From Bremia lactucae (lineage: Eukaryota > Oomycota > Peronosporomycetes > Peronosporales > Peronosporaceae), in contig NC_090627.1 in assembly GCF_004359215.1 (NCBI RefSeq), positions 828,550-892,549 on the forward strand: 64,000 nt of DNA, read 5' to 3'. Position numbers and translations under genes: made by a program. The stretch's first letter is position 1. Every line of letters begins with the position of its first letter. Of the stretch, positions 1-64,000 are shown piece by piece. The notes under the pieces were generated by a model. The model was not told the DNA's origin, did no database searches, and worked only from the letters and a program-made list of their open reading frames with translations.

Positions 1-118
1 CTCGAGAATCAATAATCCGTTTCGTTCAGGATTCCATTGCTAACGCAGTGGACCGACAGATAGGAATGCAGACAAACATGGAAGAGCAAATGCCCATTCA
101 TTTAAAATTAATGATCTA

Positions 119-890
119 GTGCTACTCTCTACGGTAAACTTATTTAAGCGTGTAGTCACTAATGTGGGTAGCAGTAAGCTATTGCTCAAGTTCATTGGGC
201 CTTTCCATGTACTGCATCGCAGAGACAATGCGTACACAATAAAATTGCCACGTAGGATGCGAACGCATCCTACGTTTTACGTTGGTCGGCTCCGCCCGTA
301 CCATCAGTATGCGGCTTCTTCCGAGGACGGATCTGACCACGCTTTTCAAGAATCCCTAAAAGACTGTGATCGCGAACCAGGTTTTCATGTTGAACTGGAG
401 TTTCTCATGCCGGTTCCGATTATCCTCGAAACTGCGATGAGCTGACGACAGCTCATCTCGAACAGCGTGATATTTCCGTTCGAACTGCAACATGGAGTAC
501 GCACTCTTCGAACGGTCTTCCAACAGCTCGATATGGTGAACCGGCACGGTCTGCTCCAACGATAGACGCTTGCCGCGCTCGTGGTCAAGTCTCTCCTCCA
601 AATCTTGGAGGAAGTGAAAAGTCTCTCCTCCAAATCATGGAGGAAGTGATCGAGTTTGTCGATTCTCGACATTAGATCCGACATACGGTTCGGATCTAAT
701 TTTCCCTCCTCCACCACAACCATTGGTGGACTCCCACGGTGGTCAACGTTTCCTTGTGGAACGTATCCAGAACCACCGTGATGTGAAGGGGCAGCGAACG
801 AGTTATCTTGTTCGCTGGCGTGGTTTTCCACCTTCACATGACAGCTGGGAGCCTTATTCTCAGCTGATTTTTGACGGTTAGGTCCTCGTT
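119..890 (+). pseudogene. Gypsy integrase C-terminal domain, linker and chromodomain (A1)
   Basis: The first frame (119-445) reads the integrase C-terminal fold, with the motifs KFIGPFHVLHRR and HPTFYVGRLRPYH. This region ties the integrase to DNA. A low-complexity linker follows with frame breaks. From about 737 a second frame reads QRFLVERI and YLVRWRGFPPSHDSWEP, a classic chromodomain; its aromatic and charged residues would recognise a chromatin mark and direct integration. The frame breaks between the two parts make this a pseudogene. The linker is overlapped on the other strand by a coiled-coil frame. Confidence 0.85.
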
Positions 891-1943
891 TGTTAGTGTG
901 ACGAGACCCATCAGATGAATCAGTAGGTCCATCGGAAAACACGCACCCCTGGCGCCTGTAAATCGATTGCAAAACGTCAATCGCATCCCGCATCTCAATA
1001 GAGATGCGAGCCCTTCCCCAGGGCGAAGAAAGGGAATAGACATCCTCTTTTACCCTCTTCGAGTTGTCTACACAATACGGACAGGGAACAACCCACGTGA
1101 GGCATGTAAGGCCTGCCTCACGTGGCAGCCGATTCAATTTATACTTTGCACCGGTTGGAGTTCGTTTCTCAAACTTAACGCAAATCGCGTTAATCATTGA
1201 AGCCAAGCTTTGCGTCCAATGTTTTTGACATTACGAATGAACGCGCTCCAGGCTTGCATAAGCTAGAACTTATATCGCTTATTGTTGCCACTAAACCATC
1301 GATGCTTAAAAAAAGCATCGAGATAAAAATCTTCCTCAGCGCGAGTTCTTCGCGCTGGGATCAAGGCCATGTAGCTTTGTCGCAATAAATAAGGGATATT
1401 TATTGTGAGGAGTAGTCTCTCCAGATAAGCTATTTGTTAGCTGTTCGGGCAAAAGCCACGGCTTCTTTTCAGGGGCGAGACGAGACATTTTATTGTCTTC
1501 ACTCCCCTGAGTGGTACCCACTGAAGCAGGGGTACCACAAGAACTCTTATTACGATGGCTTATGCCATCGTAATCACCTTACACAGAAACAGGCGCAGGT
1601 GACCGAAAGGGAGACGGAACGGGCGATAAGGAATCATCCTCATCGTCGGAACCAAACAGACTATTAACTCGTCTATCAGAATGACCCCTCTCTTTCGAAG
1701 GCTCATAGTCAGCCGCCTGACGTCTATCAGGCGATTGTTCTATCTCCCCGAGTCGGCCATTTCGTCCGACTCGCATTCGTACTCGACCACCAAAGAGGGG
1801 TCGTATTCACGTGTTGAATTACCACGTGCACTCGCAACATCCAGTGTTGTGCGAGTGGAATGTCGTTCCGTCTGCCGCAAGAGATAACAGTGCGTCACCC
1901 GCGGCTGCACGAACCGCAGCCGAAGGCGCAGCACTATCAACAC
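356..1943 (-). pseudogene. Opposite-strand accessory ORF of family-1 Gypsy (A1 copy, broken)
   Basis: Read on the minus strand from about 1943 down to 356, four open pieces follow one another: an acidic SP-rich part (ending PSPFRSPAPV, 1579-1943), a part with LAPEKKPWLLPEQL (1336-1521), a part with FEKRTPTGAKYK and CPYC (385-1206), and a coiled-coil part (356-601) with ERLDHERGKRLSLEQT. The pieces align with minus-strand frames in the copies at 31513-32202 and 49400-50501, and in related elements at 4058-5206 and 11541-12605. I do not recognise the protein. Several frame breaks separate the pieces. It could be a chance shadow of pol in the linker, but more than 1 kb lies beyond the end of pol. 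Confidence 0.55.
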
Positions 1944-2059
1944 CCCGCATGAGTTAAATCTTCATGCGATGGAATTTAAAATGATGGTTCTGACCAATCA
2001 ACATCATCTGGTCACATAGTGACCACTCCATCCAATGACAGTCAGAGTGATTGTCGTTT

Positions 2060-2071
2060 AAGGAGGGGTGA
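2060..2071 (+). promoter_or_regulatory. Polypurine tract
   Basis: AAGGAGGGGTGA lies directly against the first base of the 3' LTR, where plus-strand DNA synthesis of an LTR retrotransposon is primed. Confidence 0.6.
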
Positions 2072-2518
2072 TGTAACGGGGTGTATCGTTTCATGAAATT
2101 AACACTTAAAGGTTGTTACTTAATATATTATCTAAAAGATAGATAATATTTGGAGGATATTACTTTCTATAGTAATGTTCAGAACTCTTATCCATCAATA
2201 GGTATAGACCGTTATATCTTTTATCCCGCAGACTAATCAGCTGTAAACGTAAACAGAGAGATACAGATAAGATAAGGTAAGAATTCAATTGCATGTTTAG
2301 TGTTAGATTATAATTAAGTTAGCATTTACAAGATAGATAGAAGAGATACTTAATTATATTAATACAGTTTTCATTTAACCCTCTTTAAGCTAGTTACCTT
2401 AAAAAGAGATCTCCCTCTGCACGAACTAGTGTTCGTGAAATAACGTAAGGCCACTCGCAACTGAAGCAGTGCGAAGTGGACTTGTACTGAAGCATTACTA
2501 GTCGTAGTGCCCGTTACA
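2072..2518 (+). repeat. 3' LTR, type A (447 bp)
   Basis: It starts TGTAACGGGGTGTATCG and ends GTAGTGCCCGTTACA, so the ends form a short inverted repeat. The same LTR is seen at 23403-23845, 26871-27308 and 43787-44224, and truncated at 50507-50894. The other copies fix both boundaries because a primer binding site follows them. Confidence 0.9.
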
Positions 2519-2985
2519 AAAGAAACATTTTTACCGAAAAAACAGTTAAAAGTCGTCCGTATATTTATCGTTAGCACACCTATACCTACTCGGCTTTGGC
2601 TAAGATATTCTACAGCTTTTACTTTTCAATCTGAATTTTGTTTCAGTTTTTATATTTCTGATTTTTATTTCTAGCCCTAGGGCTTATCTGTGCTCAACGA
2701 TACCCGTTGACGTACCACGCAATCGTGAAGGCTTTCATACATTGACTTTCCATATCGACGCGTTGGCCTTCGTGGCACTCGGGGTGGGTGTGGTCATCGC
2801 ATTCCTTTTGGAGGTCTCTATTACTGCTAGAGGTGAAGCTTATGCGTCACGGAGCAGTGGGTCAAGTTGCTTGTGGGCCATATGGGGTAAGTTCGTCTGG
2901 CGATTCGGGATGAACCGAATCCAAAGACGCGTACCAATCTTGCCTGAAGGCTCAAACATCGATTAAATGGTTGCTCGAGGCCAAA
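2519..2985. other. No gene recognised
   Basis: The stretch is AT-rich at its left and GC-richer from about 2690. A 74-codon frame at 2742-2966 (+) has a hydrophobic stretch near its start but matches nothing I recognise and has no repeat partner in the window. It is probably flanking or old transposon DNA. Confidence 0.4.
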
Positions 2986-3233
2986 AATCAAAGCGACTGA
3001 TGTTGATCTACGCGCTTATCATCTAATATACGCGTTTCTTGTGACCCGTACCGTGCTAGCTACGTTTGAGCTCGAGCTGACAGGTGGAAGGTATGTTCTA
3101 AGACTTTATAATCAAAGCGACTGCTGTTGACCGACGCGTTTATCATCTAATATACGCGTTTCTTGTGACCCGTACCGTGCTAGCTACGTTCGAGCTCGAG
3201 CTGACAGGTGAAATGTATGTTCTAAGATTTTAT
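2986..3233 (+). repeat. 124-bp direct tandem repeat, two copies
   Basis: The unit starting AATCAAAGCGACTG at 2986 is repeated at 3110. Both units share the core TATACGCGTTTCTTGTGACC and end in a TATGTTCTAAGA-type sequence. A handful of substitutions separate them (for example GATGTTGATC against GCTGTTGACC). It abuts the LTR remnant at 3225-3577. Confidence 0.85.
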
Positions 3234-3577
3234 AATAGAAAATAAGTAAAAAAAAAAGTATTAAAATGACAAGATCCCCCGTTACGATCTTCTATCTAAA
3301 ACTGACATTATTATATTAATGACTGACTATATATATATAAAGCCCCTACTTGCGCACCGCACAATCGTGTCTTGCGATGATTGGCGGGATTTATTTAAAA
3401 TTAATTTAACGATCAATAAAACCTAAGTCTTATTGCACAAAATTGGATATTGGAACTATTTAGTCAAAATTGTAAAAATAAGAATTTGTACTTGTTTACT
3501 AATCTCTACTTATTGAAAAAAAAATTATTTTTCCTTTTATAAAGAATAATAATTATGCAACGGGATGCCCTGTTACA
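3225..3577 (-). repeat. LTR type B, minus orientation, truncated
   Basis: The reverse complement starts TGTAACAGGGCATCCCG at 3577. It aligns along its length with the minus LTR at 6900-7406 and the plus LTRs at 23019-23402 and 60925-61422. Shared landmarks are the TTTGGTAATATTG-type block, the GTGCGCAAGTAGG block and the AGATCGTTA block. The outer end is missing or replaced by the tandem repeat. By orientation it would be the 3' LTR of the minus-strand element that ends at 7406. Confidence 0.7.
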
Positions 3578-4057
3578 CCACGCTCCCTACACAGTAGCAA
3601 TAGTGACTAATGTGAAGTGACAGAGATAAATTATTACGTCTTTCACAGTATATCGGTTTTGCATTATTGGTTTCTTATTTAAAACTCCAGTTTTATTGCA
3701 GAATTGATTTTTTTCAAAAATCAATTCGCTTGCGCATGGTATTGAAACCCGTGCGCGTCGCCTGTGAGGACGAATCGACCGGGGTCATGTCCAATAAACC
3801 TACGGGCTCTAACGTGACCCCTAAAGAAGTGATGATGAAGTTGTTTGACACACACGTTAGATCCTTTTGGTGCGAAGTCAACTTGTGATGATGCTATGGA
3901 CGACGATAACTCTGGTGATGTCAGAATGCATCACCAGGAGCGTAGTGATTGTAAGGGTCACTTAGGTAAGCTTCCATTTGGTGGTGCTAGTATGCATCAG
4001 TAGAGACAGAGTGATTACTACGGATCACTCCGAGAGTAATGTAAGTGTTAACGTTAC

Positions 4058-5206
4058 ATGATTTTGCTACGGCTTACTCCCGAAAAGAAGCTTTGGTCTC
4101 TCTCTAAGGGCAACCTAATTCGTTGGCTTGGTATGACAAAGGATCGATACCATATTTCGTTATTCGACTCATCCAGGCTCACAATCGTGGCTCACAATCG
4201 TGACGAGGACGAACCGAAATTCTTCATCGACGCCTTTTTTGGCATCGGTGGTGCACATGTAAGCGGGCAAAAGATGTCACTCCATTGTCCAAGCTTGGGA
4301 ATTATTCGTACAGAAGTGCAAAGCATAGGCCGTGAGGCCTAGCTTGACGTACCTGATGCTTTCCGTGAACGATTGGAAAAACGGACGGTAGTCGTAACAC
4401 GCTACAAGCTGCACCCTTTTCTTAGTGAGCCAGGGCCTCTCGTAGAAGGACTTATGACAATGCTGTTTTAAAGTACAGATCATGCCCCTGATTAGGAAGT
4501 TCATCACACACCGTATTATGTTGCCGAATCGTGGAACTACTGATAAAATACTTAGGCTAATTTATACGATGCTATGCAAACAATTGAACCTATTTGGGCC
4601 ATCGCCATCGAACGAGATGACTCGTTCAAACCCCTTTCGCCTCATTGTGGCTCAAGAAGCGATCAACTAGGAAACTTTTTCACCACTCGAACCCTTCAAT
4701 GGATGTGTAGAGGGGTGAAATCGGGTTCGCCTCGTTCGCCGAACCGAAACAACATCGCGACATGGGTCACGTCCATTATTATATATGGAAAGACATTGAT
4801 CACAAGCGATCCCGTCGGCGCAATTAGCAGTGATGGCCGACAATGTTACTCGTGATCAGTTGAAAAATGTGCCCAAGCTGCGGTTGATCAACTGGCGAAT
4901 AAAAAACCACATCAGTCCCTTCAAAACGAGCCGGTGACAGCTCGCGAAATGATCACATCCTTCGAGAATATAGTGGAACATCTGGTTCGTTAAATTGAGA
5001 ATCTGTCTCGATACTATCATGCTATGGCTCAGGTCCATCAGGCTTTAGCAGACGCCTTAGACCTATCTGGTGTGATTCGCAATCGAAATAGCCTCGTATT
5101 GATAGTACGGGCGGAGATGCCCGACATTAAGCGAAGAATGCGTACGCATCCTACAATGCAGCTCGATCTTGGACGTATTGCCTTCGCGATGTCGTACACG
5201 AGATAG
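4058..5206 (+). pseudogene. Opposite-strand accessory ORF of type-B Gypsy (minus element)
   Basis: The best piece, 4058-4342, reads TPEKKLWSLSKGN, then DEPKFFIDAFFGIGG and VQSIGREA up to a stop. After it come DAFRERLEKRTVV, a damaged middle, and from about 4860 a part with AAVDQLANEKPHQSLQ and ALADALDLSGVIRNRN. The same order of blocks is found on the minus strand of the plus-oriented element at 11541-12720 (VQSIGREVWLVKLDAFRDQF, DQLKNCAQVAVDHLANE, GVIRNRKK). Because the host element points the other way, this is again opposite to pol. Function unknown. Confidence 0.55.
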
Positions 5207-5268
5207 GCCGATATACATGAGCTATAATTTATCCTGCACACATTCGTCACTAGGTTTGCCGTAGACAA
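5038..5268 (-). pseudogene. Integrase C-terminal relic, minus strand
   Basis: The minus strand reads LVTNVCRINYSS followed by a frame-shifted version of the integrase C-terminal domain. It parallels the plus copy at 11555-11740 (MTNVGSNKY) and the intact form at 49294-49480 (NVGSSKLLPKFIG). It confirms the orientation of the 3578-5280 segment. Confidence 0.55.
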
Positions 5269-5289
5269 TAGGACTAGATCTAGTTGTCC

Positions 5290-5740
5290 ACCGCATCAGC
5301 AATGTAATCCTGTATGATATGGAGATCTCTGCATCTCTTGCCACATGAAATCTGCTGAATATGCCACTGGAAGCAGTAACATATATCCCGTAGTACCGAT
5401 TATGACGTAGTGAGATGATGCCGTTAGGGTGGCGCGAGAAACGTTCAGGGTAATATTGGCTTGGAGGTAGAAGTAGGAGATGCAAGCGAATGACCGTGAT
5501 ATGACACAAGCGATTCAAATAAATATTTTTGCTGCCAGTAAATTACGCTTTGTTTTCAACATAATTGCCCGAGAAACACGCATAGTCTCACATAGATGCA
5601 CGCGCTGCAACTGCACCGTGTTACACAGCTTTACTTTATGGCTCTTTGGTGCCCTTGAACAGCCCTTTTGCACTTCGAACAAGCTTACAACACAAACTTG
5701 CTTAAACTACGATTGCAAGCGATGACTTAGTACTCAGTCT
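5290..5740. other. Transition stretch, no gene recognised
   Basis: Between the Gypsy integrase relic and the Copia remnant. A 98-codon minus frame (5222-5518) and an 81-codon plus frame (5480-5725) match nothing I recognise. It may be decayed upstream Copia sequence. Confidence 0.35.
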
Positions 5741-5763
5741 GCCCAGTGGATACAATCTGATGG

Positions 5764-6540
5764 TGCAACAGATGGACATCAAAACAGCTTTCTTAACGGA
5801 CATCTTGACGACGAAATTTATATGACGCAGCCTGACGGATGCGTTGATGAGGTCCACCCAAACTTTGTCTTTCAGCTGAAATATTATCGCTATGATTTAA
5901 AGCAATCACAGCGAATACGGACTGCTCGAGATGAAGTTCAAGAAGTGTAACGCCGACCGCTGTATCTATGCAAGTGGAATAAGAGATGATATTTGTGGCA
6001 CTTTACGTTGACTACCTGGTGCTTGCGTCCAACAACGACGGGCTGCCATAGCAACGATTCGAAATACGGACCTCGATCGACTCAAGTTGTTGAGGATGGA
6101 AATTGAACAAGAAGCTCTAAGTTGTAAGGCGTCTGTCTGCCACATTAAGTTCGCGAACGTCCATCAACGAAGCTTCGTATGGGGATCAGCAATCTCGTCA
6201 AGACTCTAGAAGATCCAGGACTTAAATTGACTAAGGCTATGTGAGATGGAGGATGTGACCACGAAGAATCATGGTGAGGTGCTGTATCGCAGTGCTGTCG
6301 GCTGTCGGCTGTCTCATGCACCGTATGGTTAGGACTCGGTCGGGCCTTGCAGCTGCAATGGGAGCACTCAGTCAGTTTGCGTCAGACACATCGGCAGGCA
6401 CTCGAAACGATTTTTCCATTTGTGCAGAGGACGAAGAGATACGGTATCGATTTTCGAGTTCGGAATAAAAAAGGATTCAAGGTTTCTCAGACGCGGATTG
6501 GCGGGCGATGTCGAAAGTAGACGATGTCTCCGTGGACAAT
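5764..6540 (+). pseudogene. Ty1/Copia reverse transcriptase / RNase H remnant
   Basis: The plus strand reads QMDIKTAFLNGHLDDEIY with QPDG (5766 on), the conserved Copia RT block before the active site. ALYVDYLVLAS (about 5996-6030) corresponds to the YVDD active site with the second D replaced by Y. AVGCLMHRMVRTR and AAMGALSQFASD (about 6290-6395) match the Copia RT-RNase H region, and GLAGDVESRR (about 6500) the RNase H DW(A)GD motif. Several frameshifts separate the blocks. It sits inside a minus-strand Gypsy between the integrase end and the gag start. Confidence 0.75.
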
Positions 6541-6635
6541 CCGTAAGCAGCATTTACATGTTCCTATCTCAACAGTTTCAATTGTTGAGAGCCTTGCTGG
6601 TGAAACAATGCTACTTTCTTTCGGGTCGGCTCGAG

Positions 6636-6848
6636 TTAGTGTGGTATGGACTCCACTATGGCCACATGCTGTTCATCTCTCCCCAGAGTGTACAGCATGG
6701 CGCCAACGGTTGGCCCACCTACGACCAAACTCATTCGTTCGATTGCTCTCCATTGAAGGTAACTCAAATGAGTAAACCCTTTACGCGTTGCGTTATAGCC
6801 TTCTTGAGGGGGTGGAAAGCTCCGTCTTTCTTCATCCAACATGTCCAT
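6636..6848 (-). pseudogene. Gag N-terminus of minus-strand type-B Gypsy
   Basis: The minus frame opens with MDMLDEER at 6848, followed by LQWRAIERMSLVVG. It parallels the family-1 gag openings at 23893 (MDMSDDKG) and 27359 (MDMLDDNGN), which also follow the 5' LTR by about 50 bp. About 70 residues remain before the sequence turns into the Copia remnant near 6620. Confidence 0.7.
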
Positions 6849-6886
6849 GTTGGATGAAACGTGCGTAGATCGTTGAACGGTCTACG

Positions 6887-6897
6887 AAGTGCTACCA
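6887..6897 (-). promoter_or_regulatory. tRNA primer binding site
   Basis: The minus strand reads TGGTAGCACTT two bases inside the 5' LTR. The same sequence follows the 5' LTRs of the other families. Confidence 0.75.
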
Positions 6898-6899
6898 GG

Positions 6900-7406
6900 T
6901 GGGATGGAACACCTTTCATTAGTACTGATGAACACTCGTTAACCTTACACTGGTTATAGTGTAGGTGATGTGCCTCAAAACTTCACGTACACAAAGTTAC
7001 AGAGGAGATTTCTCTGCAGCTAAGGGTCTTTAGCTTAAGGTCTACACACAGGCTTTAAAATAGAGAAAAGTAAAACTTATTAATATAGTCTCCTACGTAA
7101 CGATCTTTTATCTAATACTGAACTTATTATATTAATGACTAAGTAGGTATGGCACCTCCTTGCGCTCCGCACAATAGTGTCTAATAACATTTGCCGGGGT
7201 TGATTTAGACTTACATCAACCAATTAATAGAGCTAATGTCTTATTGCATCAAAATTATCAATTTTGGTAATATGTAAACCATTTAAGTCATAATTAATAT
7301 ATATGATAATTCTGTACTTCTTCATTTATTTCCTCTTCTAAAAAATATTAATTACTTTTCCTCTTATAAAAAAAAAAATACTTATGTAACGGGACACTCC
7401 GTTACG
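6900..7406 (-). repeat. 5' LTR, type B, minus orientation
   Basis: On the minus strand it begins near 7406 with a GTAACGGAGTGTCCCG-type start and ends CCATCCCA at 6900, two bases before the primer binding site. It carries the same internal blocks as the LTRs at 23019-23402 and 60925-61422. The next bases to the right (7407-7480) are not recognised. Confidence 0.75.
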
Positions 7407-7479
7407 GTGCCCTGTTACCCTCACATTAATAGCTATATGAAAGCTACTGAATCAGCTTCACTTTTTCAATCGACATGAT

Positions 7480-8610
7480 AGAGCAGGTGACTTATCGCAT
7501 GATTTTTGGGATGAGGTCATACGGACTCTCCATACCTAGCACTGGAAAATTCTCTTCACAAGAGAAGGCTATTAAATTGAAGGCAAGTTCTACTTGAACT
7601 CCCTCAGACTTTACGAGCGCGCCGTTCGCTAAACGAACGGTCGCATCGTCTCACTTGCCATCCTTGCAAATCGGCTCAAGCACCGCCGGTCTCTGTCCTA
7701 GAACCGCGACTTAAACAAAATTCTGAAATGCACTTGAATCGACGAAAAGGTTCATGATATGGTAATAGCCTCGTACTCGAGCGCTATAATCAGCAAGGTT
7801 GAAGCCCGAAATTTCGAGACCTCAGATACTATGCTACTTATTAGATCGATAACTCTGAAATTAAAGGTAGCTTCAGAGTCCGCGTCAGTAGGACACCCCA
7901 CCCCTCCTGCGCTCCTGCATTTCTCGACCCCTCAGTGAACGATGCAGAGATCATGCGGCGAACAGCCGAACCGTTGGACCCTTCTTCTCGCATGCTGGTT
8001 CTTGCCATCGCACTTTGGGAAAGAGTCCTCTTGCTGGCCGTCTTCGCCCCAGCAGGAACCCTGGCATAGCAGCAAGCCATCATATGGCTGCAATTGCCGC
8101 ATTTAAAGCGGAACAATGTCTGGATTGCAAACTCCATGTTGTGGCATCTGACCTCTCGGCCGACACCTTATACCAAGCCGTCGCTAAGGCACTGTTGAAG
8201 GATTGCTCGTTATTTAAGGCGATTTAAATTGCCTCTTCCACCGTCGACGGCACCTGTCTAAAAAGGACCTGTCGCGATGGGCCGTGCTGTTGTCTATTCA
8301 TAAACGTGGGCACGTTCTTTGGCTTCCGGAATCGGACCTACGGTAATGTATGCCGACAGCGAGCGTATATCCTGTACAACTCTTGCAATGATCGCTTCGC
8401 ATGTCGCGCCCCAAAGAAGCGCGTCTGAAGCAACACCTCGTTATTCGGCGGCTGGCGAATCTTTCCTTACGGATTGCTAATCCAGGAAAAGTCTTTCCGT
8501 CTACCATAAGCAACGAGTAAGCCCTCTCTGAGGCTTAACCGCGCGGAGTGCGACATGGCCAATGACACCATCCGCTTGTCGTCTTCGATGAGCTGCGCTG
8601 CGCTACACCG
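7480..8610 (-). pseudogene. Family-2 Gypsy gag and protease fragment, minus strand
   Basis: Read on the minus strand, 8610 to 8140 aligns with the family-2 gag at 14480-14940. From 8137 the frame FRFKCGNCSHMMACC is a damaged CCHC zinc knuckle that the long family-2 copy lacks. 7985-7850 matches the gag end (TEGS motif). 7840-7485 matches the family-2 protease region at 15060-15380, including the GTTCGTTTAGCGAAC block. Stops and frame shifts are frequent. It ends at 8610-8620, where a plus-strand family-1 element begins. Confidence 0.75.
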
Positions 8611-8864
8611 CATTTCTCCATGGTGTAGTGCCCACGCCCAGTACCTAAGAAATACTGAGCGAAACAATTTACCTCCCGCTAGGGGCATAGGATGACGCGG
8701 ATCCGACGCTGTTGCGAATCGCGAGGCGAATCGTAAATAGGGTCGAGGTCATTTTGTAGGTGCGGAGCGCTTAACTGATTCAGCGACGTCAAAATGAATG
8801 TGCAGGCATTTGGACGAAAGCTGCTCCTCACACGCAAACATTGTGTGTCACTGCCTCAGGTGAT

Positions 8865-9223
8865 GAGATGAATCTGATCACCCTGAAAATAAAAGTGTCA
8901 AATAAATTTCCACCTAAGTCCCTAGTCGATTGTGGGGCGTCGAACAATTTTGTAAGACGCTAATCGCTAGAAGATCGCAGACTCACAGTTTTGAGCGCGA
9001 TATTCCTCTAACGAGGGTGACAATGCGCATAGTAACAGGTGCATCTGAAACAATAAAGAAACGTGTAACTTGTATCCAATACACGTTAAAGGGTAAACAG
9101 TACGATGATGTTTTCATCGTACTCGATTTGGATGACAAATTGGATGTCATCCTTGGATTACCATGGTACGAGCTATGTATAAATTTGCAGCATCAAGCCG
9201 TGACGATGCCTGTCTCCTGTTAA
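8865..9223 (+). pseudogene. Gypsy aspartic protease (type-B copy)
   Basis: The plus strand reads LVDCGASNNFVRR near 8920 (one frame), then SFERDIPLTRVTMR and IVLDLDDKLDVILGLPWYE (8930-9223). This is a retropepsin: the catalytic D is followed by CG instead of the usual SG/TG, and DVILGLPW is the conserved second half. A stop after VRR and a frame shift break it. The same DCGAS is present at 45504 and near 28066. Confidence 0.8.
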
Positions 9224-9639
9224 TTAGATGGCCACCTGAAGAACGTCTTGGAGAGTCTACAAGCGTGTGGATGTCCGAGTGAGTGCGATGCCCTCACTTG
9301 TCGCTCGATCGTTTGTGTGTGAATAACCCCACACTGTGAATTTAGATCCTGACGGCGTGCACGACAGTTCTTGCGTGATCTGCCTAGTGGCAAAGTCAAG
9401 CATATCTGCGTACTTCTCACAGATGACAAGTACGTGGCTGATATTCGATCGGCAATAGTATCCCGAGACGAACGGGTTTTCTGCAGCTCATCGATGGACG
9501 AAAGCGACCTTGATGAGAAGACTCGGATTAGAAGTTTAGTCCCAATCTTGGCAGCCTTTAAAGACAAATTCTTTATATAAGGATTTTATCGAATATAAGT
9601 GAGAATTCCCTGAATCCGTACCGTGCGAGCTGCGTAAGA

Positions 9640-10330
9640 AAAAAAGGCACTCGACACGAAATCGACCTAATTCCAGGTTTGAAATACTGTGTCATGAAGC
9701 AGCAGCCCTTGCCTCGTGGATAAGTATTAGTGATCGACAAATTATTTGCAGATCGCTTAGCAACGGGTCATGTGAGGGGGTCAGCCTCCCCCACATGACT
9801 CAACGACCTTCTGTGTGCTTAATGCAACATGAAGATTGCGGATTGTGCATGCGTTCAATAAATTGATCGCTGCAACGGTACCGGCTCAAACGCCGATACC
9901 ACGAAATGTCGTAATCGTTGATGGTATGTCAAAGAGTATTATCTTTTCGTCAATGGATCTGATGAATGGATTCTATCATATCCTTTTGCGTACAGGATAT
10001 CCCGCTCACAGCAGTAAATACCCGAAGCGGGATGTTATGGGAGTGGCTAGTTATGCAATAGGGGCTTAGTAATGCCCCTGCCACATCTAACAGATTTGTG
10101 ACTAATCTGTCGAAATCGGTGCAGGATTTCGCACTGAGCTATTTTAACGATGTTTTTGTTCATAGCAGAGCCACGAACGGAAAGGCGGATGTTCGTACCA
10201 TGTTCGACACGTTACACTTATGGGTAAGCATAAGTTGTTTGCAAATTTCAAAAGGTATATATCTGCTGTTAGCGAAATATCTCATGAATTGCCTTAGGAA
10301 TCCATCCCAACAATCCTTGAAAGGATTATC
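9640..10330 (+). pseudogene. Gypsy reverse transcriptase (type-B copy), RNase H missing
   Basis: MRIVHAFNKLIAATVPAQTP at 9836 and SSMDLMNGFYHILL are RT blocks. SYFNDVFVHSRA (about 10138) is the active site with YFDD changed to YFND. Shortly after, the sequence passes to a stretch resembling the RH-INT junction at 30190-30290, so the end of RT and all of RNase H are deleted. Stops occur throughout. Confidence 0.8.
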
Positions 10331-10376
10331 AACATTGTATCGATCCTCAACAGATTGATACACATTACGCAATGGG

Positions 10377-11160
10377 TTACTGTATTACACAGCCGTTGCT
10401 GGCGATACACCTCGTGTCGTCATCCCCACCTATAATGATTTTCGCATCAAGTATGCGTGCCACGATGCACCAATAAGTGGTCATCGTACATGTGAGAAGA
10501 CTTATCTCACGATAACTCGCGATTTCTACTGGCCACACCAGTATGAGTTCGTCCGCAAGTACATACGTGCTTGCGAAGTTTGTCAATGGGTAACGCGCTG
10601 TTTTTATCCCTTGCTCCTTTTCAACCTCTGCCTGTTCTGGCAGAGTGTTGCTAGTCCAAATCCATGGACATCGACCTCGGTTTTTCCGACGCAAACATAA
10701 AAACCATGGTATTCTTGTTTTTGTTGATCAATTTAGCAAAATGGTACATCTTGTTGCAGCAACAGAGTCGAGCACAGCCAAAGGCTGTGCTCGTGTCTTT
10801 GTTGACACGATATTTCGACTCCATTGGTTACCCCGCGAATTGGTCTCAGATGAGACTTTAAATTCACGGCCAAATTTTGGCAAATTGTGATCAAATCACT
10901 TGGAACACCGTTGGAAACGGGCCGGCTGACCATCTGTTTTAGGATGATCAGAAGTTGATCATCTTGAAGCAGATGGTCAGACGGCCCGTGCAACCATAAT
11001 CTCGAAGAGATACTTCGCGGATACGTCCACTCTTTTACGAGTTGGAGCGAGTTCTTGCCGATAGTAGAATTCGGTATTAAAAATTCAGTGCATACTTCTA
11101 CAAAGCATACACCATTTTTCGTGAGCTGCTTTAGCCATCCACGTATACGCACCTTGTTTG
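10377..11160 (+). pseudogene. Gypsy integrase, zinc finger and core (type-B copy)
   Basis: The HHCC zinc finger is recognisable at about 10460-10590 (HDAPISGHR, then ACEVCQ). The core reads GILVFVDQFSKMVHLVAATE and ARVFVDTIFRLHWLPRELVS (10664-10890). It is interrupted by a fold-back duplication at 10918-10987 and then resumes near 11030 with the region corresponding to EFAINNSVHAST. It is not functional. Confidence 0.8.
10918..10987. repeat. Inverted repeat (fold-back duplication) inside integrase
   Basis: The left arm GGCCGGCTGACCATCTG continues to GATGATCA; the right arm TGATCATC continues to CAGATGGTCAGACGGCC. The arms are near-perfect complements around a loop of a few bases. The right arm is the expected integrase coding sequence, so the left arm is an inverted copy of it. 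Confidence 0.75.
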
Positions 11161-11230
11161 AGAGCGACTCTTATTTGACTATTATTTTAGGGGAGGGGAC
11201 TCGCTCAAGCAAATAGCTTCTTTCTAGCTC

Positions 11231-11760
11231 TTGCTCATCTCGCATGGCCGAAAGGTCAATACGAAGAATACCAATGCTGATTTAATCAGCATTGAATTAG
11301 ACAAACTCAACAAGAGCAATAATGCTCTAACTAGAGAGGAGATTGACATCTCCGCAGGGCGAACCGTTCGCACTGAGAAGAAGAAAAGGTCAGCAGGTGA
11401 TTTCCTAATGGCTACAGAAGCAGTGGTCCGAGTTCCATTGCTGATGCGGTGGATCGGCAAAACGAAACTCTAACAAAAATGGAAGAGCAAACGTTCTTTC
11501 ATTTAATGGGATCGTTCTAGTCCTACTGTCTACAATAAACCTACCAAACAAAAAGTGACGAATGTAGGCAGTAATAAATACTGCCCAGGAATATCGGCCC
11601 ATTTCGTGAACTACATCGCCAAGGCAATCCGTCCGCGATCGAGGAGCTGCCTCGTAGTATGCGTATGCAGCCTAAGTTTCCTGTCGTACCTTCAGTACGA
11701 AGCTTCTTTCGATTCCGTATCACCCCGAACGGTCTAAGGCACATGCCAAAGTGTGACGAT
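11231..11760 (+). pseudogene. Integrase C-terminal end (type-B copy)
   Basis: 11231-11473 reads RKVNTKNTNADLISIELDK and an acidic-to-basic stretch typical of the region before the integrase C-terminus. 11555-11740 begins MTNVGSNKY and then loses frame within the domain that in better copies reads KFIGPFRVLHRRGNAY. Confidence 0.65.
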
Positions 11761-12720
11761 CCCGAGCTAAATCATGATAGTCTCGGGACAGAGTCTGGAT
11801 CTCACGAACCAGACGATCCACTACATCTTCCAAGGATGAGATCTTTTACGACTGTCACCAGCTCGTTTTAAAGGGACTGATGTGTCCGTTCATTTGCCAA
11901 ATGATCAACCGCAACTTGAGCACAGTTTTTTAACTGATCACGTGAAATATAGTCGACCATCACTGCTAACTTGCGACGACGGGATCGCTCGTGATCAATG
12001 TCCTCCCGTATATAGTGTTGACTCGGTTCGGCGAACGAGGCGAACCCTATGCCTCCCTCCACATTCATTGACGGGTTCGGGTGGTGAAAAAGTTTCCTAG
12101 TTTATCGCTTCTTGAACCACAATGAGGTGAATGGGGTTTGAACGAGTCATCTCGTTCGTTGGCGAGGGTATCCATCCTCGCATGATAGATGAGAACCTCG
12201 TTCCCAACTGATGGTGGTCGTTTCGGGTCTCGTTCGACAGTACGATGCGTTTACTCCTCTTCGACAGAAGGTCCATTAGAGAACGATCACATCTCGCACT
12301 CGTTAGAGATTTGGAGGTTCCAATCCTTTCGCGCATCAAACTAGAGATGAGCGTCCTCCAATGAGGATCTTTAAGGGAGTATGCCTCGTTAGGGGCATGA
12401 TCTGCACCCTTAAAACAGCTTGGGCATGAGTTCCCCAACGAGAGGCAAGGTAAACCTGCCTATCAAGACAAACGTGCGGCTTGTAGCATGCACCGACTAC
12501 GGTCCGTTTTTCGAACTGGTCACGGAATGCATCTAGTTTGACAAGCCAGACCTCGCGACCTATGCTTTGTACATTCTGTACGAATGCTTCCGAAGCTTGG
12601 AACAAAGAAGTGACTTTCTTTGCCCGCTACAAGTGTACCACTGATGCCGAAAGAAGGCATCGATGAATAACTTCGTTTCGTCCCCACCAGGCTTGTAAAG
12701 CCTGGATGAGTCGAATAACG
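11541..12720 (-). pseudogene. Opposite-strand accessory ORF (type-B plus element)
   Basis: On the minus strand the blocks run GDETKLFIDAFF (about 12700), SEAFVQNVQSIGREVWLVK and DAFRDQFEKRTVVGACYK (12336-12605), CPSCFKGADHAPNEAYSLKD and HWRTLISSLMRERIG (12097-12438), RDQLKNCAQVAVDHLANE (11868-12068) and GVIRNRKKLRTEGT (11541-11744). The CPxC pair could bind metal. The blocks match the plus-strand frame at 4058-5206, whose host element is inverted, and more distantly the minus frames of the type-A elements. Frame shifts separate the blocks. Function unknown. Confidence 0.6.
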
Positions 12721-13477
12721 GAATACATGCTAGCCCGACTCGGTTAAAGCTGTCAAGGCCTCTGAATTACTCGGGGTCACGTCCGTGTAATCTTCGGGTT
12801 CTCATGTGACAACTAAAGCGGTGATGACGGAGTTTTTTGACGCTTCGTCAGACCTTTTGGTGCGTAGTCATCTTGTGATGACTCCATCGACGACGACCAC
12901 TCTGTTGATGTCAGTATGCATCACGAAGAGCGAAGTGATCGTTAAGGTCACTTCCGTATGAATGCTACTGGTGGCGCTAGTAGGAGTGGAGTGATACTAA
13001 GGATCGCGCCGAGGGTAATGTTAGCGTGCCTGTTAACATGAGCCAGCGAGTGAGGGAGCGCAATGTTTTGCGGTTTCCTCCCGAAAAGAAGCCTTGATTG
13101 CTCTATAAGGGCAACCTCACTCGTTGGTCTGGTATGACCAACGATCGGTACCATGACTTTTCATCTGCAATGGGAGTAGCAGTTGACTTGTCGCCTGTAT
13201 TGGGAGAAAGAGATGACCTTTTCTCCGCAGTAGACACATGAGAGTCTACTGAAACACTTGCTTTACAAGTACGTGCACCGATCCGTCCAGCTAACAGCTT
13301 TGCGGCTTCACTGGCGACGCGCACGGGTATAGACACCACACGCAAACAAATTAATTTTATACAAAAATCAATAATGCAATAAAATTGGAGTTTTACATAA
13401 GAAACCAATAATGCAAATTTACAGGGGGAATACACAATACTATTTCCTGTCACTTCACATCGTGACTGTTAGGGTGA
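12721..13477. other. 3' non-pol region of the type-B Gypsy
   Basis: It has counterparts in the inverted element at 3600-4060, for example the GACGACGA/GATGTCAG and GCGACGCGCACGGG blocks, partly in the same and partly in the opposite orientation, which implies past rearrangement. A 116-codon minus frame (13103-13453) is not recognised. It ends at GTTAGGGTGATG, the purine-rich bases before the LTR. Confidence 0.5.
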
Positions 13478-13482
13478 TGTAA
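13478..13482 (+). repeat. 5-bp target-site duplication (left) of the family-2 element
   Basis: TGTAA here and TGTAA at 23019-23023 flank the family-2 element. Joined across the insertion they restore the start of a type-B LTR. Confidence 0.75.
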
Positions 13483-14036
13483 TGTAACGGGTTAAAGTTG
13501 CCTTAAAGTTACTCAGTCCCCGTTAAGTACACTTGGTGTGCTTAAGGGGATGGTCAATTATAAAATAATAGTAATTAGACCCAGCACTCGGGTGTGATGC
13601 ACATTTGTGACCAACCCTTGTGTATGTGATGCAATTGGATGCATTCACATTAGGAGGGATGACGCCCAGCGTCATCCGTGATGATGGCTAGCGTCATCCG
13701 TTACGCGAGGTATCTAGAAAGATACGCTCGCAATACATATTCAGTGTTATCTATAGAGATGACATTTTATTGGTAAAAATACGTATTTATTTTTCATGCG
13801 CATTAATATAAATCAGTCTGAAAACTACTTCCTAGTTGGTAAGTGCGCACGAGGAGCCGGATTACCGCTCCCGTGACGATACTTAACCAGAGTTCTTAGT
13901 GTGTTGGGTGAGGTCGCTAAAGCGCCCACCACAACTACCTCACTGCGCGCAAGAGAAGCAGGTTAAATCGCTTCCTCGCTGTGCTAGGGTGTGTGTCTAA
14001 GTAGAGCGTGGCCGCATTACGACGTGCCCGCCTACT
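13483..14036 (+). repeat. 5' LTR of family-2 element (554 bp)
   Basis: It starts TGTAACGGGTTAAAGTTGCC and ends CCTACT, three bases before the primer binding site. Other copies are at 22466-23018, 25019-25571 (minus) and 40467-40995. The other two well-bounded copies end CCTACA, so both LTRs of this copy share an altered last base. Confidence 0.85.
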
Positions 14037-14039
14037 GCT

Positions 14040-14051
14040 TGGTAGCTCTTG
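14040..14051 (+). promoter_or_regulatory. tRNA primer binding site
   Basis: TGGTAGCTCTTG follows the LTR. The minus-strand family-2 copy at 25006-25016 has TGGTAGCACTT, so the T in GCTC is probably a later change. Confidence 0.65.
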
Positions 14052-14978
14052 AATTCCTTCCCACGACACACATTTTTGCCTGTGTACGTGTGGGTGAACC
14101 TCAACATCGATTGGTCTCATTTCTCCCACCCTTCCGAACATCATCGGGAGGTGGCAGGGCTTATGGCACGGGGACTTGGTGAACAAGCCCTGGCCAGGCT
14201 CCTGGGTAGTCCTCCTGAGCAACATTTTGCTCAGTTGGAGCAGTTTGAGGCGTTCGTGCTCGGACGCGAATAGCCGCGTCCGAGGCACAGAGCCATGCTG
14301 CGTCGGAGTCCGTCACTCAGACTCAGGATGAGCTGAGGCATGAGTAGGCTCGGAGCGAGGCTCTCAACAGGACTGTTGAGATGCTCTCTGCCCGGCCGCA
14401 TCAGCCGAGGCCAATTCGGATGAACTGCGGCGCACACGATTGTCCACTGGCTTTTAGCCGTGAAGCACTGCGGTGTCGCGCGGCTTATCGAGGACGACAG
14501 CCGGATGGTGTCGTACACCATGTCGCATCTGCGCAATAAGGCCTCAGAGTGGGCTTACTCGCCACTAATGGCCGACAGAAAGGCGTTCATTTGGATTATA
14601 TCCAAGATGGGTAAACACTAAGGGCGATATTTAAGGAAAAAGATTCACACCATGTACCAGCCGCCGAACAACGAAGTGTTGCTTCAGGCGCGCTTCTTTG
14701 GAGCGCGACAGGCGAAGCGATCTCTGCAAGAGTATGTGCAAGAGATGCACTCGCTGTTGGCGTCCATAACCGTAGGTCCGATTCCGGAGCACAATAAGGT
14801 GCCAACGTTTATGAACGGACTACGGTATGGCCCATCGCGACAGGCCCTTTTCAGAAAGGTGCCTTCGACGATGGAAGAGGCAATCCAAATTGCCTTAGTT
14901 GAGGAGCAATCCTACAAGAGTGCCTCGGCGAGATCTGCATCGACCACTGAGGGGTCGGGAAATGCAAGAGCGCAGTAG
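14049..14978 (+). pseudogene. Family-2 gag, first copy
   Basis: The N-terminal piece (14049-14273) contains HREVAGLMARGLGEQALARL. After stops the frame resumes at 14652-14978 with ARQAKRSLQEYVQEMHSLL and FRKVPSTMEEAIQIALVEEQ, the capsid-like retrotransposon gag domain. No zinc knuckle follows, although the minus-strand relative at 8000-8140 has a damaged one. An identical reading is found 1937 bp further on. Confidence 0.8.
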
Positions 14979-15124
14979 GGATGAGATGCCCTACTGACGC
15001 AGACTCTGCAGCTACCCCTAAGTTCAGAGTTGTGGAACAAACGGTTAGCATAGTCCCTGAGGTCTCGAAATTTCGGACTTCAACCCTGCTGGTCTATAGC
15101 GCTCAAATACGAGGCTATAAATAG

Positions 15125-15740
15125 GTGATGACCCTTCTAGTGGATTCGGGAGCATCACAAAATTTTGTGAAACTCGCGGCTTTAAGAAAGAGACCGGCGA
15201 TGTTTGAGTCGCTTTGCCAGGATAGCAAGCGAGAAAAGGTTCACTGTTCGTTTAGCGAACGGCACGCTCGTTAAGTCTGAGGGAGTTCAGGTAGAACTCG
15301 CCTTCAGATTTAGTGACTTCTCTTGTAAAGAGAAGTTCACAGTGCTAGGAATGGAGAGTCCGTATGACCTCATCCTAGGCATGCCATGGTTGGCAAAGTA
15401 CCAACCATGGATAGACTGGCGTACACGCACAGTTGCGAACTCTACGCAGGACACCGGAAAGGATGTGCTCCTGCGAGAGGCCTATGCAACTGATGTCGTG
15501 TCGAACACAGTTGAGGGTGCGTTGACGGGATGTCAAACGTCACCAATTCCTACCCAGCTCGTGGAGACTGAGGTAGTGAATAGGACGATGACAAGTAGTC
15601 ATGCGTCCGAATGTCCTGCACAGAGCCGAGAGCCTGTGGCAGTAGACGGCGAGCTGACAAGAAGTCATGCGTCGCATAAACCGGCACAGTGCCAAGAGCC
15701 TGGTGCGGTTGGAAGGGGTGCGTTAGCCAGGAGTGCAACG
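15125..15740 (+). pseudogene. Family-2 aspartic protease, first copy
   Basis: MTLLVDSGASQNFVKLAAL at 15128 carries the DSG catalytic triad of retropepsins. A frame shift near 15200 moves to the frame 15204-15740, which reads SEKRFTVRLANGTLVKSE and YDLILGMPWLAKYQPWIDW, the second half of the protease. The tail is S/A/Q-rich. It runs into the n at 15741. Confidence 0.8.
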
Positions 15741-15741
15741 N
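15741..15741. other. Unknown base (n): assembly join
   Basis: A single n separates the two copies of the 1.94-kb segment; the sequence after it starts in mid-LTR. Confidence 0.9.
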
Positions 15742-17677
15742 AATATAAATCAGTCTGAAAACTACTTCCTAGTTGGTAAGTGCGCACGAGGAGCCGGATT
15801 ACCGCTCCCGTGACGATACTTAACCAGAGTTCTTAGTGTGTTGGGTGAGGTCGCTAAAGCGCCCACCACAACTACCTCACTGCGCGCAAGAGAAGCAGGT
15901 TAAATCGCTTCCTCGCTGTGCTAGGGTGTGTGTCTAAGTAGAGCGTGGCCGCATTACGACGTGCCCGCCTACTGCTTGGTAGCTCTTGAATTCCTTCCCA
16001 CGACACACATTTTTGCCTGTGTACGTGTGGGTGAACCTCAACATCGATTGGTCTCATTTCTCCCACCCTTCCGAACATCATCGGGAGGTGGCAGGGCTTA
16101 TGGCACGGGGACTTGGTGAACAAGCCCTGGCCAGGCTCCTGGGTAGTCCTCCTGAGCAACATTTTGCTCAGTTGGAGCAGTTTGAGGCGTTCGTGCTCGG
16201 ACGCGAATAGCCGCGTCCGAGGCACAGAGCCATGCTGCGTCGGAGTCCGTCACTCAGACTCAGGATGAGCTGAGGCATGAGTAGGCTCGGAGCGAGGCTC
16301 TCAACAGGACTGTTGAGATGCTCTCTGCCCGGCCGCATCAGCCGAGGCCAATTCGGATGAACTGCGGCGCACACGATTGTCCACTGGCTTTTAGCCGTGA
16401 AGCACTGCGGTGTCGCGCGGCTTATCGAGGACGACAGCCGGATGGTGTCGTACACCATGTCGCATCTGCGCAATAAGGCCTCAGAGTGGGCTTACTCGCC
16501 ACTAATGGCCGACAGAAAGGCGTTCATTTGGATTATATCCAAGATGGGTAAACACTAAGGGCGATATTTAAGGAAAAAGATTCACACCATGTACCAGCCG
16601 CCGAACAACGAAGTGTTGCTTCAGGCGCGCTTCTTTGGAGCGCGACAGGCGAAGCGATCTCTGCAAGAGTATGTGCAAGAGATGCACTCGCTGTTGGCGT
16701 CCATAACCGTAGGTCCGATTCCGGAGCACAATAAGGTGCCAACGTTTATGAACGGACTACGGTATGGCCCATCGCGACAGGCCCTTTTCAGAAAGGTGCC
16801 TTCGACGATGGAAGAGGCAATCCAAATTGCCTTAGTTGAGGAGCAATCCTACAAGAGTGCCTCGGCGAGATCTGCATCGACCACTGAGGGGTCGGGAAAT
16901 GCAAGAGCGCAGTAGGGATGAGATGCCCTACTGACGCAGACTCTGCAGCTACCCCTAAGTTCAGAGTTGTGGAACAAACGGTTAGCATAGTCCCTGAGGT
17001 CTCGAAATTTCGGACTTCAACCCTGCTGGTCTATAGCGCTCAAGTACGAGGCTATAAATAGGTGATGACCCTTCTAGTGGATTCGGGAGCATCACAAAAT
17101 TTTGTGAAACTCGCGGCTTTAAGAAAGAGACCGGCGATGTTTGAGTCGCTTTGCCAGGATAGCAAGCGAGAAAAGGTTCACTGTTCGTTTAGCGAACGGC
17201 ACGCTCGTTAAGTCTGAGGGAGTTCAGGTAGAACTCGCCTTCAGATTTAGTGACTTCTCTTGTAAAGAGAAGTTCACAGTGCTAGGAATGGAGAGTCCGT
17301 ATGACCTCATCCTAGGCATGCCATGGTTGGCAAAGTACCAACCATGGATAGACTGGCGTACACGCACAGTTGCGAATTCTACGCAAGACACCGGAAAGGA
17401 TGTGCTCCTGCGAGAGGCGTATGCAACTGATGTCGTGTCAAATACAGTTGAGGGTGCGGTGACGGGATGTTAAACGTAACCAACTCCTACCCAGCTCGTG
17501 GATACTGAGGTAGTGAAAAGGACGATGACAGGTAGTCATGCGTCTGAATCTCCTGCACAGAGCCGAGAGCCTGTGGCAGTAGACGGCGAGCTGACATGTA
17601 ATCATGCGTCGCATAAACCGGCACAGTGTCTAGAGCCTGGTGCGGCTGGAAGGAGTGCGTTAGCCAGGAGTGCAACG
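15742..17677 (+). repeat. 1.94-kb duplicated segment, copy 2 (after the n)
   Basis: It contains a 3' LTR fragment, primer binding site, gag (15986-16915) and protease (17065-17473) just like copy 1. Copy 2 has an extra stop at 17471-17473 in the protease tail. Confidence 0.9.
15986..16915 (+). pseudogene. Family-2 gag, second copy
   Basis: It gives the same reading frames and stops as 14049-14978 (16589-16915 repeats the YVQEMHSLL and MEEAIQIALVEEQ blocks). It is kept as a separate entry because the duplication may be real or an assembly product. Confidence 0.75.
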
Positions 17678-17785
17678 GCACCCGCTTCCCAGAAAAGGGT
17701 CGTGGCGACTCGAAGAACGAGTACCCGACAGATTAAGACGATCAAAGGCACGTCTAAACGAGTGACCTTTGGATTCAGTTTCTAA
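17065..17785 (+). pseudogene. Family-2 aspartic protease, second copy, with tail
   Basis: The DSGAS active site is at about 17076. The second half at 17141-17473 reads YDLILGMPWLAKYQPWIDW and stops. Past the stop, 17498-17785 continues the A/S/R-rich tail and ends in SKRVTFGFSF. This is the copy continuous with pol. Confidence 0.8.
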
Positions 17786-17858
17786 TAAAGAGGACGGGCC
17801 TTAGAACGAGGGGTTCGAGGCCGTCAAAGACGAAATTGCATAGGCATCCTCAGTTGAG

Positions 17859-20760
17859 GTGCCCCGGCAAGTCTTTAAATCTGCCGAGGAGATAGCAAAT
17901 CTCCCGGAGATGTCATGGGATCTGTTCCTTGCTGAATTAAAGGAAGGAAAGATCCACGAAATAGTCACACCAGTTCCAGAAGATAACTTGGTGGACTGTT
18001 GCTCGTCGTCCACAATGGACGAGAGCGTCCTAAAAATGGACAAAAAGAAGCGGTTCGCTGCTCAAGGCTGGGATGCCTTGAGAGACAGTCCGTTCTTTGA
18101 GGTTCTGTGGAAACATCGCGATGTTTTCCCGGAAGAAGTGCCGAGCCGCCTACCAGTAGATAGGGGCATCGGGCACGAGATAGACCTCGAACCTGCACTA
18201 AGTATTGTGTGACCAGGCAATGGCCATTGCCAAAAGAACAAGTCGATTATATCGATGAGTTCTTTGACAAGCGAGCCAAGGCGGGTTTTGTGTGCGTAAA
18301 GCCACAGGTGGATGGCGCGTGGCTCATGCTTGCGATAAGCTGAACGCGGCGAATTTACCGGCGCAAACGCCAATCCCGCGGAAACATTCTTGTTGAACTC
18401 CATGGGAAAGTCAACTATCTTTTCCGCGTTGGATTTGAAGGATGGCTACGATCAGGTACTCATTAGAAAGTCCGATGTAGCCAAAACGGCAGTAAGCACC
18501 CTAAGCGGCATGCTTTGGGAGTGGCTTGTGATGCTTCAAGGTTTAAAAAAGCACCAGCGACATTCAACCAAGTGGTAGCTCACGTGATGCGTCAGCACCG
18601 TGTCTACGCGCCTCATTACTTTGATGATGTATTTAGGCATAATAGGGCCGAGGCTGGCTGAGCGCAATAGAGTCGCACAAGCGTCATTTAGACGCTGTGG
18701 TGTAGACTTTAAAGGATGCCCAATCGTACGTCAACTTGCAAAAGTGCGTCATAGGTGTCCCTGGGATACCTGTACTGGGCTGCATCGTTGGTACACATGG
18801 TGTACGAGCAGACCCAGACAAGGTAAAATCAGTAAAGGAATGGCCAAGTCCACGGCATGTAAAGGATTTGCGCTAATTCCTAGGGTCGTCTGCGATGCAA
18901 GTAATTTTGCAATCGGCAGCGTGCTCATGCAGAAGGATGACGACGGCGTTGACCGTGTCATCTCTTATCAGTCCCGGCTATTAAAAGCCGCGGAACCGAA
19001 TTACCCTGTGCATGACAAAGAGCTACTTTCAATAAAGAATGCTTTGTCAAGTTTCGTGTGCACTAATTGGGCACCAAGCCATTTGTGGTTTATACGGACC
19101 ACGCATCACTGTGGACCGCAATAAACTCACCGCACCTCTCGCCTAGAATGGCAAGATGGCTCACATTCTTCTCTAAATTCGATTTTAAAGTTGAGTATAA
19201 GCCGGGTAAGTCGAATGGCTTGGCTGACGCTTTATCGCGCAGACCAGACTTCGAGGTTAGACACCAGGAGAGTGTGTCTAGTGCGAAAGCACACCTTTCG
19301 GCCGTCGACGTTGGCAGCCATGAAGGCATACCACGTGACGAGCTCATTGGCCTCTGAAATCAAAGAGAGCCACAGTCAGGACGACCACTGTCGCCTGCTG
19401 TTGGTTCACTTCGGTAGACGAAAGGTTTCCCTTCCGTCGCACGTGAAAGCTAAGCTCAATCGCTTTAGCTACACCGATGGCCTGTTATGGCATCAGCTTT
19501 CACCTTTTGATCCCTTGAGAATCTATGTGCCTCATGACACAGATCTCAAGCTGATGATCCTTCACGAGCTCCATGATGCGCCAGCTAGTGGGCATCTGGG
19601 CCGTGAAAAGACATTCTTACGAGTGTCAGAGGAATTTTGGTGGCCACATCTATATAGATGGGTAGCCAACTATATTCGCTCTTGCTAACAGTGTCAGCGC
19701 ATTGAGCCTGCACAATCCTGCAGTGCGCCACTATAGCCGCTACCAATTCCAACCAGCTGTTGGAAGTCAGCAAGTCTGGACTTCATGTTTAGCATGCCGC
19801 CCGATCATAAGGGTCGGACAGGGCTAGTCGTCTTTGTAGACAGACCGAGCAAGATGGTGCATTTAGCACCATGTAAGACATCGATCACAGGCAAGGAGGC
19901 AGCTCTCTTGTTTCTGGATTATGTTTATCGACTACACGGGATGCCTGAGTCCATAGTATCGGACCAGGATCCACGTTTTACGTCTGGTTTTTGGCGACAT
20001 GTGTTCGAGCTGCTTGGTAGCAAGCTTCACATGTCGACCGCAGATCATCCCTAGACCGATGGCCAAACAGAACGTGTCAATCGGATCGTGGCGGATGTCT
20101 TGCGCACTATAGCAACTTCCAAAGAGTGGAGCAAACAATTGCCTTTTGTGGAGTTCGCTATAAATAACAGTGTCCACGCCAGCACGGGTGAGACACCGTT
20201 TTATATTAACGGACTGCGCCACCCTCGGACGCCAGTCTCGTTTGTGCGCAGCCCGAGTCTTAGTGGGGGAGGACCCTCACTATGCTCGGTGCGAAAGAGG
20301 GACATAGTTTCGTCAATATGACGATGACCCATGAGGGTATCATCTCAAAGACAAAACTTGCCCTAGTGACCCTGCCAGCTTAGCAGTGGTCAATAAAACT
20401 ACGCCTTATGACCGACCTCTTGGCATTATCATAGGCGAGTTCGATGCTAAAAGTGGGAGCGAGGCTTAACGCTTTGTGGATGAGCGATTAGCCATCACAA
20501 GTTAAGTCCGTGACGCAATGGCAAGCGCACAGGACAAGCAAAAAGAATATGCGGATCGAAATGGTTGCAAAAATATGAAACGCTTTTGAGTGGGTTAAAA
20601 AGTACTATTTAGTGCTGCTACCCTACCTAAAAATGGAATTTCTGTACTACCTGGAGGTACAACGAAGTTGTTGCCGCGTTTCATTGGGCCCTTTACGGTG
20701 GTAGAAGAGGTTGGAGACCTAAATTATAGGCTCACCCTTCCCCGTATATGAAGACGCACC
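17859..20760 (+). pseudogene. Family-2 pol: RT, RNase H, integrase
   Basis: 17859-18200 is the protease-RT linker (VFPEEVPSRLPVDRGIGHEI). RT blocks: MGKSTIFSALDLKDGYDQVL (about 18402) and HYFDDVFRHNR (about 18612). Part of RT and the RT-RH connection is deleted near 18860. RNase H: VVCDASNFAIGSVLMQKDDD (about 18890) and VHDKELLSIKNAL. Integrase: the zinc finger (HDAPASGHLGREKTF, about 19570), the core (VVFVDRPSKMVHLAP, SIVSDQDPRFTSGFWR, TDGQTERVNRIV) and EFAINNSVHASTGETPFY, followed by the C-terminal domain at 20385-20760. Stops and shifts throughout. Confidence 0.85.
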
Positions 20761-20825
20761 CCATATTTTACGTGGGAGACTGAAACGGTATGTAGACCCA
20801 AATGAGATCACATACCCCCATCTGG

Positions 20826-22390
20826 CTAAGGAGACCGATGGTGACGCCGACTGTGAGTCGAGCGTCGTTCGGGTGAGGAGGACGGAGAAGGCGAAAAGCT
20901 AACGGACCGATTCCTCCCTCCACGAACAGGACTTGGAGAGCGAAAGACATCACGCGAGTAACGCGGATCCCTCAGCATTATCCGTTCGAAAAGGTCCAAC
21001 CGAGTCTTCAGGCGTTCATAACCCTGACGAGCCTTCGCTGGGACATCAACGAGATCCGAGGTCAGTCGTGAGACTTGACCCTCGAGATCCACAATACGTC
21101 GTTCAGCAGCGCTTAACGCACGTGACTGAACGGACGAAGTTAAGGAGGCCGCGAGTAGGTGGGCGAGATTGCCACTCCTATCGAGCGCCACCTGCACTGA
21201 TGGATGCAGGTGGGAATCAGCGCTTCCTTGTTGGAAGGTTGCTTGCCCACCGCTCCGTTAGGCAAGGGTATCAGATCCTCGTCCATGGAAAGGTTACCCG
21301 AAGAGTTTTGAATCTTGGGAACCGATCGATACCCTACGTGTTGATGTGCCCGGCTTGGTGGCTGCCTATGAAAAGGAGCACCAGCTGAGGCCTCTTCGCT
21401 AGTCTCAAATGGACTAGCAGAAGTAGCCTTGTGAGAAGAAACAGGGGGTACAGTACCGACCATGATTTCTTTCACACGCAAGCAGGCGAAATTAATCCGC
21501 TGCGACCGCTGTTTCATCGCATCGGAATGCAAATGAATGCGGCGCAGGAGTTCCGCCTCGTATTGGTCGGGCGCTTCATTTGAACGCAACACGACCGGGA
21601 TCGGAAAAATACGCCCAAACGATTTTCCCTGAGCCCTCCATGATTGAAAGACGCCATAATAATTATGTGCGTCTACAAGAGCGCGCACTAGGAGCGACGC
21701 TCTTGGCCCGTTTACACGAAGGCATTTAGATGGAGGGGGCATCTTTGGAATGCCACCCGTCACACAGCCACGTTCTAAACGCCTGACTTGTGACACCGAC
21801 TGAGCACGTTCACGTGTCGTCGGCGGAGCTTTAGGCTCCGAATCCTCTATGTTAGAATTAGAACCATTATGGATTATGGTCTGAGCATAAGGCGTTGTGG
21901 TTATACCCAACGGAGAAGCGGCTAAGCCTTAATGAGCAGCGCTCTCATTACCTGACGCTGTGCTTTCCAGCGCAGACGACGAGACAGCATTCGTAAATGC
22001 TGCTGTCTCCATGTTGTGAGCCATGAGAGAATTTTGGATGGGCAACAATGCGCCATCATCCTTCCATAGGAGCTCGTTGTCTGCATCACTACTATGAGGT
22101 TACGGCAACGGTTTCGACTCATTTAAGTCGACAATGAGTGACAAATCAACATCCTCACTGTTAAAGTGGGATGGATCCTTTAACCCTGTTGACGCGACAG
22201 CAGCAGTGGCTGTCGGCGTTCCGACGAAGACATTAGACGCGGCCGGCGAATTAACGCGGCGCGTGCGCTTAGTGTGAGGTTGAGTAGGCGTTTTTGCAGA
22301 TGACCCACCAACGTGGCCCCTTTTAGGTGGCATCTTTGGCGCCGTGTATGGAAACACGTCCGCTAGAGTGATTGAGTGAAGTGGCGGCAC
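20826..22390 (-). pseudogene. Opposite-strand accessory ORF of family-2 Gypsy
   Basis: On the minus strand an N-terminal piece (22100-22390) begins MPPLHSITLADVFPY and has basic stretches (PPKRGH, TKRTRRV), suggesting nuclear import. After frame breaks, 21140-21910 has VNGPRASLLVRALVDAHNYY and APDQYEAELLRRIHLHSDAM. The third piece (20826-21197) has a coiled-coil-like LSAAERRIVDLEGQVSRLTS and an SR-rich tail (RSVSFSPSPSSSPERRS). The pieces add up to about 480 residues. The region to 21390 lies opposite the chromodomain and linker; the rest lies beyond pol. It aligns with 39370-40334. I do not recognise the family. Confidence 0.6.
21190..21395 (+). pseudogene. Family-2 chromodomain
   Basis: GGNQRFLVGRLLAHR, then in shifted frames LVHGKGYPKSFESWEPIDTL and VDVPGLVAAYEKEHQ. 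The SWEP and YEKEH blocks identify a chromodomain. Frame shifts inactivate it. Confidence 0.7.
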
Positions 22391-22465
22391 GTAAAGCTGC
22401 TCGCAGTTCCTCTCGTCTCTCTGACGAAATTAAAAATGTGAATTTGGTCTTAAAGGTGGAGATGT

Positions 22466-23018
22466 TGTAACGAGTTAAAGTTGCCCCAACGTTACACAGT
22501 CCCCGTTAATACACTTGGTGTACTTAAGGGGATGGTCAATTATAAAATAATAGTAATTAGACCCAGCACTCGGGTGTGATGCACATTTGTGACCAACCCT
22601 TGTGTATGTGATGCAATTGGGTGCATTCACATTAGGAGGGATGACGCCCAGCGTCATCCGTGATGATGGCTAGCGTCATCCGTTACGCGAGGTATCTAGA
22701 AAGATACGCTCGCAATACATATTAAGTGATATCTATAGAGATGACATTTTATTGGTAAAAATACGTATTTATTTTTCATGCGAATGAATATAAATCAGTC
22801 TGAAAACTACTTCCTAGTTGGTAAGTGCGCACGAGGAGCCGGATTGCCGCTCCCGTGACGACACTTAACCAGAGTACTTAGTGTGTTGGGTAAGGTCGCT
22901 AAAGCGCCCACCACAACTACCTCACTGCACGCAAGAGAAGCAGGTTAAATCGCTTCTTCGCTGTGCTAGGGTGTGTGTCTAAGGAGAGCGTGGCCGCATT
23001 ACGACGCGTCCACCTACT
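22466..23018 (+). repeat. 3' LTR of family-2 element (553 bp)
   Basis: It starts TGTAACGAGTTAAAGTTGCC after the purine-rich AAAGGTGGAGATG and ends CCACCTACT. It pairs with 13483-14036. Confidence 0.85.
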
Positions 23019-23402
23019 TGTAACGCCATTTATATAAGAGGATTAGCATATCCTCTATGAGGAAATAAATAAAGAAGTACAAAGCTATTATCTCTATTAA
23101 TAATTTGCCTTTATCGTTCCAATATACCAAATTTGGTAATATTGATGCAATAAGACATTAGTTGTATTGATTACTTAAAATTACTTTTAAATCAACCGCG
23201 CCAATCGTCTCAAGACACGATTGTGCAATGCGCAAGTAGGCGCTATACATAGTTTGTTATTAATTTAATAAAGTCAGTAGTAGATAGAAGATCGTTACGT
23301 CGATCCTTAATATAACAGTACAATTTCACTTTTTCCCTTAGAATTAACCCCTGGTAGCTAGGACTTCCTAGCTACTTAAAATATTACTCTCAACGTCATT
23401 TA
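23019..23402 (+). repeat. Type-B LTR, resumed after the family-2 insertion
   Basis: It begins TGTAACGCCATTTATATAAGAGG and carries the type-B landmarks (ACCAAATTTGGTAATATTG, GCGCAAGTAGGCG). The first five bases are the right target-site duplicate. It is the 3' LTR of the element at 8620-13482. Its own end is lost because a type-A LTR begins at 23403. Confidence 0.75.
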
Positions 23403-23845
23403 TGTAACGGGTGTATCGTTACATGAAATTAACACTTAAGGTTGTTAATTAATATATTATCTATTTGGAGAATATTACTTTATATAGTAATGCTCGGAAA
23501 TCTTATCCATAAATAGGTATAAGCCGTTATATCTATTTATCCCGCAGACAAATCAGCTGTAGAGATATTCAAAAGAGAGATACAGATAAGATAAGATAAG
23601 ATGAGAATTCAACTGCATGTTTAGTATTAGATTATAATTAAGTTAGCATTTACAAGATAGATAGAGGAGATACTTAATTATCTTAATACAGTTTTCATTT
23701 ATACCTCTTTAAGCTAGCTACCTTAAAGAAAAGTCTTCCTCTGCACGTACTAGTGTACGTTAAGTGACGTAAGGCACCACTTGCAACTGAAGCAGTGCGA
23801 AGTGGACTTGTGATGAAACAGTACAAGTCGTAGTGCGCTGTTACA
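23403..23845 (+). repeat. 5' LTR, type A (443 bp)
   Basis: It starts TGTAACGGGTGTATCGTTAC and ends GTAGTGCGCTGTTACA. It is closely related to 2072-2518. Confidence 0.85.
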
Positions 23846-23847
23846 TC

Positions 23848-23860
23848 TGGTAGCACTTTG
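23848..23860 (+). promoter_or_regulatory. tRNA primer binding site
   Basis: TGGTAGCACTTTG, two bases after the LTR. Confidence 0.75.
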
Positions 23861-23892
23861 TCCGTCCAAGGACCACATTTCCTTCATCTAAC

Positions 23893-24950
23893 ATGGACAT
23901 GTCAGATGATAAAGGGAGAACGCATCACGTTTCGCAAAAAAGCTACTCCGTTCTAAGTGAAATAGAAAGGAGTGCGGTCGAACGAATGAGTGTGACCGTA
24001 GGGAACGATGCCATCTTGGCCACACTGTCCGGTTTGAACAGAGATGCCATCCATTCATCCATCGCCAAGTTCATACAACATGAACTTGACGAGGTGAAGG
24101 ATAAGGTAGCCTCGCTGGATCAGCAAGGCTCTCAACAGGCAGAACTGTTAAGATTACAGCAGGTACAGACCCCTGAACCTGGAATGACGCATACGCGTCG
24201 TCCTGAAACCCTAAATAAACTGACATCTTAAAGTACAGGGGAGTCGAAGAAGACTCCTTCTTGAGATGGTTTGTCGAGTTGGACGATGCCATAAGGGCAT
24301 GTCACATCATCGACGAGCAAATGCAAGTCGCATTTGCTCAATCAAATTTGGCAGCTCGTGCCAAAACTTGGGCATTGGGCCTTAAGCTGCGCGACCCACT
24401 TAGAAAGGAGTGCGGTCGAACGAATGGGTGTGACCGTAGGGAACGATGCCATCTTGGCCATACTGTCCGGTTTGAACAAAGATGCCATCCATTCATCCAT
24501 CGCCAAGTTCATACAACATGAACTTGACGAGGTGAAGGATAAGGTAGCCTTGCTGGATCAGCAAGGCTCTCAACGAGCAGAACTGTTAAGATTACGGCAG
24601 GTACAGACCCCTGAACCTGGAATGACGCATAAGCGTCGTCCTGAAACCCTAAAGAAACTGACATCTCGAAGTACAGGGGAGTCGAAGAAGACTCCTTCTT
24701 GAGATGGTTTGTCGAGTTAAACGATGCCATAAGGGCATGTCACATCATCGACGAGCAACTGCAAGTCGCATTCGCTCAATCAAATTTGGCAGCTCGTGTC
24801 AAAACTTGGGCATTGGGCCTTAAGCTGCGCGACCCAAATGCCTTTGGGTCGCTAGAGGCTTTTAAAGCCCGGCTGAAACAGACGTTTGAACCTCCTAGGG
24901 CTGAGTTCAGAGCTCGTTCAGAGCTTCTGAAGCTCAATCAAGGCAAGCGC
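23893..24950 (+). pseudogene. Family-1 gag with internal tandem duplication (A2)
   Basis: Gag starts MDMSDDKGRTHHVSQKSYS at 23893, continues with IERSAVERMSVTVGNDAIL and a coiled-coil-like ELDEVKDKVASLDQQGSQQ, then stops at 24231. The capsid part follows in another frame (RWFVELDDAIRACHIIDEQM). Bases 23963-24400 are repeated in tandem at 24401-24838. After the second copy the capsid continues (FKARLKQTFEPPRAEFRARS) up to the n. Confidence 0.8.
23963..24838 (+). repeat. 438-bp tandem duplication within gag
   Basis: TAGAAAGGAGTGCGGTCGAA occurs at 23963 and again at 24401, and the two units match with a few substitutions up to GCGACCCA. No other gag copy in the window has it. Confidence 0.85.
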
Positions 24951-24951
24951 N
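24951..24951. other. Unknown base (n): assembly join
   Basis: Plus-strand family-1 gag on the left, minus-strand family-2 5' end on the right. Confidence 0.85.
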
Positions 24952-25005
24952 TTGAGGCTCATCCTCACGTACACACGCAGAGATGCGGGTCGTGGGAAGG
25001 ATTTC

Positions 25006-25016
25006 AAGTGCTACCA
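25006..25016 (-). promoter_or_regulatory. tRNA primer binding site (family 2, minus)
   Basis: The minus strand reads TGGTAGCACTT, followed by GAAATCCTTCCC as in the long family-2 copy. Confidence 0.7.
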
Positions 25017-25018
25017 AG

Positions 25019-25571
25019 TGTAGGCGGGCACGTCGTAATGCGGCCACGCTCTACTTAAGCACACACCCTAGCACAGCGAGGAAGCGGTTAAACCTGCTTC
25101 TCTTGCGTGCAGTGAGGTAGTTGTGGTGGGCGCGCAAGCGACCTCACCCAACACACTAAGAACTCTGGTAAAGTGTCGTCACGGGAGCGGTAATCCGTCT
25201 CCTCGTGCGCACTTACCAAGTAGGTAGTAATTTTCAGACTGATTTATATTTAATAGAATTAAATACAAATACCTATTTTTACCAATTAAAATGTTATCTC
25301 TATAGATATCATTTAATATGTATCACGAGCGTATCTTTATAGATACCTCGCGTAACTGATGACGCTAGCCGTCATCATGGATGACGCTTGGTGTCATCCC
25401 TCCTAATGTGAATGCACCCATGTGCATCGCATCCACAAGGATTCGTCACAAATGTGCACCACACCCGAGTGTTGGGTCTAATTACTATTATTTAGTAATT
25501 GACCATCCCCTTAAGTACCAAATGTACTTAATGGGGACTGTGCAACATTAGGGCAACCCTAGCCCGTTACA
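25019..25571 (-). repeat. Family-2 5' LTR, minus strand (553 bp)
   Basis: The reverse complement starts TGTAACGGGCTAGGGTTGCC at 25571 and ends CCTACA at 25019. Only 68 bases of its internal region (24952-25018, with the primer binding site) remain before the n. Confidence 0.85.
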
Positions 25572-26084
25572 GAAGGTGTGTGTTTTTTGCTTGTAGTGCG
25601 AGGCCGCTTTGGAAGCGCCCGCCCATAGAATGGGCATCAATCCTGCATTTGCCTGTTCTAAGTAAACGTATAAATGCTCGGTGGGTGGTGCAGGGCTGTT
25701 CATTGCGGGGTTCAAAGAATAAATGTTGAAAGTGCTCAAAATGGTTCAATATCAATGTCGTAACGTTGGGATAATGAAAAAGCTGTGGTTACAAAATTTC
25801 AGATCTCTTTCGGTCCAATCAAAAGCCACGACTTCAAATATATATTATAAAAAAATGGGCAGGGCTAATTAACGAAATGATGGGCTGTATAAGTTTTATT
25901 TTTTAATTTGGCATTTTTAAATAATATAACTTAAAATTTCCAATATTAACATACACGGTAAAATTTTAGCACCAATGCGACAGTTCTGTTCATGGGTTGT
26001 TTTTAGTCTTTAAATAAACCCCGTGAATTGCTGCTAAACGCGCGAATGGGCGGTGATTAATGAGTCGTAATACATACATCGATT
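25572..26084. other. AT-rich flank, no gene recognised
   Basis: Just right of the LTR start. No frame in either strand has a recognisable domain. It could be host DNA at the insertion site. Confidence 0.4.
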
Positions 26085-26350
26085 GATATCCAGGAAGCAG
26101 TTTTAAGACTGATTAATTAAAATATAAATAAAAAAATAATAATTAATGAATAAATCTTATCTCTGTAGATGTGCATCCGCTAGACATCAGCCCTTTCAAT
26201 GTGATGCACCTATGTACATCACATGCACAAGGGTGGGTCAATATGTGATCCTCACCCTAGTAGCAGGTCAAATTACATCACATGAAGTAATTGACGTCCC
26301 GTTGAGTGTACTCAACGGGTGTGTAACATTAGGCACTTTAGCCCGTTAGA
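26085..26350 (-). repeat. Diverged family-2-like LTR fragment, minus strand
   Basis: It ends on the plus strand GTAACATTAGGCACTTTAGC CCGTTAGA and has the GTGATGCAC, ACAAGGGTGGGTC and GAGTGTACTCAACGGG blocks that correspond in reverse to family-2 LTRs. It is much more diverged than the other copies. Confidence 0.6.
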
Positions 26351-26463
26351 CATTCACAACAAGAAGACTATGGTGTTGTTGTCTAACGCCCCAAAACGTT
26401 TGGCAAACTGAAAAATGGAGAAATGAAAGTATAAATTCTTGCCTGCTCCCATCAAGCCCCCTA

Positions 26464-26610
26464 GTGATGCGTGAGAAAAATCGCCAACGTGTGCCTTCTA
26501 GCCGCAGCATTGGTTGTTCGTTCAAGGCTATCATACCGCGACATGAATCTGGTCATTGGCAAATAGACGATGCCTGTGAAAAACACAACCATAAGCCCTT
26601 TGTGTATTAG
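26464..26610 (+). pseudogene. FAR1/MULE-type zinc-finger remnant
   Basis: A 48-codon plus frame reads RVPSSRSIGCSFKAIIPR, then GHWQIDDACEKHNHKP and a stop. The order GC-x(n)-W-x(n)-HNH is typical of the DNA-binding zinc finger of FAR1-like proteins and Mutator-like (MULE) transposases. No transposase domain is seen after it; a CAG-rich microsatellite follows at about 26610. I read it as a decayed DNA-transposon piece. Confidence 0.5.
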
Positions 26611-26870
26611 CCCCAGCAGCAGCAGCAGAATCAGCACCAACCGCACCAACCGCATCAACGACACACACGGCACCTGCAACAGTTGTTAGAAATGTAGATT
26701 TAGATCAAGTAGTTCAGACTTCTAGAAACCACAAATTTCTAATTTCATTTTGGTTTTATTTATTTGAATTTGAATAATTCATTGCAACTTTAATTAATGA
26801 TTTGGAAGCCATAACTTTCACTAAATGTATTTTCATTTGAGGGGGGGGGCTGATTAAAGAAAAAGTGGGG

Positions 26871-27308
26871 TGTAACGGGGTGTATCGTTACATAAAATTA
26901 ACACTTAATGGTTGTTAGTTAATTTTTTATCTAAAGAGCAGATTATATTTATGGAATATTACCTTACATGGTAATATTCATAAAGCTTATCCATTGGTAG
27001 ATAAAGACCATTATATTTACTTTCTCCGCGTTCCAGTCAGCGCTGGACGCGCGCAAAGAGAAAGACAGATAAGACTTTATTACATGTTTTGTATTAGCTT
27101 ATAATTAAGTTAGTATTAAGTGATAGACAAGAAGACTTAATTATATTATATACAGTTATATTATAAACCTTTTTTAAAGCAAGTGTTTAAGAAAGAGTCT
27201 TTCTCTGCACGTACTAGTGTACGTGAAGTGACTTGAGCACCACTCGCACTGAAGCAGTGCGAAGTGGACTTGTACTGGAGCAGTACAAGTCGGCAGTGCC
27301 CCGTTACA
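26871..27308 (+). repeat. 5' LTR, type A (438 bp)
   Basis: It starts TGTAACGGGGTGTATCGTTA and ends AGTGCCCCGTTACA. The ends form a perfect TGTAACGGGG / CCCCGTTACA inverted repeat. Confidence 0.9.
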
Positions 27309-27310
27309 CC

Positions 27311-27323
27311 TGGTAGCACTTTG
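27311..27323 (+). promoter_or_regulatory. tRNA primer binding site
   Basis: TGGTAGCACTTTG, two bases after the LTR. Confidence 0.8.
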
Positions 27324-27358
27324 TAGTCCGTCCAAGGACCACATTCTTATCATCTAAC

Positions 27359-28210
27359 ATGGACATGTTAGATGATAATGGAAATACGCATCACGTTTCG
27401 CGTGATAGCTACTCCTTTCTGAGTGACATAGAAAGGAGTGCGGTCGAACGAATGAGTTCGACAGTAGGGAACGATGCCATCTTAGCCATGCTGCCCGGTT
27501 TGGACAGAGATGCCCTCCATTCAGCCATCGCCAAGTTCATATAACATAAACTTGACGAGGCGAAGGAGAAGGGGAAGGTAGCTTTGCTTAATCAGCAAGA
27601 CTCTTAACAGGTAGAACTATTGAGGTTACAACAGGTACAAACTCCTGCACCTGGATGACGCACACGCGTCGTCCCGAAACCTTAAAGATTGACATCTTTA
27701 AGTATAGGGGAGTCGAAGAAGACTCCCTCTTAAGATGGTTTGTCGAGTTGGACGATGCCATAAGGGCTCGTCACATCGTCGACGAACAAATGCAAGTCGC
27801 ATTTGCTCAAATTTGGCAGGTCGTGCAAAAACTTGGGCACTAGGTCTTAAGCTGCGCGACCCATGTGTCCTTAGGTCGGTATATGCTTTTAAAGTTCGGC
27901 TCAGACAGACGTTTGAACCGCCTAGGGCTGAGTTCAGAGCTCGATCAAAGCTTCTGAAACTCAAGCAAAACAAGCCTGGGGTTTACGCTTATGCCCAGCA
28001 CATACGACTCTTAGCGAGTTGTATCACAAACAACCCAGTTCACGAACACACGTAGTGGACTGTGGTGCGTCGAATAAATTTATTCGTCACCAGTCGCTAG
28101 AGGGTCGTAGGCTCAAATATGTTGAGCGCGACATCCCTCCAACGAGGATGACGGTGCGTCTAGCGACAGGCGCAACGAGGTTTACCTTGGCTCAGAAAAA
28201 AATATGAGCC
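27359..28210 (+). pseudogene. Family-1 gag fused by deletion to protease (D1)
   Basis: Gag begins MDMLDDNGNTHHVSRDSYS and holds IERSAVERMSSTVGNDAIL to a stop at 27542. The capsid part is at 27655-28055 (RWFVELDDAIRARHIVDEQ; FEPPRAEFRARSKLLK). Directly after NPVHEHT the sequence jumps to the protease active site (VDCGASNKFIRHQSLEG), so roughly 0.5 kb including the zinc knuckle is gone compared with 44890-45500. A second small deletion fuses the two protease halves (RLATGA to RFTLAQKK). Confidence 0.85.
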
Positions 28211-28278
28211 ATGGATCATCTGGCAGCATCGATCCGTAAAGATCCCTCCCTGCCACTTGTTCATCAGATGGCCATCTG

Positions 28279-29900
28279 ATGAACGTCTTGGAGCGTCCAC
28301 AAGCGTGTGGATGTACTACGAAGGAGTGCGATGGCCTCACTTGTGGTACAGTCATAAGTACGACTGCAGAAGATCACAGTAAGATTACTTACCACCCTGT
28401 GGAATCAGCTGCCGGCGGCTTTACGAATGCACAGGCAGCGCTGACGGTCCACCACTCGAATAAGTTTAGTGGATTGAGACATGAATGTACGCCTAGCGGG
28501 CGACATTCAAGGAAGATACCGGTTGTCCAAAATGGACAACACGATGATTTTAGGTCGAGTGGAGAGTCGATCGTAAAGGACCTGATTGTGATAGCGCAAT
28601 CACAGTTGAAAGACGTTGAGGGAATAAGTCCCCACGTACTTGAGGACAAATCTCTTCAAATAGTTAATGCTGAAGTGACTAGACTTCAGCATCCCGAGGG
28701 ATTGATCCCTCGGCAGCCTGTAAATAAATCCCAGGAAGAATCCGAGACATTGAATGTCTTGGTTAATGACGGATCAAGAGTAGGCGCTTCTACTCTTGAT
28801 CTGTATGCGCCTCCGAAGTTAACTTCGGAGATAACTCAACTACCAACCCTAGAACCTAAGCGGTTCTTGAGAGATCTGCATTGTGGGAAAATCAAGCAGA
28901 TCTGCGTACTCGTCACAGAGGACGATTACGTAACCGACATTCGGTCAGCGGTAATTTTTGCAGAGAACGAACGGGTTCTCAGCAGCTCATCGATGGACGA
29001 AAGTGTCCCCGATGTGAAGACTCGGATCGAGATATATATTAGTCAATACTGGGAGTATCGTAAGACAAATCCTTTATACACGGATTTGATTGAATTTAAG
29101 GATGTATTCCCTGAAACAGTTCCATGCGAGTTCCCTAAGGATAAAGGCACTCGACATGAGATCAAGCTCAATATGGACTCGAAGTACTGTGTCATGAAGC
29201 AGTGGTCACTGCCTCGTGAACAAGTACTTGCGATCGATAAAGAATTTATCGATCGATTGAAAGCGGGATATGTGAGGAAGTTAACCTCCCCACATAGCTC
29301 TCTGACCTTCTGTGTGCGAAAGGCCACAGGAGGGTGGCGGATAGTCCACGCATTCAATAAACTGAATGCTGCAACGGTACCGGCTTAAACACCGATACCT
29401 AGAAAATACGGAATCATAGATGGCATGTCTAAGAGTACCATCTTATCGTTTATGGATCTGATGGATGGATTTTATCAGATCCTTATGCGAGAACAAGACA
29501 TCCCGTACACAGCAGTGAGCACTCCCAGTGGGATGCTCTGGGAATGGCTAGTAATGCCATATGGGGCTTAGTGCAACATTCGATAGATGCGTAACGAATC
29601 TGTTGAGACCGGTGCGAGAATTCGCTCTGAGTTATTAACGGTGTATTCGTCTATAGCCGGACTTATGACGGAAAGACGGACGTGGGAGTTCCTTAAAGTC
29701 ACGTTTATTCTAAAGCATAAGTTGTACGCAAATCTCAAGAAGTTCATATTCGCTGCAAGCGAAATACCACTTCTTGGGTGCAACGTCGGTAAACACGGCG
29801 TGCGCCCTGATCCCGAAAAGATCAAGGCATTTACCGATGGTCAGTTCCAGTCGATGTCAAGGGACTTGGAAAGTTCCTGCGTATTTGCATAAGTACTTCC
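28279..29900 (+). pseudogene. Family-1 protease-RT linker and RT (D1)
   Basis: The longest frame, 28279-29388 (369 codons), covers the linker and the start of RT: FKDVFPETVPCEFPKDKGTR and WRIVHAFNKLNAATVPA. A stop replaces the next Gln. RT continues in the following frames (SFMDLMDGFYQILM, SGMLWEWLVMP). The active-site area is broken and no intact YFDD is read. It ends in KLYANLKKFIFAASEIP. Confidence 0.85.
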
Positions 29901-29999
29901 GCAATTATGCCGAGATGACAGTTCATCTCTCTTGTCTTTGAAAAAAAGACGATAAAACGCTATGGATCGCCGATTGTCGGCATTCCTTCGAAGGTATCA

Positions 30000-30480
30000 A
30001 GCAAAGCTTGATGCAATCGCCCATCTTCGCGATTGCAGATCAAGACAGACCATTCCATGCCGACCCGATTTCGAGCCGGCTGCGCGTTCCAACAGTGAAA
30101 ATAATCCCACTGTTGCAACACTCATTTCAAGTGTTCTGTCATCAACCTTGTTTGATGACTTAAAAAAAAGCCTACGAAGAAGATAAGGGTCCGTTGCGTT
30201 TATTGGATTATCAGATAAATGCATCCGATAATACTTTTTTAATATTTACCGGCTTTATATCGATCGTCATCCGATCGATACACAACACGCAACGGCATAT
30301 TGTATTTCACAGCCCTTGCAGGCGACACTCCATCCCAAATCCCAATGATTTGCGCTTGCGCATCATGTATGAGCGTCACGATGCACCAATAACTGGGCAT
30401 CGTGGACGTGAGAAAACTTAACTCACAGTAAGTCGCGACTTTTATTGGCCCCGCCAGTATCAGTTTATGCGCAAGTACGT
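30000..30480 (+). pseudogene. RNase H deletion scar and integrase zinc finger (D1)
   Basis: The sequence jumps from the RT connection (QSP...) at about 30030 to CCGACCCGATTTCGAGCCGG, which in the 43787 copy lies after RNase H (47990). Thus RNase H is absent. The integrase zinc finger follows at about 30350-30490 (ERHDAPITGHRGREKT; ACEVCQRVKP). Confidence 0.75.
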
Positions 30481-31110
30481 TCGTGCTTGCGAAGTATGTC
30501 AACGGGTGAAGCCCAGCCCTTCATCCCGTGCACCTCTCCAACCTCTACAACTTCCAGCAGAGTGTTGGCAGTCCGTATCTGTGGACTTCGTCTTCGGATT
30601 TCCCGAAAACGACCACAAAAATAATGGAATCCTTGTTTTTGTAGACAGATTCAGCAAGATGGTGCACCTTGCTGCGGTACCAGAGTCGATTACGGCTCCG
30701 GGTTGTGCCCGTGTCTTTATCGACACGGTATTCAAATTCCACGGTTTACTCCGTGAACTGGTCTCGGATAGAGATCCACCGTTATCGGCGGAGTTTGGCA
30801 ATCCGTATTCTGATCTCTCGGAACACGGCTGACTATGTCAACATCCGATCACCCAGAAACGGATAATCAAACAGCGTCCTCGAAGAGATACTTCGAGGTT
30901 ACGTCCAATCGTATCCGAATTGGAGCGAGTTTTTACCGATGGTCGAATTCGCCATCAATAATTCGGTGCATGCGTCTACAACGCATACACCGTTCTTTGT
31001 GAATGGCTTACGCCATCCTCGCATACCGACCCAATTAGAGGGATCCTCTAGTCTAAGGGGGGGGGACTCGCAGGAGCAAAACCAATTCTGGCTCATGCTC
31101 AACACGCGTC
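30467..31110 (+). pseudogene. Family-1 integrase core (D1)
   Basis: It reads VSVDFVFGFPEN, NNGILVFVDRFSKMVHLAAV, GCARVFIDTVFKFHGLLREL and VSDRDPP, and after breaks EFAINNSVHASTTHTPFFVN (about 30945). The catalytic Asp residues of VDF and SDRD are present; stops and a shift near 30830 break the frame. Confidence 0.85.
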
Positions 31111-31176
31111 GAAAATAACAACGACGCGAGTGATGTCAATGTCGAAGAAAACGACATCGAAAATGAGATTGATCTC

Positions 31177-32100
31177 ATGGCAGTACGCACTAAGCGTACT
31201 GAAAAAGACAAAACAAATGAGTTAGCGGAAGAGTTTCTGCTAACTCGAGAATCAATTATCCGTTTCGTTCAGGATTCTATTGCTAACGCAGTGGACCGAC
31301 AGAAATGGAATGCAGACAAACATGGAAGAGCAAATGTTAATTCATTCAAATTAATGATCTAGTGCTACTCTCTACGGTAAACTTACCTAAACGATTAGTC
31401 ACTAATGTGGGTAGCATTAAACTACTACCCAAGTTCATTGGGCCTTTCCGTGTACTGCATCGAAGAGGCAATGCGTACACAATAGAATTGCGACGTAGGA
31501 TGCGAACGCATCCTACGTTTTACGTTGGTCGGCTCCGGCCGTACCATCAGTACGCGGCTTCTTCCGAGGACGGATTTGACCACTCTTTACAAGAATACCC
31601 AAAAGATTATTGTGATCGCGAACCAGATTTTCATGTTGAACCTGAAGTTTCTCAGGCCGGTTTCGAAGATCCTCGAAGCTACGATGAGCTGACGACAGCT
31701 CATCGCGGACAGCATGATACTTCCGCTCGTACTCCAACAAGGAGTACGCACTCTTCGAACGGTCTTCCAACCGCTCGATATGGTGAGCCTGCACCGTCTG
31801 CTCCAACGAGCGACGCTTACCGCGCTCGTGGTCAAGTCCCTCCTCCAAATCATGGAGGAAGCGATCGAGTTTGTCGACCATCGACACTAGATCCGACACA
31901 TGGGTCGGATTTAATTTTCACTCCTCCGCCACAACCATTGGTGAATTTCCAAGGCTGTCAACGTTTCCTTGTGGAACGTATACTCCGTGATGTGAAGGGG
32001 TAGCGAACAAGTTATCTTGTTCGCTGGTGCGGTTTACAACCTTCACATGACAGCAGGGAGCCTCGTTCCCAGCTGGTTGTTGACGTTGAGAGCCTCGTCC
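31177..32100 (+). pseudogene. Integrase C-terminus, linker and chromodomain (D1)
   Basis: The frame 31362-32003 reads KLLPKFIGPFRVLHRRGNAY and HPTFYVGRLRPYHQYAASSE, a 120-codon S/T/P-rich linker, then QRFLVERILRDVKG and a stop. Past the stop the chromodomain continues (TSYLVRWCG, PSHDSREP). This is the longest uninterrupted C-terminus of family 1. The linker is open on both strands. Confidence 0.85.
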
Positions 32101-32202
32101 GTCAGTATGACGAGACCCATCCAATGGATCATAAGGTCTATCAGAAAACACGCGCCTCTGGCGCCTGTAAATCGATGGCAAAACGTCAATCTCATCGCGC
32201 AT
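31513..32202 (-). pseudogene. Opposite-strand accessory ORF, coiled-coil end (D1)
   Basis: Two adjoining minus frames. 31918-32202 reads MRDEIDVLPSIYRRQRRVFS; 31513-31899 reads MSDLVSMVDKLDRFLHDLEE, RSLEQTVQAHHIERLEDRSK and AYSLLEYERKYHAVRDELSS, a long charged heptad-like region, then RPRKKPRTDGT as a basic tail and a stop. The match to 356-601 and 49400-49735 is close and colinear. The copy is cut upstream by the 32229 junction. Confidence 0.6.
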
Positions 32203-32239
32203 CTCGATAGAGATGCGAGCCCTTCCCCTGGATCACTGG

Positions 32240-33234
32240 TGACCCGGCGAGGACGCCGGAGGAGATCGCTGCCCGCGACGCTCTTCATGAGCATTACCTT
32301 ACGCCGAAGGTAATGACGCGAAGCCAGTATCTGACGCGTTTACGTGATCAAGCTTGTGGGGCTTCGGTGACCTGCATGAGAAAGATTCTGATCGTTTTGT
32401 TTCCAAACGAAACAAGGAGTGAAAACGAAGTCTCATTTGAGAACTGGGTTCACCGGGCCCGCAAACTCCGTAATATCTGGAATATCAGAGAGTCTGCGGA
32501 TTAAGGTGAAGCTTCGCTTCGACTTCGCTAAGCTTTAGGCCAAAGGCCAGTTACGTTCAGCATTTATGCCACAAAACGAAGTAAGGCTAGCCGATATTTC
32601 AGTGCTACGGTTGACCGTACAACCAAGGATCGAAGCCGCACTGAGGCTTTAGATCCACCTAATCCCACGTTTAGTAGTGGGAAGCGACGTTTGACGCGAG
32701 TTGACCCTCAGCTTGGAGCTCAAAAATGTCAACGTTGTACGGGCAATCTTGCCGAAGAGGTACCTCGAACTCCCAAGAGTTTTTGGAAGAGGGTTACCCT
32801 AGCCACTTCACCAGATACTAGTATTGACCCTCACGACGACGTCGCTTTAAAAGTTTCTCCACATGAAACTGAAGGTTTCCCCGCGCATCAAGCGGTGCGG
32901 GAGGGGGCCGAAATTTCGGCGGAAGCATTTGATGCTCAACGACACGAGGTGCAACTTCTTCGTGAGGTCCTTGCTCGGGTTGGGAGCTCTTTTGAGGCGG
33001 TTCGGGCGTCTTTCGCCGAAATCGCTTTTACCACGTAAAGAGGGCCAGTTGGATATCCTGGTGAGGATGCAACAATCTGCGGCACGACCGCCTGTCTCGG
33101 CGCAAGCGCCTTCAAGTCCAAGTGGGAAGGGTCCCGATATGGCTAAAGCAAGCCAACGTAAAACACTGGATGTGTACGCAGCTTGTTGGGAAGGTTTAGC
33201 GTATAAGCTAGGCCCTTCTTGGCCACGAACGTAA
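32240..33234 (+). pseudogene. Opposite-strand accessory ORF of family-3 Gypsy
   Basis: On the plus strand, opposite to the element, frame 32240-32504 reads HEHYLTPKVMTRSQYLTRLR and SFENWVHRARKLRNIW to a stop. 32691-33038 reads LGAQKCQRC and a part with EAFDAQRHEVQLLREVLARV that looks coiled-coil, ending near 33038. 33050-33234 continues with LDILVRMQQSAARPPVS and a basic KASQRKT. The last part lies opposite the integrase end. The layout parallels the accessory frames of families 1 and 2. I do not recognise the protein. Confidence 0.5.
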
Positions 33235-34420
33235 ATGGTCCAATAAAGCGCGGGCGAAATTTGGTCTTGAAGACCGCGGATACCAAGTTGGTAGGTAGGT
33301 TCTTAGCGTTTAGTAAAACTCGGTCTCCGACCATATACGAATTAATACAGTTTCTGCTTTTGGCATCTGCTTCTTGTTTTTGTTTGTCTTGGCTATCAGC
33401 CATCGTATCTCTTACATGTCTTAAGATACTAAATCGCGTCGCGAGAAACTCGCTTACTTGTTTCCGAACGGTAACAGGGCTGATATCAGCAAGCCTATCG
33501 GCCGATTCTCCCCCACCAAGCCCTTAACCCTGCAGTGGTATCGTTAATGGAACGCGCGGTTGGTAAGACCGTTTACATAGAACACAGTATAGCCTGTAGA
33601 GGCATGAACAGCGTCATTGAACGCAAACTCCACTACTGGGAGCATTGAGCTCCAGCGCTTTGGTGTCTGAGCACACACGCTGCGTTAAACGTCTTCAATG
33701 ACGCGATTGACAAGTTCAGTTCGACCATCGGTCTGTGGATGGTCCGCAGTGGACATCTCCAATCTGGTTATAAGCACTCGGAAAATTGATTTCCAGATTT
33801 ACCCGTAAAATCGGGGATCCCGATCAGAGATAATTGCCACTGGCAAACCATGTTTTCGAAACACGCGATCGATGAACAGCTTAGCTGTACCGTCTCCATC
33901 AATGGAATCTGGCACGGCTGCTTAGTAAGCCATTTTGCTCAAACGGTCAACAAAGACCACTATACCGGAGTTACCGGCTGAATCTTTCGGTAGCCCAAAG
34001 ACGAAATCCATACTAATGGACTCCCACAATCCTATGGGGACGGGAAGACTCGCCAGTGGCGCAGCAGCATGTGTCGAGGGTTTAATCCGTTGGCACGTTT
34101 CGCATGTGCGAATATATGTGCTGACCCATTTTTAAAGTTTGGGCCACCGACTCTGGCCTATGAAGCCGTAGGTCTTTTCTCAAGCGAGATGACCACCAAG
34201 GACAGTATCGTGTGCCTCATATTGGATCCGGTACTTCACCTCCTCATCATGAGGAACAATGACACGCGGAGGGTCCGCGATGTTTGTGCAACAGGTTGTT
34301 ATCGATAGAAATCGATGTAACCTTGCACGCAAACGTGCCGCCAATTTAATACCCAATTTGAGTCCTATAACGCTCGTAGCAGAGCTGCACACTGTTTATC
34401 CTTGGCGTAAGCCGAACTGA
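33143..34420 (-). pseudogene. Family-3 integrase
   Basis: The minus strand from 34392 reads VIVPHDEEVKYRIQYEAHDT (zinc finger start), TCETCQRIKP, SMDFVFGLPKDSAGNSGIVV, FVDRLSKMAY, AIISDRDPRF, TADHPQTDGRTELVNRVIED and EFAFNDAVHASTGYTVFYVN. 33403-33143 is the C-terminal domain (MADSQDKQKQEADAK, RFIGPFTFVAKKGLAYTL, RTHPVFYVGLL). Stop codons interrupt the core. Confidence 0.85.
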
Positions 34421-34429
34421 TTAATTCAG

Positions 34430-35705
34430 GAATAGGTGACGAGATAGTCGTTGAATGAGAATCTCATAATCCGGCCTGCGTGATAACGCGTCGGCCAAAG
34501 CATTTTGCTTGCCGGGCTTATACTTCACCACGAAGTTGGATTCCGCAAAAAAAGATAGTTATCGGGCCATTTTCTGTGAGAGATGGGGCGACTTAGTCGC
34601 CGTGCGCAATGATGTGTGATCTGTAAAAATCACAAACGGCTTAGAGCCGAGTGGATGACCTCTGAATTTGACGAGAGCATACTTCATAACAAGGAACTCT
34701 TTGTCATGAACTGGGTAGTTCTTTTCCGCAGCTTTAAGCTTTTTAGACTCGAACGCAATAACACGTTGATGCCCATCAACATCTGTTTGTAACAGAGCAC
34801 TGCCAATGGCAAAATCTGATGCGTCAAAGACGATACTGAAAGGCCAATTTGGGTTTGGCAGTACCAGAATCGGGGCATGGATAAGACTACCCTTAACTGC
34901 TCGAAAAGCATTATTTTCGGTGCTAGTCCAGCACCATTCTATATCTTTCTTTAGGAGTTTAGATAATGGCCTAGCCATATCAGCGTAATTTTTGCTATAT
35001 TTGTGTAAATAATTGGCGAGACCCAACCACTTAAGCAAATCCTTTTGGTTTTTAGGAACCGGCCAATCTACTATGGCTTTTACCTTAGCGGAATCGCTCT
35101 AAGGCATCGCTTTCCAATGAAGTTTTCTAAAGAAGGAATTTCGTCTGCGCCAAAAATGCATTTAGATGCATTGGCATACAATTTTTTTGTGCGCATGCAT
35201 TCGAGCACTGCTCGCAAATGGTCTAAATGGTTTTCCATATCCGACCGACCCTGCTCCGCACGACTATGGACAAAAATGTCATCGAAATAAGTCTGTGCAT
35301 AACCTCGATGAGGGCGAAACAGTTGCGTCACTAGACGATTAAATGTTGCCGGGGCGTTGGAAAGCCATTGTGGAAAACCAGCCACTCCCATTACATGCCG
35401 CTTTGGGTGCTAACCGCTGTAAGCGGGATATCACTAGCTCGCATAAGCACTTGGTAGTAACCATTGACTAAGTCCAATGCACTGTACATTGTACATCCCA
35501 CCATATTGTTCTAAAGAACATCTTTTCTAGGAATGGGGGTTTGGGCTGGTATAGTGGCAGCCTTAAGCTTATTATAAGCATGTACAATGCGCCATTTACC
35601 ATTTGGCTTTTTGACACAAAAATGTCGGTGTCGAATGAGGAGATTTGTTCTCTCGTAACATTTCAGCCTCGTGCTTTGCATGGAAGAAATCGTCAATGAC
35701 GTCAC
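34430..35705 (-). pseudogene. Family-3 reverse transcriptase and RNase H
   Basis: RT starts within 35511-35705 (HFCVKKPNGKWRIVHAYNKL). The active site is TYFDDIFVHSRAEQGRSD at about 35290 (35080-35391). RT connection and RNase H: 34559-35038 with IVFDASDFAIGSALLQTDVD, AEKNYPVHDKEFLVMKYALV and FVIFTDHTSLRTA. Stops separate the parts. Confidence 0.85.
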
Positions 35706-36508
35706 ACTGCTCCTTTGGTAAAAGCCATTGTTCTTGTGACACAGTATTTGGTTCCCATTACTAAGTCAATTTCATGATGAACACTTCTATCCGGAGCTAA
35801 AACAGATGGTGGGTTATTACATACCTTATCTTGGAATTCCTTAATTAAGGAATAAAAAGGATCCGTAGGATCTTCCAGGATCGGTGACCCATTTCGCGCA
35901 CAAAGTGCACCTTTTGTGTCATCCAGGACAGCTTCGTCTAGAAGTGACGATGAGTTTAACTCAACCATAGGTCGAATGACCATCATTTCAGATAAGTCAC
36001 CAGTTTTTAAGACTCGACCGCACTCATCAATAGACATTTCGTCTAGCTCTAAAAGAGCATGTAACGAGAGGATTGCCGCAAGGCTTACTTCCCCCTCAAT
36101 GTTACCGGTTACGCCATTTACAAGCGTATGTACTTGCTCACTCGTATCACTTTGTGAGGGTATACACGCTTCGTGTCCATCCTGTCTTGGAGTGAAGATG
36201 AAGACAATACGCCTTTTAGAGGCCGGGACATTCACGTCCCCAGGGTTTTCAGCCTGTATTGGTTCTATACAAGACATGGTGTCTAATTTGACATCCGATA
36301 AAGAGTTAAAAAACTCAACTTCCTTATCCAGCGAACGTTTACGTGTCGCCTCACGTGCATTAGGAGGATTTGACCCAAAATGCCCTGGCGAACCGCCAAT
36401 AGTGTCACTATTGACACTTAGGATGGTGCCACCTCGGCCGACCATACTCGGTGGACTTAGACGTGCCACTCCACGTATCTCAGGGATATTGCACGCTGCT
36501 TTCAGCAT
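35702..36508 (-). pseudogene. Family-3 protease-RT linker ORF (268 codons)
   Basis: This is an acidic, S/T-rich open frame. Near its C-end LIKEFQDKVCNNPPSVLAPD and VHHEIDLVMGTKYCVTR are the conserved bridge into RT. It is one of the longest open stretches of this element. It lies between the protease (37230-36510) and RT. Confidence 0.75.
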
Positions 36509-36509
36509 T

Positions 36510-37230
36510 TAGTGAATCGTTAGTATAGCGAGTGTTACTCGACGAAGTACGTGCCGTTTTACTTATTTCTGCTCAGTCGGGCTCAAAATTAATGTTTTTA
36601 ACATTAGAGTTTATTAACTCAGACATGCCAATGTCTAAAACAGTGACAGACTCATTCTTGGTATGGCCTGGCTAGAACATCATGAACCGAATTAGTAATA
36701 TTTATTGTGAGGAGTAGCTTCTCCAGACAAGCTATTGATAAGCCTTTCTGGCAAAAGCCACGGCTTCTTTTCAGGGGCGAGATGAGACATTTTACTGTCT
36801 TCACTCCCCTGACCGTGGATCAATTGGAAGTCTAAGACCTTAGGCGCCACGCGCAATATTCCTAGCAAAGTTTTGGAGAGTCATGGACCCACCTTTGCTA
36901 GGCAACAAATGAGATCATATCTCGAATCCAAATCAAGGACGAGACAGCGTTCCATACTGTCAAAGTCCAGAAACTTTATACCTAAGTTCAATGGAACTTT
37001 GGGAACAGTGACCCGAGTCCCTGTCCCTAAGCAAACAGTGTTATTGTATTATCTCCATGCGCTCTAAGTACCTCCACGTATTGTTGATTTCCCTCAATAG
37101 AAAGGCGTCGAGCATAATTGCAAGACACTCCTGAGTCAATTAAAATTGACCACGGCTTACCAAAGCCCTTTACAATCGAAATGAGCACCAAGCTAATTGG
37201 GGCAAGGTTCTATTTATTCTCACCTCCTTG
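36510..37230 (-). pseudogene. Family-3 aspartic protease with internal inversion
   Basis: The minus strand reads WSILIDSGVSCNYARRLSIE (DSG active site, about 37150) and LVLDLDSRYDLI, then breaks at about 36910. The expected continuation, ILGMAWLEHHEP and WINWKSKTLGATRNIP with HGPTFARQQ, is found on the plus strand at 36655-36905. So about 255 bp of protease are inverted. Inside the inverted part a 119-bp repeat splits HEP from WINW. Confidence 0.7.
36690..36808 (+). repeat. ~119-bp repeat module inserted in the inverted protease segment
   Basis: It runs from TATTTATTGTGAGGAGTAG to CTTCACTCCCCTGA and is closely matched at 1398-1512 and 50112-50220, where it is part of the family-1 3' region. 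The minus strand of all three reads LAPEKKPWLLPE. Here it interrupts the protease. Confidence 0.75.
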
Positions 37231-37274
37231 AGGTTTAACCGAGCCTAGGTCTTCCCCAGAAGGGCGCCCCGCAT

Positions 37275-38293
37275 CTACTGGGTATCGACGTTTCCCCGCA
37301 CCGTACCAGATCTCTGGTATAGGTCGGAGTTGGAGCTCTTTCGGGCTTTACGCAAATTTCGAAGTGGGCAGGCAGGGCGTAAATGTTTCGTGCATTCGCG
37401 CACATAACATCTACGGATGGTCTTATGCTGTTCCACAGCTTGAAGAGCCTCTTCTCCTTCCTCAACGAGGCTTATAAACATAGGTTCCGCTCTATTAGAC
37501 GGAACCCATGTGCTCGAAGAGCTTGTTCGGTAAACAGGCGTGCTAACGCGGGCAGACTTAAAGTCAAAGTCGGCGCGTAGCGCTATGGCAACTGCCTCTT
37601 CGAACGTAGCCGGATGAGATCGGAACAATTCCGTCCGGGCAATGCCTTCATTGAGACCCCCCATAAAAAAGGTCACTACAATTGCCTCTTGCACCGGGTC
37701 TTGATGCATAGATGCAATGAGAGTTCTCAACTCCTGGACAAAGACCCCCAGGGTTCTTTTACCCTGCCGAGTCGCTAGGAGTCGTGCTCGCATGCAAAAA
37801 GCCTGATCAGGCGGTGCAAACATGCTGGTCACTTGCTGTTTCAGCGAATCCCATGAGGGGAAAGCGTCGTTTATGGATGTGCTGCACATTAATGCCCACT
37901 CTATGGCTCTACCTCCAAGTTTGGACATGGCCATAGCCACATTTGCCTTTCTGGTAAGAACAAGACGTAATCAATGGACATTTCCATTTGCTCAATTCAA
38001 AAAGGGAGATTTTCTCCCTCTTTTCCCTCATTTTTTTTTACATTTACAGTTAGAGGGCGAGCCCTCGGCTCTGAGTCAGGTACGGAGATGTACCGGGTAG
38101 GCATAGATGCCGCTAAAGGGTCCTGTACCTGACCGATCAGGGAGGCTTTGTACCGCATGAAAGCTTCAAGCCTTGCATGCAGGACCTCTGGTCCCTGGGA
38201 AATAATAAATTCCACGTGCTCAAGCCCGAATAAGATTTTGAGCTTGTCATAAGCGGCGCGTTGCGCTTCTGACAATTCTGGAACCTCTTTCAC
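37275..38293 (-). pseudogene. Family-3 gag
   Basis: Two minus frames. 38293-37997 starts [20 protein letters not shown]. 37940-37275 has MAMSKLGGRAIEWALMCSTS, QGKRTLGVFVQELRTLIASM and THPATFEEAVAIAL-like blocks of the gag capsid domain, then RRCYVRECTKHLRPAC, a damaged CCHC zinc knuckle. One frame break separates the two. Confidence 0.85.
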
Positions 38294-38340
38294 TGTCGTA
38301 AAAAATAAGTCTTGTAAAGACTCAGGCGTAGGTTGACTAC

Positions 38341-38351
38341 GAGTGCTACCA
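38341..38351 (-). promoter_or_regulatory. tRNA primer binding site
   Basis: The minus strand reads TGGTAGCACTC two bases inside the LTR. Confidence 0.7.
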
Positions 38352-38353
38352 GG

Positions 38354-38838
38354 TGTAGCGGAGCTATCACGCTCCTAAAGTCAGAGAAAGACTCTCAGAC
38401 TCAGAGAGTCACTTAGTTCTATTGAGCTTATGGGTTTAACAACTCTGGGAGTCGTACATGCTATTAAAGCTTAAGGAATCCTAGTTCAAGGGATTCAGGG
38501 GTTCGTAAAGCCAAGTGGCAACTAGTGCCCAAGAGGATATACCTTAGAAAGGCTTCTATCTCTTACAAATCAATGCGCAAGCCTTAGGAAGGCACTTAAC
38601 GCTTTAAGATCAATGAGGAACTGCACTTTATTTAATTATTTAAATCTAAAAACCTTACCCTAGCTAATTTAAAATAGATTTCGGCCCCAGATTTATATCT
38701 GGCGGCGACCACATAATTATTGCCCATATTTAATGGGATTTAAGCAACTAACTATTTTAAAATTAGATAAAGGGTATTTTACCCATTTAGTAAATGTACC
38801 ACAACAACGGTTCTCCAACCGATGTGTGCCCCATTACA
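38354..38838 (-). repeat. Family-3 5' LTR, minus strand (485 bp)
   Basis: The reverse complement starts TGTAATGGGGCACACATCGG and ends GCTACA at 38354. There is no second copy in the window to confirm the ends, but the primer binding site fixes the inner boundary. Confidence 0.75.
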
Positions 38839-38888
38839 CTATCAGCTTAAAGACATGAACTTTCCCTAGTGACCCTGCCAGTTTAGCA

Positions 38889-39308
38889 GTGGTCAATAAA
38901 ACTACGTCCTATGACCGACCTCTCGGCGGTATCATAGGCGAGTTTGATGCTAAAAGCGTGAGCGAGGCTCAACGCTTTTTGATTAAGCGATTAGCCATCA
39001 CACGAAAAGTCCGTGACGAGATGGCAAGCGCACAGGACAAGCAAAAAGAATATGCTGACCGAAATGGTCTCAAAATTAACGAACGCTTTAAAGTGGGTGA
39101 AAAAGTACTATTAAGTATTGCTACCCTACCTAAAAATGCAATTTTTGTACTACCTGGAGGTACTACGAAGTTGTTGCACCGTTTCATTGGGCCCTTTAAG
39201 GTGGTAATAGAGGTTGGTGACTCAAATTATAGGCTCACCCTTCCCTCGTATATAAAGACGCGCCGTATTTTAAGTGGGTCGTCTGAAACGGTATGTAGAC
39301 TCAAATGA
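38889..39308 (+). pseudogene. Family-2 integrase C-terminal domain
   Basis: It reads VRDEMASAQDKQKEYADRNG, GEKVLLSIATLPKNAIFVLP and LLHRFIGPFKVVIEVGDSNY in one open frame of 139 codons. It is better preserved than the equivalent at 20385-20760. Confidence 0.85.
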
Positions 39309-39369
39309 GCCTCATACCCCCATTCGTCGAAGAAGACGATGGTGACGCCGACTGTGAGTCTAGCGGCGA

Positions 39370-40334
39370 TCAGATGAGGGAGACGGTGAATTTACTTGGT
39401 GACTGCCTATGAAAAGGAGCACCAGCTGAGGCCTCTTCGCTAGTCTCAAATGGACTAGCAGAAGTAGCGTAGTGAGAAGAAACAGGGGGTACAGTACCGC
39501 CCATGATTTCTTTCACACGCAAGCGGGCGATATTAATTCGCTGCGACCGCTGTATCATCGCATCGGAATGCGGATGAATGCGGCGCAAGAATTTCGCCTC
39601 GTATTGGTCGGGCGTTTCATTTAAACGCAACACGACCGGGTCTTCCATAATTTAATGACACCATAATAGTTTTGAGCATTTAGAAAAGCGCGTTTTTTGA
39701 GCGACGCTATTGTCCCGTTTACACGAGGCCATTCAGAGAGAGGGAGCATAAGTGATATGCCACCCGTCACACAGCCACGTTTAATACGGCTGGCTTGTGA
39801 CAGCGACTAAGCACATTCACGCGTCGTCGGCGGAGCGTTACGCTCAGAATCCTCTATGTCAGAACCATTATGGATAATGGTCTGAGCAAAAGACGGTGTG
39901 GTTTTACCCAACGGAGAAGCGGCTGCGCCTTTATGGGCAGCGCTCGCAATAACCGTCGCTGCGCTATCCAGCGCAGACGACGAGACAGCATTCGTAAGTG
40001 TTGCTGTCTCCATGTTATGAGCAATGATAGAAGTTTGGATGGGCAATAATGTGCCATCATCCTTCCTCGTGAGATCCTTGTCCGCATCATTACTTTGAGG
40101 TGACGGCAACGGTCTCGACTCATTGTAGTCGACAATGAGCGACGGATCAACATCCTCACTGATTAAGTGGGATGAATCCTTAAGCCCCGTTAACGCGACA
40201 GCAGCAGTAGCGGTCGGCGTTTCAGCTAAGGCATTGGACGCTGCAGGGCGTGTTAACGCGGCGCGCGCGCTAAATGCAAGAGTTAGTGGGCGTCTTCGCA
40301 GACGACCCTCCAACGTTGCCCATGTAGGTGGCAC
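39370..40334 (-). pseudogene. Opposite-strand accessory ORF, second family-2 copy
   Basis: 39807-40334 is a 175-codon minus frame with LAETPTATAAVALTGLKDSS, SEDVDPSLIVDYNESRPLPS and AQTIIHNGSDIEDSERNAPP. After a stop the LERGCVTGG-like and VNG...NAQNYYGV parts follow. 39370-39648 reads LNETPDQYEAKFLRRIHPHS and ASPFETSEEASAGAPFHRQ. The order matches 20826-22390 with many amino-acid differences but the same frame, which is open here across a part that is broken there. Confidence 0.6.
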
Positions 40335-40466
40335 CTTTGGCGCCGTGTATGAAAACAGAGGTCGCTAGAGTGAATCAGAGACTTAGCGGCGCGTCAAGCA
40401 GCATAGTTCTTCCTTCCACTTTATCGAAGTTTAAAATGTAACTTCGTTCTTTAAGGGAGTGGATAG

Positions 40467-40995
40467 TGTAACTGGCTAAAGTTGCCCTAATGTTACACAG
40501 TCCCCGTTAAATACACTTGGTGTACTCAAGGGGATGGTCAATTTCTTAAATAAAGTAATTAGACCCACCACTTGAGTGTGGTTCACATTTGTGACCAACC
40601 CTTGTGTATGTGATGCACATAGGTGCATTCACATTAGGAGGGATGTCGCCTAGCGTCATCCGTTACGCGAGATATATAGAGATACGCTCGCAAAACATAT
40701 TAGTGTAATCAATAGAGATGACAGTTCAATTTGGTAAAAATTGGAATTTATATTTAATGCGATTATATTTAAATCGGTCTCAAACTACTTTCTACTTATC
40801 AAGTGCGCACGAGGAGTCGAATCACCGCTCCCGTGACGACACGTTTACCAGAGTACCTAGTGCGTTGGATGAGGTCGCTAAGGCGCCCACCACAATTACC
40901 TCACGGCACACGAAATTAGACGGTCAAACAGCTTCTCCGCTGCGCTAGGGTGTGTGCTTAAGTAGAGCGTGCCCCCATAAAGACTTGCCCACCTA
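40467..40995 (+). repeat. Family-2 3' LTR (529 bp)
   Basis: It starts TGTAACTGGCTAAAGTTGCC and ends CCACCTACA. Relative to 22466-23018 it lacks a few short blocks, such as the middle of the GATGACGCC repeat. Confidence 0.85.
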
Positions 40996-41007
40996 CAACT
41001 TTCAACT

Positions 41008-41209
41008 TAAGAAGTGCGCACGTGAAGACGGATTACCGCTTCCGTGACGACACTTGTACTAAAGTACTTAGCTCGTTGGGTGAGGTCGCTTAGGGGCCCA
41101 CCAACAATCTCACTGCACGTGTGAGAAGACGGTCAAACCGCCTTCTCACTGTGCCTAAAGGTGTGTGCGTAAGTAGAGCGTGGCTGCTATAGTAGCACCT
41201 GTCTACACC
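41008..41209 (+). repeat. Isolated 3' half of a family-2-like LTR
   Basis: It starts AAGTGCGCACGTGAAGACGG, keeps CTCCGTGACGACAC-like and GTGGGTGAGGTCGCT-like blocks and ends CACCTGTCTACA. It repeats, with about 15-20 percent visible differences, the last 190 bases of the neighbouring LTR. Confidence 0.65.
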
Positions 41210-42860
41210 CACCCTTGTGTCTTAATGTGCTTTCGCATTTAAGGGGATCAAGACATCATCTGCGATTTAAAAAAGTAAGCTCGCCATGCAGGAATACACA
41301 TCTACAGATGGCATCCAATCATTGGATAAAGTTTATATTTAATTACATTTGGTTTAAATATATTTCCCTAGTCGAACGTGAATAAAACAGTGTCTAGTTT
41401 TAATCTAGCCACATCATTTGTCAAAAGGATCCAAAAAGACGAGTGAAGGTATTCTACTTTCATACTTCACTCCTACTTAGTGGCTTGCACTTCATTTGCT
41501 GCATCATTGGGGACAAAATAATACTTTTATTGTTGCCTAAATTGTTTATCGGGCATATAAATCTAAAATTCCCTTGCGGATCTCCAATATCAATGACGCT
41601 ATTATAGGATACTTCTTGTCCTCAAAACTGCATCTCATGCTTTACGCGCAAGTAAAAATATCGTTTGCCTTGCAAAAGGATATATGGAGCTTTGATTTCT
41701 CGTGGTGAAGCGTGTGTCGACACAATATTGGTTAAAACGCAACTTTTTAAAATGGCTGTGTCATCACTCCCGGGGCTAACTATATTTTGGTGTTGTCGCA
41801 TGGTGTTAAGTCATCTGGTCGCTCAATCGTCGCATGAATACCCAATTTTCTCTTCCAGATGATTTCAATTATCGATGAGCGTGATGTATATATTTGAAAT
41901 TTCGTTTCTGCAGCTGGTGGTAAAAACATGGTCTTAATTAATCTGAACTTTTTTCCAGCTCAATGCTTGCGATGCGAAATAACGCATGAATGTCGCATCC
42001 ATTTCCGAACAGTCCAAGAAAGTTGCTGGAAGTTTTTTTTACGGCATCTCGATTAGTTGTCGGCTTGCTTCCGATATTGTGACCACAGCAATTGTTGAGC
42101 TTGTACAATGGTTCGATATGACATTACTTTATATCTTAATGGCGCAATGAGTCTATTAAATACCTAAGCACGTGATATTGGCTGCAAAATATTCAATATG
42201 TTGTGCTTTGTCTTATTTGTTAAGCAAACGTGTCGTTAATTTTCGTGCAAAAAGAAGCCATCATATTTATATGAATCAGATGCCGGCTCTATTTGTCGCA
42301 ACGAAAAAGTCAAGATTTCCACGTGTCCTACGCTAAAAGGCTTTATCTCCGTCCAGGAACGGGAGGATGTCGTCCCGCTCACGTCTTGTCCATAAAAGTG
42401 GATTCGCGCATGCCAGCGCATCACGTTATCCGCTCGTTCTTTTTTTAAGAAACTTCGGTTGGGGGAGGCACAAATTGCTAAACAGTGACATTCTTGTATG
42501 ATAAACAGGACTGTCATGTCTACTCTTTATCTATCATAAGATATTTATTGCCCGATAGCCACTGCAAACTAACAAAGCCTATGGTCACCGCACAGTCAGG
42601 TCCCCCATTCTATTTCAAGCAAGATAAATGGTATTGGATCTTCCACCTGATCGGAGTTTTTCGAAAGTCTCGTTATATTAGCTCATACTTGCTATTGTTA
42701 GCGTCACTATCCCTTACAACTTGCATAAAAAATCTAATCTTTTTCGCATTAGGTCTACTGCGACAAGGCTACCACCACTTCATTGGTGGCAATCGATTGC
42801 ATGACTCGTCTAATTTTAATTTTTGTTTTCAAGAGACCGCTACAGTTTTAATTGGAGCGA
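41210..42860. other. AT-rich intergenic stretch, no convincing gene
   Basis: Short frames exist: 41665-41862 (+), 42236-42517 (-, 93 codons) and 42485-42940 (+, 151 codons, hydrophobic). None shows a domain I recognise. The last overlaps the promoter and start of the effector-like gene in another frame. The stretch probably holds the upstream control region of that gene. Confidence 0.5.
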
Positions 42861-42861
42861 G

Positions 42862-42880
42862 TCATTATCATTTTGCTTCC
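42862..42880 (+). promoter_or_regulatory. Oomycete Inr/FPR core promoter of the effector-like gene
   Basis: TCATTATCATTTTGCTTCC has the Inr-like TCATT followed by the flanking promoter region CATTTT at the usual spacing, as in many Phytophthora and downy mildew genes. It is 60 bp upstream of the ATG at 42922. Transcription would start inside the TCATT. Confidence 0.6.
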
Positions 42881-42921
42881 GTCTCAGTAAGATCTCTTTC
42901 TTTCTTATTTCAACGAGCGAC

Positions 42922-43347
42922 ATGGTGCGTATGCTCCTGATTAGCAGTATTTTTGTGTCTGCGATTTCCCTCGGAGATTCGAGTGCTTTCCTCGTAGCCG
43001 CTAATATAGAGCAGGAAATGCGTGACACAATCCCAGTCGCGCCAGTTGCTAGATACCTGAAAGCTGGAGAACTGCGCAAATCTGCGAAATCTGAGGAGAG
43101 AATGTTTTCCAGCTCCAAACTATTCAAATTCTCCAAAGAAGACGAGAAGTTGTTCCAAGAAGCCGCGAAAGAGATTACTGATACAGCTTCAACCGCAAAA
43201 GGAGCTACAAGCAAATCAGAGACTGTAAAAAGAGAGATAGACCCAGTTGAAAAAACAATGGCAGCAAAAAGAAGAAAAAGAGCCGATGCAAGAAAGAGAA
43301 TAGATCTTGAAAATGGCATGGAAAAGCTCAATACAGATGACAACTAA
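42922..43347 (+). CDS. Candidate secreted RxLR-EER-like effector (RYLK...EER), 141 aa
   Basis: The predicted protein starts MVRMLLISSIFVSAISLGDS, a likely signal peptide with cleavage near residue 22. Residues 44-47 are RYLK, at the position of the RxLR motif, and 58-60 are EER, preceded by acidic and Ser/Lys residues. Such leaders mark oomycete effectors delivered into plant cells. The rest is short and very Lys/Glu-rich; residues 116-126 (KRRKRADARKR) look like a nuclear localisation signal. I see no WY fold. A second ATG at 42931 would keep the signal peptide. It has an Inr promoter, no introns and lies 230 bp from an LTR. RYLK is a variant of the canonical motif, so the call rests on the combination. 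The target is unknown. Confidence 0.75.
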   Translation: MVRMLLISSIFVSAISLGDSSAFLVAANIEQEMRDTIPVAPVARYLKAGELRKSAKSEERMFSSSKLFKFSKEDEKLFQEAAKEITDTASTAKGATSKSETVKREIDPVEKTMAAKRRKRADARKRIDLENGMEKLNTDDN

Positions 43348-43579
43348 AAGGATAATACAAACAACAATGATGCTACGTAATTTAATGTTGATGTATTAAT
43401 TAAATCTGTAAGCGTCAAATTTTACTTGACATTTAAAAGCTATTGAAGTAGTACACTCCGAATTATTTCTGGTTGTCAATTTCGTCAATTTGTTAATTGC
43501 GCTGGAGCATATGTTAGGTGAATACGGGGTAATTTCTTAAAGGCATTCAGGTCATATTTAAAAAGCCCTGTAAGTACAT
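43348..43579. other. 3' flank of the effector-like gene
   Basis: AT-rich with no frame of interest. It would hold the gene's 3' UTR and polyadenylation site. Confidence 0.4.
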
Positions 43580-43786
43580 TGTAATGGTGTTTCCGTTTCA
43601 TAAATATTATTTTCGGTAAGAGGAATAATAAATACGATTTCCTTTAAGAGAAAATCAATAGATTTTTTGGTCTTTTATCAAATTCGACTTAACAGTTCCA
43701 ATATTACCAATTTTGGTAATATTGACGCGATAAGACAGTGATTCTTTTAATTGGTTGATTTTAGTTTGAATCAACCGATCTACACG
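43580..43786 (+). repeat. Type-B LTR, left part (host of the next insertion)
   Basis: TGTAATGGTGTTTCCG at 43580 corresponds to the type-B LTR start. It keeps TAAGAGGAATAA and TATTACCAATTTTGGTAATA. It is cut at 43786 by copy D2. A later piece of the same LTR type is at 50895-50977. Confidence 0.7.
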
Positions 43787-44224
43787 TGTAACGGGGTGTA
43801 TCGTTACAAGAAAATTAACACTTTAAGGTTGTTAATTGTATATTATCTAAAAGGTAGAGAATATTTGGAGAATATATCTTTACGTGGTAATTTCCTAAAA
43901 GCTTATCTATTGGTAGATATACACCATTATATCTACTTTCTCCGCGGTCCAGTCAGCGCTGGACGCACGCAAAAGAAAAAGACAGATAAGACTTCATTAC
44001 ATGTTTTGTATTAGTTTAAAATTAATTTAGTACTTAATAGACAGAAGCAGAAGAACTTAATTATATTAAATACGGTTTTATCAACCTCTTTTAAGCAAGT
44101 GCTATAAAGAGAGTCTTCCTTTGCACGTACTAGGTGCGTGAACTGACGTGAGGCACCACTCGCACCGAGGCAGTGCGAAGTGGACTTTTATTGAAACAGT
44201 ACAAGTCAGTAGTGCTCCGTTACA
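43787..44224 (+). repeat. 5' LTR, type A (438 bp)
   Basis: It starts TGTAACGGGGTGTATCGTTA and ends AGTGCTCCGTTACA. Same length as 26871-27308. Confidence 0.9.
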
Positions 44225-44226
44225 CC

Positions 44227-44239
44227 TGGTAGCACTTTG
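44227..44239 (+). promoter_or_regulatory. tRNA primer binding site
   Basis: TGGTAGCACTTTG two bases after the LTR. Confidence 0.8.
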
Positions 44240-44252
44240 TAGTTCGTCCGTT

Positions 44253-45357
44253 TCGCGTGATAGCTACTCCTTTCTAAGTGACATAGAAAGGAGTGCGGTC
44301 AAACGAATGAGTTCGACCGTAGGGAACGATGCCATCTTGGCCATGCTGTCCGATTTTGACAAAGATGCCCTCTATTTATCATCGCCAAGTTCATACACAT
44401 GAACATGACGAGGCGAAGGAGAAGGTAGCCTTGCTTAATCCGCAAGGCTCTCAACAGGCAGAATTGTTGAGGTTACAACAAGTACAGAACCCTGTACCTG
44501 GGATGACGCACACGCGTCGTCCGGAAACCTGAAAGATTGACATCTCTAAGTATAGGGGAGTCGAAGAAGACTCTCTCTTGAGATGGTTTGTCGAGTTGGA
44601 CGATGCATTAAGGGCACGTCACATCGTCGACGAGCAAATGCAAGTCGCATTCGCTCAATCAGATTAGGCAGGTCGCTCCAAAACTTGGGCATTGAGCCTT
44701 ACGTTGCGCGACCCATACGTCTTTGGGTCGCTATAGGCTTTTAAAGCCCGGCTCAAACAGACGTTTGAACCGCCAAGGGCTGAGTTCAGAGCTCGTTCAG
44801 AGCTTCTGAAACTTAAGCAAGGCAAGCGTGATGTTCACGCATATTTTCAGCACATACGACTCTTAGCGAGTTGTATAACAAATAACATAGTCCAAGAACA
44901 CACGTTGATTACGGTGTTCATGCAAGGTCTTACGGATGGTCCCGTAAAGACCCACCTGTTCCGCTTGGGACTGGATACGCTTCAAGAAGCAACATCCGTT
45001 GCGGAATAGAAGGATTTTAAGCTTGAGACAGGCTTAAGCTAGTTCGTCATCGTATCGTCCTCCATGACGACACGATTTAGGAAGTCCAGAGCACATGGAC
45101 CTCTCTTACATCGAAAGCGAGAGACCTCGCTTTTCAAACAACAAGCGATTGCAGAAAAATGCAATCGCTGTCAAAAGTTAGGACACTATGCTAATAATCG
45201 TAGTGCTTCACGCCCAGTACCGAGAGGTACTGACCATAAATATGGACCTAATGCAAAAAGGGCAACGGTCACGGGTCCGACGTTGTTGCGAAATCACAGC
45301 AGCGAGGCGGACCTTAAAAAAACGGTCGGGCTCAATAGGGGCGCAACGCCCTACTGA
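44253..45357 (+). pseudogene. Family-1 gag with zinc knuckle (D2)
   Basis: The leader jumps from GTTCGTCCG straight to TTTCGCGTGATAGC, so the MDMLD start and first residues seen at 27359 are deleted. The frame goes on with SRDSYSFLSDIERSAVKRMS and the capsid (RWFVELDDALRARHIVDEQ; FEPPRAEFRARSELLKLK; VFMQGLTDGPVKTHLFRLGL) across stops. The zinc knuckle KCNRCQKLGHYANN at about 45155 has C-x2-C-x4-H, but the last Cys is missing. A P/R-rich end follows. Confidence 0.85.
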
Positions 45358-45473
45358 TCCAGCAACATCAAGAGAATTTGCAAATCTCTTGACTAAAGTT
45401 GCTCCAGACACATAATCATTATGTGTCTCTGCACCTGGCGATGAGGTATCCCTCATCACCTTAAAAGTCAAAA

Positions 45474-46319
45474 GTGACAAATGATATGTCACTTGGAGCC
45501 CTATTGGACTGTGGAGCGTCGAATAACTTCATTCGTCGCCAGTCGCTAGAGGGTCGTGGGCTCAAATATGTTGAGCGCGACATCCCTCTAACGAGGATGA
45601 CGGTGCGTCTAGCGACAGGCGCATTGATAAAAGTAATGAAACGCGTAGTGAAATGTCACTACACGTATAAAGATTTACAGTACGATGATAATCACATCGT
45701 ACTGGATTTGGATAACAAATTTAATGTCATCTTAGGTTTACCTTGGCTCAAAAAATATGAGCCAAGAATCAGCTGGCAGCATCGGTCCGTAAAAATGCCT
45801 GTCACTTGTTCATCAGATGGTCATCTATTGGACGCTTTGGAGCGTCCAAAAGCGTTTGGATGTACTATGAGTGAGTGCGATAGCCTCACTTGTGGTACGG
45901 TCGTTAGTACAACTGCACAAGATCACAGTGTGATTACTAAGCACACTGTGGAGTCAGCTGCCGGCGGCTGTGCTAATGCACAGGCAGCGCCGAAGGTCCA
46001 CCACTCGAAAAGGTCGAGTGGATTGAGACATGAATGTACGCCTGGCGGGCGACATTCAAGGAGTATACCGGTTGCCCCAAAGGGACAACACGATGATCCT
46101 AGGTCGAGCAGAGAGTCGACCGTAGAGGACCCGACTCTGATAGCGCAATCACACTCGGAAGACGTTGAGGAAAGAGGTCCCCACGTACTTAAGGAGAAAT
46201 CTCCTCAAATAGTTGAAGTGACTAGACTTCTAGATCCCGAGGGATTGATCCCTCGGCAGCCTGTGGATAAATCTCAGGAAGAAACCGAGACATTAAATGT
46301 CTTGGTTAATAACGGCTAA
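45474..46319 (+). pseudogene. Family-1 protease and linker (D2), 281 open codons
   Basis: The open frame reads LLDCGASNNFIRRQSLEGRG (active site, with Cys in the usual Ser/Thr position), DIPLTRMTVRLATGALIKVM, IVLDLDNKFNVILGLPWLKK and YEPRISWQHRSVKMPVTC. A Ser/His-rich linker of about 150 residues follows and ends at a TAA. This is the best protease of family 1 in the window and looks complete as a domain. It probably was part of a longer pol reading frame. Confidence 0.8.
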
Positions 46320-46619
46320 AGAGTAGGCTCTTACACTCTTGATCTGTATGCGCCTCCGAACTTCGAAGATAACTCAATTACCAACCCTAGAATCTAAGCG
46401 GTCCTTGAGAAATCTGCATGGTGGTAAGAACAATTAGATCTGCGTGCTCGTCGCAGAGGACGATTACGGAACCGACATTCGGTCAGAGGTTATTTTTGCA
46501 GAGAACGAACGGGATCTCAGCAGCTCATCGATGAACGAACGTGTCCTCGACGTGAAGACTCGGATTGAAAGATACAGTACTCAATCTTGGAAGTCACTCA
46601 AGGGAAATCCTCTATACTA

Positions 46620-48000
46620 AAATTTTATAGAACTTAGGGATGTATTCCCTGAAGCAGTTCCATGCGAGTTGCCTAAGGGTAAAGGCACTCGACATGAGAT
46701 CGAACTCAAGCCGGGCTCGAAAAACCGTGTCATGAAGCAGTGGCCACTGCCTCATGAACAAGGACTTGCGATCGATTAATTCTTTATTAATCGATTAAAA
46801 GCGGGCCATGTGAGGGAGTCAACCTCCCCACATAGCTCTCCGGCCTTCTGCGTGTGAAAGGCTACAGGAGATGGGCGGATAGTGCACGCATTCAATAAAC
46901 TGAATGCTGCAACGGTACCGGCTCAAACGCCGATACCTAGAAAAGACGTAATCATATATGATATGTCTAAGAGTACCATCTTTTCGTCTATGGATCTGAT
47001 GGATGGATTTTATCAGACCCTTCTGCGTGAACGGGACATCCCGTACACAGCAGTGAGCACTCCCAGCGGGATGCTCTGGAAATAGCTAGTAATGCCACAA
47101 GGGCTTAGTAACGCCCCTGCAACATTCAACATATGCGTAACGAATCTGTTGAGACCCGTGCGAGAATTCGCACCGAGTTATTTTGACGATGTATTCGTCC
47201 ACAGCCGAGCCATGGACGGAATTACGGATCTGGAAGTTCATGAAACTCATGTTTGTCAGGTTCTTACACTTACGGGAAAGCATAAGTTGTACGCAAATCT
47301 CAAGAAGTGTTTATTCCCTGCAAGCGAAATACCGCTTCTTGGGTGCATCGTCGGTAAACTCGGCGTGCGCCCTAATCCCGAAAAGATCAAGGCAATTACC
47401 GACTGGCCAGTTCCAGTCGATATCAAGGGACTTAGAAAGTTCCTTGGATTAGCGGCGTACTTGCACCAGTACTCCCGCAATTATGCAGAGATGACAGTTC
47501 ATCTCTCTCGTCTCTTTCAAAAAGACGAGAAATGGATATGGAACGCTAATTGTCAGCGTTTTTTTGAAGGTATCAAGCACAGCTTGATGCAATCCCCAAG
47601 ATGGGGATTGCAGATTAAGACAGAACATTCCATGTGGTCTGTGACGCCAGCGATTTTGCAATCGGCTGTGTGTTAATGCAATACGATACTGACGGCGCGG
47701 AGCGTGTCGTCTGTTACTAATCGCGTCAGCTGCAACCATCTCAACGCAATTACTCAGTGCATGACAAGGAACTCCTTACCATGAAATATACACTGGCTAA
47801 GTTTAGGGTCTATCTTCTCGGAGATAGACCGTTCATTGTATATACGGACCATGCGTCATTACGCACGGCCGTAAATAGCCCACACCTCTCCCAAAGAATG
47901 GCGAGGTTGCTATCCTTTTTCGCGGAGTATAATTTCTCCTTGAAATATAAACCAGGACGACTTAATGTCGTCGCTGATGCGTTATCACGCCGACCCGATT
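46620..48000 (+). pseudogene. Family-1 reverse transcriptase and RNase H (D2)
   Basis: RT opens with RDVFPEAVPCELPKGKGTRH, has HAFNKLNAATVPAQTPIPRK (46885), STIFSSMDLMDGFYQTLLRE, GLSNAPATFNICVTNLLRPV and the active site SYFDDVFVHSRA (about 47176). The connection reads GLRKFLGLAAYLHQYSRNYA. RNase H: a shifted DASDFAIG-like stretch at about 47645, VHDKELLTMKYTLAKFRVYL (47757), IVYTDHASLRTAVNSPHLSQ and VVADALSRRPDF. Stops sit at 46780, 47083 and around 47675. Confidence 0.85.
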
Positions 48001-49000
48001 TCGAGCCGGCTGCGCATTCCAACAGTGAAAATAATTCTACTGTTGCAACACTCATTTCAAGTGTCCCGTCATCAACCTTGTTTGATGACATAAAGAAAGC
48101 CTACGCACAAGATAAAGACTTTCTGCGTTTAAATGATAATCTGATGAATCCATCCGATATATCTTTAAAAGATTTACCGGCTTTATATCGATCGTCATCC
48201 GAACGATACACGACACGCAACGGCTTATTGTACTTCATAGTAGCCGGCGACACTCCACGTGTCATAGCCCCAGCTCACATTGAATAGCGCTTGCGTATCA
48301 TGTATGAGTGTCACGATGCACCAACAAGTGGGCATCGTAGACGTGAGAAAACTTATCGCACAGTAAGTTGCGACTTTTACTGGCCCCGCCAGTATCAGTT
48401 CGTGTGAAAGTACATTCGAGCTTGCGAGGTATGTCAATGGGTGAAGCCTAGCCTTGCATCCCGTGCATCTCCAACCTCTACCACTTCCGACAGAGTGTTG
48501 GCAGTCCGTATCTATGGACTTCGTCTTCGGATTTCCCGAAGACGATCACAAAAACAATGGAATTCTTGTTTTTGTAGACAGATTTAGCAAGATGGTACGT
48601 CTTGCTGCAGTACCAGAGCCGATCACGGCTCCGGGCTGTGCCCGTGTCTTTAGCGACGCGGTATTCAAACTCCACGGGTTACACCGTGAACTGGTCTCGG
48701 TTAGAGAGCCACGGTCTACGGCGGAGTTTTGGCACTTCGTGTTCCGATCTCTCGGAACACGGTTGACTACCCAGAAACGGATGGTCAAACCGAACGCGTA
48801 AATCGCGTCCTCGAAGAGATACTTCGAGGTTACGTTTAATCGTATCCGAATTGGAGCGGGTTTTACCGATGGTCGAGTTCGCCATCAACAATTCGGTGCA
48901 TGCGTCTACATCGCATAAACCGTTTTCTGTGAATGGCATACTTTAAGGGGGGGGACTCGCACGGGCAAAACCAGTTCTGGTTCATGCTTATCACGCGTCG
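48001..49000 (+). pseudogene. Family-1 integrase zinc finger and core (D2)
   Basis: After the LISSVPSSTLFDD linker the zinc finger reads ECHDAPTSGHRRREKTYR and ACEVCQWVKP (about 48300-48450). The core: MDFVFGFPEDDHKNNGILVF, VDRFSKMVRLAAVPEPITAP, GCARVFSDAVFKLHGLHREL, SVREPRSTAEFWHFVF. The second catalytic Asp region SDRD is changed to SVRE. Near 48760 a small deletion removes the TADHP block; EFAINNSVHAST remains at about 48880. Confidence 0.8.
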
Positions 49001-49239
49001 AAGTTAACAACGACGCGAATGATGTCGATGCCGAAGCAATCGACAGCGAAGGTGAGAAAACTCTCATGGCAGTGCGCACAAAGGGCACTGAAAAAGACAA
49101 TTAAATGAGTCAGCAGAGGAATTTCTGCTGACTCGAGAATCAGTAATTTGTGTCGTACTGGATTCCATGCTAACGTTGTGGACCGTCAGAAACGGAACGC
49201 AGACAAACATGGAAGAGCAAACGTTCTTTCATTTAAAGT

Positions 49240-50100
49240 TAATGACCTAGTACTACTCTCTGGGTAAACGTACCTAAGCGTGTAGTCACTAATGTGGGTA
49301 GCAGTAAACTACTACCCAAGTTTATTGGGTCATTTCGTGTACTACATCGTAGAGGCAATGCGTACACAATAGAATTGCCAAGTGGGATGCGAACGAATCC
49401 TACGTTTTATGTTGGCCGGCTCCGCCCGTACCATCAGTACGCGGTTTCTTCCGTGGACGGATCTGACCACCCTTTTCAAGAATCCCTAACTGATTCTTGT
49501 GGTCATGAACCAGATTCTCATGTTGAATCTGGAGTTTCTCATGCCGGTTCCGATTATCCTCGAAACTGCGATAATCTGGCGATAGCTCATCACGTAAAGC
49601 GTGATATTTCCGTTCGTACTCCAACATGGAGTACGCACTCTTCGAACGGTCTTCCAACCGCTCGATATGGTGAGCATGTGCCGTCTGCTCCAACAAGTGA
49701 CGCTTACCGCGCTCGTGATCAACAGCCTCCTCCAATACATGGAGGTAGTGGTCGAGTTTGTCAATCCTCGACTATAAATCTGACACATAGATCGAATCTA
49801 GTTTTCCATTCTCCATCAAAACCATTGGTGAAATCCCACGGTGGTCAACGTTTTATTGTGGAACGTACCGTAAGCCACTGTGGTGTGAAGGGGCAGCGAA
49901 CGAGTTATCTCGTTCGCTGGCGCGGTTATCCACCTTCACATGACAGCTCGGAACGAGGCTCCCAGCTGGTTGCAGAGAGCCTCGCCCGTCAGTATGACGA
50001 GACCCATCCGATGGTTCAAAAGGTCCAACGGAAAACACGCGCCCCTGGCGCATGTAAATCGATTGCAAACGTCAATCGCATCCTGCATCTCAAAAGAGAT
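49240..50100 (+). pseudogene. Integrase C-terminus, linker and chromodomain (D2)
   Basis: A 294-codon open frame (49294-50178): SKLLPKFIGSFRVLHRRGNA, TFYVGRLRPYHQYAVSSVDG, a Ser/Pro/His-rich linker, then the chromodomain GQRFIVERTVSHCGVKGQRT and SYLVRWRGYPPSHDSSERGS, and RQYDETHPMVQ. SWEP is changed to SSERG. This is the only copy where linker and chromodomain are in one frame to the end. Confidence 0.85.
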
Positions 50101-50501
50101 GGGAGCCCTTCTTCAGGAGTTGTCTCTTCAGATAAGCTATTTATTAGCCGTTCGGGCAAAAGCCACGGCTTCTTTTAAGGGGCGAGACGAGACATTTTAT
50201 TGTCTTCACTCCCCTGAGTGGTACCCACTGAAGCAGGGGTACCACAAGAACTCTTATTACGATGGCTTATGCCATCGTCATCACTTTACACAGAAACAGG
50301 CACAGGTGACCGAACGGGAGAAGGAACGGGCGATAAGGAATCATCCTCATCGTCGGAACCAAACAGACTATTAACTCGTCTATCAGAATGATCCCTCTCT
50401 TTCGAAGGCTCATAGTCAGCCGCCTGACGTCCATCAGGCGACTGTTCGATTCTCCCCGAGTTGGCCATTTCGTCCGACTCGCATTCGTAGTCGACCTCCA
50501 A
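49400..50501 (-). pseudogene. Opposite-strand accessory ORF (D2)
   Basis: Minus frames in order: 50286-50501 (DYECESDEMANSGRIEQSPD, VNSLFGSDDEDDSLSPVPSP; ends in a stop), 49853-50068 (MQSIYMRQGRVFS...), and 49400-49735 (EEAVDHERGKRHLLEQTAHA, HHIERLEDRSKSAYSMLEYE, RKYHALRDELSPDYRSFEDN, then IRPRKKPRTDG). They align with A1 and D1. The acidic piece is almost the same in A1 (1579-1776) although it lies beyond pol. The LAPEKKPWLLP part is also present at about 50150-50220. Confidence 0.6.
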
Positions 50502-50506
50502 AGGTA

Positions 50507-50894
50507 GATACTATTTGGTGAATATTACTTTATATAGTAATGCTCGGAAATCTTATCCATAAATAGGTACAAGCCGTTATATCTATTTATCCCGCAGACT
50601 AATCAGCTGTAAACGTAAACAGAGAGAGAGAGATAAGATAAGATAAGATAAGAATTTTATTGCATGTTTAGTATTAGATTATAATTAAGGTAGCATTTAC
50701 ACGATAGATAGAAGAGATGCTAAATTATATTAATAGAGTTTTCATTTAAACCTTTTTAAGTTAGTTACCTTAAAGAGAAGTCTTCCTCTGCACGTACTAG
50801 TGTACTTAAGTGACGTAAGGCACTAGTCGCAACTGAAGCAGCAGTGCGAAGTGGCCTTGTACTGAAGCAGTACAAGTCGTAGTGCCCCGTTACA
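50507..50894 (+). repeat. 3' LTR, type A, 5' end missing
   Basis: It aligns with the type-A LTR from its TTTGGAGAATATTAC block and ends GTAGTGCCCCGTTACA. The first 70 or so bases and the polypurine tract are absent. Confidence 0.85.
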
Positions 50895-50977
50895 ATGTTT
50901 GTGAAGTAGTCGAGGCGCCCCACCCTTACTGTAGTCAGTAGTACTGTTTTAGTACTAGGAAAGGGTGCTCCGTCACA
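50895..50977 (+). repeat. Type-B LTR, right end
   Basis: GTGAAGTAGTCGAGGCGCCC matches the type-B LTR at 61340-61370 (GTGAAGTAGTTGAGGCGCTC). It ends GTGCTCCGTCACA. It is the continuation of 43580-43786, with the middle missing. Confidence 0.65.
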
Positions 50978-52510
<1,533 letters not shown>

Positions 52511-52832
52511 GTGACGTTGTTTAATAATGAGCTTTTCTTTCTAAGAAACGTGAAATACTAAAATTTGGGTTCCATCCTTCGATTTCTATATTTCATCATT
52601 TGAGAAGCTATTTTCAAAAAAGTAGTGGTAGTCACTAGTATTATCGTTACTTCAAAAACTAGCTACTTTGTATCAACCAAGACACAAAATTAGGCAAACG
52701 AGATTAAGAGCGCGAAAAAGTTTAAAACCATACTTGCGTCAATATATAAAGCAATAGCGCTCTTGAATTGAATATTGATAAAACGGAGCACGGAACAAAA
52801 TCTGAAACAAAACAAACCTTTTGACTTTTGTG
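52511..52832. other. Convergent intergenic region
   Basis: AT-rich; should hold both 3' UTRs. No frame or repeat recognised. Confidence 0.5.
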
Positions 52833-53924
52833 TTAATTGGCTTTGGCCTTGAGCTTGGAAAACGCTAAGGTCGGGTCGTCACCGTTCGGGTCCACAAACG
52901 CAGCGCCCTTTTGCTTGGATTCTTGCGTCTTTAACCAAATGTCCGTCGCACGTTTGCGGTGCGTCACGAGACCAAATAGTGCCAACACGTCAATAGTGAG
53001 CTTGGTGGGGTTGTATTGCGCCGTGACACCATACTCGCTCGTTGCGTAGTCATACGGGAATTTGTGGTGCCAATTGTGCCAGCCTTCGCCCATTGCTCCG
53101 AGCGATACAAACCAATTCTCACGAGGTGGCATGTTGTCGTAAATTTGGTAGCCATAAAAGTGAGCGGCACTATTAACGAGCCACGTTGCGTGCAACACGG
53201 CGACGTAACGGAGAAAACCAAGAATAAAGAGTGCATTCTTCCAGTCTTCGTGAATGACCGTGACGCCAAGAATCGTGGGAAGAACAAAGCACATGAACAA
53301 TTGACCCCAGGGATTCATCTTTTCTTGCAACACGACAGTCCAGTCGGCCCAAAGATCATCGTAATTGAGTTTCGTACCGGCTTCAAGAACACGAGGATCT
53401 TTCTTGACCATTAACCAGCCCATATGCGAGAAAAAGAACCCACGGTTCGAGTCGTGTGGGTCCGCGACCGTGTCCGAGTATTTATGATGCACGCGGTGAT
53501 CACGACACCAATGGAAAATCGTGCCTTGATTCGCGAGGCAGTTGCAAAGCATGAGCACGAAGCGCAAGGGCCCATTGGCTTTGTAGCTTCGATGCGCCCA
53601 CAAGCGGTGCGCACCCATGGTAATGCCCAATCCCGTAAAGTAGTAAATGATTAAGAAAAGTGGGTACGTTTCCCATTTGCAGAAAAAGAGGCGACGGAGA
53701 CCTTCGAGGGCACCCAAATGGACTACGGAGAGATAGTATACCATGAACCAATTGGCCTCTTTCTTGAATTGCGCAAATGACATCATTGTCGTCACGAACT
53801 TTACAAGAGTGGGGTGTGCGAAGTTGGACGGAAATCCCGAAATGGCTTGGTAACGCGCTGGCGCTGCAGGGCGCCGCGGGATTGCTTGTTTTATGCGGCG
53901 CATTGAGCTGACGTACATTGGCAA
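52833..53924 (-). CDS. Delta-9 acyl-CoA (stearoyl-CoA) desaturase, 363 aa
   Basis: Introduces the first double bond into stearoyl- or palmitoyl-CoA in the ER membrane, using cytochrome b5 and O2. The three histidine boxes that bind the two irons are complete: HRLWAH (106-111), HRVHH (143-147) and HNWHH (283-287). NSAAHFYG (251-258) and ENWFVSLGAMGEGWHNWHH are family signatures. Hydrophobic stretches around 60-103 and 207-250 fit membrane segments. Unlike yeast OLE1 there is no C-terminal cytochrome b5 domain; the protein ends soon after the catalytic core, as in animals. The N-terminal 45 residues are basic; M47 or M48 is an alternative start. One exon. Confidence 0.93.
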   Translation of the reverse strand: MPMYVSSMRRIKQAIPRRPAAPARYQAISGFPSNFAHPTLVKFVTTMMSFAQFKKEANWFMVYYLSVVHLGALEGLRRLFFCKWETYPLFLIIYYFTGLGITMGAHRLWAHRSYKANGPLRFVLMLCNCLANQGTIFHWCRDHRVHHKYSDTVADPHDSNRGFFFSHMGWLMVKKDPRVLEAGTKLNYDDLWADWTVVLQEKMNPWGQLFMCFVLPTILGVTVIHEDWKNALFILGFLRYVAVLHATWLVNSAAHFYGYQIYDNMPPRENWFVSLGAMGEGWHNWHHKFPYDYATSEYGVTAQYNPTKLTIDVLALFGLVTHRKRATDIWLKTQESKQKGAAFVDPNGDDPTLAFSKLKAKAN

Positions 53925-54621
53925 AGTACTATTGATGTCATCGACCGGCAGGGGTTTTGATTTAAAGTTTGTATAGTTAGAGGACGATTTATAACAATAC
54001 GCGATGATGTCATGGGTGGCTCCTCTCTTGACAGCACTGGCTGTCGACCAGCAATTTCAATACCGGTACATTGCGGCTTTTTGGATTACCGAGTTGCTTT
54101 CGAATTTCTGGGCACGTACATACGACTTTTGACGCCAATAAAACGACCATAGAACTGTACTGCGGCAATGGCGCAATGAGATTCTAGCGTTTGGGTGTAA
54201 GTGTATGCACACGCGGCAAGTAGCCAATGCTTCGAACCTTTTTTACTGAAAGAAGTGGACACGTCATTTAATACCTTTTTTAACGAGTACGAGAGAATTC
54301 CACTGGTCGATGACGTAGAAAAATTACTTAATTGGTACCCCATCAAATCGTGACTTTTAAAAAAATCAGAGAAACAAATCATATAATGTAAGAGATATAA
54401 CCCACGGTAATAATGGAGCTGGTTACATAAGTGTGTGATTTAATGGCACGACTTTGATCACGTGATGTGTACAGAGCATTGTGGTGGCAAAAGCTACAGG
54501 AAGACCCTCTATCAGCACAATGAAAGAACTCTCGAGACAAGAGAACTATCTCTATTCGCTAGCAAACACCTTTCGCGCGCAGCCGTGGATTGTAAATCTA
54601 AAAGAGCACAGACGTACCTGC
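53925..54621. other. Intergenic region between desaturase and adenosylhomocysteinase
   Basis: It should hold the desaturase promoter; TTATAAAT on the minus strand near 53990 is a possible core element. A 98-codon minus frame (54086-54382, MICFSDFFKSHD...) is unrecognised and I do not call it a gene. Confidence 0.45.
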
Positions 54622-56067
54622 TTAATAGCGGTACGTCTCTGGTTTGAACGGGCCCATGGGGTTGACACCAATGTACTCGGCTTGCTCATTGGAAAGCACC
54701 GTGAGCTGCGCTCCCAAATTGTCCAAATGCAAACGAGCGACCTTCTCATCAAGCTCCTTAGGTAGCACGTACACCTTTCCGGTGGCGTACTTGCCCGTTT
54801 CACGCTCCTTCCACAGCTCAATCTGCGCAAGCGTCTGGTTCGTGAACGAGTTCGACATGACAAACGACGGGTGGCCAGTCGCACAGCCCAAGTTGAGCAA
54901 ACGACCTTCAGCCAACACAATCACGGCGTGGCCATCGTCAAAGATAAAACGATCAACTTGAGGCTTAATATTTTGACGTTTGGCATGTTTCATCACGCCT
55001 GCCATGTCAATTTCATTGTCAAAGTGGCCAATGTTGCCAACAATTGCATTGTTTTTCATCTTCATCATGTCCGTGGCCATGATAATGTCCTTGTTTCCTG
55101 TCGTGGTGATGAAAATATCCGCCTGGGCCACCACAGTCTCGAGCCGTACGACCTGGAAGCCTTCCATGCAAGCTTGAAGCGCACAGATTGGGTCGACTTC
55201 CGTCACGTAGACAATTGAACCCGCAGCCTTCATGGCCTGTGCCGAACCTTTGCCCACGTCTCCAAAGCCACAGATTACCACGCGCTTGCCGGCAAGCATC
55301 ACGTCCGTTGCACGCATGATACCATCAGGTAACGAGTGTCGGCAGCCATACAAGTTGTCAAATTTTGACTTGGTGACCGAATCGTTTACGTTTATAGCCG
55401 GGAACAAGAGCGTTCCAGTCTTCTCCATCTGGTACAGACGATGAACTCCCGTAGTCGTCTCTTCCGATACGCCCTTGCAACGCTGAGCAATCTGTGTCCA
55501 CTTCTTTGGGTTGGTCTTGAGCGTCCGCGCAATAATCGAAAGCACGCACTTCATTTCAGCATTGTCGGTCGAATTCGGATCCGGGATCGCGCCGTTGGCA
55601 GCAAATGCTTTCTCGGCTTTAAAGCCTTCGTGGATCAATAGCGTCATGTCACCTCCATCGTCGACAATGAGGTCAGGGCCGTCGCCTTTGCCGTCGTCCG
55701 AGGGCCACGTAATGGCATTCAACGTGCACTCCCAGTACTCCTCGAGGGTCTCGCCCTTCCACGCAAAGACGGCCGCCGAGCCGTCACGCGCAATGGCTGC
55801 GGCGGCGTGATCCTGCGTCGAGAAAATGTTGCATGAACACCATCGAATGTCGCCACCCAACGCCTTGAGGGTCTCAATAAGCACTGCGGTCTGGATCGTC
55901 ATGTGCAACGAGCCAGCAACGCGCGCGTTTTGAAGAGGCTGCTGCGGGCCAAATTCCGTACGGCTTTGCATGAGACCAGGCATCTCGATCTCGGCGATTT
56001 CGATTTCTTTGCGGCCAAAATCCGCGAGCGAAATGTCCGCGACGCGGTAGTCTCCGAGAGAAGCCAT
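54622..56067 (-). CDS. AHCY: Adenosylhomocysteinase (S-adenosylhomocysteine hydrolase), 481 aa
   Basis: Splits S-adenosylhomocysteine into adenosine and homocysteine, which keeps methyltransferases active; cytosolic, tetrameric, NAD-bound. Visible marks: [15 protein letters not shown] (53-67, with catalytic His55), IVDDGGDMT (134-142), [11 protein letters not shown] (201-211), [20 protein letters not shown] (226-245), the NAD-binding glycine loop [11 protein letters not shown] (266-276), GHFDNEIDM (347-355), [17 protein letters not shown] (395-411) and the C-terminal KPETYRY. An insert of about 40 residues at 150-195 is present, as in plant and many protist enzymes. Full length, one exon. Its start is 209 bp from the divergent acetyltransferase. 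Confidence 0.97.
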
Positions 56068-56276
56068 TGCGGAATGGAAACGAGAAGGGAAAGGAAGTGG
56101 CGGCTTGGGTTTCGAGTGAAATCCAAAGTGAGCCCCTGGATTTGGGGAGCGCTACGCCATTCGTTATGTAAATTGCTAAAATATATAATCTTTGACAGGA
56201 TCCGTGGATATATAGACAATTTGGAATCCACGCTCTGTTCTTATACAGAATTTTGCAACTCGTAAACCTTAAGTCC
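56068..56276. promoter_or_regulatory. Divergent intergenic region AHCY / ESCO
   Basis: 209 bp serve two opposite ATGs (56067 minus, 56277 plus). The minus strand has CCATTCC just before the AHCY ATG, and the plus strand has CCATTCG at about 56157; both resemble weak Inr motifs. A shared promoter is likely from spacing alone. Confidence 0.45.
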
Positions 56277-57203
56277 ATGACGAGTGTGCACGACGTCTTG
56301 ATGCGACGTGGAAAACGTAGTGAAAGTCAGTTGGCGACGAAACGCACCCGTAGCAGCAAAGCTTTACGGAAAGAAAATGTTTCTGGCAAGAAGTCGAGGA
56401 CTGCAATACTGTCGTGGCTTTCTCCCACCGCCCACAGTAGAATTGCGAGGCCTGCCATCACGCCAGATCTGAAAGCTACAGCTCGTGTCAAGGAGTTTGT
56501 ATCTTCGAGCAAAGCTCTTCCTTCAAAGCAGCTATACATCGATGTGGGTCAACACAGCTTCGGTAAACACGTTTCGTGTACCAAGTGTGGACTTTTGTAC
56601 ACGGCTGGCGAAGAAGAGGACGAGATTGACCACGCCAAGTTTTGTAAACGTATGCAGCGAGGCGTCACGTTCTCAAAATGGAAGACAGAGCGCGTTTTAA
56701 AGCGATTTAATGACCCAGAAGCTCGCATTTTAGAAATTCGTGGCGATGATCCCATTTCCCATGTTAAGAAGCTCCTTGACGTCAAACAAGTGCTTGACGA
56801 CGCGTTGGGTTTCGTCGAGGAGAAGGCGTTTTTGCAACGCAGCCACTTTGTATATATTCAGGACCATCAAGTCGTTGGATGTGTCACTACCGAGCGCATT
56901 ACAAAAGCTTGCACGCTGGATACAAGCGCTTCTTACGCGGTCGTACGGACCGATCTGGATCAAGAGAGCTCCTTCCGCGCGTCTGCCAATTCTAAAGCTG
57001 CACTAATTGGCATTTGCCAACTCTGGGTGCACCCTTTGTATCGCAGAAAACACGTGGCGACGCAATTAGTAAATGTCGTGCGTGAAAAGTCAATCTATGG
57101 CATGTATGTTGCCAAAAATCTTGTTGCATTTGCCCAGCCGACACGATTTGGGGTGCAATTTGCCCAAAACTACATCAAGCCGCACGAGGTGCTAATTTAC
57201 TAA
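56277..57203 (+). CDS. Eco1/ESCO-type cohesin N-acetyltransferase, 308 aa
   Basis: Acetylates the Smc3 subunit of cohesin in S phase to establish sister-chromatid cohesion in the nucleus. A basic, Ser-rich N-terminus (1-85) is followed by a small zinc finger, HVSCTKCGLLYTAGEEEDEI and DHAKFC (C101, C104, H119, C123), and a linker. The C-terminal acetyltransferase domain includes VGCVTTERI (200-208), GICQLWVHPLYRRKHVATQL (245-264, the acetyl-CoA loop) and NLVAFAQPTRFGVQFAQNYI (281-300). Size and order fit Eco1. In yeast and man the last zinc ligand is His; here it is Cys. The ATG at 56277 is the first in frame; an earlier TTG is not needed. One exon. Confidence 0.9.
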   Translation: MTSVHDVLMRRGKRSESQLATKRTRSSKALRKENVSGKKSRTAILSWLSPTAHSRIARPAITPDLKATARVKEFVSSSKALPSKQLYIDVGQHSFGKHVSCTKCGLLYTAGEEEDEIDHAKFCKRMQRGVTFSKWKTERVLKRFNDPEARILEIRGDDPISHVKKLLDVKQVLDDALGFVEEKAFLQRSHFVYIQDHQVVGCVTTERITKACTLDTSASYAVVRTDLDQESSFRASANSKAALIGICQLWVHPLYRRKHVATQLVNVVREKSIYGMYVAKNLVAFAQPTRFGVQFAQNYIKPHEVLIY

Positions 57204-57295
57204 ATTACTTGGGGCTTTAAATACTCTATGTACAATTAATTGGGCTCTTTAATCAGCAATTTGAGCCCATTTAAGGCAAAATAGGAGCTAAATTA

Positions 57296-57311
57296 TCATT
57301 CCCCGTCACTT
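57296..57311 (+). promoter_or_regulatory. Inr-like core promoter
   Basis: TCATTCCCCGTCACTT matches the oomycete Inr (TCATTYY) and lies 21 bp before the ATG at 57317, implying a very short leader. The preceding gene ends only 93 bp earlier. Confidence 0.5.
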
Positions 57312-57316
57312 GGGTC

Positions 57317-57757
57317 ATGTCAATTACCCACGGCACACCCGCGGAAAGCCTCGAATGCATGGCGACAATGGATGACATTACAATAGACGATGGCAACTAC
57401 TGTGAGTTCCAGACGTCTCCTAGCGGCTTATGGCATCCTGCGCTTTTCTGCGCAGACGTCGTTGAGCAGCTACTAACGACGCAATTTCACACATACATGA
57501 AAAAGGTCCAAGAGGCGGACTGCAAAGCTGAGCTACGCCGCCTCGTGGCCAAGGGTCCTCCCATCTGGCTGGAAGACAAACACGCATTGCCTGTGCCCGA
57601 GGAAGATTCCCACATCATTCAGGTGTGGTTCGCAAAGAAGAACGTCGAACGGAGCGCCAAGCTCGATGGAGCTCTTGAAGGCAGCGCGCGCGACTCGTTA
57701 TGGATCGAACTACGACAGCTCTTGCATGCCATGGACGACGACAAGGAAGTTAATTAA
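57317..57757 (+). CDS. Conserved-looking hypothetical protein, 146 aa
   Basis: I do not recognise the family. The protein is acidic at both ends, has an aromatic core GLWHPALFCADVVEQLLTTQ and then TQFHTYMKKVQEADCKAELR, a helix-rich part, and DSHIIQVWFAKKNVERSAKL. No signal peptide, membrane segment or zinc site is seen. GC content and codon choice resemble its neighbours, and it has an Inr-like site before it, so I take it as real. M15 or M18 could be the start instead. It converges on the START/FYVE-like gene 100 bp away. Confidence 0.65.
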   Translation: MSITHGTPAESLECMATMDDITIDDGNYCEFQTSPSGLWHPALFCADVVEQLLTTQFHTYMKKVQEADCKAELRRLVAKGPPIWLEDKHALPVPEEDSHIIQVWFAKKNVERSAKLDGALEGSARDSLWIELRQLLHAMDDDKEVN

Positions 57758-57857
57758 TTTTATTATTATCGTCACTTTTGTATTTGCATGTAGATTTTCC
57801 ACTCTTTAAATAAAAACATTTTGCACACCCACCCCCATTTCGAATTTTTTCTCGCAC

Positions 57858-59717
57858 CTATTGCAAAGAAAGCGACATTGGCAACTTGAAAGCGGCTTGC
57901 GACTGCCCATTATGGCTACTCATGGACAGCACACTAGCTAAGCTGTGACTGCTGCTCATGTGAAGCAAATAGCTCTGCAGCAATCGCTGGTAGTACTCGT
58001 CACCAAGCATCGGCAACGCCTCGACCGACTTCTTCACCAACGTCGATTCCCGGGGTAACCAAAAGCTACTCGGCGTCGGTAAACACGATAACCCACGGGG
58101 TACGCCCATCTGATTCCCGCTCTCTGGCAACCGTACCCTCGAATGATAAAAACTCGGATTATGAGCCAATAGACTGTGGCCGGAAGGGTACCTCCCAAGC
58201 TGAAGCGGCAGCGTCGACGTCGGCGCTAAATCCGCCGACGTGTACGATCTTAACGACGCATTTGAAGAGCCCTCCGACGCACTATCTCGACGCTGGTGCT
58301 GATAGTGCGCGAGAACTTCTAATATCGGCATCTCGACACACTCGTCGAGTGGCAATCGTGGCTTGTTTTCGCGTGTTTTTGCACGCGCGTCGAGACTTAA
58401 ACGATGGTGCTGGTACTTCTCCGAGTCTCGCGACGATAGCGCTGAGATCGACGATAAATCCGCGCTGTCACGTTCGATAAAGGCCATCGCGGACCCATCA
58501 GTTGTAGACGACGTTGCGAGCGTTGAACGAAGGCCTGGAGGCGTGCGTTTGCGCTTCTTGGCAAGACGTTGCAACAATCGCGCGTGTATGAGCGCACTTG
58601 TGGGCAACGCTGTACCCACGCACGCGAGGCAAAACGTCTCAATACAAGGCCCTGATAAAACAGTTGCCGATGCGTGCGAATGGGCACAAAAAATGGGCCG
58701 TTGGACCCGACATACCCGGCAACAAAGTTGCCAACACCCGCGACAAGACCGTGGTGCGTCCCAGAAAAAAAGGGCGCGGGCACAGATGCCACAGCGTCCT
58801 TGAGACTTTGAGGATTCATGAATGGCATTATTTTGTTTCGTACTGGGCCTTAGAATAAGTCGCGACAGATTCTTGGCCTGCCCGCTTTGTACCGCATTGG
58901 ACATTGAAAGTAGCCACTCTGCGATACATTGATCACTTTTACGTTGCATTAAATGGCCTTTGGGGTTAAAGTGGCCGTATGCAAACATCGTGACGCGGTC
59001 GTCCCCGACGCGTTTAAACACAATCGCAAGTGATAGAAAGCCACGTACAAATGGACGAGTTGCCTTTGACGTACCGTACGTGGTGACGGCAACTTCCTCT
59101 ATTAACTCATCAATTGAATGCCAGACCAAAACGCCTACGTCATCGCCCATTTCGTCCTGAACAATAGCCATTTTCTTAAAACACACAAATTCGCGAGGTC
59201 GACAAAATAGAAGGCCCCTCACTTTCACGGCCATGGATACAATCCCTGCAAATTGATACGGCTTGGTCTCCGACTGGCTCTTTTCAACTTGCAACACACG
59301 TGCGTTTAAAGCCAATGGACTCAGCAGTTTCTGTAGAATCTGAGCTGTACGCGTCGAGTCAGCGTAGAGGCCATTCATGACGTCATCAAAGGCCCCGTGG
59401 AGCGTTCCAATCGCCTGAACTGTGGACGTTTGGGCTTGCCGCGTCTTGTGACGGTAGACACAAATGTCGCGGCGTTCGCGAAGCAATTTCCAGTGCTCCA
59501 AATCGCTTTCACGCGGCCACGAGCGCGCTTGATGAGCTTGAAATCGAAGCATTGTTGTCGCTAGACGCTGGTCGCATTGCTGGTGGTAGCATCGGAGACG
59601 TGCAGCTGGAACGTCGGTGAGCGAGAACTCGCGTGGGACGGCTACAGTGTCTTCGAGTTCGAGCGTAAACCCGGAAACAAGACCCGTGCTGACGGGAGGG
59701 TACCCCGTTACTGACAT
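57858..59717 (-). CDS. START-like domain protein with degenerate FYVE zinc cluster, 619 aa
   Basis: Residues about 75-280 look like the START-like lipid-binding module common in oomycetes: WKLLRERRDICVYRHKTR, TLHGAFDDVMNGLYADST, GDDVGVLVWHSIDELIEEVA and GFLSLAIVFKRVGDDRVTMF. Residues 309-366 form a Cys-rich cluster (CGIC, CRGC, CCRVC, CIETFCLAC) spaced like a FYVE finger, but the R(R/K)HHCR lipid-binding motif is not there. The C-terminal 240 residues are Ser-rich and probably disordered. FYVE-START proteins are a large oomycete family, possibly in membrane lipid signalling. One exon. The stop is at 57858; the ATG at 59717 is the first in frame. Confidence 0.75.
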   Translation of the reverse strand: MSVTGYPPVSTGLVSGFTLELEDTVAVPREFSLTDVPAARLRCYHQQCDQRLATTMLRFQAHQARSWPRESDLEHWKLLRERRDICVYRHKTRQAQTSTVQAIGTLHGAFDDVMNGLYADSTRTAQILQKLLSPLALNARVLQVEKSQSETKPYQFAGIVSMAVKVRGLLFCRPREFVCFKKMAIVQDEMGDDVGVLVWHSIDELIEEVAVTTYGTSKATRPFVRGFLSLAIVFKRVGDDRVTMFAYGHFNPKGHLMQRKSDQCIAEWLLSMSNAVQSGQAKNLSRLILRPSTKQNNAIHESSKSQGRCGICARALFFWDAPRSCRGCWQLCCRVCRVQRPIFCAHSHASATVLSGPCIETFCLACVGTALPTSALIHARLLQRLAKKRKRTPPGLRSTLATSSTTDGSAMAFIERDSADLSSISALSSRDSEKYQHHRLSLDARAKTRENKPRLPLDECVEMPILEVLAHYQHQRRDSASEGSSNASLRSYTSADLAPTSTLPLQLGRYPSGHSLLAHNPSFYHSRVRLPESGNQMGVPRGLSCLPTPSSFWLPRESTLVKKSVEALPMLGDEYYQRLLQSYLLHMSSSHSLASVLSMSSHNGQSQAAFKLPMSLSLQ

Positions 59718-60639
59718 TAATTAAGGCCTTGGTTGTAATTTTAAAACTGCGTTACGTCGTGGACACATTGTAAGGCCAGAGGAAGGAATCGACTTGGGTT
59801 TTGTATAATAGACGAGAGTGGCATTGAACACATATCGCAAGTGCGGGCGCACGACCGCTGGAAGGATCTTTTGCAGGGCCTTCTATAGCGGCGAGTCGAT
59901 TGGTGGAACGGCCTTTAAGGAATTCGAACGAGGGCGCTGTTTTAGAGCACCTACGGTACTTGATATCGTAGTGAATTTACTTGACTTTTTTAATTCAAGC
60001 CATTTTCGCGCTTCGAGGGAATGTACCCATGTGTTATATTGTATCGTTGGCATGACAAAGGCAACAATTACAAGGTCTTTGTGGTAGCATTTACACGTGC
60101 TTGTAATTAGTTACCTTTAATACGTGCACGCGTGTCCTGTTTTAAATTCATGCGCCCCTGAAAGTGATATCTGTCTCTTTGTCTGGCTTTCTTACCATCC
60201 TGTCGCTGGCGCAACTGAAGCGATCAAGGAAGCTGCATCGCACATAGAAAAATGAAATTTATCACACTGTACGAATTCGTTGCGGCAAGAGCCTGAAAAG
60301 GATGATTTTTAAGCAGCTGCACCCAGCGGCTTAGGTACAAGGGTGATTTAAGAGTCGTGGGATTTGTTAAGGTCATTGTATCAAAAGTGCATTGACTTTA
60401 AGAGACAATAATTAACTTGCTTTACAAGGATAAGAATCGCTTCTTAGAATTACCTCGATTCAATTGACAATTTACGTTACGCATTACTTTAAGTGCAAGT
60501 TGAAATGGTTTCATTTTGAGTTGCAAACAACAACGGACGCTGATACCGAATATTTTTTATCGTTTGGAATCGTTAATGCGCTTAAAGTCTGTTTTTGCTC
60601 GTATCTGGAGTTTGCATAAGCAGCGATAGCCACCGTACT
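59718..60639. other. Intergenic region, no gene recognised
   Basis: It holds the upstream region of the START/FYVE-like gene. An 89-codon plus frame starts at a GTG at 59818 and matches nothing I recognise. The rest is AT-rich with stops in all frames. Confidence 0.5.
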
Positions 60640-60710
60640 ATCTCGGACCATCTGTCTCTGGATGATCAGAAGTTGACATAGTCAGCCGTGTTCCGAGAGA
60701 TCGGAACACG
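60640..60710 (-). repeat. Small Gypsy integrase fragment, minus strand
   Basis: The reverse complement begins CGTGTTCCGATCTCTCGGAA and continues to CAGATGG, matching the integrase core end seen at 48740-48785 and 30805-30870. Confidence 0.65.
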
Positions 60711-60924
60711 TTATAATATATATGCGCTTGTAATTTATTGGATCATACGTAGGTTGTGATTCAAACATCGCGGTCTCTATCTTAGAGCGGTTGCTCGTTT
60801 TATACTTGTTGTCCTAAAGAGGGATATTATTTCTACAAATAATATCGTCATTACTACCACACATGGTAAATGTTGTAGCAGTAGCGTGATAGCACTGTCC
60901 ATTGGTTGATAAGTATTTTGTCGA

Positions 60925-61422
60925 TGTAACGGGGTGCATTGTTACGTAAATGCTATTTAAGAGGAATAACTATTATTACTTTCTAAGAAAGGAAATAAGT
61001 AAAGAAGTACAAAATTATTATCTTCTTATATAATTTGACTCAATAGTTCCAGTATTACCAAATTTGGTAATATTGACGAAATTAGACATCAATTCTATTA
61101 ATTGGTTGATTTAAGTTTGAATTACCTCCGCCAATCGTCACAAGACACGAAAATGCGGTGCGCAAGTAGGCGCCATACATTGTTAGCTATTAACATATTT
61201 GAGTCAGTAGTAGATAGAAGATCGTTACTTAAGAACTTATCATATTAATTCCGTTTTACTTTTCTTTTTTGAAGCCTTAGAATTTACGTTTAGTAGCTAC
61301 TTCTTAGCTACTTAGAACCTTCCTCTGCACTCGTGTGCGTGAAGTAGTTGAGGCGCTCCACTTTCGCTGTAATCACTGCAGGTTGACTTGTACTGTAATC
61401 ATTAGTAGCAAAGAGAATGAGA
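60925..61422 (+). repeat. 5' LTR, type B
   Basis: It starts TGTAACGGGGTGCATTGTTA and carries the full type-B series: TTTAAGAGGAATAAC, ACCAAATTTGGTAATATTG, GCGCAAGTAGGCGCC, GTGAAGTAGTTGAGGCG. The end is approximate; a degenerate primer binding site (AGTAGCATTTGC, about 61425) follows. Confidence 0.7.
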
Positions 61423-61479
61423 GAGTAGCATTTGCATGCTGCTAGCGGACCGACGCTTTCGCGTCAACCCGAAAGCTTA

Positions 61480-62381
61480 AAGATAGAAATCTATAGCTTT
61501 AAGGCAGTCGAAGGCGACTCCCTTTTGAGATGGTTCGTCGAACCAGACGACGCCATTCAAGCTCGCCGCATCAATGATGGTGCGACGAAAGTGTAATTTG
61601 ACATGTCCAACTTAGCCGAACGTGCCAAATCTTGCTCAAGCTTCACGACCCATTTTTTTGGGTTGTATGAGGTCTTAAGGACCCGGCTCTGGCAAACGTT
61701 TGAACCGCCAGTACCAAATTCAGGGCTTGGGTCGAGCTCTGAAATTTGAAGCAGGGCAAGCGTGACCTTCACGCTTATGCCTAGCATAGACGATACCTGG
61801 TCAGTTGTATCGTGAGTTATCCAATTGATGAACAGACACGGGTGACTGCGTTTATTAAAGGTGTTGCAGACGATCCTGTTAAGACTTACCTGTTCCGCCT
61901 TGAACTAAAGTCGCTCGACCAAGCGATCTCTATAGCCGAACAGGAGGACTTCAGTTTGAGACAGGCTTTCGTCCACTCTGGAGCCTATTGTCCGCATAGA
62001 CGACAAGAAAACGGGGGTCCCGAACCAATTGACCTCTGTTATATTATGAGCGAGAAACCTCGCTCTTTAAGTCAGAAGCGTTGGCAAAAATACAACGTTG
62101 TCAAAAGACGAGCCACTACGCATATAAGTGTCGTGCTCCACGCCCAGCGCAAAGAAACACTGAGCGAAACGATCTACCTCCCGCTAGGAAAAGCGGAGGA
62201 CGCGGATCCGACGCTCTTGCGACATCGCAACGGTAAAGTGGGCCGTAAGAAAACATTCGGGGTCAGTAGGTGCGGAGCGCCTCACAGATCTACCAACGTC
62301 AAGAAAGTTGCGTCAACACAGTCAGTGTGTGCTACTGCCCCTGGTGACGAGGTTACCATCTCACCTTGCAAATTAAAGTGA
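61480..62381 (+). pseudogene. Gag of the right-hand type-B Gypsy
   Basis: The capsid appears as RWFVEPDDAIQARRIND, FEPP and SYPIDEQTRVTAFIKGVADD, PVKTYLFRLELKSLDQAISI (61812-62381). The zinc knuckle region at 62090 is out of frame (KYNVVKRRATTHISV in place of C-x2-C-x4-H). The N-terminal gag part seen at 27359 is absent. Stops in the first half. Confidence 0.75.
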
Positions 62382-63640
62382 ACGAGAATTTGTCACTTCG
62401 TTCCCTAGTTGATTTTTGGGCGTCAGACAACTTTATCTGACGCCAATCGCTAGAAGATCCTAGAGTCAAATTTCTATAGTGCGAATCCCTCTAACGAAGC
62501 ATCTGTAACAGTAAAGAAATTGGTTGTTAGTATCCAATGCACGTTTAAGTGCAAATAGTACTTTGATGATATCATCGTACTAGATTTGGATGACATATTT
62601 GATGTCATCCTACAATATTTTAAAGTTTTAATCGATGACTTGGGATCTCGAGGCGTACCAGTGTGATGTGAACAATTTAAGTGAGATTTAAATTTTGCAT
62701 ATCAGGTATTAGCTGACTAGTGCTTGGCAAATGTGAAATTCGGACCCACGCCCTTTCAGACCACAGCCTAAAACTGGCGCCAAGGATTACTATGGCTCAG
62801 AAAGTACGAGTCAAGCATAAACTGGCAGCATCAAGCCGTGACGATGTCTGCTTCTCGTTTATCAGATGGCTATCTGATGAGCTTCTTGGAGCGTCCACAA
62901 GCGTGTGGAGTCCTACGAGTGACTTACTTGTGGTTTGGTCGTTTGCACGACTGCACAAGACCGCAGATTGACCACCCATCACATAGTGGAGTTAGGTTCC
63001 GACCGCCGTGCAATAGCATAGGCAACGTTAAAGGTCAACCATGTGAAGTGGGCTTAGTTACTGACGGCTGTAGACACCATCGAAGTTCAACCACTTACAT
63101 GACCTTAGTTACCCGAAACAAGGATGCTTGGATAGAAATCAACGTGCAAGAAACTTTAAAACGCCTGTTTATAAGAGACAGTGCGAAAGTTCTACATCGA
63201 TTGGAGAGTCGAATGTAGAGGATCTCGCTGTGGTTGCGCAGCCACACCTTAAGGCAGTTGCGGGAATAATAAGTCCCCGAGGGAGTGAGGGAAAAGTCAG
63301 CAGAAACCTATTGGTTAAATTTCCTGGAAGAAACCGAGTCGCAAAAACGTCTTGGTTAACAACGGATCAAGTTTAGAAGGTAATACGCTTGATCTTGTAT
63401 CGTTTCCGAAGTTAACTTTGCAGAAAAACTAAGTGCCAACGCTAGAACGAAACGGTTCTTGCATGTCTGCATATGGCAAAGTCAAGTAGATCTGCGTACT
63501 CGTCACCGGCCGCTATTCGGTCGACAATATAGTACTTCCTGAGAACGAACGGTTCTCAGTAGCTAATAGATGGATGAAAGTGTCGTTAATGAGAAGACTC
63601 GGATTGAGCAAATTAATCTCAACCTTGTGAATCGCGAAAG
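62382..63640 (+). pseudogene. Protease and linker of the right-hand type-B Gypsy
   Basis: The active site reads LVDFWASDNFI (DCGAS changed to DFWAS). The second half DLDDIFDVIL is interrupted at 62610-62760 by unrelated sequence and resumes at 62780 (MAQKVRVKHKLAASSRDDV). The linker to 63640 matches the 9240-9560 region (VDESVVNEKTRIE-like). Not functional. Confidence 0.7.
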
Positions 63641-63724
63641 CAATCCATTTGATTTACGTTAACGCTATGAGCTTGAAGATGGGCTTACGGTCGAGATTGC
63701 AAACCGGAAAGTAAGTTATATTTT

Positions 63725-63965
63725 GAGTTTAACTTTATCCTACTTAACTTTATCCTACCGTTAATTATTTCCTATCGTTTGCTGCGCCCCCTTTCCCAGA
63801 TATGTGGACTACCATAAAATGGGGGACGTCACTGTCTGGCGGTACAGTGCTGGTGAACCCCAAACACCAGTTCCCGAAGGTTTTACTTTTTGTCGTTACC
63901 GGGTATCGAACCGGTGACCAGTGGGTCGCACCGCCATGCCTTACCCGACTGAGCCACAACACACG
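63725..63965 (-). mobile_element. tRNA-derived SINE, minus strand
   Basis: The minus strand has an RNA polymerase III A box TGGCTCAGTCGG (63945-63956) and B box GGTTCGATACC (63902-63912) at tRNA spacing, then a non-tRNA body to about 63780 and a short tandem tail (TAGGATAAAGTTAAG twice, about 63725-63760). ATATTTT at 63718-63724 and at 63966-63972 looks like the target-site duplication. Acceptor and T stems do not pair well enough for a working tRNA. Confidence 0.7.
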
Positions 63966-64000
63966 ATATTTTCCACACTCAACTTTTCCGTATTATTCTT

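What the first reader, a model, noticed from the sequence alone, without database searches (positions are those of the whole stretch)
20826..22390. Family-2 Gypsy carries a second gene-like frame on the strand opposite pol, shared with an independent copy
Minus-strand frames at 20826-22390 and 39370-40334 align over most of their length with the same frame but many amino-acid differences (for example LRSNEAPDQYEAELLRRIHL against LRLNETPDQYEAKFLRRIHP). The N-terminal two thirds lie beyond the chromodomain, so they are not a shadow of pol. The predicted protein has basic NLS-like stretches, a unique middle domain, a coiled-coil-like part and an SR-rich tail. Opposite-strand extra ORFs are known in some plant LTR elements; I know of none described for oomycete chromoviruses. 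A regulator of the element or of host silencing is a possible role (inference).
Basis: partly seen in the sequence, partly recalled or inferred. Interest (0 to 1): 0.9.

Follow-up and report, generated by a model that had tools for sequence, protein, structure and literature searches.

The report
Antisense accessory gene in oomycete retrotransposon
A jumping gene of a downy mildew carries a real extra protein gene on its reverse strand, next to its end repeat, and relatives of that gene are found intact in other downy mildews; its job is unknown but it looks like a nuclear regulator.

Summary
The minus frame is a real gene, though both window copies are broken. Of 81 copies from this genome (79 loci plus the two window copies), one (L025) keeps a single 493-codon frame. 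Profile searches found five more full-length proteins (480-559 aa; one from Peronospora effusa), 45-74% identical to each other and to L025. Flank matches put relatives in P. farinosa and in unnamed sources at the same place, between pol and the 3' LTR. Variants carried by 8 or more copies are depleted for amino-acid changes most strongly in this frame, also where it overlaps pol's tail; the signal is moderate and depends on the cut-off. This is an antisense accessory gene of the kind called aORF-3R in plants and brtn in Botrytis. No Pfam family fits, and listings of six searches showed no oomycete case. Pol here ends in an SH3-type domain without detectable chromodomain, so 'chromovirus' is not supported. 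My best reading is a nuclear regulator made from a transcript begun near the 3' LTR; expression, localisation and mechanism are inferred.

The parts
13478..13482 (.). candidate 5' target-site duplication TGTAA (same letters at 23019-23023; they also begin the LTR, so this is not certain)
   Evidence: read directly
13483..14036 (+). 5' LTR of the family-2 element (about 554 bp; 95.6% identical to the 3' LTR)
   Evidence: self-comparison; borders
14622..14978 (+). gag fragment (Retrotrans_gag)
   Evidence: E 9.9e-9
18588..20054 (+). broken pol: RNase H (18588-19121), integrase zinc-binding (19125-19685), integrase core (19737-20051)
20267..21112 (+). 3' end of pol, aligned to the open pol end of L025; in L025 its last 284 bp overlap the minus gene tail to tail
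   Evidence: last domain in L025 SH3_Tf2-1
20827..22333 (-). antisense accessory gene, degenerate copy (MPPKRG start at 22333): two in-frame stops and one frameshift
22103..22333 (-). N-terminal part: basic NLS-like start and the conserved stretch of residues 51-75
   Evidence: mean pairwise identity 0.71 (residues 1-25) and 0.68 (51-75)
21143..21928 (-). middle part with the conserved helical core
   Evidence: (profile E 2.8e-112)
20829..21257 (-). coiled coil and SR-rich tail, in another frame after the frameshift
   Evidence: (profile E 7.1e-64)
22365..22371 (-). oomycete initiator-like site (YCAYTYY) 38 nt before the minus start codon
   Evidence: motif definition from PMC3599244 (passages); weak
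22450..22465 (+). polypurine-tract-like stretch before the 3' LTR
   Evidence: read directly
22466..23018 (+). 3' LTR; 132 bp lie between it and the minus start codon; likely place of an antisense promoter (inferred)
23019..23023 (.). candidate 3' target-site duplication TGTAA
39330..40333 (-). second, independent degenerate copy of the minus gene (C-terminal third mostly deleted, frameshift near 39637)
40464..40996 (+). LTR beside the second copy

Best explanation
The frame is a genuine accessory gene of a Ty3/Gypsy LTR retrotransposon family in a downy mildew (probably Bremia lactucae). It lies on the strand opposite gag-pol, between pol and the 3' LTR, tail to tail with pol. It codes for a protein of about 480-490 residues: a basic NLS-like start, a disordered stretch, a conserved helical core, a long coiled coil and an SR-rich tail. 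Likely mechanism (inferred): an antisense transcript begins in or just inside the 3' LTR. Its protein enters the nucleus and self-associates through the coiled coil. Its SR/basic ends then act on RNA or chromatin to tune the element's own expression, as HBZ does for HTLV-1 and as is proposed for Grande GENE23. Shown: the gene, its position, and its constraint. Inferred: transcription, nuclear site, binding and effect. My odds: real protein-coding gene 0.95; nuclear regulator of the element about 0.45.
For: Intact frame: L025 has 493 open codons. It is the only one of 81 sequences with the minus frame open over 95% or more, and the only one of 71 with a pol match that keeps the pol end open. 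Conservation: full-length relatives P0010 (559 aa), P0011 (480), P0012 (488), P0013 (481, P. effusa) and P0015 (480). The 15 pairs among these five and L025 are 45-74% identical; 6.5-13.5 stops would be expected per pair if neutral, with none in the proteins (nonsense to missense among private changes 45 to 848). Position: a read-through tail of the P. farinosa protein P0017 matches the antisense of pol's end here (65%, E 5e-21 to 1e-20). The N-terminal extension of P0010 matches the antisense of the polypurine tract and LTR start (69%, E 2e-10), and P0033 matches the same stretch (52%, E 3e-13). Selection: for variants in 8 or more of 81 sequences, the ratio of replacing to silent, relative to private variants, is 0.39 (p 5e-5) in this frame, the lowest of six. 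In the pol overlap it is 0.22 (p 0.002, 20 variants), while pol's own frame there gives 1.72 (n.s.). The pol integrase control gives 0.11 (p 4e-4, 12 variants). Indels in 8 or more copies: 3 of 3 are multiples of three in the gene, 0 of 13 in LTR/leader. Shape: coiled coil at pLDDT 93-95, low confidence over most of the rest.
Against: No transcript, protein or localisation data were available. The selection signal is weaker than in pol and depends on the cut-off: at 4 or more carriers this frame gives 0.61 but others also fall (0.63-0.86); at 15 or more it ties with the opposite frame that shares third positions (0.51 each). Without CpG transitions it is 0.55 (p 0.05) at 8 or more, 0.81 (n.s.) at 15 or more, and not the lowest at 4 or more. 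The overlap shows nothing at 4 or more (0.83). The strict one-branch version is not significant (0.57, p 0.15) and misses pol as well (1.41). At 5 or more carriers only 3 of 11 indels in the gene are multiples of three, and at 2-4 carriers 1 of 52. Pairwise dN/dS among copies is only about 0.7. Six places identical over 2001 bp carry a broken frame, so the gene may be supplied in trans or be dispensable, or these are assembly duplicates. Databases list proteins because they are open, which favours intact ones. The core gives no confident fold and no structural match.
Confidence: 0.6

Rival explanations
1. A second particle protein: the coiled coil and SR/basic tail make it a nucleoprotein that packages or chaperones the element's RNA, as the tail of a nucleocapsid does, rather than a regulator.
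For: Coiled coil plus SR/basic tail would suit RNA packaging; in L025 the frame and the pol end are both open.
Against: The element has its own gag. No capsid-type Pfam match at E<=1 among 31 relatives and five more. The antisense strand is an odd place for a structural gene needed in large amounts (inference).
Confidence: 0.15
2. A suppressor of host silencing or of another host defence, acting in trans for all copies.
For: Antisense transcription would feed double-stranded RNA to silencing, which a suppressor could counter; Phytophthora infestans has small RNAs of both senses from its abundant elements (PMC3522703, passages). Fast-changing stretch at residues 76-150.
Against: No Pfam match to a known suppressor was listed; an RXLR effector match in 2 of 31 members is at chance level (best E 0.1); no functional data.
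Confidence: 0.12
3. A host or foreign gene picked up by the element and carried as cargo, without a role in its life cycle.
For: Relatives are annotated as ordinary unnamed genes in Peronospora.
Against: The pol-side flank is shared with P. farinosa and the LTR-side flank with P0010 and P0033, so the gene has stayed in one place in the element. The surroundings of the other relatives were not shown, so element-free ones are not excluded.
Confidence: 0.08
4. Only the antisense RNA matters (double-stranded RNA with pol RNA); the frame is incidental.
For: Antisense RNAs of retroviruses can act without coding (PMC10186651, abstract).
Against: Frame-related constraint and intact frames at 45-74% identity.
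Confidence: 0.03
5. Chance frame or shadow of pol.
For: Both window copies are broken.
Against: Length far beyond shuffles, full-length relatives in other species, and in the overlap constraint on this frame but not on pol's at 8 or more carriers.
Confidence: 0.02

Closest known systems
Antisense accessory ORFs of plant Ty3/Gypsy elements (aORF-3R: Grande GENE23, RIRE2, Retand ORF4/TRP28, PvRetro13)
   [quoted passage not shown] many copies; GENE23 is reported as nuclear with its own promoter (PMC7264820, parts 1 and 2 of 3 read; PMC11963269, abstract and discussion read).
   Different: No match to TRP28 (PF04195) among Pfam hits at E<=1 in 31 relatives and five more; host is a stramenopile; this gene runs into the end of pol, where its frame rather than pol's shows constraint at 8 or more carriers.
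brtn of Boty / BcGypsy1 in Botrytis cinerea
   Same: Extra antisense gene in a Gypsy-type element of a plant pathogen (title of Zhao et al. 2011 in the reference list, and passages of PMC8365987).
   Different: Fungus, not oomycete; its protein was not at hand, so no sequence comparison was made.
HTLV-1 HBZ
   Same: Antisense gene driven from the 3' LTR with a role in the life cycle (PMC10186651, abstract); that HBZ is a nuclear leucine-zipper protein is recalled.
   Different: No sequence relation tested or claimed; no basic region directly before the coiled coil was seen here; the promoter here is inferred only.
Chronos and Archon, oomycete Gypsy elements with an extra RNase H
   Same: Oomycete Ty3/Gypsy elements that gained an extra function (PMC5348765, passages).
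   Different: Their extra domain is part of the sense-strand polyprotein; Chronos has a chromodomain, which was not found here. The word 'antisense' does not occur in the main text of that paper.

Membership tests
aORF-3R (antisense accessory ORF between pol and 3' LTR) | Long open frame antisense to gag-pol, between pol and the 3' LTR | tested here: met
   132 bp between start codon and 3' LTR in the window copy, 493 codons in L025, 284-bp overlap with pol's tail in L025
aORF-3R (antisense accessory ORF between pol and 3' LTR) | Present in many copies of the family, kept like other element proteins | tested here: met
   146 and 119 matches (lower bounds); constraint, weaker than in pol and dependent on the cut-off
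aORF-3R (antisense accessory ORF between pol and 3' LTR) | Antisense transcript | not testable with these tools
   no RNA data held; only an initiator-like site at -40 to -36 (50 exact sites among 65 copies), weak because the copies are related
Retand ORF4 / TRP28 | Transposase_28 domain PF04195 | tested here: not met
   not among Pfam matches at E<=1 in 31 relatives and five more; whole-genome search with the model found nothing, but its control found nothing either
Chromovirus | Chromodomain at the end of pol | tested here: not met
   L025 pol end, 421 aa, Pfam E<=1: only SH3_Tf2-1 and Integrase_p58_C; the model works on this genome (150 scored of 4669 candidates)
Chromovirus | Reverse transcriptase in the chromovirus branch | not tested
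   no tree of reverse transcriptases was made
HBZ-like antisense bZIP regulator | Basic region next to a leucine zipper | tested here: inconclusive
   coiled coil at residues 391-446; no basic region seen directly before it, no bZIP entry among Pfam matches

The most novel reading that the evidence does not exclude
Stramenopile LTR retrotransposons have independently evolved a retrovirus-style antisense regulatory gene: a coiled-coil, SR-tailed nuclear protein, made from the 3' LTR side, that controls splicing, export or silencing of the element's RNA, and whose coding need has overridden pol in the shared tail.
Probability: 0.3. Interest if true: 0.75.

Novelty: new member of a known kind. 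Interest (0 to 1): 0.55.

Why it matters
Antisense accessory genes in LTR retrotransposons are known from plants and a fungus, and what they do is an open question. A separate case in oomycetes, with its own protein family and measurable constraint, suggests that the arrangement arises repeatedly and is useful to the element. Gypsy elements make up 58.6% of the contig sequence of the Bremia lactucae assembly (PMC6570648, passages), and pieces of the gene are listed as 'unnamed protein' in Peronospora gene sets, so gene counts are affected. It offers a defined protein to test for an element-coded regulator.

Tried and rejected
Rejected: chance frame and shadow of pol; chromodomain at the end of pol in L025.

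Literature: searches (0 papers; 2; 109, 20 listed; 1,527, 20 listed; 151, 12 listed; 23, 10 listed) showed no report of an antisense gene in an oomycete LTR element. Only listings were seen, except for the papers cited.

Full report
What is there. The window (G000:C18:828550-892549, a 116-Mb genome in 220 contigs) holds a Gypsy element with LTRs at 13483-14036 and 22466-23018 (95.6% identical), flanked by TGTAA on both sides, a candidate target duplication. Gag, RNase H and integrase pieces lie on the plus strand. The organism is probably Bremia lactucae: that paper reports a 115-Mb assembly with 24 Mb of gaps and Gypsy elements at 58.6% of contig sequence (PMC6570648, passages), but the name is my inference. 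Between the end of pol and the 3' LTR, on the minus strand, a frame runs from 22333 to about 20827. In this copy it is broken by two stops and a frameshift; the second window copy (40333-39330) is more decayed.

Is it a gene? A six-frame search of the genome listed 146 matches (of 4612 first-look candidates, so a lower bound). I held 79 further loci plus the two window copies. One of the 81, L025, has an uninterrupted frame of 493 codons from MPPKRG to RRHHRSP. The same locus is the only one with an open pol end over the same stretch (1 of 71 with a pol match). Ten of 81 keep at least 60% of the frame in one piece without a stop or gap. In 1000 dinucleotide shuffles the longest run in any frame was 315 codons.

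Relatives elsewhere. A single-sequence search found nine proteins, and a profile search 56 of 7995 scored candidates, among them 'unnamed' proteins of Peronospora effusa and P. farinosa. P0011, P0012, P0013 and P0015 are 480-488 aa and P0010 is 559 aa, with the same order of parts. The 15 pairs among these five and L025 are 45-74% identical. Using the ratio of nonsense to missense among private changes in the copies here (45 to 848), 6.5 to 13.5 stops would be expected per pair without selection; the proteins have none. Proteins enter databases because they are open, but a frame of this length is very unlikely to stay open over such divergence by luck. Mean identity is uneven: highest at residues 1-25, 51-75, 226-275 and 376-450, lowest at 76-125.

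Same place in other sources. The P. farinosa protein P0017 runs, after a change of frame, into 60 residues that match the antisense reading of the pol end in this genome (65%, E 5e-21 to 1e-20). The N-terminal extension of P0010 matches the antisense of the polypurine tract and LTR start (69%, E 2e-10); P0033 matches the same stretch (52%, E 3e-13). Each side of the gene is thus shared, though with different sources; no one relative shows both.

Selection by frame. For 81 sequences laid on L025, I compared variants carried by many copies with private ones, in all six frames. At 8 or more carriers the ratio of replacing to silent, relative to private variants, is 0.39 in the minus frame (39 silent, 51 replacing; p 5e-5), the lowest of six; the opposite frame sharing third positions gives 0.48 (p 0.003), the other four 0.96-1.16. 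At 4 or more it is 0.61 (p 0.0009), but four of the other frames also fall to 0.63-0.81. At 15 or more it is 0.51 (p 0.04), equal to the frame sharing third positions. Without CpG transitions it is 0.55 (p 0.05) at 8 or more, 0.69 (p 0.07, not the lowest) at 4 or more and 0.81 (n.s.) at 15 or more. In the overlap with pol the minus frame gives 0.22 (p 0.002; 13 silent, 7 replacing) at 8 or more and 0.09 (p 0.0007) at 15 or more, whereas pol's frame gives 1.72 and 3.04 (n.s.); at 4 or more the minus frame shows nothing (0.83), and without CpG transitions it is 0.31 (p 0.08) at 8 or more. The pol integrase control gives 0.11 (p 4e-4; 9 silent, 3 replacing). Requiring each variant to fit a single branch leaves 35 variants, 0.57, p 0.15, and misses the pol control too (1.41). 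The cut-offs were set without prior justification; all three tried are given, and I take the 8-or-more class as suggestive support, not proof. Indels carried by 8 or more copies are 21, 9 and 3 bp in the gene (3 of 3 multiples of three) against 0 of 13 in LTR and leader; at 5 or more carriers it is 3 of 11 against 0 of 18. Median pairwise dN/dS was 0.69-0.73 outside the overlap, with no matched control.

The protein. Pfam gave only weak matches, mostly coiled-coil families, in 31 members and in five more; no solved relative by sequence. The model (37 sequences, mean pLDDT 54) shows helices at 205-229, 246-257 and 261-281, a confident long helix at 391-446, and low confidence elsewhere. No structural match is worth naming, and the core alone was poorly predicted, so nothing is claimed about its fold. 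The start is basic (KR 23%, no D or E in 35 residues) and the tail is SR-rich (S 25%, KR 24%).

How it may work. In the window copy 132 bp lie between the start codon and the 3' LTR. An exact initiator-like site lies at -40 to -36 (50 sites among 65 copies; motif from PMC3599244, passages). Because the copies share ancestry this counts about once, and an exact match somewhere in 250 nt occurred in 85 of 325 shuffles. An antisense transcript from the LTR side is thus plausible but not shown. A basic start, coiled coil and SR tail suggest a nuclear, self-associating RNA- or chromatin-binding protein. By analogy with GENE23 of Grande (nuclear, own promoter; PMC7264820) and HBZ (PMC10186651, abstract), control of the element's own expression is the likeliest role. 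Packaging and silencing suppression remain open.

A result that could weigh against need. Six places identical over 2001 bp carry a broken frame (seen in L081 and L082). If these moved recently, the gene is not needed in cis. I could not fetch their flanks, so duplication of a larger block or an assembly artefact is not excluded.

Known or new. The arrangement is known as aORF-3R in plants and as brtn in Botrytis. An oomycete case was not seen in the listings of six searches of open papers, which cannot exclude subscription journals, repeat libraries or unlisted papers. I rate it a new member of a known kind, with a protein family of its own. The label chromovirus is not supported by the pol end of L025, while other places in this genome do carry chromodomains. 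No reverse-transcriptase tree was made, so the lineage of the element is left open.

Noticed in passing
window 13805-15740 and 15742-17677: A 1936-bp tandem duplication (98.9% identical) of LTR end and gag region, with one unresolved base at the junction; probably a scaffolding artefact rather than biology (an X shows in the frame there).
   Followed up: partly
G000:C131:912939-914939, C13:883615-885615, C11:2412033-2414033, C4:698300-700300, C1:672509-674509, C1:14305-16305 (L081, L082): Six places share 2001 identical bases of the element with a broken minus frame; recent copies, block duplication or assembly duplicates.
   Followed up: partly
window 24952-25571: An inverted LTR copy of the same family (89% identical) lies about 2 kb downstream of the 3' LTR.
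   Followed up: no
P0013, P0017, P0019, P0021, P0022, P0024, P0032, P0035, P0037, P0040, P0052: Peronospora gene sets list pieces of this retrotransposon gene as ordinary 'unnamed protein product'.
   Followed up: no
G000, 150 scored places: Chromodomains are abundant elsewhere in this genome, so other Gypsy types are probably present.
   Followed up: no
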